Shown: in pieces, positions 1 through 42,546 of the stretch
How the letters are laid out: the number at the start of each line of letters is the position of its first letter
Position numbering within the stretch: the stretch's first letter is position 1
Assembly: GCA_030065935.1 (NCBI GenBank)
Contig: JASJCP010000053.1
Coordinates: forward strand, 1 to 42,546
DNA: 42,546 nucleotides
Direction of reading: 5' to 3'
Origin: Xenococcaceae cyanobacterium MO_167.B27
Lineage (GTDB): Bacteria > Cyanobacteriota > Cyanobacteriia > Cyanobacteriales > Xenococcaceae
Notes under the pieces: generated by a model
Database searches by the model: none
What the model was told of the DNA's origin: nothing
What the model saw: the letters and a program-made list of their open reading frames with translations, nothing else
Made by a program: the position numbers and the translations under genes

Positions 1-182
1 GGTAATCTTGTCAGTAGGGATATTGATGAGACGGCTTAATTGCCATTCTATTGCCAGTAGCCAATCAAATAGTATTAATGGGAAGTCACCGATGTCCCGA
101 CCCTGTATATATAAGATTGTATAGGTTTTTAGTAGGTGTCATATCGATCGCTTCCATTATTTTAGAACTAATCAAGCGGACT

Positions 183-2048
183 TCATATTACACCAGAACC
201 AGCAACCTGGATGTTACCAAAATCTCGATCGCTAACAGTTTCATCTTCAGCTACATCTATGGTGTAGAAATCAGGATTAGGGAATGTTGGTTCAAAGTCT
301 TCTGGTACGACTTCTCTAACAATGTAAGTATCTGGGGCAATATTAGTAAATATATACTGTCCTGTTTCATCAATATCTGGAGTATTCGGGTCATCTTCTG
401 CTGTTATTTCTACAGGTTCGCCAGCATCCAACACACCATTGTTATTAATATCTAGATAAATACTAACTCCAGCTAATCCAGGCTCTAGAGTACCTCCACT
501 GTTACCATCGAGATCATCAAAGACACTTAATAATTCGTCTGTGGAATTGAAAATAATAGCATCAGGGTCGATAACTCTTAAATTATTTATATTTGTACCT
601 TCGCCAACTCCAAAAGCCGAAATATTTACGTCAAGATCGTTTAAACGTTCTAATTCATCAGCAATTCTAGAAGTTGGAGCTTGTCCATCAGAAACAAATA
701 TGAGATTTCCTTCCCCAGATTCCGTTCCCAAAGTACTAAATGTATTTTCGGCAGCTTGTAGAGCAGTTTCAAAATTAGTGTTTCCACCAAAGGTAATTGA
801 ACTCAATACCTCTTCTACATCTGAAATGCTATTACCATTGCTATCAGCATTGGGAGTTGTAGCTATTTGTATTCCATCTGTAGCCAAATCTAGATCGAGT
901 TGTATTCCCCTGCTATCAAAAGCGACAATTCCAATATCTACGTTGTCTCCTAAGCCTTGATTAATTAGCTGCTGATTTAAAGCTATAAAACCAGCTATTT
1001 CGGCATCTAATATTCTGTCTTCAAATCCATCTCCATTGACATCTCCGACAGATGTTCCTTGGAAAAAATTTGAAGTACTCCCCGATCTATCAATTACAAA
1101 AACAACATCAGGATTAGCCCCTTGAACTAAATCTGTATCGCGAACTCCATTACCATTGAGATCGTTCCATTTTAGACCTTCGATAACACCGTTACCAGTA
1201 AAAATATCGGAAGTTGCTACGGTAAAGGTCTGACTATCTGTCCCCCCACGACCATCACTTACTTCCACTGTAAAATCATAGGCAGGCAAGAAATCACTAG
1301 GTAATTCAAAACTCAATAGTCCCCCGTCGCCAATCTCCGTACCATCGGGAGCATTGAGAATATTGTAGGTTAATTCATCACCATCGGGGTCATCCGCTTC
1401 TAGCTGATAGGTGTAAACTTGGGTTTGAGTCGTATCGATACTTGTACTTGGGGTACTAGTAATAATTGGTGCGCCATTAATACCTTCTCTGGTAATCTCT
1501 TGAGTTACTCTGCCTTGATTTCCAGCAGCATCTACAGCAACGGCGGTAAAGGGTGCTGCTCCTGCTACTGATAGGGGTACATCTGTAAAGGTAAAGTTCC
1601 CCTCACTATCAGCGGTTACTTCTTGCTCTGTTTCTACTAAAGCTACCGTTGACCCTGGTTCGGTTTGTCCTGTAAGATTTATAACCCGCTCTGTAGTTAC
1701 ATTATCCCCCAATTCTCCCGTATCGCTTTCTGGAGCTAGATTTAAAGTAATTGGTGGTTCGGTGCGGTCTAAAGTAAAGGGTACAGAGGTTAATGCTATT
1801 TGACCACTGCTATTACTCGCTCTTATTTCAACCGTATATTCTCCGTCGGGAAAAGAGCCATCTATTAATCGATCGTATTCTTCTAGAGAGATATCAAAAC
1901 TACCATCTTCGTTTAAAGCATCGGTTAGATCGATAAATTCATTATTATCTAACCTAGCTTCTAAAGTAGTAGCATTAGTAGTCTGTCCTTCAATACGCGG
2001 ATCGAGAGTTAATCGATCAATATTGCTAATTCCCGTATCGTTTGCCAA
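183..2048 (-). CDS. VWA / Ig-like / SdrD-B-like surface protein, probably 5'-truncated
   Basis: Large acidic, Asn/Asp/Thr-rich protein of about 621 residues. Residues about 1-190 look like bacterial Ig-like repeats (ANDTG, DPRIEGQT); about 195-285 resemble a cadherin-type domain (DDPDGDELTY). A von Willebrand A domain covers about 315-500 with the MIDAS motif DRSGS, and a SdrD-B/Cna-B-like domain with DINNNGVLDAGE covers about 517-610. Such architectures are secreted or surface adhesion proteins in this phylum, so an extracellular role is inferred. The only possible start is TTG at 2048. The frame stays open upstream to a TGA at 2157-2159 without any ATG or GTG, no signal peptide is visible, and the N-terminus begins in the middle of a repeat. 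The C-terminus ends directly after the SdrD-B-like domain. I therefore read it as the remnant of a larger gene; export through a C-terminal signal remains possible. No operon partner is evident. Confidence 0.65.
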   Translation of the reverse strand: MANDTGISNIDRLTLDPRIEGQTTNATTLEARLDNNEFIDLTDALNEDGSFDISLEEYDRLIDGSFPDGEYTVEIRASNSSGQIALTSVPFTLDRTEPPITLNLAPESDTGELGDNVTTERVINLTGQTEPGSTVALVETEQEVTADSEGNFTFTDVPLSVAGAAPFTAVAVDAAGNQGRVTQEITREGINGAPIITSTPSTSIDTTQTQVYTYQLEADDPDGDELTYNILNAPDGTEIGDGGLLSFELPSDFLPAYDFTVEVSDGRGGTDSQTFTVATSDIFTGNGVIEGLKWNDLNGNGVRDTDLVQGANPDVVFVIDRSGSTSNFFQGTSVGDVNGDGFEDRILDAEIAGFIALNQQLINQGLGDNVDIGIVAFDSRGIQLDLDLATDGIQIATTPNADSNGNSISDVEEVLSSITFGGNTNFETALQAAENTFSTLGTESGEGNLIFVSDGQAPTSRIADELERLNDLDVNISAFGVGEGTNINNLRVIDPDAIIFNSTDELLSVFDDLDGNSGGTLEPGLAGVSIYLDINNNGVLDAGEPVEITAEDDPNTPDIDETGQYIFTNIAPDTYIVREVVPEDFEPTFPNPDFYTIDVAEDETVSDRDFGNIQVAGSGVI

Positions 2049-2346
2049 TTCCGCAGCAATAGTTGGTGTGATAATCGCAGGCTGAGGTAAGAAATTATCT
2101 GGATTATCTAGATCGACTTCTCGAAAATAACTAGAGACATAGTTGGTAATTAGCGGTCACAGAGTCTAGGTAGGAGGTCAGGATTTACAAGAGTTTAACT
2201 CGTTTGAGGTATGGCGTTTGAAAATTTTTATCTCTCCAGATACTTTTGAGAAACGGTATTACTTTCAGAAACTTTAGAATATGACTCTGATCGAGGTAAT
2301 AGCTGTTCAAACTACAAGGTGCATTCAGGTGAGTTACCCCTACTTT

Positions 2347-3729
2347 TTACCAAGCAATCTCTTGGTAATTTTTAAACAATTTACCAAAAGGGTATTGTTT
2401 TTCAGCCATTCCCAGATAAATTGGATCGCAAATCCGTGCTGCACTATCAACCAAATCCAAGGGGAGTTTGATTCCTCTTTTTTTCATGTCTTGAACTTGA
2501 GGATCGGGATGTTGAAAACTAATCCAACCAGGATCCACAGCATTCATAAAAATATTATGTTGAGCATACTCGCCAGCGCAAGTGCGAGTCATTTGATTTA
2601 ATGCTGCTTTTGCCATGTTAGTGTGAGGATGTCGCCAAGATTTATTACTGTTACTAAAACGTCCTTCTGCGGAAGAAACATTAATAATATATTTGCTTAA
2701 CTCTGGCTGATGTTTTAGCACAGATTTGAGTCTGCTATTGATTAAAAAAGGTGCGATCGCATTAATTATATGAACTTCTAAAAGTTCTACAAGATGGACA
2801 TCTTCATCTTTCATTACCCAACTATTAAAAGAACGCAAATCTAATTGTTCTCCATCCTGATTATATTTTCCATAAGGAAATAAAGCGGTATTACTTTGAA
2901 AGTCCTCAGAAATTAAAGGAACTTGGGATAATAAAGCAGTAAAATTAGCTTTTTCATTCAATACAGATAAAGGTTCTTGCTTTTTTTGTGTTGCTGTCAC
3001 AGGTTTTAGATGCTGCCATTCTACTTCATTTTTCCCAAGATAAAATTCATGATGACGCGCAACTAAACCTTGTATTTGTATTGGTAACTCCTGCCAAGAT
3101 AAAGCTTCAAAATCCAGTAGATGAAGATAATATTGGGGCGTACGACGTATTGTTTGAGCAGCATTATTGATAATAATATCAAGCCGTGAATAACAATTAA
3201 GAATATGTTGAGTAAAATATTCTATACTTTCTAAATGTCTTAAATCTAAACCATAGATATGAAGACGATCTTGCCATTGTTTAAAATCTGTTTCTGTCGT
3301 ATATCTTTTAGCAGCATCATGAGGAAATCTAGTAGTAGCAATCACCCTCGCCCCAGAGCGCAGTAATTTTAAAGCTACTCCATAACCGATTCTAATTCTT
3401 GCACCAGTAACTAAAGCAGTTTTTCCTCGTAAATCAACAGTTTGATATCTTTTAGCATAGTTTAAATTCCCACAATCAAGACAAATACCTGGATAAAAAT
3501 CATGGTCTTGTCTAAAGTTTTGCTGACAAATAAAACAACTGTGTTTTGACTCTGTTGCTGCTACTTGTTTCTGTTTTTGCTGCGATTTTCTTTGTTGTTT
3601 TCTGCCTTGTTTATAAATCTTGGCAATTAAACTTTTTAACTGTTCATCATTATCGATGAAGCTAGGATTTTTAGCAATTTGTTGTAAAACTTTTAAGACA
3701 GTATCTCTTTCTTGAAAGGATTTGACCAT
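2347..3729 (-). CDS. SDR-family protein with N-terminal zinc knuckle; catalytic Tyr not conserved
   Basis: A 460-residue short-chain dehydrogenase/reductase homologue with an unusual front end. Residues 1-60 are Lys/Gln-rich and helical. Four cysteines at about 65, 68, 83 and 86 (CFIC and CLDC) form a likely zinc-binding knuckle. The Rossmann fold starts near residue 104 with TGARIRIGYG, the expected TGxxxxxGxG pattern, followed by NNAAQT. A long insertion (about 200-330) separates this from the catalytic region. There VSSAEGR supplies the usual serine, but the canonical YxxxK reads TNMAK, keeping lysine near 372 and losing tyrosine. The ATG at 3729 gives the full zinc segment; no clear Shine-Dalgarno is visible. 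Substrate is unknown. It may be a non-classical enzyme or a nucleotide-binding regulator. It is followed by the unrelated VWA gene on the same strand after about 300 bases, so an operon is unlikely. Confidence 0.75.
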   Translation of the reverse strand: MVKSFQERDTVLKVLQQIAKNPSFIDNDEQLKSLIAKIYKQGRKQQRKSQQKQKQVAATESKHSCFICQQNFRQDHDFYPGICLDCGNLNYAKRYQTVDLRGKTALVTGARIRIGYGVALKLLRSGARVIATTRFPHDAAKRYTTETDFKQWQDRLHIYGLDLRHLESIEYFTQHILNCYSRLDIIINNAAQTIRRTPQYYLHLLDFEALSWQELPIQIQGLVARHHEFYLGKNEVEWQHLKPVTATQKKQEPLSVLNEKANFTALLSQVPLISEDFQSNTALFPYGKYNQDGEQLDLRSFNSWVMKDEDVHLVELLEVHIINAIAPFLINSRLKSVLKHQPELSKYIINVSSAEGRFSNSNKSWRHPHTNMAKAALNQMTRTCAGEYAQHNIFMNAVDPGWISFQHPDPQVQDMKKRGIKLPLDLVDSAARICDPIYLGMAEKQYPFGKLFKNYQEIAW

Positions 3730-4328
3730 GCTTTTTTGCTGGCGAGTTATGATTTTTATCGTAACTTACGTTAAATGTTAAATTGAGTCGAGGCTTATGT
3801 GAACCTGACATTGGTGAGACGGGTGGAACTTGCATCCACAACCTTCTCCTTGAAAGGGAGATGTTCTTCTTTTTTGAACTACCGCCTCTTGAATTTATAT
3901 CTGTATATTATCTGTATTATTTACTGCGGGTGAATGCTTGTAGAGTAAATGTTGTATTTCGTAATTATTATTAATTATTTTTGACGGTGAGAGGTTTCCT
4001 CGACAAGTGCAATCACCTTGTTGAATTTTCAATAGTTCACTTGCTATATTGTGAGGCTGGCGAACTTGATTTGCACTAGTAGATTCAAGATAATTACAAT
4101 CCCTGTCGGGGCATTTGGTTTGTCTATAGCTATACAAATTTAGGTTATGACATAGTCTGTGTAGGGCTAAAAACTACTGTCTTAAATATGATGTCCTAAT
4201 CCAAAAGCGTAGTGCTATAGCAGTGGTAGAATCTGCCAACGAAATCAAGTTTTGTCAAGGAGCAAGGGATGAATTATCAGGAAAAATCTTCCTTATTGCT
4301 CATCCCTTATAATTTATTTTTGAGAGTT
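3730..4328. other. Intergenic region, no supported gene
   Basis: About 600 bases between ilvD and the SDR gene. Short open frames of 60-80 codons occur on both strands but show no recognizable domain, biased codon use or ribosome binding site. The part near 3830-3870 contains a small imperfect stem (CTTCTCC with GGGAGATG). The right part holds the inverted repeat at 4264-4308 listed separately. Confidence 0.5.
4264..4308 (-). terminator. ilvD: Inverted repeat downstream of ilvD
   Basis: The arms AAGGGATGA (4264-4272) and TCATCCCTT (4300-4308) are perfect complements of nine bases, and an inner GGAA/TTCC pair shortens the loop. It lies about 20 bases past the ilvD stop on the minus strand. 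There is no U-run on the minus side, while the plus side is followed by an AT-rich tract, so it may end transcription or stabilise the ilvD message 3' end. Confidence 0.45.
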
Positions 4329-6014
4329 TTATCCCAGATTTATATCTGTAACCGCACCTAAGCTACTAGAAGAAACTAGCTTGGCGTATTTGGCTAAGAC
4401 TCCTCTAGTGTAACGGGGTTCACGGGGTTGCCATTGGGCCTTACGCTTGGCTAATTCTGCTTCAGGGACATTAAGCTGTAAAAGTTTGGCGTGGGCATCA
4501 ATAGTAATACTATCCCCTTCTTCTACTAGGGCAATTGTGCCTCCTACCGCAGCTTCAGGGGCGACGTGACCTACTACCATACCGTAAGTACCACCAGAAA
4601 ACCGTCCGTCAGTAATTAATCCTACAGAGTCTCCTAAACCTGCACCAATAATAGCAGAAGTAGGTGCAAGCATTTCTCGCATCCCTGGCCCTCCTTTGGG
4701 TCCTTCATAACGGACAACAATGATATCTCCTGAGTTGATTTTGCCAGCTAGAATAGCATCTAAACATTCTTCTTCTGACTCAAATACCCTAGCACTACCA
4801 GTAATTTGAGGGTTTTTCACACCGCTGATTTTGGCTACTGCACCTTCTGTAGCAAGATTTCCTTTCAGTATGGCAAGATGTCCTTCTTGATATACAGGAT
4901 TATCCCAAGTCCTCACTACATCTTGATCTGGTGGGGGAGTATCTGGAACATCTTGTAAAACTTCTGCAATGGTTTCTCCGCTAATAGTTAGAGCATCACC
5001 ATGTAGTAAGCCTTGTTTGAGTAACATTTTCATCACTAGGGGAATACCACCAGCTTGATGCAAATTAGTGGTAACGTAACGCCCAGAGGGTTTGAGGTCA
5101 CAAATTACGGGGACTCTTTGACGGATGGTTTCAAAATCATCAATAGTTAGTTCTACTCCCATAGTATTTGCGATCGCCAGTAAGTGCAATACTGCATTGG
5201 TTGAACCACCTACCGCCATAATTACTGAAATGGCATTCTCAAAAGCTTTACGGGTCAGTATTTGACTGGGCAAAATTTGTTTGTGGATTGCTTCTACTAA
5301 AACAAAAGCTGATTTCTCGGTACTTTCTGCTTTCTCTGCATCTTCTGCTGCCATAGTAGAGGAGTAAGGCAAACTTAAACCCATAGCTTCAATAGCAGAG
5401 GACATAGTATTAGCGGTAAACATTCCACCACAAGAGCCAGCCCCAGGACAAGCATTCTTTTCAATAGCAGTTAATTGTGATTCGTCAATTTTTCCTGCAC
5501 TAAATTGTCCTACTGCTTCAAAAGCACTAACAACGGTTAAATCTTCTCCGTTATAGTGTCCTGGTTTAATTGTGCCACCATAGACAAAGATAGCAGGAAT
5601 ATTCATTCTCGCGATCGCAATTATTGCCCCAGGCATATTTTTATCACAACCACCAATAGCTAGGACTGCATCCATACTTTGCCCATTACAAGCTGTTTCA
5701 ATGGAGTCAGCAATTACATCCCGAGAAACCAAGGAATATTTCATCCCTTCTGTTCCCATAGAAATCCCATCACTAATAGTAATTGTGCCGAACATTTGGG
5801 GCATAGCACCTGCTTTCTTTAAAGCAGCCTCTCCTCTAAGAGCTAGGGTATTGATGCCCATATTGCAGGGAGTGATAGTGCTGTAACCGTTAGCTAATCC
5901 CACAATAGGTTTACTAAAGTCATCATCCCCAAATCCTACTGCTCGTAACATCGCCCGATTCGGCGATCGCTGATGTCCTTGAGTAACTACCTTACTTCTA
6001 TAATTATCTGACAT
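4329..6014 (-). CDS. ilvD: Dihydroxy-acid dehydratase
   Basis: Catalyses dehydration of 2,3-dihydroxy-isovalerate and 2,3-dihydroxy-3-methylvalerate to the 2-oxo acids of valine and isoleucine synthesis; cytosolic and iron-sulfur dependent. The 561-residue length is normal for the IlvD/Edd family. The three cluster-ligand cysteines can be seen: C50 in TPCNMG, C123 in GGCDKNMPG and C195 in [13 protein letters not shown]. The lysine after C123-D is the residue that is carbamylated for metal binding in the family. The C-terminal half has the conserved [11 protein letters not shown] and DGRFSGG motifs. The ATG at 6014 is preceded by a GAGAGG ribosome binding site. The gene lies 40 bases downstream of the GGR-family gene on the same strand and may be cotranscribed with it, although the two have no obvious pathway link. 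Confidence 0.97.
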
Positions 6015-6054
6015 ATTAACCCTCTCATCATGTGATGATCTTCAATGATAAATC

Positions 6055-7194
6055 TTAACGACCAAAACCAGGGATAAATGCTTCTTTCAGCTTTTTACTA
6101 ATCTTTTCCGTTACATCAGAATAACGGAGTTCGCCACAGAGAATTTTACCCATAGTTTGTCCTGCTGCGGGGTTTTTTACTCCCAATTTGTAAGCAATCT
6201 TAGGAAATTTAAAGAACAAACCTGCAACAGTGTTGGCTTTTGCTAGGTCTGAACCCAATTCTTGCTCGACTATATTTGTATAACCTTCTAAGGCGGAATC
6301 TTTACCGTCTAAAGCCTGGATAATAGCTTCTGCTGCTTTCATTCCCGTGAATATAGCAGGACGAATCCCCTCACCAATAAGAGGATCGACAACTCCTGCA
6401 GCTTCTCCAACAATTAAAGCTTGATTACTGTGTAGAGGATGATTTTCTTGCCAAAGATTCAGTAAATATTCTGTATATTGACTCTGAGTCAAATCTAGCT
6501 CAAACTTTTGAGCAAAATTAGTGAGTTGGGTTTTAAGTTCTTTAGGATTGCCTTTTTTATTGCGAACATAAGCACAACTAAAAGAATAGCCATCATCTTT
6601 AGGAAAACACCACATAAAACCATTCTTAAGAGAGCCAAAATCAAAATAAGCTAAATTCTGACGACGTTCTGGTACTTCTGCTGATACCTCTAGGCTAGCT
6701 GCTATTACTTTTTGTTTTTGTGGCATTCCTAACCAGTTAGTCATTGACCCATTGACTCCATCTGCTGCGATTAAATAAGAGCAGATAAATTCACCGTTAG
6801 TAGTTTTGACTTGCCATTGTGTATCTTGCCAGCTAATTCCTGTAACTTCGGTATTATCTTTTAATTCTGCCCCTTTATTAATAGCCTGTTGCAGTAAAAA
6901 GTTATCAAACTCATCTCGTTTTACCATCCACATCGGGGTAACATTTTTAAGCTTGATTTGTACAGGATCGTCAAATTTCCAAGTATATTTCACTCGGGAT
7001 ATCGTATTTTTAATCACTGGTGTAAAATCGAAATCAAACCAATTGGCGATCGCAGGTGAAACTCCACCACCACAAGGCTTATAACGGGGAAAACCAGCTT
7101 TTTCGATGACTAAAACAGAACGTCCTTGTTTGGCTAGGTTATAAGCAGCAGTTGCTCCTGCTGGACCCCCACCGACGACAATACAATCAAACAT
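6055..7194 (-). CDS. Geranylgeranyl reductase family FAD-dependent oxidoreductase
   Basis: A 379-residue flavoprotein of the geranylgeranyl-reductase superfamily. The FAD-binding dinucleotide motif GGGPAGATAA lies at residues 8-17, followed by the family signature RYKPCGGGVS near residue 37-46. GEAAGVVDPLIGEGIRPA near residue 270 is the second flavin-contact motif. The family reduces isoprenoid double bonds (chlorophyll and tocopherol side chains, archaeal lipids). The true chlorophyll enzyme ChlP of cyanobacteria is about 407 residues with a different N-terminus (VAVVGAGPAGSSAAE-like), so this is a paralogue and its substrate is not known. The ATG at 7194 directly begins the Rossmann strand, which leaves no room for a signal peptide. 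It is probably the first gene of a two-gene unit with ilvD. Confidence 0.88.
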   Translation of the reverse strand: MFDCIVVGGGPAGATAAYNLAKQGRSVLVIEKAGFPRYKPCGGGVSPAIANWFDFDFTPVIKNTISRVKYTWKFDDPVQIKLKNVTPMWMVKRDEFDNFLLQQAINKGAELKDNTEVTGISWQDTQWQVKTTNGEFICSYLIAADGVNGSMTNWLGMPQKQKVIAASLEVSAEVPERRQNLAYFDFGSLKNGFMWCFPKDDGYSFSCAYVRNKKGNPKELKTQLTNFAQKFELDLTQSQYTEYLLNLWQENHPLHSNQALIVGEAAGVVDPLIGEGIRPAIFTGMKAAEAIIQALDGKDSALEGYTNIVEQELGSDLAKANTVAGLFFKFPKIAYKLGVKNPAAGQTMGKILCGELRYSDVTEKISKKLKEAFIPGFGR

Positions 7195-7535
7195 ATTATT
7201 TATTCTTCTCTTGTTTAGGTATTTGTCTCTAACTCTGAGAACAGAGTTTAAGGCTAGTTAAATTAACTACGCCCTTCACTTTACTCGATCTAAGATTTAA
7301 GTTGCTTGACCTACTATCGTCGGCAGAGGCTTGTCATGTCAATATTCTCTCATAGCTAGACAGCTTGCTGTGTAAGGATTTGATTAAGAAAATCTGTCTG
7401 CTTTGCTGACAAATTATGCCCGGGCATTCTGAGTTGCTGTGTAAAGGTTTGAGCTTATTGTATAATATTCTTGTCCTAACCAGAGCGCAGAGAGATGGTT
7501 TAAAACAAAATTTGTCAAAGAATGTAAGGCAAATC

Positions 7536-7560
7536 CTAAAACTAATTAAGCGGGACTTCT
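7536..7560 (-). repeat. Dispersed short repeat, GAAGTCC(C)GCTTAATT family
   Basis: On the minus strand this reads AGAAGTCCCGCTTAATTAG followed by TTTTAGG. It matches copies at 163-187 (minus) and 28609-28638 (plus), with a shared tail of TTCTAAA/TTTTAGG type and one extra C in this copy. Function unknown; the spread suggests a small mobile or folded repeat. Confidence 0.5.
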
Positions 7561-7600
7561 CGCCAAGCAATAGACAGTTAATACCTAAAAAACTGGCTCA

Positions 7601-7683
7601 GGGGTTCTGTACAGAAAGGCGCGAAAGTGGGGTCAAAGGGGGTTTCCCCCCTAAAGCACCTTTCGTAAGAAGCTTGTACAGGT
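7601..7683. repeat. Imperfect palindromic repeat element
   Basis: The outer arms are CTGTACA (7607-7613) and TGTACAG (7675-7681), the middle arms GAAAGGCGC and GCACCTTTC, and the core is AGGGGGTTTCCCCCCT. Together they make a folded element of about 80 bases. Nested palindromes of this kind between genes are typical of miniature, non-coding repeats in cyanobacterial genomes. Confidence 0.6.
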
Positions 7684-7752
7684 AAAATATCCAAGCAACA
7701 ATGTTAGAAACCTTTTTATTTCACATATCATATCTACTCTTCACAAGTTGTC

Positions 7753-7968
7753 ATGAAGTATCATAATCAAGCATCCTTATTATCTTTTTTAGGATTAAGT
7801 CTCGCCACTAGTCCTTTCATTGTGAGTATTATATTATTACAAGTTTTGGGAGAATTGCTGAAAAATTGTGGAGAAGCAAGTGAAGAGATATTTCGAGCAG
7901 AACAACTACCCCTACTCAACATCACGGAATTGGAAAACTTGACGGTGGGGGATAGGGAAGTTGATTAA
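7753..7968 (+). CDS. Small putative membrane protein
   Basis: A 71-residue frame starting at ATG 7753. Residues 8-34 form one long hydrophobic segment (SLATSPFIVSIILLQVL), followed by a polar, acidic tail with EEIFRAEQLPLLN. This layout, one membrane span and then a conserved-looking acidic motif, resembles small cyanobacterial hypothetical proteins I have seen, but I cannot name the family. There is no clear Shine-Dalgarno. It sits alone between a palindromic repeat and the ppc promoter region, about 320 bases before ppc. The protein-like composition argues for a real gene; short length and lack of a ribosome binding site argue for caution. Confidence 0.5.
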   Translation: MKYHNQASLLSFLGLSLATSPFIVSIILLQVLGELLKNCGEASEEIFRAEQLPLLNITELENLTVGDREVD

Positions 7969-8287
7969 CCGTAGATAACCACGACAGTTGGAGAAGTCCA
8001 AGGATTAAAGTTGAGAAAGTATAACAAATATCTAATTCTTCAAATAATTATGTATGACTTGCTGTGAGAGCCAGTATTTAGATTATTGTTTTATCAAGTC
8101 GTCATCAAAAGTTTTGAAAGGTTGGAATTACTTGAGGTTGAGGTAGATCGCCCTACCAAAATATCCATAGATTCTAAACTTACAGGGTTGATTTTATCAA
8201 ATGCGGTTTTAAACGACACTCATTGTAGTAATAACCGCTAGTCAATCAAAAATCAAGCAAACACAGTTAACTAATATTGGGGTTCTT
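7969..8287. other. Intergenic region upstream of ppc
   Basis: About 320 AT-rich bases. I see no gene or strong repeat. It presumably contains the ppc promoter, but no unambiguous -35/-10 pair with good spacing stands out. Confidence 0.4.
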
Positions 8288-11200
8288 ATGAGTTCGCTGC
8301 TTCAATTTTCATCATCGGAAGTTAAGATGCTTTCTAGTTCTCATCTACTATTGCGCCACAGATTAAAATTGATAGAACAATTATGGGAGTCGGTGCTGTG
8401 TTCTGAATGTGGGCAAGACATAGTAGATATATTGTTGCAAATGCGAGCTATATCCTCCCCTGAAGGACAAGCAGAAGACCTACCCCAATCCTCAGTATCC
8501 CAGTTAATTCAAGAATTATCTGTTGAAGATGCAATTCAAGCTGCTCGTGCTTTTGCTTTATATTTTCAGCTAATTAATATAGTAGAGCAACACTACGAAC
8601 AAGAGGAACGAAAGTTATCTCGTCACATTAATAGTAGTCAAGAAAGCTCTAGGCTCAAAGAACAAAATGGGGACACTTCTGAAACGAACTTGAGTGTCAC
8701 CCCTACTATACCAGGGGCTAATGGCTTAGAAGAAATTTGGCAAGAACAGAATCAGGTGAACAAAGCAGGTACTTTTGAATCTTTGTTTCCTTATCTCAAA
8801 AAAATCAATATGCCTCCCAGGATGCTTCAACGTCTTCTAGATCAATTGGACATCCGCTTAGTGTTTACCGCTCACCCTACAGAAATAGTCCGCCAGACAA
8901 TTCGCAAAAAGCAACGACGCATCTCCAATATACTCGGCAAAATTGATGTAGCAGAAGAGATTACTAGAAACAATGGGATTGCTAATTCTTGGGAAGCAGA
9001 AGCAGCGACAGAAGAATTAATGGAGGAAATTCGCCTTTGGTGGCGTACTGACGAGTTACATCAATTTAAGCCTCACGTTTTGGATGAAGTAGATTATGCT
9101 CTGCACTATTTCCAAGAAGTTTTATTTGATGTTATTCCCCAACTCTCAGTTAAACTCAGACAATCTCTGAAAAAAGCTTTTCCTTATTTGTCACCACCAC
9201 CCAATAGTTTTTGTTACTTTGGTTCTTGGGTGGGAGCAGACCGAGATGGTAATCCTTTTGTGACACCTGAAGTTACTTGGCAAACTGCTTGTTACCAAAG
9301 AGGGATTGTTTTAGAAAAATACCTCAAATATGTTAATCAGCTAAGGGAATTATTAACCCTATCTCTACACTGGAGTAAGGTATTACCAGAACTCCTAGAT
9401 TCTTTAGAACAAGACAGACAGCAAATGCCAGAAATCTATGAAAAATTGGCAGTACGCTATCGTCAAGAACCTTATCGCCTGAAACTAGCTTATATTGAGA
9501 AGAGGTTAAAAAATACTGTTGAGCGTAACAACTTTATTGCGAATACAGAAGGAAAAGCCAAAATTGATAACATATATCAAAGTGAGACAGAGTTTTTAGA
9601 AGAATTACAACTAATGCAGCATAGTTTGGCACAAACTAGCCTACACTGCCGAGAATTAGATAATCTCATTTGCCAAGTAGAAGTTTATGGGTTTACCCTG
9701 ACTCAACTAGATTTTCGTCAAGAGTCTTCCTGTCATGCTGATGCAATTGAAGAAATAGCTGATTATTTGGGAATTTTACCCCAACCCTACAATCAACTGT
9801 CAGAAGCGGAAAAAACTGCTTGGTTAGTTAAGGAGTTAAAAACTCGTCGCCCTCTAATTACTGTGGATATGCCTTTTTCGGAGAAAACCTCGGAAATAAT
9901 CGCAACCTTCCGTATTCTGCGTCGCTTACAGCAAGAGTTTGGCTTAGGAATTTGTAAAACCTACATCATTAGCATGACTAATCATGTTAGTGATGTGTTG
10001 GAAGTAATGTTATTAGCACAAGAAGCTGGATTATATGACCCTGCTACCAGTCGTTCTCTGATTAGGATTGTGCCGTTATTTGAAACCGTAGATGACCTAA
10101 AACGCGCTCCTGCGGTGATGAGAGAATTGTTTGAGCTTAAGTTGTATCGAGCAGCTTTAGCAGGGGGATATGACCATTTAGCCAAACTAGAAGCAGAAGA
10201 AGTTAGTGAAGAAGATATTCCTGCTACGCCTTTAGAACCTGCAAATTTACAGGAGATTATGTTGGGCTATTCTGACAGTAATAAAGATTCAGGCTTCCTC
10301 AGTAGTAACTGGGAGATTCATAAAGCACAAAAAGCCTTGAAGCAAGTAGCTTCAGAATACGGTGTATCCCTAAGATTATTTCACGGTAGAGGTGGTTCTG
10401 TAGGTCGTGGAGGAGGACCAGCCTATGCAGCGATTTTGGCACAGCCTACTGGTACGATTGAAGGCAGAATTAAAATTACAGAACAGGGAGAAGTATTAGC
10501 TTCTAAATATTCTATATCAGAATTAGCTTTATACAATCTGGAGACGATTACTACTGCGGTGATCCAATCTAGTTTGTTGGGTAGTGGCTTTGATCGTGTT
10601 GAACCTTGGAATAATATCATGGAAGAGTTGGCAACCCGAGCGCGTACTGCTTATCGTTCTTTGGTATATGAACAACCAGATTTTGTCGATTTCTTCCTTT
10701 CAGTAACTCCTATTGATGTCATTAGTCAGTTGCAAATTGGTTCTCGCCCTTCCAAGCGACCAGGGAAAAATCAGAAGAAAAAGAAAGATATTAGCGGTTT
10801 AAGAGCTATTCCTTGGGTGTTTAGTTGGACACAAAGTCGCTTTTTATTACCTGCTTGGTATGGTGTAGGAACAGCCTTACAAGAATTTCTGGCACAAGAA
10901 CCAGAGAAAAATCTCGACTTACTACGCTATTTTTACTTTAAATGGCCCTTCTTTAGAGTGGTGATTTCTAAGGTGGAAATGACTTTAGCTAAAGTTGATT
11001 TGCAGATTGCCGAACATTACGTTCAAGAGTTATCTCCACCAGAAGATGCAGAGCGTTTTCAAGCTGTCTTTGAACAAATTACTCAAGAGTACCATCTCAC
11101 AAAAGAGTTAGTTTTAACAATTAATGGTCAGAAAAAACTTCTTGATGGCGATCCTGAATTACAACGCTCGGTTCAGTTAAGAAATGGCACTATTGTTCCT

Positions 11201-11353
11201 TTAGGCTTCTTACAAGTTGCTTTGATCAAACGTTTACGTCACCATGACAGCGATTCTAGTATAGTTCACTTCCGCTTTAGTAAAGAAGAGTTGTTACGAG
11301 GTGCGATGTTAACTATTAATGGTATTGCTGCTGGTATGAGAAATACTGGTTGA
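8288..11353 (+). CDS. ppc: Phosphoenolpyruvate carboxylase
   Basis: Adds bicarbonate to phosphoenolpyruvate to form oxaloacetate, the main anaplerotic carbon-fixing reaction in cyanobacteria. The 1021-residue length is normal for the cyanobacterial enzyme. The catalytic histidine is in VFTAHPTE (H about 196). The second signature [10 protein letters not shown] carries the catalytic lysine near 666, and the glycine-rich loop [14 protein letters not shown] starts near 698. The C-terminus MRNTG is the invariant end at the allosteric and active-site region. The start at ATG 8288 is kept because it gives the common N-terminal length; a second ATG at 8327 is possible. The stop overlaps the next ATG by one base (TGATG), indicating translational coupling with the flavoprotein downstream. 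Confidence 0.97.
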
Positions 11354-12495
11354 TGAGTATTAATTTAGTCTTAATTGGTGGAGGTCATGCCCATGCGATC
11401 GCCCTGGGTTTATGGGGAGAAAATCCCCTTCCTGGGGTAAATCTAACTCTGGTTAGCGATGTGGAAAATACTCCCTATTCGGGAATGCTCCCAGGATATG
11501 TAGCAGGTTTTTATACTTATGAGGAAACTCATATTAATCTCTCTTCTCTAGCCAAAGAAGCTGGAGTAAAATTAATTATTGATAGGGCGATCGCACTTGA
11601 TTTAGAACAAAACCAAGTCATCTGTTGTCATCATCCTCCTATAAACTTTGACTATCTGTCTCTAGATATTGGTAGTACTCCCGAAACTATCTCTGTACCT
11701 GGTGCTAAAGAATACGCCATACCAGCCAAACCTGTTCCTGTATTTCTAGAGGGTTGGTCAAAAGTCTTACAGCAACAAAAAGAATCCCCTGACAAGGATA
11801 TTGCGATCGCAATTGTCGGGGGAGGCGCAGGGGGTGTAGAGTTGGCTTTGAATATGTATTCCCGTTTAAGTCAGGAGTCAGGAGTCAGGAGAGGCAAGAT
11901 TACAATTAGTTTGATTCATCGAGGAGAAAAGTTACTCTCAGGTCACAATAATTGGGTGAGTAACCGTTTAGAGAAAATATTATTAGAAAAAGGAATTAAA
12001 TTATATCTGCAAACCACAGTCACAGAAGTCTATGATGATCGGGTTCTTTGTCAGTCTTCCTACTCTTCAACTTCTATAACTATCCCTTGCAACTATACTT
12101 TTTGGGTAACTCAAGCTACTTCACCTTATTGGATCAAAGCTAGTGGTATAGGGACAAATGAGCAAGGCTTTATTTTAGTTGAAGATACCCTCCAGTCCCA
12201 GACTCATCCTCATATTTTTGCTGCAGGAGATATTGCAACTAATCCTAATTACCCTCGCCCCAAAGCAGGAGTTTTCGCTGTGCGTCAAGGAAAGCCACTA
12301 TTTCAGAATTGGCGATCGCTGATTTTGGGTCAGCCTTTACAACCCTATATCCCCCAGGAAAAATATTTAGCCTTAATTGGCACAGGAGACAGAAGCGCGA
12401 TCGCATCTAGGGGGAAATGGGGTTTACAATCTCCTCTGCTTTGGTATCTCAAAGATTATATCGACCGCAAGTTTATGGCTTCAACCCAAAAATAA
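11353..12495 (+). CDS. NDH-2-like FAD oxidoreductase (stand-alone version of the domain usually fused to SelD)
   Basis: A 380-residue pyridine nucleotide-disulfide oxidoreductase-type protein. The FAD motif LIGGGHAHA lies at residues 7-15 and the second nucleotide-binding motif AIVGGGAGGVE near 152. The C-terminal HIFAAGDIA is the flavin-contact motif. LPGVNLTLVS and TPYSGMLPGYVAG are typical of the N-terminal half of cyanobacterial proteins in which this domain is fused to selenide,water dikinase (SelD). Here the protein stops right after KDYIDRKFM, where the SelD half would begin, and no SelD sequence follows. The start is ATG 11353; the upstream in-frame TTG at 11350 is less likely because TGATG coupling to ppc is natural. 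Electron acceptor and physiological role are not known. A 21-base heptamer repeat lies in the coding region. Confidence 0.82.
   Translation: MSINLVLIGGGHAHAIALGLWGENPLPGVNLTLVSDVENTPYSGMLPGYVAGFYTYEETHINLSSLAKEAGVKLIIDRAIALDLEQNQVICCHHPPINFDYLSLDIGSTPETISVPGAKEYAIPAKPVPVFLEGWSKVLQQQKESPDKDIAIAIVGGGAGGVELALNMYSRLSQESGVRRGKITISLIHRGEKLLSGHNNWVSNRLEKILLEKGIKLYLQTTVTEVYDDRVLCQSSYSSTSITIPCNYTFWVTQATSPYWIKASGIGTNEQGFILVEDTLQSQTHPHIFAAGDIATNPNYPRPKAGVFAVRQGKPLFQNWRSLILGQPLQPYIPQEKYLALIGTGDRSAIASRGKWGLQSPLLWYLKDYIDRKFMASTQK
11869..11889 (+). repeat. Three tandem heptamers AGTCAGG inside a coding sequence
   Basis: AGTCAGG occurs three times without interruption. Three times seven is 21 bases, so the reading frame is kept; it encodes SQESGVR in a region between two beta-strands. 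Heptanucleotide tandem repeats are usual between cyanobacterial genes and rare within them. Confidence 0.85.
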
Positions 12496-13050
12496 GTGAT
12501 TATAGCTTTTATATTTTGCTCACGGTGTATTAGTTTATAGTTTCGATAGATCTTCTTGATGAAACCTTTATGTAATAAAACCGTTAGCTGTTGTATTATA
12601 CAAGAAGTCAGATTGACGAAGTCCAAGCGGGCTTCCGTCGTCAGAAGGCGGAGTACCTTGGACTGTGGATATGGGATGTGTTCGACCATTCCGCTATAGT
12701 TTGGGAGGAAGTAAATTTGGTATGGTAGATGAAGATGGAAATTAGCAATAAAAACCCTGGGAGTTCAAGGGTGAACTACCAGGCATTGATCAATGATTTA
12801 TGATAAATTACTTTTTGATGTGAATTGTCTAGCCAATAAATTTATCTTTAAAGCTAAGATTGACCCGCTTTTAACTGAATTTATCGGTTAACAAAATCAA
12901 TGGGAATAATATAAGGGGACTTCCGCTAAAGGAGAGGGAATTACAGCGAACATTTTAATTAGCTACATGGGAAAAGCTAAAAACTTGGAAGCTAAAAGAT
13001 AAAAAGCTTAATTAAAAGTTAATTCACATCAGGGGTAAATTATCAACGAG
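12496..13050. other. Intergenic region with possible decayed sequence
   Basis: About 555 bases between two convergent units. The segment 12622-12663 has GTCCAAG and CTTGGAC as inverted arms around GGGCTTCCGTCGTC. The part 12800-13010 has broken frames in several registers and could be decayed coding sequence, but I recognise no family. No terminator with a clear U-run is visible for either flanking unit. Confidence 0.4.
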
Positions 13051-13713
13051 CTAAAGTAATCCTCGATAACGAATAAACAGCAAAGTAACTGCCCACGAAC
13101 CCAAGGCAACTTTTAATGCTACCAGAATATTGAGTATGGGAATAATTCCACCACTAAATAGCGCGCCTAATTGTCCTTGGGGTAATTCCCATCCCATTAG
13201 GGTTACAACTGCCAAAAACATAAAAACCAGAACTGAAATTTTTTCCCAAACAGCAGCATTGGACACTTTATATATTTCTTGCATCCACTTAGATGATGAG
13301 GTTATGGCAATTAAGCCAATTGCTGTTCCTCCAGCTACCCCAGCAGCAAAACCACCACCAGGACTGAGGTGTCCCCGAATTGCTAGCTCAATGCCCACCA
13401 TCGCGGTAATAGTTGCTCCCAAACGCGCTAGTATAGTTGATGGCTCATCGCTGAATCGAGCAACTTTTTCGGCGGGTTTCTCGTTTTTTAGCAGAAAACC
13501 CACACCTAAAATTGCGATTGTAAATACAATTACTTCAAAGATTGTGTCGTAGAGCCGATTCCGAAACAGAATGCCAGAAACCGCATTAGATACTCCACTA
13601 TCATCTACTATAGATTCAAGAATAGAAACTCCCTCCCATTCTCCTGTTGGATTGGGCATCATAAGCATGTTAACGAACAATGCTATTCCTACTGCAACAT
13701 AAACCCACTTCAT
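13051..13713 (-). CDS. mrpB: Mrp antiporter subunit B with MbhE-like N-terminus
   Basis: Membrane subunit of the multi-gene Mrp cation/proton antiporter. The 220 residues exceed the usual MnhB length of about 140. Residues about 80-220 form the MnhB domain with several membrane spans, including RGHLSPGGGFAAGVAGG, a strong family signature. Residues 1-78 contain two more spans with NRLYDTIFEVIVFTIAILGV, which resembles the MbhE-like extreme C-terminus of classical MrpA (the YRALDTLGE-type motif). This looks like a fusion of the MbhE part to MnhB. The ATG at 13713 lies two bases after the stop of the DUF4040 gene, so it is the last gene of the operon. The family assignment is firm; the fusion is my reading of the motif. 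Confidence 0.88.
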   Translation of the reverse strand: MKWVYVAVGIALFVNMLMMPNPTGEWEGVSILESIVDDSGVSNAVSGILFRNRLYDTIFEVIVFTIAILGVGFLLKNEKPAEKVARFSDEPSTILARLGATITAMVGIELAIRGHLSPGGGFAAGVAGGTAIGLIAITSSSKWMQEIYKVSNAAVWEKISVLVFMFLAVVTLMGWELPQGQLGALFSGGIIPILNILVALKVALGSWAVTLLFIRYRGLL

Positions 13714-13715
13714 TA

Positions 13716-14459
13716 TTAATGCTTATCCTCCGTGTTTGGTACAGTTACATAGCTCAAAGTTAATTTTGATTCAGCTAGCTCGGGCTGCATAATCTCAAAA
13801 AGACGACGCACTCTAATGGTGGTGTGATAGGCTTGTTCTGGTAAGAGAATCTTGTCAAGCTCCCCATCTGGTTCTAATTTTTCTCCTTTGGTACAGGTAG
13901 CGTGAATTTCTTTATCGATCAATGCCTGTTCTAAAGCTTCTGGAGTGGGATATTCAACTAACTCAAGACGCAAATGATGTTTATTAAGAACTTTTTTTAG
14001 ATTACCTAATACTTCTGATAAATAACTATCTTGTTCTTGTTCTGTCTTGAAATCTTTAAGCAGAATTGTCTCCAGAAAATTAAGATTATTTACCTTCGCT
14101 TCCTCTTGTTCCTGCAATCCATCGTTGTTGGAGGAAACCGCAACAGCTTTTACCTCTTGGGTCTTTTTACCTATTAACTCAAGTTCTTGATCTAAATCTA
14201 ACTTGGCTTTAAGTACCCCTAGACGCATCACCAAAGAGGAACGAACTGTAATCACATAAAGAGTAACTGCTAAGAGCGTACCTACCAAAGCTTCGGTTAA
14301 AGCCACATCCGCAGCCCCCACAATCGCATATACTAATGCTGATATCGCTCCTAATATAGCTCTGATGACTAAAGCACTATAGGGATTGACTTGCAATACC
14401 GATACCAAAGCAGATAGAGGTAATAGGGCGATGATGACATAAATATAGATATCAGTCAT
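13716..14459 (-). CDS. mrpA: Short MrpA: DUF4040/MbhD-like membrane domain plus soluble tail
   Basis: About 247 residues. Residues 1-80 are three membrane spans of the DUF4040/MbhD type (YAIVGAADVALTEALVG), corresponding to one short section of the C-terminal part of classical MrpA. The large NuoL-like channel of MrpA is not present here or elsewhere in the operon. Residues about 85-247 are a hydrophilic, Glu/Lys-rich tail with helical segments (TEQEQDSYLSEVLGNLKKVL) of unknown function. I start at ATG 14459 because GGAGG is placed just before it. The longer frame from 14474 would place that Shine-Dalgarno inside the gene. It overlaps the end of mrpG by eight bases. The name mrpA follows cyanobacterial usage for this position in the cluster. 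Confidence 0.85.
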   Translation of the reverse strand: MTDIYIYVIIALLPLSALVSVLQVNPYSALVIRAILGAISALVYAIVGAADVALTEALVGTLLAVTLYVITVRSSLVMRLGVLKAKLDLDQELELIGKKTQEVKAVAVSSNNDGLQEQEEAKVNNLNFLETILLKDFKTEQEQDSYLSEVLGNLKKVLNKHHLRLELVEYPTPEALEQALIDKEIHATCTKGEKLEPDGELDKILLPEQAYHTTIRVRRLFEIMQPELAESKLTLSYVTVPNTEDKH

Positions 14460-14730
14460 TTTTTCCTCCGTCAATAGAACAGTATGCTAAGACATACCCC
14501 AACACTGTATTCCAAATTGCCAAGGTGATAATTGCCAAGAGCAACAAGGACCATTCACTGGGTATCTTGATCAGTAAACCGATGATAATAGTCATTGAGC
14601 CTAGAGTATCAGCAACTGAAAGACTGTGTAGTTTAAATAAAACCGATCTCTTTCCGATTAGGGGCAATGTTCCCCAAAACCAAAAGATAATCCCAATCAC
14701 CATACAGCTATAACTTAAAATTTCTCTCAT
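14452..14730 (-). CDS. mrpG: Mrp antiporter subunit G
   Basis: A 92-residue inner-membrane protein with three spans. The central FKLHSLSVADTLGSM is the MnhG/PhaG signature, in which the histidine and the aspartate are conserved in the family. It is an accessory subunit of the Mrp complex needed for antiport. The ATG at 14730 overlaps the mrpF stop by four bases (ATGA), and its own end overlaps the start of the next gene, so translational coupling is likely on both sides. Length is normal for the family. Confidence 0.92.
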   Translation of the reverse strand: MREILSYSCMVIGIIFWFWGTLPLIGKRSVLFKLHSLSVADTLGSMTIIIGLLIKIPSEWSLLLLAIITLAIWNTVLGYVLAYCSIDGGKND

Positions 14731-14978
14731 GTTCTGTTCAACCCTTTTATTAAGTGTGCTAATAGCATTAATCCCGCATTACCTACACTGAGGATGATGA
14801 CTGCAACCACCCCAATCATCCAATCATCCCGCAACACGGAAATAAAGAGCATCATAATTGAGGCTTTGGTGCCAATACTGGTAAGTGCAAGCATTTGTTG
14901 CCAAATATTATTATCTCGATAGGCTTCATACATCGGTATGAGCAACGCCAAAATCATGGCAATTAAGATCGACTCCAT
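14727..14978 (-). CDS. mrpF: Mrp antiporter subunit F
   Basis: An 83-residue membrane protein with three hydrophobic spans, matching MnhF/PhaF in length, order and position. The loop EAYRDNNIWQQMLALTSIGTK corresponds to the family's R-x-x-x-x-x-RL-LA region, and the C-terminal span with GNAGLMLLAHL is typical. A GGAGG Shine-Dalgarno lies about ten bases before ATG 14978. It is separated from mrpE by 50 bases, the largest gap in the operon. No enzymatic role is known; it is a structural partner of MrpE and MrpG in the complex. Confidence 0.9.
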   Translation of the reverse strand: MESILIAMILALLIPMYEAYRDNNIWQQMLALTSIGTKASIMMLFISVLRDDWMIGVVAVIILSVGNAGLMLLAHLIKGLNRT

Positions 14979-15028
14979 TCTTGTTTCTTTTCCTCCAACG
15001 TTGCTGATTTTAAATATGAATCACAGTT

Positions 15029-15565
15029 TTAATTACCATTATTTCTTTTGTTTGCTTTCTGCTTCCTATAGAAGTTGTTTACTTTGAAATTGCTTCCAGA
15101 GGTTTTGGTTTTACGCAGAGTTTTCATTCGATCCCTGGGTTTGGACTTGATGCCACCATTAGATTCAGCAATTTCTTTTCTCCACGTAACATGATGGACT
15201 TCATAAAAGCCACTTTCGTGGTATCTTGCAACAATAGTTTTGGGAGTAAAAGTAATCAAGAATATATCCAGAAATACCAGTCCTGGTGTTCGTCCAGGTT
15301 TAATTGTTTCCATAACCATCTTTTCGTGGTTATGGGGCAGAAGCATGATGTGTATTGCTTCTATATAAGCTTGGGGAATTACGATAATGCTTTCCCACAA
15401 CACCCGCAACCAATCTTGTAAAGATGCTGATTTTTGATTGTTAGGCAATGGTAATAACAAGGCGATCGCTAGACCTATGATAATATTTGCTAAAGTGAGA
15501 TTGGCAGTTAGTAAAAACCAAATTGTCAACCGCAGTATTATGTTAAGAAATGTAATTGCGTCCAT
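15029..15565 (-). CDS. mrpE: Mrp antiporter subunit E with basic C-terminal tail
   Basis: A 178-residue member of the MnhE/PhaE family. The N-terminal 60 residues are membrane spans (LTIWFLLTANLTLANIIIGL), followed by a cytoplasmic domain with the family motif VFLDIFLITFTPKTIVARY near residue 97-115. Beyond residue 125 the protein carries a strongly basic tail rich in Lys, Arg and Asn (RKQKANKRNN) that I do not know from other Mrp systems. The ATG at 15565 lies inside mrpD, overlapping it by 23 bases, so translation is probably coupled. Confidence 0.9.
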   Translation of the reverse strand: MDAITFLNIILRLTIWFLLTANLTLANIIIGLAIALLLPLPNNQKSASLQDWLRVLWESIIVIPQAYIEAIHIMLLPHNHEKMVMETIKPGRTPGLVFLDIFLITFTPKTIVARYHESGFYEVHHVTWRKEIAESNGGIKSKPRDRMKTLRKTKTSGSNFKVNNFYRKQKANKRNNGN

Positions 15566-17006
15566 ACTCTACCCAGAATAGTAAGATTAACATTAAAGTC
15601 ATAATCCCAATCTGATGATCGAATTTTTCGATCGCCCTTGGTAATCTGATGGATAACCTCTTGAAAATTAGAAAATGTGCTACCCATGCAATAGCAATAG
15701 TTGCTAATGGTTTGACGATATTCTCTAGGGTGTAAGCTTCGTAATAAACTACATTGGCTACAAATAATCCACCTATTAAAAGAACCATCGCCCACCAAAA
15801 ACCAGGCTGTACTTTAATTTGTTCCTCGCTTTTGCCATGAGGAAGAAAGATGAATTTAGCAAAGATAATTGCTGTTCCTACTGCTGCAATATTCATCGCA
15901 ACAACTTGCCAGTCTAACAAGTTCTTAGAGGTTAACACCTTAGCTCCAAAACCAGAGAGCAGGGGAAAGCCAGAGATTGAAAAACTAGCGATAGTCAAAG
16001 CAATCCACATTTTGGTGTCAATAGGCTTAGACTGCAATTCTTTAAAGTTACGGCTGGGTAAACTACCAGCAATCAAGAATACGGCAGATTTAACTAAACC
16101 GTGAGTCAAAGCATAAAAACCTGCAACGACTGGAGCAGCCATGACAAAACCTAACTGAGAAATGGTGGAAAACGCCAGGGTACGCTTGGTATCTTTTTCA
16201 AATACCGCATAGCACACTCCTAAAACTGCCGTACCCACACCAAAAAACCTCACGATGGGGTCTATCTCCTCTACCATCAGCGCGCAACGCACTAAGGGGA
16301 ACACTGCTGATTTAACTACAGCACCAGAAAGCATTGCAGATACAGGGCTTTGGGATTCGGAGTGGGTTAAGGGCAACCACAAACCAGTAACAAAAATCCC
16401 TCCTTTGACTAATAATCCTAAAACGATGAAGGCAGTTGCTTCTGGAGGCGCACCACGCAAACCTGCAAAATTAAATGAATGATGTGCTTGATATACCAGC
16501 ACTGCTCCTAGTAGATAAAACAGCATTGCTGTGTTGCTGACAAAGAGATAGCGTAATCCTACCCAGATAGATTTGTCTGTACGAGGATAGGCAATCAACA
16601 GAAACGCAGCGACACTAAGTACTTCTAACGCCACATACAAACTGATAAAGTCTGAACAAATGAAAGTAGCGTTAACACTACCATGCATAATAATTGCCTG
16701 CATGTAGAAAAAAGCTGTCCTACCACTACCCCAACAGTAAAAAATAACTGCCGTTGTCACTACAGCATTAGTCAGGATAAAATAGGCACTTAGTTGATCT
16801 ACGGCTAAAGTAACACCAAAATTATCTAGTAACTGTATTGGTAAAACATCTGAAGCCGATGGCATCGAAAAAAATACCAGCATCGCATAGGCAATGGAAA
16901 CCAATCCTGTCAATAGTGCCAGCCAGCGATCAATTTTGGGTAGTAGATAGATAACGAACCCGATAAAAAACGGGAATGCCATCCAGGCGATTGTAATGTT
17001 AGTCAT
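15543..17006 (-). CDS. mrpD: Mrp antiporter subunit D (NuoM/N-like proton channel)
   Basis: A 487-residue integral membrane protein of the NuoL/M/N family with about 14 spans. The conserved trans-membrane glutamate is in YVALEVLSV (residue about 126). The channel lysine region reads LLVKGGIFVTGLWLPLTHSE, the Mrp form of the complex I motif KaPxxPfHxWLPxAH. The second lysine region is GAVVKSAVF, and a further lysine occurs in HGLVKSAVF. It drives ion or proton movement in exchange for Na+ or another cation in the cytoplasmic membrane. It is the only NuoL/M/N-type subunit in this cluster, whereas classical Mrp has two (MrpA and MrpD). The start ATG overlaps the mrpC stop by four bases. Confidence 0.93.
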   Translation of the reverse strand: MTNITIAWMAFPFFIGFVIYLLPKIDRWLALLTGLVSIAYAMLVFFSMPSASDVLPIQLLDNFGVTLAVDQLSAYFILTNAVVTTAVIFYCWGSGRTAFFYMQAIIMHGSVNATFICSDFISLYVALEVLSVAAFLLIAYPRTDKSIWVGLRYLFVSNTAMLFYLLGAVLVYQAHHSFNFAGLRGAPPEATAFIVLGLLVKGGIFVTGLWLPLTHSESQSPVSAMLSGAVVKSAVFPLVRCALMVEEIDPIVRFFGVGTAVLGVCYAVFEKDTKRTLAFSTISQLGFVMAAPVVAGFYALTHGLVKSAVFLIAGSLPSRNFKELQSKPIDTKMWIALTIASFSISGFPLLSGFGAKVLTSKNLLDWQVVAMNIAAVGTAIIFAKFIFLPHGKSEEQIKVQPGFWWAMVLLIGGLFVANVVYYEAYTLENIVKPLATIAIAWVAHFLIFKRLSIRLPRAIEKFDHQIGIMTLMLILLFWVEYGRNYIS

Positions 17007-17341
17007 GGCGTATTATTCTCTTCGATCACGTTAGTTTCCAGAGTAGGGTTGTCTTTTGCCAACTTCATAGCACTTACTAGCATCAAAGCGGTAATGGAGA
17101 ACCCAATTACAATTGCTGTCAAGATAACAGCCTGGGGAACAGGATCTGCATAAGCAACGTCATTAGCTTCAGTTACAATTGGTGTAACAAAGCCAGTTCG
17201 CGCTGCTAATAGCACATAATAGGCAATAACCCCCGTACTCATGACATCCATTGAGATAATTTTCATTATCAGATTTTTCTTCAAGATGACACCGAAAAAT
17301 CCAATGAATATGGTGGCAAAAACAAAAGCTTCTAACAACAT
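17003..17341 (-). CDS. mrpC: Mrp antiporter subunit C (NuoK-like)
   Basis: First gene of the operon. The 112-residue protein has three membrane spans and belongs to the MnhC/NuoK family. DPVPQAVILTAIVIG is the diagnostic MrpC motif, and the preceding spans match NuoK order. The tail after residue 98 is short and acidic. Together with MrpD it corresponds to the NuoK/NuoM part of complex I. The ATG at 17341 has no strong ribosome binding site. The promoter should lie in the roughly 770-base spacer upstream, shared with divergent crtO. Confidence 0.92.
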   Translation of the reverse strand: MLLEAFVFATIFIGFFGVILKKNLIMKIISMDVMSTGVIAYYVLLAARTGFVTPIVTEANDVAYADPVPQAVILTAIVIGFSITALMLVSAMKLAKDNPTLETNVIEENNTP

Positions 17342-18113
17342 TGCAATTAATTAGTTTTTTTGAAGACTAAAATTAAAATAAGGCTACAACTAACAACAGG
17401 AATTATCCTAGTATTGAGTTGTTGCCCCAAAAGGAAAATAGAATGGGCTATCTGGTTAGACTAAAGAGCCTAAAGCCCTTATTGCTCTAAGTTGACCCAG
17501 ATTGAATTCTATTTAAAATTTCTTAAGATTAACCTTAATCTATTATAGGATAGTACCTGAAGAAAGTGAAAAACCCGTGACAAAGAATCTTAATACTTAT
17601 GAAAATTGTTCGTAGCTTGGGTTACGCTATGGCTTACCCAATAAATCTTTGATCTAGGTTAGCTTTGATGTTATTAGACTCAATCTCATAGTAAGCTAAT
17701 GAGTTTATTAATTATGAGCGAGGGCTTTTTAGTATTAAGGTTATTGAGTAATACCAGGATATTTTGGTTGAGTTTTCTGCTTGGGTTTAGAAGCTTTGAT
17801 TATGGCAATTGGTCAAGTCTAATCCCCACAGCAAGGGAGTTTTTTTACATCATCTAGACCCCAACAAGCTTCTAAAAATTGTTTTTGATCTCGGATTTAA
17901 AATGGGTAAGAATTCAAATTGACAAAATAGTTTAATTTTTAGAATTAGTATGGCAAATATAACGAGGTACTAGAAATAAAACCGAAACAGCACCAAAAAT
18001 CATCAACTTTGACTCAAGCTATATCTGGTTGTTGCACAATTTGGTAGAGTTGTGATCTTGCTTGTAGTTAGCAGTGATTGAGAGCGAGATTATTTATTCT
18101 ATGGATAAGGGGA
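17342..18113. other. Divergent intergenic region between mrpC and crtO
   Basis: About 770 bases that must carry the promoters of both the mrp operon and crtO. It holds a hairpin repeat at 17617-17641 (TTGGGT with ACCCAA). No open frame of credible composition was found. The crtO start is preceded by AAGGGG. Confidence 0.45.
17617..17641. repeat. Small hairpin repeat, TTGGGT...ACCCAA type
   Basis: The arms TTGGGT (17617-17622) and ACCCAA (17636-17641) enclose a 13-base loop containing TACGCTATGGC. It belongs to a common class of intergenic AACCCAA hairpins; related ones lie at 23931-23964 and 24747-24822. Confidence 0.55.
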
Positions 18114-19763
18114 ATGAGTCAAATTAGTACAGTTACCAACACCTACGACGTAATTATTATCGGTGCAGGACATAATGGGTTAGTTTGTGCAGCCTATTTA
18201 CTGAAAGCAGGATATCAGGTTTTATTGCTGGAAAAACGCCCTGTACCTGGGGGTGCTGCGACAACAGAGGAAGCTATACCAGAAGCACCAGGATTTAAGT
18301 TTAACCTATGTGCCATCGACCATGAGTTTATTTTTCACGCTCCTGTGATTGAAGAGTTACAACTAGGTAAGTATGGTTTAGAGTATCTCCACTGCGATCC
18401 TCATACTTTTTGTCCTCATCCTGATGGTAAATACTTTTTAGGACATAAGTCCGTAGAAAAGACTTATGCTGCGATCGCCCGTTACAGTAAAAAAGATGCA
18501 CTCAAGTATATAGAGTTTATTGATTATTGGTCAAAATTAATGAGTGCGATCGCACCTTGGTTTAATGCACCGCCTCAGTCAGTATTAGACATTGTGGGTA
18601 ATTATGGCAAACAAAATCTGTTAGATGCTTTAAAAGTAGCAGGGTCAAAAAATAAAGTCTTAGATTTTATCCGCAACATGATAACTTCTCCTGAAGATTT
18701 ACTCAATGAGTGGTTTGATACAGAAATAGTTAAAGCACCATTAGCTAGACTAGCAGCAGAAATTGGTGCGCCTCCTTCTCAAAAGGGTATTACCGCAGGT
18801 TTGATGATGTTGGCGATGCGTCATTACCCTGGAATGGCTCGTCCCAAGGGAGGTACAGGAGCATTAACTCAAGCTTTGGTGAAGTTGGTTACAAGTTTAG
18901 GGGGCAAAATATTAACAGAACAAACGGTAAAAGAGGTATTAATTGATGATAATCGGGCTGTGGGGGTAAGAGTTGCTAACGGTCAAGAATATCGAGGGAA
19001 GCAAGGAGTTATTTCAAACATTGACGTGCAGCGATTATTTTTACAACTAGTCCCTGATAAGGTAATTTCTTCTAAGTTAAGAAACAGAGTAGAAAGAAGA
19101 ATCGTTAATAATAATGAAACTATCCTAAAAATTGATTGCGCCCTCTCAGAATTACCTAAGTTTACCGCTTACGATCAAGATAATCTAGATCATCTCATTG
19201 GTACGATCTTAATTGCTGATTCTGTTGCTCATGTAGAACAAGCTCACAGTTTAGCTAATATGGGACACATTCCTGATAGCAACCCTTCGATGTATTTAGA
19301 TATTCCTTCAGTTTTAGATCCCACTCTCGCCCCTGAAGGCAAACATACTTTATGGATTGAGTTTTTTGCTCCTTATCAAATAGCAGGAAAAGAGGGAACA
19401 GGTCTAAATGGTACTGGTTGGACAGAAGATTTAAAAAATAAAGTCGCCGATAATGTTTTGAATAAACTTACAGAATATGCCCCCAATCTTAAAGATAGTA
19501 TCATCGCTCGTCGGGTGGAAAGTCCTGCGGAATTAGGAGAAAGATTAGGCTCTTATAAAGGTAATTACTATCACTTGGATATGACTTTAGACCAAATGAT
19601 TTTCTTACGCCCTCTTCCTGAAATAGCCAACTATACTACTCCTATTAAAAATTTATATCTCACTGGTGCAGGTACTCATCCAGGGGGTTCAATATCAGGA
19701 ATGCCAGGAAGAAATTGCGCCCAAGTTTTTCTGAAGAAACAAAAATCTTTTTTCGGGATATAA
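18114..19763 (+). CDS. crtO: Beta-carotene ketolase, CrtO type
   Basis: Introduces a 4-keto group into beta-carotene, giving echinenone, in cyanobacteria that use the phytoene-desaturase-like CrtO rather than CrtW. About 549 residues, similar to Synechocystis CrtO (542). The FAD Rossmann motif IIIGAGHNGLVCAAYLL starts near residue 13, followed by LEKRPVPGGAATTE. NLCAIDHEFIF, GAPPSQKG and RPKGGTGALTQALVKL are all CrtO signatures. The C-terminal flavin motif is YLTGAGTHPGGSISGMPGRN. Recognition is by close recall of the Synechocystis sequence, so confidence is high. I choose ATG 18114, preceded by AAGGGG; the longer frame starting at TTG 18078 adds a non-conserved N-terminus. It is monocistronic, with a hairpin terminator just downstream. 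Confidence 0.93.
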   Translation: MSQISTVTNTYDVIIIGAGHNGLVCAAYLLKAGYQVLLLEKRPVPGGAATTEEAIPEAPGFKFNLCAIDHEFIFHAPVIEELQLGKYGLEYLHCDPHTFCPHPDGKYFLGHKSVEKTYAAIARYSKKDALKYIEFIDYWSKLMSAIAPWFNAPPQSVLDIVGNYGKQNLLDALKVAGSKNKVLDFIRNMITSPEDLLNEWFDTEIVKAPLARLAAEIGAPPSQKGITAGLMMLAMRHYPGMARPKGGTGALTQALVKLVTSLGGKILTEQTVKEVLIDDNRAVGVRVANGQEYRGKQGVISNIDVQRLFLQLVPDKVISSKLRNRVERRIVNNNETILKIDCALSELPKFTAYDQDNLDHLIGTILIADSVAHVEQAHSLANMGHIPDSNPSMYLDIPSVLDPTLAPEGKHTLWIEFFAPYQIAGKEGTGLNGTGWTEDLKNKVADNVLNKLTEYAPNLKDSIIARRVESPAELGERLGSYKGNYYHLDMTLDQMIFLRPLPEIANYTTPIKNLYLTGAGTHPGGSISGMPGRNCAQVFLKKQKSFFGI

Positions 19764-19790
19764 ATAATACAATTTCTGTGGCAAAAGAAC

Positions 19791-19833
19791 AAGCCGAGAT
19801 ATTATTCTCTACAAAAATATAACTCGGCTTTTA
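19791..19833 (+). terminator. crtO: Rho-independent terminator of crtO
   Basis: The arms AGCCGAG (19792-19798) and CTCGGCT (19823-19829) pair perfectly, and the second arm ends in a TTTT run. It lies 28 bases past the crtO stop. The loop is long and AT-rich, so strength is uncertain. Confidence 0.7.
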
Positions 19834-19849
19834 AAATTTTTAAAGAACG

Positions 19850-20351
19850 GAGCGGGAATTCCCTCGACCTTCTGGAAGAGGATCCATCAGTGAGGGCGAT
19901 AACTTATCGGTTCACGCGGTTTACATTTTTGATGCATAATCTTTATATTGTAAGGGGCGGAAGTCCGCTTTATACTTAATTTTTCGGCTTGTATCTGGTG
20001 CTTTTCGCGCTCTTGAAGCCCCCTTCGCGCAAGCGTTGTATAATACTTTCAAGTGCCAGAAATCTGGCTAAAAATTGCTGTAAATTGGCACAAAGCAACG
20101 CACCTTGACAATTTGGAAATGGGTTGGATGCGAGAGTCGCATCTGTAAAATTCCAAGCGCAATTAGATGTATGAGTATTTTTTTCTAATACGCGCTTTAC
20201 CGAAGGACTTTCGGGGAAAGAAATAGACTGTCAAATAGTCGTACTATCGGGGATTCATGGTAGCTGCCATGATTCTAGATAAGTGGCTTGGGGCAGTAAG
20301 CTCTCAGTCGTGAGATTGAGAAGCTCTCGATTTATCAAGAGAGGAAGTCAC
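19850..20351 (+). mobile_element. Remnant of an IS200/IS605-type (TnpB-associated) element, right end at rplT
   Basis: No transposase frame remains. The right end, 20230-20351, has the layout I associate with 3' ends of cyanobacterial tnpB elements. CATGGTAGCTGCCATGATTC (hairpin) is followed by GGCTTGGGGCAGTAA, which would be the last codons of a tnpB ending GLGQ after a one-base frameshift. Then come CTCTCAGTCGTGAGATTGAG, the hairpin CTCTCGATTTATCAAGAGAG and the terminal GAAGTCAC. Between about 20000 and 20230 there are several further stems: GTGCCA/TGGCAC, GATGCGA/TCGCATC and CTTTACCGAA/TTCGGGGAAAG. The left limit is uncertain; GGGAATTCCC at 19854 is a candidate. The assignment rests on memory of similar ends, not a search. 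It may retain the scaffold part of a TnpB guide RNA. Confidence 0.45.
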
Positions 20352-20701
20352 TCTACTTGGTTGGCGATTTCTACAACTTTGGCAAACGCTGGAGGATCGA
20401 TCATTGCTAGTTGAGCCAGCATTTTGCGGTTTAAACCCACATTAGCTTTTTTGAGTTTACCTGTTAGTTGACTGTAGCTCAAACCGTGACTACGGGCAGC
20501 AGCATTAATACGGGTGATCCACAGGCGACGAAAATCACGCTTACGTTTACGGCGATCTCGATACGCATTCCGTAATGCTTTCATTACCTGCTGATTAGCG
20601 GTACGAAATAGCTTAGAATGAGAACCGCGATAGCCTTTGGCTAGTTTGAGGATTTTTTTACGGCGTTTGCGAGCAACGTTACCTCTTTTTACTCTGGTCA
20701 T
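20348..20701 (-). CDS. rplT: 50S ribosomal protein L20
   Basis: A 117-residue ribosomal protein binding 23S rRNA and needed for large-subunit assembly. The Arg/Lys-rich N-terminus [16 protein letters not shown], followed by [15 protein letters not shown] and the globular C-terminal half [16 protein letters not shown], is characteristic. Length equals that of other cyanobacteria. It lies 57 bases downstream of rpmI, the conserved L35-L20 pair; infC is not in the window. Its stop codon (20348-20350) is formed by bases of the GAAGTCAC end of the transposon-like remnant, so the original stop has been replaced or overlapped. In enterobacteria and Bacillus this pair is controlled by L20; no matching leader could be identified here by eye. 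Confidence 0.97.
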
Positions 20702-20758
20702 AGTTACTAGAAGTTATTGGTATAAATTTGACAAGTAAAAACTTATTGATTGTTCTGC

Positions 20759-20962
20759 CTACATATAAGGCATCATTAAACGAACATTAGCTTCATCGCT
20801 TTCATGTACTACTGAAATATTAGATAAGCGACGGCGAGTGCGTTCTTTGCTTTTACGTTCTAATAAATGGTTTTTAAAAGCTTTACGACGCATGATTTTC
20901 TTGCCACTACCAGTAACCCGAAAGCGTTTAGCAGCAGATTTTTTAGTTTTGAGCTTGGGCAT
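20759..20962 (-). CDS. rpmI: 50S ribosomal protein L35
   Basis: A 67-residue, very basic protein of the large subunit. [14 protein letters not shown], followed by the [21 protein letters not shown] block, is the L35 signature, and the C-terminus has RRRLSN. It precedes rplT on the same strand in the usual rpmI-rplT order. The ATG at 20962 has no competing start. The next gene upstream, the DUF2470 gene, is divergent with about 126 bases between, which must contain both promoters. Confidence 0.97.
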
Positions 20963-21088
20963 AAATCATTTTTAATTAGACACAATTTACCATTATATCG
21001 CGATTTTGTCTGTAGTACACAGCATTTAATTATATCTCTAGCAAGTCTTATATACTATTTTTAACTTCCTGTAATCTTATTACTCACT

Positions 21089-21367
21089 ATGTCTGAAACA
21101 ATCACTCCCGCTATCAGCGATCGCATTTGCCAACACATGAACGAAGATCACGGAGAAGCGATCGCACTATACGCCAAAGTATTTGGTAATTCTCCTGAAA
21201 CCGAAACAGCCCAGATGGTTTCTATCGATCCAGAGGGAATGAACTTAACTGCACAAGTTAAAGGAGAAACTATCCCTATTAGAATATCTTTCGATCACAC
21301 TTTAGCAGATTCAGAAGATGCCCACCAAACTCTCATTACTATGGTGAGACAAGCTCGCAAAAGCTAA
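21089..21367 (+). CDS. DUF2470 domain protein
   Basis: A 92-residue protein. Residues 9-85 match the DUF2470 fold, the small domain found at the C-terminus of HugZ-like heme-utilisation proteins and as free-standing proteins in cyanobacteria. The motif ICQHMNEDHGEAIALYAK, with its invariant histidines and Asp-His pair, is clear. Then comes MVSIDPEGMNLTAQ and near the end FDHTLADSEDAHQTLITM. In HugZ-type proteins this domain contributes to heme contact, so a role in tetrapyrrole handling is plausible, but the function of the free domain is not known to me. The gene is monocistronic and divergent from rpmI. Confidence 0.88.
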   Translation: MSETITPAISDRICQHMNEDHGEAIALYAKVFGNSPETETAQMVSIDPEGMNLTAQVKGETIPIRISFDHTLADSEDAHQTLITMVRQARKS

Positions 21368-21769
21368 TTAAATCAATTATCCCGCCTTTGAGTTATTAGT
21401 CTTCAATTTACTGATAAAAATTGAATCAACATATTGAGGTTAAAGATTAAGCAAGACACTATTTTTTGTTTTCTTTAACCTCTTGCTAATTTATCTGCTA
21501 TAAGCATTTATACTATTAATAGGTATTTTTTCTTGATAATTATAGACTTTCCCAAAAAAATATTGAGATAGTTTAATATAATTGATAAAATTGCAATTTT
21601 TATATGTATTAATATACAGAAAAATGTGGATTTTTAAATACATTTAAACTTAACTAACATCAGCTTTGCTTATGAGGTTTATATTAGATTTAATACAAAG
21701 CAGAATCTCTACTAAAACCACCATAAACTATGGAGATTCATATAAGAGTATTTAATCAAGGAATATCTA
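21368..21769. other. AT-rich intergenic region with an inverted repeat
   Basis: About 400 bases, very AT-rich. GAGGTTAAAG (21436-21445) and CTTTAACCTC (21473-21482) are perfect ten-base arms with a 27-base loop. The repeat lies about 70 bases after the DUF2470 stop and may act as a terminator or message-stabilising hairpin, though no U-run follows. Nothing else was recognised. Confidence 0.5.
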
Positions 21770-22051
21770 ATGCAAGAACCTCCATCCAGGGATGAGTTAT
21801 TAGTAGAGTTGGCGCGAGAACGTTCAATACGTCGTACAGTAAGAGTTTTAAAAGCCAAGCGATCGCGTATTAAAGATGACCTTAATCAGCTAGTTACTCA
21901 CCTCTCTTTATTAGTGCCTCGTTCTAAAGAACATGGTAGTCTGAGACAATCTAATTCAGAAATTATTTTAGAAGCTTTGTCAAGATTGGAGGATGATGCT
22001 TTTACACAGTTCTTAACTCAAATAATCAGCCAAGATAACAACAATATCTAG
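21770..22051 (+). CDS. Hypothetical 93-residue protein
   Basis: I do not recognise the family. The protein is mostly alpha-helical by composition. Residues 6-45 are highly charged, with an Arg/Lys-rich stretch RERSIRRTVRVLKAKRSRIK that could bind nucleic acid or form a coiled coil. Residues 60-87 form an acidic amphipathic helix. No signal peptide, cysteine or membrane span is present. ATG 21770 is preceded by AAGGAATATCTA, an acceptable ribosome binding site. It lies 61 bases upstream of the photolyase on the same strand, so the two may be cotranscribed. Composition and ribosome binding site support a real gene; function unknown. Confidence 0.6.
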   Translation: MQEPPSRDELLVELARERSIRRTVRVLKAKRSRIKDDLNQLVTHLSLLVPRSKEHGSLRQSNSEIILEALSRLEDDAFTQFLTQIISQDNNNI

Positions 22052-22112
22052 TAGTGCAAAAGAACTAAAAAAATGTAAGATCGGGAGATAACAAGATAAT
22101 AAGTTAATTGAT

Positions 22113-23540
22113 ATGTCCGATCGCATTTTTTTTTGGCATCGTCGTGACTTGCGAATTACTGATAATCTAGGATTAGCAGCAGCAAGAGAAAAAACCCCTC
22201 AAGTAGTGGGAATATTCTGCTTAGATAGCAATATTTTGCAGCGAGATGATATTGCACCAGCCAGAATAAAGTATATGCTAGGTTGTGTCGAACAGTTGCA
22301 GCAATCTTACGCCAAGCTAGGAAGTCAGTTATTAATTATTGGGGGGAAACCATCTGAAGTTATCCCCTCCTTAGCAGAGACTTTGCAAGTCAAGGCTGTA
22401 TATTGGAATTTGGATGTTGAACCTTATTCTAGAAAGCGCGATCCCACTGTGACAGAAGCTTTAGCAGAAAAAGGTATTACTGTAGAAAACTTTTGGGAGC
22501 AACTATTACATTCCCCAGGGAAAATCTTAACAAAATCTGATGCTCCTTATAAAGTTTATACTCCTTTTTGGAACAACTGGAAAAAGCAAAAAAAACTGAA
22601 TCCGACTGAAAGTATTAGTAACTTAGAAGGGCTAAATAGTGAAGAAATTGAGCAAGCAAAAGCAGCAGGAGTAATTGATTTACCCACAAGCAAAGATTTA
22701 GGATTTACTTGGGATAACCCCTTACTTTTATTACCAGGAGAAATCGCAGCAAAACAAAGATTAGAACAGTTCTGCGATCACGCTATTTATGAATATGATG
22801 AACAGCGTAATTATCCTTGGAGAGAAGGAACATCCCAACTCAGTGCAGCCTTAAAATTTGGTGCAATTGGGATTCGTACTATTTGGAAAGCAACTCTAGA
22901 AACTTTAGAAAATTGTCGTAGTGATGAAGCCAAAAACAACATTATTACTTGGCAAAAAGAATTAGCATGGCGAGAATTTTATCAACATTGTTTATACTTT
23001 TTCCCAGAATTAGAACAAGGAGCATATCGAGAAGAATTCAAAACCTTTCCTTGGGATAATAACGAAGATTATTTTCAAGCTTGGTGCGAAGGAAAAACAG
23101 GATATCCCATAGTTGATGCTGCGATGCGCCAATTAAATGAAACAGGTTGGATGCACAATCGTTGTCGAATGATCGTTGCTAGTTTTTTAACCAAAGATTT
23201 AATTATTGACTGGCGATGGGGCGAAAAATATTTTATGCAGAAGCTATATGACGGCGATCTTGCTGCTAATAATGGAGGTTGGCAATGGAGTGCATCGAGC
23301 GGAATGGATCCCAAACCTTTACGTATTTTTAATCCCGCTTCCCAAGCCCAAAAATTCGATCCAGAAGCAGAATATATCCGTCAATGGCTACCAGAAATAA
23401 GCTCTCTAGATACAGAACAATTAGTAACAGGAAAAATCCCCAATTCAGAACGCGATCGTTGCAATTATCCTCAGCCTATTGTGGAACATAAAATACAACA
23501 AAGAAAATTTAAAGAGTTATATAAAGAATGTAAGAAATAA
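22113..23540 (+). CDS. phrA: Deoxyribodipyrimidine photolyase, class I CPD type
   Basis: Repairs UV-induced cyclobutane pyrimidine dimers using blue light through FADH-. At 475 residues it has the normal length. The N-terminal photolyase domain starts with [16 protein letters not shown], the antenna-chromophore Rossmann fold. The C-terminal FAD domain contains [28 protein letters not shown], and the strongly conserved [20 protein letters not shown] and [18 protein letters not shown] blocks. NNGGWQW fits CPD photolyases rather than cryptochromes. The chromophore is not determinable by eye; cyanobacterial class I enzymes often use 8-HDF. ATG 22113 places the first strand directly at the N-terminus. 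It probably follows the small 93-residue gene in one transcript. Confidence 0.95.
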
Positions 23541-23662
23541 TAATAAATTATCATTGTGTTAGGCTGATTTATCCTCCCTAACCTACTAGCGCATCCAGTT
23601 TAATTTGTTGGGTAGTGCCAATTAATTTTAGCTCCCTAATCCCCCCCATTCTCATTTTTCTG

Positions 23663-23734
23663 GTTAGCTCAACTGAAATGACCGCGAGAGAGGCTTCCTA
23701 GCTGGAAGCATCTCTAATCGCGGTGTTGACTAAC
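23663..23734. repeat. Long imperfect palindrome, MITE- or REP-like
   Basis: The core arms ACCGCGAGAGAGGCTTCC (23681-23698) and GGAAGCATCTCTAATCGCGGT (23704-23724) pair around a five-base loop TAGCT. The outer arms GTTAGCTCAAC and GTTGACTAAC pair with one unpaired base. The folded element is about 72 bases, longer and tighter than a terminator needs, without a U-run. Confidence 0.7.
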
Positions 23735-23930
23735 AATTCGTTGAGCGACAAAATTTATAGTTCGCTAAATTTTACTCATATATCGAGTATTTACCGAAAA
23801 TACCCCCTATTTCCCTATCTCCCTATTTTCCCACCTGTCTCATACTAGAATGAAACAGCCCTGGGAGGGTTGGAGGGGATTGCGCGAGATAACACTGTTT
23901 TTACAGAAAGCAACTTAGTTTAATATTTAG

Positions 23931-23964
23931 TAGGTTGGGTAGAACGATAGTAAAACCCAACCTA
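23931..23964. repeat. Hairpin repeat TAGGTTGGGT...ACCCAACCTA
   Basis: Ten-base perfect arms (23931-23940 and 23955-23964) with a 14-base loop. This belongs to the common intergenic GTAGGTTGGG repeat class also seen at 24747-24822. Confidence 0.65.
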
Positions 23965-24024
23965 GCCCTAAAAATAACCAACGTACAGAAAGCTATCAGT
24001 TAAATTAGCAACTTTAAAAACATC

Positions 24025-24055
24025 AAAAAAGAAAGGAGAAAATAAAACTCCTTTC
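24025..24055 (-). terminator. Rho-independent terminator of the PEP-CTERM gene
   Basis: On the minus strand GAAAGGAG and CTCCTTTC pair perfectly around a nine-base AT loop and are followed directly by six U. This is a textbook terminator, 34 bases past the stop of the gene at 24089. Confidence 0.88.
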
Positions 24056-24088
24056 CTTAGTTAATAGTTACTGAAAATCAATATTTAT

Positions 24089-24655
24089 CTAGCTAGATGG
24101 TGATTTTCTTTTAATCATTGTTATTGTTGATAAAAATGCTAATGAAGCAAAGATGGTAGAAGGTTCTGGTACTGGAGTAGTAGAAGAAGTAACATTAATA
24201 TCAGCAGCAGAATCAGAATAGGCAATAACACCACCAAGGCTACTTTGCGAGAAATTAATTTCCGCAGAATCTCTTTGCAAAGTATATAAAGGTGCGTCAA
24301 ACGCTATCCCAAAATCGATCCTCAAATTCCAATTAGATTCAGAAGATAAGTCAAAAGTTACATCAGGTATTAAGCCAAAATCATTAGAATCGGGATTTAA
24401 TGATAAATTTAGTTCTTCAACATTAACTTCCCAATCTAGTAAACTATTGTTTTCGTCATAGCTCACAAATCCTGAATATTCTGTAGTTTCGGGAAAAGGA
24501 CCTCCAAAGTTGGGAGATTCTACTAAAGTAAAATTACCACTAAAATCTTGTCTGGTCAAAGTACTGCCTAGTGCGGGAGAAGCACAAAAAGCTATTCCTA
24601 AACTTAAAAAACCAACAGTAGTTGATCGTATTAATGCCTGTATCTTACTGCTCAT
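24089..24655 (-). CDS. Secreted protein with PEP-CTERM sorting signal
   Basis: A 188-residue exported protein. Residues 1-30 form a signal peptide (positively charged start, hydrophobic core GFLSLGIAFCAS, cleavage region ALGS). The C-terminus carries the PEP-CTERM pattern: VPEPST, a hydrophobic span and a basic end (IKRKSPSS), which in other bacteria directs sorting by an exosortase-type enzyme. The middle part, about residues 31-155, has beta-rich, Asn/Ser/Asp-rich sequence with no cysteine and no recognised domain. The ATG at 24655 is preceded by AAGGA. The gene stands alone and ends at a strong terminator. Its role at the cell surface or in the extracellular matrix is an inference from the signal. 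Confidence 0.85.
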   Translation of the reverse strand: MSSKIQALIRSTTVGFLSLGIAFCASPALGSTLTRQDFSGNFTLVESPNFGGPFPETTEYSGFVSYDENNSLLDWEVNVEELNLSLNPDSNDFGLIPDVTFDLSSESNWNLRIDFGIAFDAPLYTLQRDSAEINFSQSSLGGVIAYSDSAADINVTSSTTPVPEPSTIFASLAFLSTITMIKRKSPSS

Positions 24656-24746
24656 AGATCCTTGATGTAGCTCTGAATGTACAGCAAAAATATATTAAGC
24701 TCTAATAGCTTAACAAAGAAAATTTTTCTGGCGACTCTCTAGTTTT

Positions 24747-24822
24747 GTAGGTTGGGGAGCCACTGCGTTGCGGAGGTTTCCTCCGTTGTAGCAAGTGGCT
24801 TTTGTGGGACGAAACCCAACAC
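24747..24822. repeat. Nested hairpin repeat with GTAGGTTGGG/CCCAAC ends
   Basis: The outer arms GTTGGG (24751-24756) and CCCAAC (24815-24820) enclose a second hairpin, CCACTGC/GCAAGTGG, with a third CGGAGGTTTCCTCCG at its centre. The same outer motif occurs at 23931-23964. Confidence 0.6.
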
Positions 24823-24932
24823 CATAAAATGTTCTAATCCAAACCAGTTTCTTAAATATAGCAGTCAAAGCAAAGATTAAGACATTTTCTATTAACCCCC
24901 TATTCCCAAGGATGAAGTAATAAGTAGCAAGT

Positions 24933-24988
24933 AGGGAGTAGTTAGTAGTTAGTAGTTAGTAGGGAGTAGTTAGTAGTTAGTAGTTAGT
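24933..24988 (+). repeat. Tandem 28-bp duplication built from AGTAGTT heptamers
   Basis: Positions 24933-24960 and 24961-24988 are identical. Each begins AGGGAGTAGTTAG and consists of heptamers of AGTAGTT type, so the unit is four times seven. It lies about 100 bases upstream of the DUF58 start. Tandem heptanucleotide repeats are known between cyanobacterial genes. Confidence 0.85.
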
Positions 24989-25091
24989 AGCTTTTTAGCA
25001 ACCATCAACCATTAACCATTAACAATTAATAGCAAAATTCTTATGCCAAGATGGAACTCCATAGATTTATCATGGCTGTTCTGAATCTAAG

Positions 25092-26450
25092 ATGAAACCT
25101 TTACCCCATCGTCTTTTTTGTTTTACTTATACCGTTAAACAATGGTTAACTAGAAGATTTACCACTACTGGAATAGGGTTTTTAATCTTTTTAGGTATTG
25201 CTGCAATTGTAGGATTAGATACAAAGCGCACTATGGCTTATCAGATATTTAGCTTTTTGCTTTCCATTCTGATCATCGCCATAATTTATAGTTTCCGTTT
25301 TCGCGATCGCCTAACCATAACCCGTATCTTACCAAGATTTGGTACTGTTGGAGTTAAGCTGCAATATTCCGTTACAGTTGATAATCGCACCAGTAAACAA
25401 CAGATAGGATTAAAAGTCAGAGAAAATTTCGCCGATCCTCGCCCTAGTTGGTCAGAATTCAAAGTATTTCTTCATTCTTATTCTCGTAAGCATCGTTTTG
25501 TTTCCCTCAGCGTCATGTATTACCGTTGGCTGAAATTAGTTGCTCGCCGACAAGGAGCTACCACTAAAACAGTCAATGTTCCCTCTATTCCACCTCGTAG
25601 TAAAACTAAAGTCACAGTGGAGTTAGAACCTTCTTATCGAGGTGTAGTTAGACTAACAGGAGTAACAATAGCTCGTCCCGATCCTTTTGGTTTGTTTAAT
25701 GCTTGTCAAAATATTGCTCTTTCTCAGTCTCTTTTAATTCTCCCCAAGCGATATCAAGTACCACCAATTCAATTACCAGGAGCAAGAAAAGCTCAATCTG
25801 GAAGTGTATCTCTTGCTTCTTCCGTGGGAGACTCAGAAGAGTTTGTCTCATTACGTGACTATCGTCCTGGTGATCCTTTGCGGAAAATTCACTGGAAAAG
25901 TTGGGCTAAAACCGATAAACCAATAGTTAGAGAAGAGCAAGAACAGTTTTTTGTCCGTCACGCCCTGATTTTAGATACTTTTGACCAAGCTAAATATAGT
26001 GACATTTTAGAAGAAGCCGTAGCGGTTGCAGCCTCTTTTTCTTGTGACTTTCAGACTCAAGAATCTTTATTAGACCTAATGTTTGTAGGGAATGAAGCCT
26101 ATTGCTTTACTGCAGGAAGGGGTTTAGGTACTACAGAACAAATGCTAGAAATTCTGGCTGGTGTCGCACCTTGTAATGATAAGCTGTTTGAATCCTTAAT
26201 TTCCACAGTAATGAATCGAGTCTCTATGTTAAGTGGTTGTATTTGTATCTTGATTGCTTGGGATGAAGAGAGAAAAAAATTAATTCAATATCTCCAAAGC
26301 TTAAATATTCCTACTCTAGTATTGATCATTACTGACGACACCTCTACATTAGACGAATCCGAATTAATTGGCGATCGCTCCATGCAATTTCAACTGCTCA
26401 AATTGGGAAAAATACAAGAAGGACTATCAAAATTAATAACTAATTACTAG
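25092..26450 (+). CDS. DUF58 domain membrane protein
   Basis: A 452-residue protein with two N-terminal membrane spans (about residues 25-45 and 52-70: FLIFLGIAAIVGL and FSFLLSILIIAIIY). A beta-rich extracytoplasmic-type region follows, then the DUF58 domain near residues 250-300 with SEEFVSLRDYRPGDPLRKIH and WKSWAKT, the family's strongest signature. The C-terminal part resembles a VWA-like fold (HALILDTF). DUF58 proteins usually sit with a MoxR AAA+ ATPase and a transglutaminase-like membrane protein. Here the transglutaminase is next (64 bases), but no MoxR gene is in the window. The role is unknown, thought to lie in envelope or membrane protein maturation. ATG 25092 has a weak ribosome binding site. 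Confidence 0.85.
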   Translation: MKPLPHRLFCFTYTVKQWLTRRFTTTGIGFLIFLGIAAIVGLDTKRTMAYQIFSFLLSILIIAIIYSFRFRDRLTITRILPRFGTVGVKLQYSVTVDNRTSKQQIGLKVRENFADPRPSWSEFKVFLHSYSRKHRFVSLSVMYYRWLKLVARRQGATTKTVNVPSIPPRSKTKVTVELEPSYRGVVRLTGVTIARPDPFGLFNACQNIALSQSLLILPKRYQVPPIQLPGARKAQSGSVSLASSVGDSEEFVSLRDYRPGDPLRKIHWKSWAKTDKPIVREEQEQFFVRHALILDTFDQAKYSDILEEAVAVAASFSCDFQTQESLLDLMFVGNEAYCFTAGRGLGTTEQMLEILAGVAPCNDKLFESLISTVMNRVSMLSGCICILIAWDEERKKLIQYLQSLNIPTLVLIITDDTSTLDESELIGDRSMQFQLLKLGKIQEGLSKLITNY

Positions 26451-26480
26451 TTACTAATAGTTGGTTTGTGCTGCCAAAAT

Positions 26481-26513
26481 CATCCTTCATTATTCATCTT
26501 TCATCCTTCATCT
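26481..26513 (+). repeat. Degenerate heptamer repeat (CATCCTT) before the transglutaminase gene
   Basis: Copies of ATCCTTC and TTCATCT alternate up to the base before the start codon at 26514. The reverse complement of the same motif follows the gene at 28545-28596, so the gene is flanked by inverted copies. Confidence 0.6.
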
Positions 26514-28544
26514 ATGCAATCTATACAGACTAATTATGGAAAATTTCCACCACTACTCTTAGGTATTACTATCTTATTTTGGGGTTGGCAGACCGAACTA
26601 TGGTTTTTAGCCATACCCATCGCTTTAATTATCGAAGGTTCTCGTTTTATTCCTTGGCGATGGAATCTTACTGTTGAAGAATTTAGCCAAGTAGCCAACC
26701 TTTGTGCCTTACTAATAGTTATTCAGATACTCTATCTTTTCTTTACAGAGAAATCCCTACAACTAATTTTTACCGTCTTTCAGTGGTTTCCCATTGTTAC
26801 ATTTCCCCTCTTATCAGCCCAATTCTACTCTACAACTGCTTCCATTGATGCTCGCGCCCTCTTTTTCACCAATCAACAAAAATCAGAGCCAATCCCCTTC
26901 GATCTTACCTATCCCTATTTTGCTCTTTGTATGGTGTCTGCCAGTGCTGGTAATGTAAGGAATGTCTCTTTTTATCTAGGGTTATTTATCCTAGGAGCGA
27001 TCGCAATTTGGTTTCTTCGTTCTCCCAGATTTTCCCCTATTTTGTGGGTCTGTCTATTAGTCATTGCAGCAAATATGGGAATAGTTGGTCATGTAGCACT
27101 GCATAATTTTCATCTCCATATAGAACGAAGTGCCATGACATGGGTGATAAGCCGTTTTGGTCGCTACAACCATATCGACCCTAGTCAAAAAAACACTGCA
27201 ATTGGGGATATTGGCAGATTAAAACTTTCCAACAACATATTACTAAGAGTTAAACCCGACCCAAACAGTATCCCACCCAATCTTTTAAGGAGAGTCACCT
27301 ATAACCGATACGCCTCCCCTATGTGGATTGCAACTAATTCCGAATTTACTCCTGTTGCTACCATCTCCCAAAATAACTGGAAATTACTTTCTCCCACTCC
27401 CAATCAAACTACCACCACAGGTCTGACTATTGCTACTACTTTCGAGGACAAAGAAGAAATACTCAGTCTTCCCAATGGTAGTTTAGAAATCCAAAAATTA
27501 TCAGCAGAAAAATTAGAGCAGAATCAATACGGAGTAGTACAGTTAACAGGAGAACCAGGTTTTGTTTCTTATCGAGTCGAATACGACAGAAAGCTTAGTA
27601 TCGACAGTCCCCCTGTACCAGACGATCTCACTATTCCCATTGACGAAAAACTAGCCCTCGATTTCATCATTGAAGAACTCGACTTAAGAGAAAAGTCCCC
27701 CCAAGAAATATTAAACACAATCCAGGTTTTCTTTAACACTGAGTTTGAATATTCCCTAGAATTAACAGGGCGCAGAAAAAATTTCACCCCCTTATCCACC
27801 TTTCTACTAGAAAATCGTGTCGGACATTGTGAATACTTTGCTACTGCTACCACCCTACTCTTAAGAGCATTAGGAATACCTGCTCGTTATGCAATTGGTT
27901 ATTCTGTTCACGAATTTAACCAGTGGGAAAATCAATTTGTTGTCCGAGGTCGTAACGCTCATGCTTGGACATTAGTATATATAGATGGAGTCTGGCAAGA
28001 ATTCGATACTACTCCTGCTTCTTGGATTCCTTTAGAAGATGCTTCTGCATCCAGTTGGGGAAGAATTGGTGATTTCTTCTCCCTATTAAGTTTCAAAATT
28101 TCTCTAGCAGTCCAGTACCTCAAAGATAACAATGGCTTAATCTATCTCTGGCTTTTAGTAATCCCCTTAGTCTGGATTGTAATCAGGTGGTTTTATCCTC
28201 AAAAGCAACTCAAAGCTACAAAAATCAACCAGCGCAATCATACTGCTCAGTATTCCATTCCTGGGTTAGACTCCGAAATTTACTTAATTGAAACAGCCTT
28301 AAAAGAATTAGGCTTGATTCGCAATCCCTCAGAAACTTGGCAACAATGGCTTGAAAGATTACACCATAGCCCACTTCCCATCCCTGAAACCAATCTCAAT
28401 AAAACTCAAATGTTGCAAGAACTAAAGGCAATAGTAATGCTCCATTATCGCTATCGTTTCGATCCTCAAGGACTCAATTCCACAGAAAGAACAGAATTAA
28501 AATCTTACACTCAATCCTGGCTTAACAAATACTCTAATCAGTAA
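26514..28544 (+). CDS. TgpA-like transmembrane transglutaminase (DUF3488/transglutaminase)
   Basis: About 676 residues. Six or more membrane spans fill the N-terminal 210 residues. The extracytoplasmic transglutaminase core follows with the catalytic triad visible: C439 in RVGHCEYFATATTLLLRALG, H483 in RNAHAWTLVY and D498 in EFDTTPAS. A further span occurs near residue 540 and a cytoplasmic tail completes the protein. This is the DUF3488/TgpA layout, which acts in periplasmic or envelope processing. I start at ATG 26514; a TTG at 26466 would add 16 residues encoded by heptamer repeat. It is transcribed with the DUF58 gene 64 bases before it. Substrate unknown. Confidence 0.88.
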   Translation: MQSIQTNYGKFPPLLLGITILFWGWQTELWFLAIPIALIIEGSRFIPWRWNLTVEEFSQVANLCALLIVIQILYLFFTEKSLQLIFTVFQWFPIVTFPLLSAQFYSTTASIDARALFFTNQQKSEPIPFDLTYPYFALCMVSASAGNVRNVSFYLGLFILGAIAIWFLRSPRFSPILWVCLLVIAANMGIVGHVALHNFHLHIERSAMTWVISRFGRYNHIDPSQKNTAIGDIGRLKLSNNILLRVKPDPNSIPPNLLRRVTYNRYASPMWIATNSEFTPVATISQNNWKLLSPTPNQTTTTGLTIATTFEDKEEILSLPNGSLEIQKLSAEKLEQNQYGVVQLTGEPGFVSYRVEYDRKLSIDSPPVPDDLTIPIDEKLALDFIIEELDLREKSPQEILNTIQVFFNTEFEYSLELTGRRKNFTPLSTFLLENRVGHCEYFATATTLLLRALGIPARYAIGYSVHEFNQWENQFVVRGRNAHAWTLVYIDGVWQEFDTTPASWIPLEDASASSWGRIGDFFSLLSFKISLAVQYLKDNNGLIYLWLLVIPLVWIVIRWFYPQKQLKATKINQRNHTAQYSIPGLDSEIYLIETALKELGLIRNPSETWQQWLERLHHSPLPIPETNLNKTQMLQELKAIVMLHYRYRFDPQGLNSTERTELKSYTQSWLNKYSNQ

Positions 28545-28596
28545 GAAGGATGAAGGATGAATGATGAAGGATGAGGAATGAAGGATGAGAAAGGAT
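28545..28596 (+). repeat. Degenerate heptamer repeat (AGGATGA) after the transglutaminase gene
   Basis: AGGATGA-type units occur seven times with small changes from the base after the stop codon. It is the inverse complement of the repeat at 26481-26513. Confidence 0.75.
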
Positions 28597-28608
28597 AAAT
28601 ACCTATTA

Positions 28609-28749
28609 TATGAAGTCCGCTTAATTGCTTCTAAATAAATCTAAGAGATTATATTCTTGTGTTTTTCTTTGTGTCCCCCCATCCCCAAAGCTTCCCCTGC
28701 TCCCGAAGCTTCCTCTGCACTTAATTACCATTATTCAAACGGACTTCAT
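28609..28749. repeat. Possible 141-bp miniature element with ATGAAGTCCG terminal repeats
   Basis: The left end reads TATGAAGTCCGCTT and the right end CAAACGGACTTCAT, its inverse complement over about 11 bases. The interior is non-coding and holds a CCCCTGCTCCC tract. Single copies of the left end occur at 163-187 and 7536-7560. No clear target duplication could be seen. Confidence 0.4.
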
Positions 28750-28819
28750 CTTACTTATTCCCCAGTCTCCCCCCATATAAACTTATGTAACAATAATGCC
28801 GTCATGCTGGCTTGACATC

Positions 28820-28848
28820 TTGACAGAACCAAAAGCAACCGATAAATT
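28820..28848 (+). promoter_or_regulatory. Candidate promoter of the RHH/zinc-ycf46 unit
   Basis: TTGACA at 28820-28825 with a 17-base spacer to TAAATT at 28843-28848, 37 bases before the ATG of the 116-residue gene. A second TTGACA lies eight bases upstream (28812-28817). Assignment by consensus only. Confidence 0.4.
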
Positions 28849-28884
28849 GATATACATACCCGGGTAATTATTAAAGTTAATGTT

Positions 28885-29235
28885 ATGCAAAGCAAGCAAA
28901 AAGTAACCTTATACATACCGCCAGAACTTCATAGGAAACTAAAAATCAGAGCAGCGATAGATACAGAATCAATGTCTGCCTTAGTAGAAAAAGCTATATC
29001 CTTTTACTTACAGTATCCAGAGCAAGTAGAACAAATAGAAGCATCTGTTCAAGGTAATGTTCACCAAGTACATCTATGTCCTGAGTGTGACGCTGCTATG
29101 GTTCTGAGAAACGGCGAAATGATATCACTGAAAAATCAGCCTGGTGTAGTTAGTGAAGAGTTACCATTGCAAGTTAGAGACAGTGTGACCACTACTGACG
29201 AACTCCAAGGAGAAGAAGAGTTAGTCCCCTGTTAA
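28885..29235 (+). CDS. Ribbon-helix-helix-like protein with a Cys pair, before ycf46
   Basis: A 116-residue protein. Residues 5-45 resemble a ribbon-helix-helix DNA-binding domain: VTLYIPPELHRKLKIRAAID as strand and first helix, MSALVEKAISFYL as second helix. After a linker, HLCPECDAAM gives a CxxC pair, and the last residue is a cysteine, so metal binding by a half zinc ribbon is possible. The C-terminal 30 residues are acidic. The gene lies 63 bases upstream of ycf46 on the same strand and probably shares its transcript. A role as repressor of the unit is a guess. I do not know a named homologue. Confidence 0.78.
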   Translation: MQSKQKVTLYIPPELHRKLKIRAAIDTESMSALVEKAISFYLQYPEQVEQIEASVQGNVHQVHLCPECDAAMVLRNGEMISLKNQPGVVSEELPLQVRDSVTTTDELQGEEELVPC

Positions 29236-29298
29236 TCCCTAATATCCTAAGTTGAATAGGCGATACAAACCGCAAACCCCAAATCAAAGGTCGATGTT

Positions 29299-30810
29299 AT
29301 GAAAGAAGAGCTAAACATACTCCTACAAGCTCAATATCCTCTAATCTATCTAATAACTCCCGAAGAAGAGCGAGCAGAGCAAGCAATAGCTAAAATAACC
29401 AAAGATTATGCAGAGCATCGACAGGTATTTGTTTGGACGGTAACTCGCGGGATCGTGGAATATGGTCAGCCTCGTCAAATGAACCAACATAATACTGTAT
29501 CGCCAGAGGCAGCTTTAGAATGGGTTGTGCGTCAGAAAGACCCTGGTATATACATTTTTAAAGACTTACATCCTTTTGTTGATGGGGCGGTAGTTACAAG
29601 ATGGCTGAGAGATGCGATCGCCAGCTTTAAAGGAACAGATAAAGTTATAATCCTGATGTCTCCGATTCAGCAAATCCCCATCGAACTGGAAAAAGAAGTA
29701 GCAGTATTAGATTACCCACTACCCAACCTCAGCGAATTAGATAGAGTATTATCCTCTCACCTGAGAAAAAGTAAAAGTCGTAACATCAAAACTGAAGATC
29801 GAGAAAAACTATTAAAAGCAGCGTTAGGGCTTACTAAGGACGAAGCAGAAAAAGTCTATCGCAAAGCTCGGGTCAAAGCGGGTCGCTTGACAGAACAAGA
29901 AGTAGAAATAGTTTTATCAGAAAAGAAACAGTTAATACGACGCAACGGAATTTTAGAATATATTGAAGAAGACGAAACCATTAATTCAGTTGGTGGCTTA
30001 GAAGAATTAAAACGCTGGCTCAGACAACGCTCCGATGCTTTCACTGAAAGAGCCAGAGAATACGGACTTCCTCAACCCAAAGGAATGTTAATTTTAGGAG
30101 TTCCAGGCTGTGGTAAATCCCTAATCGCTAAAACTACCTCTCGTCTTTGGGGTTTGCCCCTACTACGTTTAGATATGGGTAGAGTATATGATGGCTCTAT
30201 GGTAGGTCGTTCCGAAGCTAACCTCCGCAATGCCCTCAAAACCGCAGAATCTATTTCTCCCGTAATCTTATTCATCGACGAACTTGATAAATCTTTCGCT
30301 GGTGGTGCAGGTTCAGGGGACTCCGATGGCGGTACTTCCAGTCGTATCTTTGGTTCATTCTTAACCTGGATGCAAGAGAAAACTTCTCCTGTGTTTGTTA
30401 TGGCTACTGCCAACCGAGTAGAAAGACTACCAGGGGAGTTCTTAAGAAAAGGAAGATTTGACGAAATTTTCTTCGTGGATTTACCAACTCCTGAAGAAAG
30501 ACAAGACATTTTTAGAATTCATCTTGGTAAAAGACGTTCTGACATTACTCGCTTCGACTTAGAACAACTAGCCAAGGTATCTGAAGGTTTTTCTGGTGCA
30601 GAAATTGAGCAAGCAATTATTGCAGCTATGTATGACGCTTTTGCTCAAGACAGAGAGTTCACGCAGCTAGATATTATTGCTGCTATCAAAGCAACTCTCC
30701 CCTTGTCTCGTACCATGACTGAGCAAGTAACGGCTCTTCGAGATTGGGCAAGGCAAAGGGCGCGACCTGCATCAGCCTCCGTTGCTGAATATCAGCGATT
30801 GGAGTTCTAA
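29299..30810 (+). CDS. ycf46: AAA+ ATPase Ycf46
   Basis: A 503-residue AAA+ protein conserved in cyanobacteria and some plastid genomes. The N-terminal domain (residues 1-220) begins with ELNILLQAQYPLIYLITPEE, the Ycf46 signature. Walker A is GVPGCGKS at about 268-275 and Walker B ILFIDELDK near 323-331. The sensor and arginine-finger region follows with RLPGEFLRKGRFDE. In Synechocystis a homologue (slr0374) has been linked to stress response and photosynthesis or CO2 use, and it lies in a small stress-responsive cluster; molecular role remains unsettled. It is followed 143 bases later by ycf35 and preceded by the RHH/zinc gene. The start has AAAGGTCGATGTT upstream. Confidence 0.93.
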   Translation: MKEELNILLQAQYPLIYLITPEEERAEQAIAKITKDYAEHRQVFVWTVTRGIVEYGQPRQMNQHNTVSPEAALEWVVRQKDPGIYIFKDLHPFVDGAVVTRWLRDAIASFKGTDKVIILMSPIQQIPIELEKEVAVLDYPLPNLSELDRVLSSHLRKSKSRNIKTEDREKLLKAALGLTKDEAEKVYRKARVKAGRLTEQEVEIVLSEKKQLIRRNGILEYIEEDETINSVGGLEELKRWLRQRSDAFTERAREYGLPQPKGMLILGVPGCGKSLIAKTTSRLWGLPLLRLDMGRVYDGSMVGRSEANLRNALKTAESISPVILFIDELDKSFAGGAGSGDSDGGTSSRIFGSFLTWMQEKTSPVFVMATANRVERLPGEFLRKGRFDEIFFVDLPTPEERQDIFRIHLGKRRSDITRFDLEQLAKVSEGFSGAEIEQAIIAAMYDAFAQDREFTQLDIIAAIKATLPLSRTMTEQVTALRDWARQRARPASASVAEYQRLEF

Positions 30811-30953
30811 AAGGCTTTCTTCCGTGATTGGCGGAAGTAAAGGCTAGCTAAATTTTGCTAGCAGTTTGTATCACACAACCGTCTTAAATTCCCAATTAAG
30901 ACAGGTAAAAAATCAAAGTTGTTGTTTAATTCTCTTCTACTGGAGGAAATCTC

Positions 30954-31304
30954 ATGTCTCACTTTAGCACTCTACGTACTAAGATCACTGACGCTGAAAT
31001 CTTAACTAACTCTCTTAGTGACCTCGGCATCAAAGTTAAAACTGAAGCTGATGTTCGTGGTTACAACGGTCAAAGAGTTCGTGCTGACATCGTAGCTGTT
31101 CTTGATGGTGAATACGATCTCGGCTGGTCTAAAAACAGTGATGGCACTTTTGATTTGATCGCTGACCTTTGGGGTGTTGCTAAAAAACACAACCAAACTG
31201 AACTCATCAATTCCATCAACCAAAAATATGCTGTTAACAAAACTTTATCTGAAGTTAAGCAGCGCGGTTTACAAAATGCCAATGTTAAATTGGTTCTTCA
31301 ATAA
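30954..31304 (+). CDS. ycf35: Ycf35 / DUF1257 protein
   Basis: A 116-residue protein of the DUF1257 family, conserved in cyanobacteria and red-algal plastids as Ycf35. The N-terminus MSHFSTLRTKITDAEIL and the middle part GYNGQRVRADIVAVL, EYDLGWSKN and FDLIADLWGV are characteristic. No enzymatic motif is known to me. GGAGGAAATCTC just before ATG 30954 gives a strong ribosome binding site. A rho-independent terminator lies 48 bases downstream. The position after ycf46 on the same strand links two plastid-type genes of unknown function, possibly as one transcription unit although the gap is 143 bases. Confidence 0.93.
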   Translation: MSHFSTLRTKITDAEILTNSLSDLGIKVKTEADVRGYNGQRVRADIVAVLDGEYDLGWSKNSDGTFDLIADLWGVAKKHNQTELINSINQKYAVNKTLSEVKQRGLQNANVKLVLQ

Positions 31305-31351
31305 TTAAATTATTCAATAATTAATTTAGTCTGAAGCGCGTTCCCAAGCAT

Positions 31352-31383
31352 GGGGGTTGACCAACGAGAGTCAACCCTTTTTG
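31352..31383 (+). terminator. ycf35: Rho-independent terminator after ycf35
   Basis: GGGTTGAC (31354-31361) and GTCAACCC (31370-31377) pair perfectly around an eight-base loop and are followed by five T. This is a strong terminator. Confidence 0.9.
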
Positions 31384-31515
31384 TATTGCAACGTAAATAA
31401 TTATATAGATGTCTTACAAAAGTAAACTTTTAATCAGAGCTAGGGAGCTTCTTGGCTGTTGGCTTCTTAGATAGTAATATAGTTACTTGCTACTTCCTTA
31501 TAGGTGGTATTCATT

Positions 31516-33243
31516 ATGTCATCAACTAGAACCAAAGATGTACAAGTATTTCCCGTTGCCGATAATACTCGCGTATTACGATCGCGGACTTGGGATAGAT
31601 TAAAGTTTGAGATTGAATATGCCCTCAAAAAAGGAACTACCGCTAACTCTTACTTAATTGAAGGAGACAAAACAGCATTAATAGATATTCCAGGAGAATC
31701 GTTTTCTGATATCTTTCTTGCTGCTTTAAGCCAAAGAATCGATCCTCAAACTATTGACTATCTAATTTTGGGGCATATTAATCCTAACCGTGCTAGTACC
31801 CTGAAAAAACTTTTAAATATTGCGCCTCAAATTGAAGTAGTTTGTTCTAATCCTGGTGCTGTTTCCCTAAAAAACATTTTGGAAGAGATACCATTTAAGA
31901 CTATGGTGATTAAAGGGGAAGACAGCCTAGATTTAGGAAATGGTCATAATCTTGAATTTATTTTAACTCCTAATCCTCGCTATCCGGATTTACTCTGCAC
32001 CTACGACCCTAAAACCCAAATTCTTTACACTGATAAGCTCTTTGGAATGCACGTTTGTGGAGATCGGGTGTTTGATGAAGGATGGACAATAGACAATGAT
32101 GATCGTCGCTACTACTTTGATTGTCTGATTGCTCCCCATGCTCGGCAAATTGAAACTGCTTTAGATAAAATTGCGGAAAAACCAGCCAAAGTCTATGGAG
32201 TGGGTCATGGTTGCTTAGTTAAATACAGTGTCAAAGAATTAACCACCTACTATCGAGAATGGTTAAAAACCCAAAATACTCGTGAAATTAGAACTGCCTT
32301 AATTTATGCCTCTGCTTATGGTAACACTGCTACTATTGCCCAGGCAATCGCTAAAGGAATTACTAAAGCTGGAGTAGCAGTAGAGTCGATAAACGCAGAA
32401 TTTTCTGACCCCGATACAATTAAAACTGCAGTAGAAAAAGCTAACGGCGTTATAATGGGTTCTCCTACTCTGGGAGGACACGCCCCTACTCAAATTCAAA
32501 CTGCTTTGGGAATAGTTTTAAACAACACCAATAAAACAAAATTAGCTGGAGTGTTTGGGTCTTATGGTTGGAGTGGAGAAGCCATAGATATTCTTGAGAG
32601 CAAGTTTCGCAATGCTGGCTATAGTTTCGGTTTTGAGCCAATTCGAGTTAAATTTAAACCCACCGATGAAATACTGAAAACTTGTGAAGAAGCAGGAACA
32701 GATTTTGCTCAAGGCTTGAAAAAATCCCTCCGTGTCCGTCAACCTAAACTAGCTAAGGGAACATCAGGAACAGACCGAACAGAACAAGCCTTGGGGCGGA
32801 TAGTAGGCTCTCTGTGCATTGTCACCACCAAGCAAGAAGAATTATCTGGTGCAATGTTAGCTTCTTGGGTATCCCAAGCAACTTTTAACCCCCCTGGTTT
32901 AACTGTAGCAGTAGCCAAAGAAAGGGCGATCGAATCTTTACTTCATGTAGGGAATAAATTTGTGTTGAACATTCTTCAAGAAGGCAAACACATCAGCTTA
33001 ATGAAGCAATTTTTGAAACCTTTTGCGCCAGGAGAAGACCGCTTTGTGGGAGTTGCAACAGAAGAAGCAGAAAATGGTTGTCCTATTTTGACTGAGGCTT
33101 TAGCATACTTAGAATGTCGCATTGATCAAAGAATGGAGTGTGGCGACCACTGGCTATTATATGCCGTAGCAGAAAAAGGTAAATTATTACAGTCTGAAGG
33201 TGTCACAGCATTACACCATCGTAAATCGGGTAGTCATTATTAA
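31516..33243 (+). CDS. Class C flavodiiron protein, Flv1/Flv2 type
   Basis: A 575-residue flavodiiron protein with three modules: metallo-beta-lactamase-like (about 1-240), flavodoxin-like FMN domain (about 255-400, YASAYGNTATIAQA) and the flavin reductase domain special to cyanobacteria and plants (about 425-575, VTTKQEELSGAMLASWVSQ). Such proteins pass electrons from photosystem I to oxygen. The first metal-ligand motif HxExDH reads HINPNR (H87, N89, N91, R92), and FILTPNPRYPD has arginine where a histidine ligand is usual, so the canonical di-iron ligands are replaced, as in Flv1 and Flv2. It is solitary, not in the flv4-flv2 operon arrangement, which favours Flv1. I start at ATG 31516; the upstream frame from 31504 adds four residues. 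Confidence 0.9.
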   Translation: MSSTRTKDVQVFPVADNTRVLRSRTWDRLKFEIEYALKKGTTANSYLIEGDKTALIDIPGESFSDIFLAALSQRIDPQTIDYLILGHINPNRASTLKKLLNIAPQIEVVCSNPGAVSLKNILEEIPFKTMVIKGEDSLDLGNGHNLEFILTPNPRYPDLLCTYDPKTQILYTDKLFGMHVCGDRVFDEGWTIDNDDRRYYFDCLIAPHARQIETALDKIAEKPAKVYGVGHGCLVKYSVKELTTYYREWLKTQNTREIRTALIYASAYGNTATIAQAIAKGITKAGVAVESINAEFSDPDTIKTAVEKANGVIMGSPTLGGHAPTQIQTALGIVLNNTNKTKLAGVFGSYGWSGEAIDILESKFRNAGYSFGFEPIRVKFKPTDEILKTCEEAGTDFAQGLKKSLRVRQPKLAKGTSGTDRTEQALGRIVGSLCIVTTKQEELSGAMLASWVSQATFNPPGLTVAVAKERAIESLLHVGNKFVLNILQEGKHISLMKQFLKPFAPGEDRFVGVATEEAENGCPILTEALAYLECRIDQRMECGDHWLLYAVAEKGKLLQSEGVTALHHRKSGSHY

Positions 33244-33589
33244 CAGTCGGATTTTGCACCAAATTATAGTAGCTAAGTAGTTATGCAAAATTAATTAGAT
33301 AGGGAATAAGTACTCTTGCTTTTCTTGCAATAGGCAAGAGTAAATAATGAATGTACAAATAATTTTGCCTCGGTTACTTATATCATTTCCCTTTAAATTT
33401 GCTACAGATGACTGATGGGGAGACAAGGGAGACAACGAGGACAAGGGAGATTAATGTGCACCATATCTAAAGTGATTTGATATGACAAGGTTTTTAGTCG
33501 TGTAAATAAAAAAATAGGGTAGTTCTTAAAACCACCCATAAATATCTCAATTGTTAAATAATTAATTGATTCTCAAATCTCACAGCTTG
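33244..33589. other. Convergent intergenic region between flv and fba
   Basis: About 345 bases. It contains a purine tract GGGGAGACAAGGGAGACAAC near 33418 and the fba terminator at 33505-33537. No gene is supported. Confidence 0.5.
33505..33537 (-). terminator. fba: Rho-independent terminator of fba
   Basis: Read on the minus strand GGGTGGTT and AACTACCC pair (one G-U) around TTAAG, followed by TATTTTTTTATT. It is about 50 bases past the aldolase stop. Confidence 0.8.
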
Positions 33590-34672
33590 CTAGCTTACAG
33601 CAGCAGTCTTTTTAGTACTAGCAGCTAATTCACCACTAGCGTATTTAGCAGCATAATCATCTAAAGTCATTTGTTTGATCTTGCTAGCATTTCCAGCACA
33701 CCAGAATTTCTGATAGCGGTCAGAACAAACTTCCTTCATGTACTTCATAGCAGGTTTCATGAAGTGACGAGGATCGAAGTTAGAGGGGTCTTTAACACCA
33801 GCTTCACGAATTGCAGCAGTAATAGCCAAACGGTTGTCAGTGTCGATGTTAACTTTACGAACACCACTCTTGATACCTTTTTGGATTTCTTCTACAGGTA
33901 CGCCATAAGTTTCGGGAATTTTACCACCGAACTCGTTGATTATATCTAACCATTTTTGGGGTACAGAAGAAGAACCGTGCATTACTAAGTGAGTGTTAGG
34001 AAGACGGCTATGGATTTCTTCAATACGACTAATCGCCAGAATTTCACCAGTAGGTTTACGAGTGAATTTATAAGCACCGTGGCTAGTACCAATCGCAACA
34101 GCTAAAGCATCTACTTGAGTACGCTCTACAAATTCTACTGCTTCATCAGGATCGGTTAAGAGTTGATCTTTGCTAAGAGTACCTTCAAAACCGTGACCGT
34201 CTTCAGCTTCTCCTTGACCAGTTTCTAGAGAACCTAAACATCCTAGTTCCCCTTCAACACTAGCACCAATAGAGTGTGCTACTTTAACTACTTCAGCAGT
34301 AACATTAACGTTGTATTCAAAGCTAGCAGGAGTTTTAGCATCTTCTTGCAAAGAGCCATCCATCATAACGCTAGTAAAGCCATTACGCATTGCAGAATAG
34401 CAAGTAGCAGGGCTATTACCGTGGTCTTGGTGCATTGCAATAGGAATGTGAGGATAGCTTTCTACTGCACCCAAAATTAAGTGACGGAGGAAGTTTTCTC
34501 CTGCATATTTACGCGCGCCGCGAGAAGCTTGTAAAATTACAGGGCTGTCTGTTTCGTTAGCAGCTTCCATAATTGCTAAAATCTGCTCTAGATTATTTAC
34601 ATTAAACGCAGGGATGCCATAACCGTTCTCTGCTGCGTGATCTAAAAGCAGCCTCATGGGGACGAGAGCCAT
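33590..34672 (-). CDS. fba: Class II fructose-1,6-bisphosphate aldolase
   Basis: Zinc-dependent aldolase of the Calvin cycle and glycolysis, cleaving or forming fructose and sedoheptulose bisphosphates. At 360 residues it matches the cyanobacterial class II type. [22 protein letters not shown] begins the barrel; the zinc histidines lie in AMHQDHGNS and later in TSHGAYKF and [27 protein letters not shown] is the E-rich signature of the family. A clear AGGAGG Shine-Dalgarno lies seven bases before the ATG at 34672. The gene ends at a strong terminator, so it is a single-gene transcript, expected to be highly expressed. I use the general symbol because cyanobacteria name it fbaA, cbbA or fda. 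Confidence 0.96.
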
Positions 34673-34791
34673 AGATATCCTCCTAATCTATATCTGTTGG
34701 TTTTGATAAATAAGTTTTTCAGAAAATTAAACTTCCTTACTTGTCTAATCTTAAGGTATTTTTTACTTCTATATGAAATTAAATTAACAAA

Positions 34792-35307
34792 TTATAAATT
34801 ATGTATTTTAATATTTTGCCACCAACGATTCAGAGGAAAATAAATTGCAGGAGTCCAAACACTAGTAATAATGGCGCAAGTAAGGGCAATACGTTGATAA
34901 TCTGACCAAATTGTTGATAGAGAATGATTATGTTGCCAACTGTGTTGAAAAGCCAACATTGTCTCTGCCAAAAGGGTCATAAAGAAGACAATCAGAGCAA
35001 CAGAGATCAAGTCTTCTCCAATATATTTCTGTTTATTCAGACTTGCTGTAATTACTCCTACTACAACCAAACTTAAGACATGGGAGGGGGGAAACATAAC
35101 GATCGCATCATGAATCCATCCTACAGCTATTCCTGCGATCGCGCCTTGCCACACAGAACGTTTCACACTCCAAGTGACCAACCAAATCAAAAGCCAGTTG
35201 GGAGTAATTCCTAGTAATTCTAGCCCTGGAAGGTTGGATAACATCAGCATGGCACAAACCATCACTGAGCCTATTACGATTAGGATATTGAGCCAGTAAA
35301 GAACCAT
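34792..35307 (-). CDS. mreD: Rod-shape-determining protein MreD
   Basis: A 171-residue membrane protein with five predicted spans, of the MreD type found in cyanobacteria. GLELLGITPNWLLIWLVTWS and the loop GIAVGWIHDAIVMFPPSH match the family, in which a conserved aspartate follows GW or G-x-x-x-D. MreD works with MreB and MreC in peptidoglycan synthesis along the cell body. Those partners are not beside it here, which is unusual because mreBCD is often an operon. The start ATG 35307 has no strong Shine-Dalgarno. It is followed by fba on the same strand after 119 bases, probably as a separate transcript. It is divergent from the tRNA-Thr gene. Confidence 0.85.
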   Translation of the reverse strand: MVLYWLNILIVIGSVMVCAMLMLSNLPGLELLGITPNWLLIWLVTWSVKRSVWQGAIAGIAVGWIHDAIVMFPPSHVLSLVVVGVITASLNKQKYIGEDLISVALIVFFMTLLAETMLAFQHSWQHNHSLSTIWSDYQRIALTCAIITSVWTPAIYFPLNRWWQNIKIHNL

Positions 35308-35406
35308 TGTATTTCTAACTTATTTTGACAAAAAGCCTATTCGCAAATATGCTAGTCAAAAAAATTTTTGTTATTTCGATTTAACTATGCTAATATAAAT
35401 TACTGT

Positions 35407-35479
35407 GCTGGTGTAGCTCAGTTGGTAGAGCTGCTGATTTGTAATCAGCCGGTCGCAGGTTCGAGTCCTGTCACCAGCT
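35407..35479 (+). tRNA. trnT: tRNA-Thr (UGU)
   Basis: 73-base cloverleaf. The acceptor stem GCTGGTG pairs with CACCAGC, the D arm is GCTC...GAGC, the anticodon stem CTGA/TCAG encloses TTTGTAA with anticodon TGT, and the T arm is CAGGTTCGAGTCCTG. CCA is not encoded. Discriminator base is U, as is common for threonine tRNA. Confidence 0.97.
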
Positions 35480-36258
35480 TATTAAGCTCAAAAACAATGA
35501 AATCTTTGAGCTAGAGGCAACGCAACCGATTTTAATTCGGTGTTAGTAGAGCTTCGGTTTGACGACTCCCATCGCGTATTGGCGAGGGATTCTGGGAGGC
35601 ACTCACGGAAAACCGTTGTGTACGAGCCTGGCAGCACAGCCAGCACCCACGGTGCGCCAAACACACACTACTCTCTCGCCCACCCCTTCCAACCTTCCCC
35701 TACAGGGGAAGACCATATGTTCTCTCCTTTCAGGAGAGATTAAGAGAGGTGGGTCTGAGCATACTTTTAATTTAGATTTTGTTAGCTATGTTTATCAATT
35801 TTGTTTCACTATTCCTGAAAGCTTTGCTTGGTTTCGGCTGGAAGTGGAGTGTTTAACACCGAGATTGGGATTTCCCCAACCTACCTTTTAACCAAAACGT
35901 CCAATTACCAGGAGTTTCACCGTAAATTTAGAAGTCTTCGCGACTGGCTAACTAATTTTTATTCTCTCACTTTAAGAGCATATTCACCAGTTTATCGACC
36001 CATCGAGGGTCTTCAACTTGTGCTGTTTCCTCTCATCGCGATAGCCGAGAGTCTCCACGGAGTAAGAAGATGATTTTAAGAAGCTCGGGAAATTCTTTCC
36101 TTAAATGTTAATTAGTAACTGACAGCAAAAATACTGTCAACTTGTTGAACATTGCGATCGCTAATTTCTAATAAAAAGCTCTTGCAATAGATCTAATGAA
36201 CTATAAATATAAAAGTACTAATTTGGAAGAGACGCAACATCCTTTTTTAGAGGAGAGT
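35480..36258. other. Hairpin-rich intergenic region after tRNA-Thr
   Basis: The first hairpin is AGCTCAAA/TTTGAGCT (35485-35512). From 35545 to 35757 the sequence is more GC-rich than its surroundings and folds into a series of short stems: CACGG/CCGTTG, GCACC/GGTGC, CTTCCCC/GGGGAAG and TCTCTCC/GGAGAGA. Two overlapping frames of 67 and 110 codons simply run through these stems and show no domain. From 35760 to 36258 the sequence is AT-rich with no supported gene. It may be a non-coding RNA, a folded repeat or a decayed element. Confidence 0.45.
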
Positions 36259-36903
36259 TTATGTCATATTACTTTCCATTGCCCAACGGGCTAATTCAGT
36301 ACGATTTTTCAGACTGGTTTTATTAAGCATATTGGACACATGACTTTCTATAGTGCGTTGACTGACATTAAGTCTTTCTGCGATATCTCGATTTGCCATG
36401 CCTTGTGCTACAAGTTGAACTACCTTGAGTTCTGTAGGAGTTAATTCTACATTATGGGGAACATGAATTGTTGGTGCGCCATCTATTCTCTTCATAGTAG
36501 AAGACAAACGCTTAATTTGATTTAAAGATGATTCAACCTGAGCAACTAGCTCTTCTGGTTCAAAGGGTTTAACCATATAAACATCTGCGCCTTCATTGAG
36601 TCCTTTAACTCGGTCTTGACTTTGACCTTTAGCAGAAAGGAATAGTACAGGAATTGTAGTTGTTTTTGGCTCTTCTCGGATATGCTTAACCAGTGAGTAG
36701 CCATCCATTTCTGGCATCATCACATCGCAGATAATCATATCAGGAATATTGCTATCTAACACTTCTAATGCTTCTCGACCATTTTCGGCTGTCATTACCT
36801 GATAACCTCTAAATTCCAGATAATCTTTTACTAGTAGTATTAGATTGGGGTCATCGTCAATAAGCAGAAGTTTTTTATTATCTCTTTGAGAGTTGTCTTT
36901 CAT
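36259..36903 (-). CDS. NarL/FixJ-type response regulator transcription factor
   Basis: A 214-residue two-component regulator. The receiver domain covers about residues 8-125: acidic pocket LLLIDDDPN, phosphorylation-site aspartate in IICDVMMPEMDG, conserved Thr/Ser in VLFLSAKG and lysine in YMVKPFEPEEL. The LuxR-type helix-turn-helix is at about 150-210 with LTPTELKVVQLVAQGMANRDIAERLNV (split around positions 152-178) and SQRTIESHVSNML. No cognate histidine kinase is adjacent, as is common for cyanobacterial NarL-type regulators such as NblR and Rre1; I cannot tell which ortholog it is. I choose ATG 36903; a GTG at 36912 would add three residues. Confidence 0.9.
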   Translation of the reverse strand: MKDNSQRDNKKLLLIDDDPNLILLVKDYLEFRGYQVMTAENGREALEVLDSNIPDMIICDVMMPEMDGYSLVKHIREEPKTTTIPVLFLSAKGQSQDRVKGLNEGADVYMVKPFEPEELVAQVESSLNQIKRLSSTMKRIDGAPTIHVPHNVELTPTELKVVQLVAQGMANRDIAERLNVSQRTIESHVSNMLNKTSLKNRTELARWAMESNMT

Positions 36904-37297
36904 AGGTAACACAATCGATCTGGGTACAGTTTAAATTGGTTGTGTTTTGTCTCCTAATTATTGATTTAATCTAGAAGGGAATTAGCAACCGATATTTTGA
37001 AACATTATCTTAATTCAGCAAGAACACAGTTAAACTCTAAGTATGGAAATATATGTATTGTTACATGATATAGCTATAATATAACTTAGTTAATAGTTTT
37101 TAACACTGTTTTCTCGTAAACTTTCTTCTGCGATGATAACCTTTAGTTTGGATTACGGCAAAGATTTTACTGTTAGTTAATCAATCATAATATCCCCGAA
37201 TTTTTAATTATCCCTAATAGTAACTTATAACTAAGTATAATTACTAGATAGATCTCAAGAAGCTTAAAACTATAAGTGTCAGAGAAAGACTTAACAA
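36904..37297. other. Divergent intergenic region
   Basis: About 390 AT-rich bases between the response regulator and the nitroreductase. A TATAAT hexamer at 37236-37241 lies 57 bases before the nitroreductase start and may be its -10 box, but no matching -35 is evident. Nothing else recognised. Confidence 0.4.
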
Positions 37298-37909
37298 ATG
37301 ACATCCTTTATTGAGCAAGTAAATCAATTAATTGAATCCCGTCGCTCTACTAAGCCTCGTAATTTTAATGGCAAAAAGATTGATGATTCGATAGTGTGGC
37401 AAATTTTAGAAAATGGCAATTGGGCCCCTACTCACGGATTGACTCAACCCTGGAGATTTAAGATATTTACTGATGCTGGCTTAGAAAAATTAGCTAATTT
37501 TCAAGCCTTACTTTATCAAAAACTAACTCCAGAAGCTAATTTTAGTCCAGACAAATACGAAAGAATGCAGACAAATATTCTTAAGTCTTCTCACGTAATT
37601 GTTATTTGCATGGAGCGACAAAAATCCGAGAAAATACTGGAATTAGAAGAAATAGAGGCTGTGGCTTGTAGTGTCCAAAATATGGCTTTAACTGCTACTG
37701 CTTATGGAATCTGTAGTTTTTGGGGTTCAGGAGGAGTTACTTATACTTCAGAATTAAAAGAATTTTTAGGTATAGGAGAAAAAGATCGCTGTTTAGGATA
37801 TTTATATCTTGGTTATAGTGACAATCCTGCTACTTCTAGCCGTCGCACACCAATTCAAGAAAAAGTAACATGGATCGCGGAAAATACTGATACTAATGAT
37901 TTGACGTAA
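37298..37909 (+). CDS. Nitroreductase family protein
   Basis: A 203-residue flavoprotein of the nitroreductase superfamily, which uses FMN and NAD(P)H to reduce nitro-compounds, quinones or flavins. The FMN-binding arginine motif ESRRSTKPRNF lies near residues 13-23. WAPTHGLTQPWRF (about 43-55) is the second FMN-contact segment, of the YdjA type. A later loop, SFWGSGGVTYTSELKEFLGI, has the conserved Gly-rich turn, and LGYLYLGYSD is the C-terminal strand. Natural substrate not determinable. The gene stands alone; it converges with ligA, with only 30 bases between the two stops, so transcription must overlap or end inside the neighbour. Confidence 0.87.
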   Translation: MTSFIEQVNQLIESRRSTKPRNFNGKKIDDSIVWQILENGNWAPTHGLTQPWRFKIFTDAGLEKLANFQALLYQKLTPEANFSPDKYERMQTNILKSSHVIVICMERQKSEKILELEEIEAVACSVQNMALTATAYGICSFWGSGGVTYTSELKEFLGIGEKDRCLGYLYLGYSDNPATSSRRTPIQEKVTWIAENTDTNDLT

Positions 37910-37939
37910 TAACTAAATTCATTATTAATTAGAGCAATA

Positions 37940-39982
<2,043 letters not shown>

Positions 39983-40111
39983 TTAGGAGAAGCCAAGCTT
40001 GATCTATTATTCAACCATTGTAACGGCGTTGAGTAACATTGCCAGCAAATAGATGTCTGGTATTCTTGACATTTTTCTCAAAAAAAGTGACAATATATAC
40101 AGAAAATAAAT

Positions 40112-40172
40112 CGTTCATCTCTCTCAAATCTGAAATAGAGAGACGGAAGTAGGGAAACTCCCGAAGGAACGC
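40112..40172 (+). promoter_or_regulatory. Glutamine riboswitch (glnA RNA, type I)
   Basis: The conserved glnA RNA elements are all present in order. CGTTCA (40112-40117) opens the first stem, closed by GGAACGC (40166-40172). CTCTCT/AGAGAG forms the second stem. GACGGAAGTAGG (40142-40153) is the invariant internal block, GGGAAACTCCC is the third hairpin, and CCGAAGGAACGC (40161-40172) is the last conserved block. The motif binds L-glutamine in cyanobacteria and controls nitrogen genes such as gifB. It lies 37 bases upstream of the DUF4278 start, so it probably regulates that gene's translation. By analogy with gifB, glutamine would turn expression on. Confidence 0.93.
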
Positions 40173-40208
40173 GCCTCAAACTTCTTTACAAATTCTCGGA
40201 GGCGAAAT

Positions 40209-40526
40209 ATGAAAATTACTTACCGTGGTATCAGCTACGAATATAACCCACCAACAGTTGCAGTAGAAGAAGATGCTGTTGCTGGTAAATTTCGCGGACT
40301 CGACTGGCGATTCCACAACCTCAAAAAACCCCTTGTCTTACAACCACCTGTCAACTTAACTTATCGTGGTGTAGCTTATTCTAATCGTCCTACTGCGGAT
40401 CAAGAAGCAGCACCAACAAGCATTAGGGAAAAATCTCGTTGGTTGATTTTAAATCGTCAAAAAGCAGCTAAAAATCGTAATGATTCCATGTTGCGTCGTG
40501 CTGCTCATGAACTAGGTCTAGTGTAG
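40209..40526 (+). CDS. DUF4278 domain protein under glutamine riboswitch control
   Basis: A 105-residue cyanobacterial protein with an internal duplication: ITYRGISYEYNPP at residues 3-15 and LTYRGVAYSNRP near 51-62 are the two copies of the DUF4278 motif. The C-terminal third is basic and helical (NRQKAAKNRND). AATTCTCGGAGGCGAAAT before ATG 40209 gives a strong GGAGG ribosome binding site. The riboswitch upstream ties it to nitrogen status. From memory, PirA, a small PII-interacting regulator of Synechocystis arginine and ornithine metabolism, belongs to or resembles this family; that is not shown here. A role as a regulator of nitrogen assimilation is inferred. A hairpin follows the stop by 14 bases. 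Confidence 0.9.
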   Translation: MKITYRGISYEYNPPTVAVEEDAVAGKFRGLDWRFHNLKKPLVLQPPVNLTYRGVAYSNRPTADQEAAPTSIREKSRWLILNRQKAAKNRNDSMLRRAAHELGLV

Positions 40527-40540
40527 ATTAACACCATAGT

Positions 40541-40561
40541 AGGGTGGGCAATGCCCACCCT
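40541..40561 (+). terminator. Hairpin after the DUF4278 gene
   Basis: AGGGTGGGC and GCCCACCCT pair over nine bases with a three-base loop. The downstream TTGCTTATCTTG is only moderately T-rich. This hairpin is also a common dispersed repeat in cyanobacteria, and terminator function is likely but not certain. Confidence 0.65.
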
Positions 40562-40627
40562 TGCTTATCTTGTAAAACATGACCACATTCGGTGAGCATA
40601 GAATTAAAATTAAGTAAGAGCAGGGTT

Positions 40628-40939
40628 CTAGTTTAATCTTTCTCTTAGATCAGCAGCAAAGTCTTCATAGCTCCGCAGAGGTGTGACGTGAACTTGTACG
40701 TGCTGTCCCATGTGCTTCATAATTGGTAAATCAAGAAGAATGCGGTCTAAATCATCTGGGGTTTCTACATTAATAATGGCAATAACTCGACGAGTCCCCA
40801 CGCATTTCCACAAGTCGATGATAACTCCTGCTGCTTTAGCTCCTTTCGCAGCATCCGCTTCTTCAGACCAAATGGTAAATAAATCTTTTTGGGTCATCGT
40901 GGCGGAATATTCTACATGAAAATCAAGATGGTATAGCAT
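40628..40939 (-). CDS. Muconolactone delta-isomerase-like protein
   Basis: A 103-residue protein of the MIase/dimeric alpha-beta barrel type. The core strand LYHLDFHVEYSATMTQKDLFTIW (read as residues 2-24), the central VIIDLWKCVGTRRVIAIINV and the terminal strand HVQVHVTPLRSYEDF match the muconolactone isomerase fold. In catabolic bacteria CatC isomerises muconolactone in aromatic degradation. No such pathway is visible here, and cyanobacterial members are of unknown function, so enzymatic activity should not be assumed. ATG 40939 is chosen. It is monocistronic and divergent from the glycosyltransferase gene that begins about 160 bases away, and convergent with the DUF4278 gene. Confidence 0.78.
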   Translation of the reverse strand: MLYHLDFHVEYSATMTQKDLFTIWSEEADAAKGAKAAGVIIDLWKCVGTRRVIAIINVETPDDLDRILLDLPIMKHMGQHVQVHVTPLRSYEDFAADLRERLN

Positions 40940-41102
40940 TGGTGTAATTTTCCCAGGTGTCTCGAAAAACTTAGGATCATGTTAGTGGCAAATTAAGAAT
41001 TTTCTCATCTAAACTTAATCTTGCTTCATAAGAACTTAATACACCTTTTATCGGCTTGCAACACACTTATATGTGATCCGAAAAATAAGAGGAGTATCAC
41101 CC

Positions 41103-42311
41103 ATGAGGCTGATAGTTTATTCTCATGATGCTTTTGGTTTAGGAAATATTCGACGAATGTTGGCAATTTGTCAGCACTTGCTCACTACTATACCTGAACT
41201 ATCAATTCTAGTTTTATCTGGCTCACCTGCAATCCAAAAATTTTCGATTCCTGAAAGATTAGACTACATTAAATTACCCTGTTTAAGTCGCGATCGCAAT
41301 GGCAAATTAGCTGCTAAGTATCTAACTTCAGATGTTGATGAAACTATTAGGTTACGTTCTAATTTAATTGAAACTGCAATTGTTGATTTTAAACCAGATT
41401 TACTGTTAATTGATAAAAAGCCTTATGGGTTGTTAGGAGAACTCAAACCTGCTCTTAATTATCTTAAAGTTTATTCTCCCCAAACTAAAATAGTTCTACT
41501 TCTGAGAGATATTTTAGACAAACCAAAGAAGACTGTTAAGGAATGGCAATATCACGGCTATTATCAAGCTATTCAACACTATTATGACCGTGTTTTGATC
41601 GTGGGAACAGAAGATATCTTTGACACAGCCAAGGAATATCAATTCCCTCCTATTGTGTCAGAAAAAACTAGATACTGTGGCTATATCCGTAAAGATTTTT
41701 CTCTGATTGCTCCTCAACTAATTAAGCAACAATTAGGAATCAACAAAAACGAAAAATTCATTGTGGTTACTCCTGGTGGTGGTGAAGACGGAGAACATTT
41801 AATAAATAGTTATTTATCCTGTTTGGAAAGATTAGATAAAAGTCAGAAGTTAAAGAGCTTAATTGTTTTTGGCAGTGAGATGTCTCAAGAATTAAGAGAC
41901 GCTTTAATGGCAAAAATTGCGAAAAATCCAAATATATTAACGCTCAACTTTACAGATAACTTGATGAGCTATATGAATGCTGCTGATGCCATAATTTCTA
42001 TGGCAGGATATAATACCATTACAGAAATTTTATCTCTCAACAGAAAGGCGATCGCTATTCCTCGTTATCAACCATCTCAAGAACAACTAATTCGAGTTGC
42101 TCGATTGTCTAAATTTAATTTACTTACAGGAATTCATCCTGAAGCAGTTACAACAGATAAATTATATGAGAGCATTATTGAGCAATTAAAGGGCAATAAG
42201 ATTTCAGAAAATGAATATCATCTTGACTTCAATGGATTAGATAATATCAGTCAAGAAATTTGTTCTTTGCTGCCTATTCCTGATTTTCTTAACTATCCAG
42301 TGGCTATTTAA
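41103..42311 (+). CDS. GT28-like (MurG-like) glycosyltransferase
   Basis: A 402-residue predicted glycosyltransferase of the GT-B fold. The N-terminal domain begins with MRLIVYSHDAFGLGNIRRML, where HDAFGLGNIRR has the His and Gly-rich loop expected at the acceptor site. The C-terminal domain carries the donor-binding segment VVTPGGGEDG near residue 225 and MAGYNTITEILSLNRKAIAIPR near 300, the family's Gly-Tyr-Asn-Thr motif. Donor and acceptor are unknown. I use ATG 41103 with GGAG eight bases upstream; a GTG at 41073 would add ten residues. It is followed by a sugar-nucleotide epimerase, indicating an exopolysaccharide or lipopolysaccharide cluster that continues beyond the window. Confidence 0.85.
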   Translation: MRLIVYSHDAFGLGNIRRMLAICQHLLTTIPELSILVLSGSPAIQKFSIPERLDYIKLPCLSRDRNGKLAAKYLTSDVDETIRLRSNLIETAIVDFKPDLLLIDKKPYGLLGELKPALNYLKVYSPQTKIVLLLRDILDKPKKTVKEWQYHGYYQAIQHYYDRVLIVGTEDIFDTAKEYQFPPIVSEKTRYCGYIRKDFSLIAPQLIKQQLGINKNEKFIVVTPGGGEDGEHLINSYLSCLERLDKSQKLKSLIVFGSEMSQELRDALMAKIAKNPNILTLNFTDNLMSYMNAADAIISMAGYNTITEILSLNRKAIAIPRYQPSQEQLIRVARLSKFNLLTGIHPEAVTTDKLYESIIEQLKGNKISENEYHLDFNGLDNISQEICSLLPIPDFLNYPVAI

Positions 42312-42370
42312 AATCCGATTTAATAAGCCCAATAATCTTTAGTAATAAAATAAAAAATTAATCAATAATC

Positions 42371-42546
42371 GTGAAACAAATTTTAGTCACAGGCGCAGCA
42401 GGATTTATTGGCTTTCATCTCACTCAACAACTCTTAGCTCAAGGTCACAAAGTTATCGGAATCGATAATCTTAATGACTACTATGACGTAACTTTAAAAC
42501 AAGAGCGTCTTAAACAAATCTATTCCCATCCTAACTTTGAATTTTC
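42371..42546 (+). CDS. UDP-glucuronate 4-epimerase-like NAD-dependent epimerase (5' part)
   Basis: Only the first 58 codons are in the window. It starts with GTG at 42371, then [20 protein letters not shown], the NAD-binding TGxxGxxG motif at residues 7-14, and [17 protein letters not shown], which is the signature of UDP-glucuronate 4-epimerases of the CapI type. It probably makes UDP-galacturonate for surface polysaccharide together with the glycosyltransferase 60 bases upstream. The gene is cut by the end of the window. Confidence 0.85.

Follow-up and report, generated by a model that had tools for sequence, protein, structure and literature searches.

The slr0373-slr0374-slr0376 operon of a Xenococcaceae cyanobacterium carries a conserved candidate operator and a covarying RNA element

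Results

Three genes on positions 1-42,546 of contig JASJCP010000053.1 of Xenococcaceae cyanobacterium MO_167.B27 (the whole stretch analyzed, hereafter the window) represent this organism's copy of the slr0373-slr0374-slr0376 stress operon of cyanobacteria, a unit that is not itself new: an slr0373-family gene comes first and is followed on the same strand by an A-type AAA gene and an Slr0376-type gene (Table 1). At this locus a conserved palindrome covers the presumed start of transcription, and an RNA element with covariation lies between the second and third genes. Somewhat in preference to other readings, we propose that a ribbon-helix-helix (RHH) autorepressor, possibly responsive to redox state or metals, controls the AAA+ ATPase and a DUF1257 partner, and that the RNA element would uncouple the expression of the partner. 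The initial annotation had described the locus as a possible functional unit of an RHH protein, Ycf46 and Ycf35; the ORF map confirmed its coordinates, the common plus strand and the gaps of 63 bases between genes 1 and 2 and 143 bases between genes 2 and 3.

Table 1. Features of the three-gene locus, in positions of the window
Feature	Position	Strand	Basis or remark
Promoter-like site TTGACA-17-TAAATT	28820..28848	+	Conserved spacing to palindrome
Candidate RHH operator, palindrome ATACCCGGGTAA	28856..28867	+	Over the presumed transcription start, just after the -10 box
Gene 1, slr0373-family protein, 116 aa	28885..29235	+	ORF, NF052617 match
Gene 2, Ycf46-type AAA+ ATPase, A type (slr0374-like), 503 aa	29299..30810	+	ORF, AAA match
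Structured RNA element	30777..30953	+	Overlaps the AAA stop codon; covariation, covariance model
Hairpins of the RNA element	~30777-30804 (within the AAA gene), 30815-30842, 30843-30862, 30878-30906	+	
GTTGTTGT	from 30918	+	3' part of the RNA element
Shine-Dalgarno GGAGGAAA	30942-30949	+	3' part of the RNA element, after GTTGTTGT
Gene 3, Slr0376-type DUF1257 protein, 116 aa	30954..31304	+	ORF, DUF1257 match; paralogue of canonical Ycf35
Terminator-like hairpin	31352..31379	+	After gene 3

In Synechocystis PCC 6803, slr0373-slr0374-slr0376 is reported as a stress-responsive operon (Singh and Sherman, 2002; Jiang, 2015, via PMC7496141, PMC7283877 and PMC3564720), induced by iron, nitrogen, sulfur, light and low CO2 stress (PMC7496141, PMC7283877), with slr0373 and slr0376 named as being under Hik35 regulation (PMC7496141). 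There, slr0373 is named as one of the top-expressed genes and as sharing an operon with slr0374 (PMC3564720), and slr0376 is listed among the most strongly expressed protein-coding genes (PMC3516471). The slr0376 transcript is described as predominantly monocistronic and as rising on depletion of RNase E or J, and an own promoter reported by others is mentioned (PMC7283877). The 116-aa slr0376 product is counted among the proteins found only in cyanobacteria, in all or most of them (PMC2823733). In threonine-treated Microcystis, ycf46 and an slr0373-like gene are reported to be upregulated more than 11-fold (PMC12172450).

The conservation of the gene order was determined at the best 80 of 577 confirmed loci, a set skewed to close relatives because only the best were kept. 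Upstream of the AAA gene and on the same strand, slr0373 was found at 79 of these 80 loci (distance 37-435 bp), the contig of the 80th offering only 98 bases upstream, while a gene 3 homologue followed downstream at all 80 (88-179 bp; one cut by the contig end). The next commonest neighbor reached 33 of 80, so that the gene order is far from chance; some lineages share other upstream neighbors, the top three being present at 33, 27 and 25 of the 80 loci. A wider cluster with the outer genes of the window was rejected: the flavodiiron, DUF58 and aldolase genes were found at none of these best 80 loci, and a partial transglutaminase match at four, on the opposite strand and 5.3-5.4 kb upstream. 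Terminator-like matches in the region (four, against 2.6 in shuffles) are not clearly above chance in number.

The same pairing was observed when 117 genomes were sampled evenly across the phylum; 49 of them belong to the class of the window or nearer. An A-type AAA (77-100% identity) is present in 46 of these 49, and all 46 hold an Slr0376-type gene adjacent to it. The remaining three (G126, G138 and G145) are without both genes, and the small genomes G138 and G145 retain only other AAA and DUF1257 copies. G126, 99% complete and of genus g36 in the same order, is the sole order-level genome in this sample missing the two genes; its genus-mate G128 has both. We found slr0373 in 39 of 40 relatives and in all 15 A-type regions taken with wide flanks. 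A further 24 stretches, surrounding AAA relatives in genomes of the same phylum outside the class, contained neither slr0373 nor DUF1257; we take these genomes for non-photosynthetic lineages. Two Ycf46-type AAA matches from the same phylum but outside the class, L149 (G071) and L150 (G082), contain one internal TAG each, reflecting either an alternative code or a broken gene. Adjacency is thus not peculiar to this genome, and the conserved three-gene unit anticipated by the initial annotation stands; a single transcription unit is borne out only in part, given the predominantly monocistronic slr0376 transcript described in PMC7283877 and the RNA element between genes 2 and 3.

Gene 1 matched the NCBIfam slr0373 model NF052617 with an E-value of 3.1e-49 (165.6 bits, cut-off 100). 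It combines an RHH-like N-terminus with a CPEC motif (C65, C68) and a C-terminal LVPC (C116). Matches to Pfam RHH models lay below their cut-offs, an Arc-like PHROG was matched at E 2.3e-5, and the best RHH protein in the PDB at E 0.009. The predicted monomer (pLDDT 63.9) was without the N-terminal strand, and structure matches of the Slr0373 model were discounted because the model is too poor. In RHH proteins, alternate residues of the strand contact DNA; the corresponding K6, T8 and Y10 are present in 79 of 80 protein rows, the remaining row being truncated. Across the same rows C65 and C68 are invariant, C116 is found in 77 and H60 in 75. The gene 1 product is a plausible DNA-binding regulator, as the initial annotation had put forward, and its cysteines are conserved.

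Gene 2 belongs to the AAA family (E 2.4e-27), and its assignment as an AAA+ ATPase of the Ycf46 type was upheld. The genome encodes a second Ycf46-type AAA (B type) with 45% identity. A tree built from 72 AAA rows placed those of the window type in one clade of 28 rows (support 100/100), separate from the second type and from the AAA proteins beside other DUF1257 genes. The single cysteine of gene 2, C271, lies within Walker A. The motif reads G[VI]PGCGKS in all 81 A-type rows and in 15 further A-type regions; GTGKS is found in 13 of 15 B-type rows (GCGKS in the other two) and in all five other DUF1257-adjacent AAA proteins; outside the class, GCGKS is seen in 15 of 24 rows. In Synechocystis-like genomes the Walker-A tryptic peptide is GMLILGVPGCGK, with cysteine as the tenth of 12 residues, and for the Slr0374 peptide 260-271 C269 is reported to be 91.6% reduced in the light versus 78.3% in the dark (PMC13214033). 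Going by position, C271 of gene 2 would correspond to this residue, which is more reduced in light.

The name Ycf35 given to gene 3 in the initial annotation had to be abandoned. Gene 3 scored about 83.9 bits against DUF1257, while a second DUF1257 gene of the same genome, on contig C244 (129 aa), scored 155 bits; this gene adjoins DUF2997 and an ORF with ferredoxin-like cysteine motifs, as read by eye. Canonical-type DUF1257 genes occur once per genome in all 49 class-level genomes; the score is at least 138 bits in 47 of them, 126 in G145 and 106 in G138. Gene 3 is neither the best DUF1257 match of its genome nor part of a DUF2997-ycf35-ferredoxin cluster, and is an Slr0376-type DUF1257 paralogue, the canonical Ycf35 being the gene on C244. 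Its identity with slr0376 rests on length (116 aa), order and neighbors. For the Slr0376 fold model (pLDDT 76.7) the best Foldseek match had an E-value of 0.053, and the best VIA match, a KA1 domain (Z 5.6; 81 aligned, rmsd 3.5), is within the range of common arrangements for this tool. A title-level literature search found no title on DUF1257/DUF2997.

DUF1257 genes were found beside AAA genes in five further stretches (L168, L170, L171, L179 and L203). Among 44 plasmid and phage DUF1257 matches, nine loci were inspected, namely eight plasmids and phage P-SSM2. A Ycf46-type AAA lay within the 4-kb flanks of DUF1257 in seven of the eight plasmids, Bacillus and Paenibacillus among them; for five of the seven AAA proteins the match covered almost the full profile, for the other two positions 72-496. 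No AAA was found in the flanks of the Treponema plasmid or of P-SSM2. For other DUF1257 genes, neither Slr0376-type nor canonical, an AAA match within 4 kb was present for at least 13 of 19 in class-level genomes and for at least one of 11 outside the class. The pairing is not invariable, as canonical Ycf35 and the Treponema and P-SSM2 loci are without it. The DUF1257 gene of Treponema succinifaciens plasmid pTRESU01 (L206) lies within a phage-tail-like gene run, and that of Prochlorococcus phage P-SSM2 (L210, 147690-148070) next to the DNA polymerase region. AAA relatives are carried by 57 phage records.

The exact palindrome pattern ATACCCGGGTA is present in 71 of 78 regions upstream of gene 1, where its end lies 15-32 bp ahead of the start codon, and the stretch 28800-28885, which the initial annotation had proposed for EMSA, contains it. 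It occurs once in the 7.02-Mb genome. Of 148 genomes of the order, 103 contain it; one site is not diagnostic by itself, since the pattern in reversed form, used as a control, has matches in a minority of these genomes as well. Of 31 loci retrieved with the pattern (the own genome counted), 28 had it just upstream of slr0373 and three were without slr0373; its single occurrence in the genome and its position beside slr0373 therefore fit a local autoregulator. RHH genes commonly autoregulate. Among 45 loci not selected by the pattern (some genomes counted twice), 28 carry the exact palindrome. Variants include ACCTGGGT and, in one Synechocystis-like genus, a form in which a longer centre separates ACCC and GGGT arms, a spacing not expected of a single RHH dimer. 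Promoter-like matches in the region (five, against 6.1 in shuffles) do not exceed chance in number, so that the promoter call rests on the conserved spacing, with TTGACA ending 30 bp before the palindrome in 55 of 71 anchored upstream regions. A second conserved block, roughly TAAA-AAT-TAACAA-TG-CGT, is located about 45-80 bp upstream of the palindrome (window ~28776-28811) and may bind another regulator. Among the titles listed by a literature search, none concerned the palindrome.

To characterize the gap between genes 2 and 3, 79 distinct intergenic sequences were collected, 53 of which were aligned by MAFFT with structure not used. The structure, drawn from the RNAalifold result and by eye, comprises four helices with 21 pairs and three hairpins. 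Across the 53 sequences 94.2% of the helix cells are paired and 14 of the 21 pairs show two-sided change, and none of 500 shuffles reached the observed value on any of five measures. Slid structures gave at most 57% paired cells, at most 22 two-sided cells versus 56 and at most 32 further pair types versus 35, a control that favors the drawn structure because this was drawn on the same alignment. The lowest nine-codon synonymous variation of the AAA gene lies at its 3' end (0.57 versus a mean of 0.81; the 5' end is next lowest), where a further hairpin (30777-30804) is located; in 20,000 random draws, values as low as that of the last ten codons came up twice. The 189 nucleotides at the element fold with a z-score of -5.63, and at 18 other loci the median was -3.4 (range -5.8 to -1.4).

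In its own genome the covariance model found the site at E 1.7e-21, with the second-best match at 0.39. A matching place was found in 43 of 46 A-type genomes, 41 of them at E 1.5e-5 or better, and none in A-type genomes G114, G116 and G120; this recovery is not an independent validation because model and test genomes overlap in lineage. Seven off-site matches in the phylum sample (E 7e-5 to 9e-3) mark the noise level, and the on-site matches in G072 (4.9e-4) and G091 (0.0068) are no stronger. At the off-site match in G126, none of the three genes was found within 8 kb. A regulon of such elements was rejected on the second-best match of the own genome and the seven weak off-site matches. At 30777-30953 no Rfam family exceeded its gathering score. 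For two species, an element had already been predicted between slr0374 and slr0376 (PMC2662882); the broad conservation and the covariation are new beyond that prediction. Elsewhere in the window, a glutamine riboswitch (Rfam RF01739; 40110-40175, plus strand) lies ahead of an ORF (40209-40526, plus strand) that matches DUF4278 and, weakly at its C-terminus, the glutamine synthetase inactivation factor IF7A.

Discussion

In the model that we favor, a dimer of the Slr0373-family RHH protein would repress the operon through the palindrome over the transcription start, and stress would alter the cysteine/histidine module of gene 1 (H60, C65, C68, C116) and release the repressor. Release would yield more of the Ycf46-type AAA+ ATPase, with its putatively redox-responsive cysteine in the nucleotide-binding loop, and more Slr0376, which may act as a DUF1257 adaptor or substrate-recognition partner of the ATPase. 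The folded RNA over the AAA stop codon and the gap would uncouple Slr0376, either by RNA processing or by an own start followed by protection of the 5' end. DNA binding and sensing by gene 1 and the role of the ATPase are steps that we infer; what the analysis itself showed is the order and co-occurrence of the genes, the palindrome with its position, the covariation of the RNA and the conservation of the cysteines.

Another dedicated stress or light regulator could bind the palindrome instead; Slr0373 would then act elsewhere, either on different genes or by partnering the ATPase as a small protein. The Hik35 regulation named for slr0373 and slr0376 (PMC7496141), the further conserved block upstream and the varying spacing of the palindrome arms would agree with this, but the palindrome occurs only once in the genome and, at 28 of 31 loci found by the pattern, beside slr0373, and we regard such a regulator as rather unlikely. 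For the RNA element, a translational switch that masks the Shine-Dalgarno sequence, as opposed to a processing or stability element, might be expected from a conserved fold directly ahead of that sequence. Its pairing, however, is not above that of dinucleotide shuffles (mean 0.82 versus 0.80; 39 of 72 sequences exceed their own shuffles), which led us to reject masking and makes such a switch improbable.

There is likewise little to recommend the view that the genes are simply the plastid-type Ycf46 and Ycf35. It accords with the Ycf46 type of gene 2, the DUF1257 match of gene 3 and the use of the name Ycf46 for slr0374 in PMC7496141, and in red algae the presence or absence of plastid ycf35 and ycf46 has been linked to habitat (PMC5940233). 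Against it stand the far better DUF1257 match elsewhere in the genome, in a ycf35-fed7-like setting (PMC4284462), the second Ycf46-type AAA, and the two genomes, G138 and G145, that keep only other copies. Returning to the autorepressor model, a broader extension is conceivable, which we offer tentatively: Ycf46-type AAA+ and DUF1257 proteins may form an ancient ATPase-partner pair, spread over cyanobacterial paralogues and bacterial plasmids, of which plastid Ycf46 and Ycf35 would be survivors. The operon would then be a version gated by the Walker-A cysteine, in which an RHH autorepressor that senses metals or redox state acts at one site of the genome and the dosage of the partner is set by an RNA family not described before.

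Both the Ycf46 and the Ycf35 family have been retained in plastids without a settled function, a question that the AAA-DUF1257 pair, the one-site regulator candidate and the covarying RNA element make directly testable in Synechocystis. The correction of the name matters as well, since Slr0376-type genes may be mistaken for Ycf35.

Comparison With Known Systems

RHH autorepressors of the Arc, MetJ and CopG kinds share with gene 1 the RHH-like N-terminus, the place as first gene of the operon and a palindrome at the presumed start site; gene 1 additionally has the conserved CxxC and terminal cysteine, and its DNA binding is putative. The anti-phage ATPase IetA resembles gene 2 in the AAA domain (6e-26), but the match is confined to residues 250-485 and the NCBIfam score is 78 against a cut-off of 510, and an anti-phage role, suggested by AAA-domain similarity alone, was rejected. 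Cluster g of PMC4284462, DUF2997-ycf35-fed7, likewise holds a DUF1257 gene, but the locus of this type in the present genome, with its 129-aa Ycf35 on C244, is separate from gene 3. The closest counterpart is the Synechocystis PCC 6803 operon, with the same gene order and families and an slr0376 product of 116 aa, the length of gene 3. To the reports on that operon the present analysis adds how widely the unit is conserved, a candidate operator, covariation in the RNA element and the relation of gene 3 to DUF1257.
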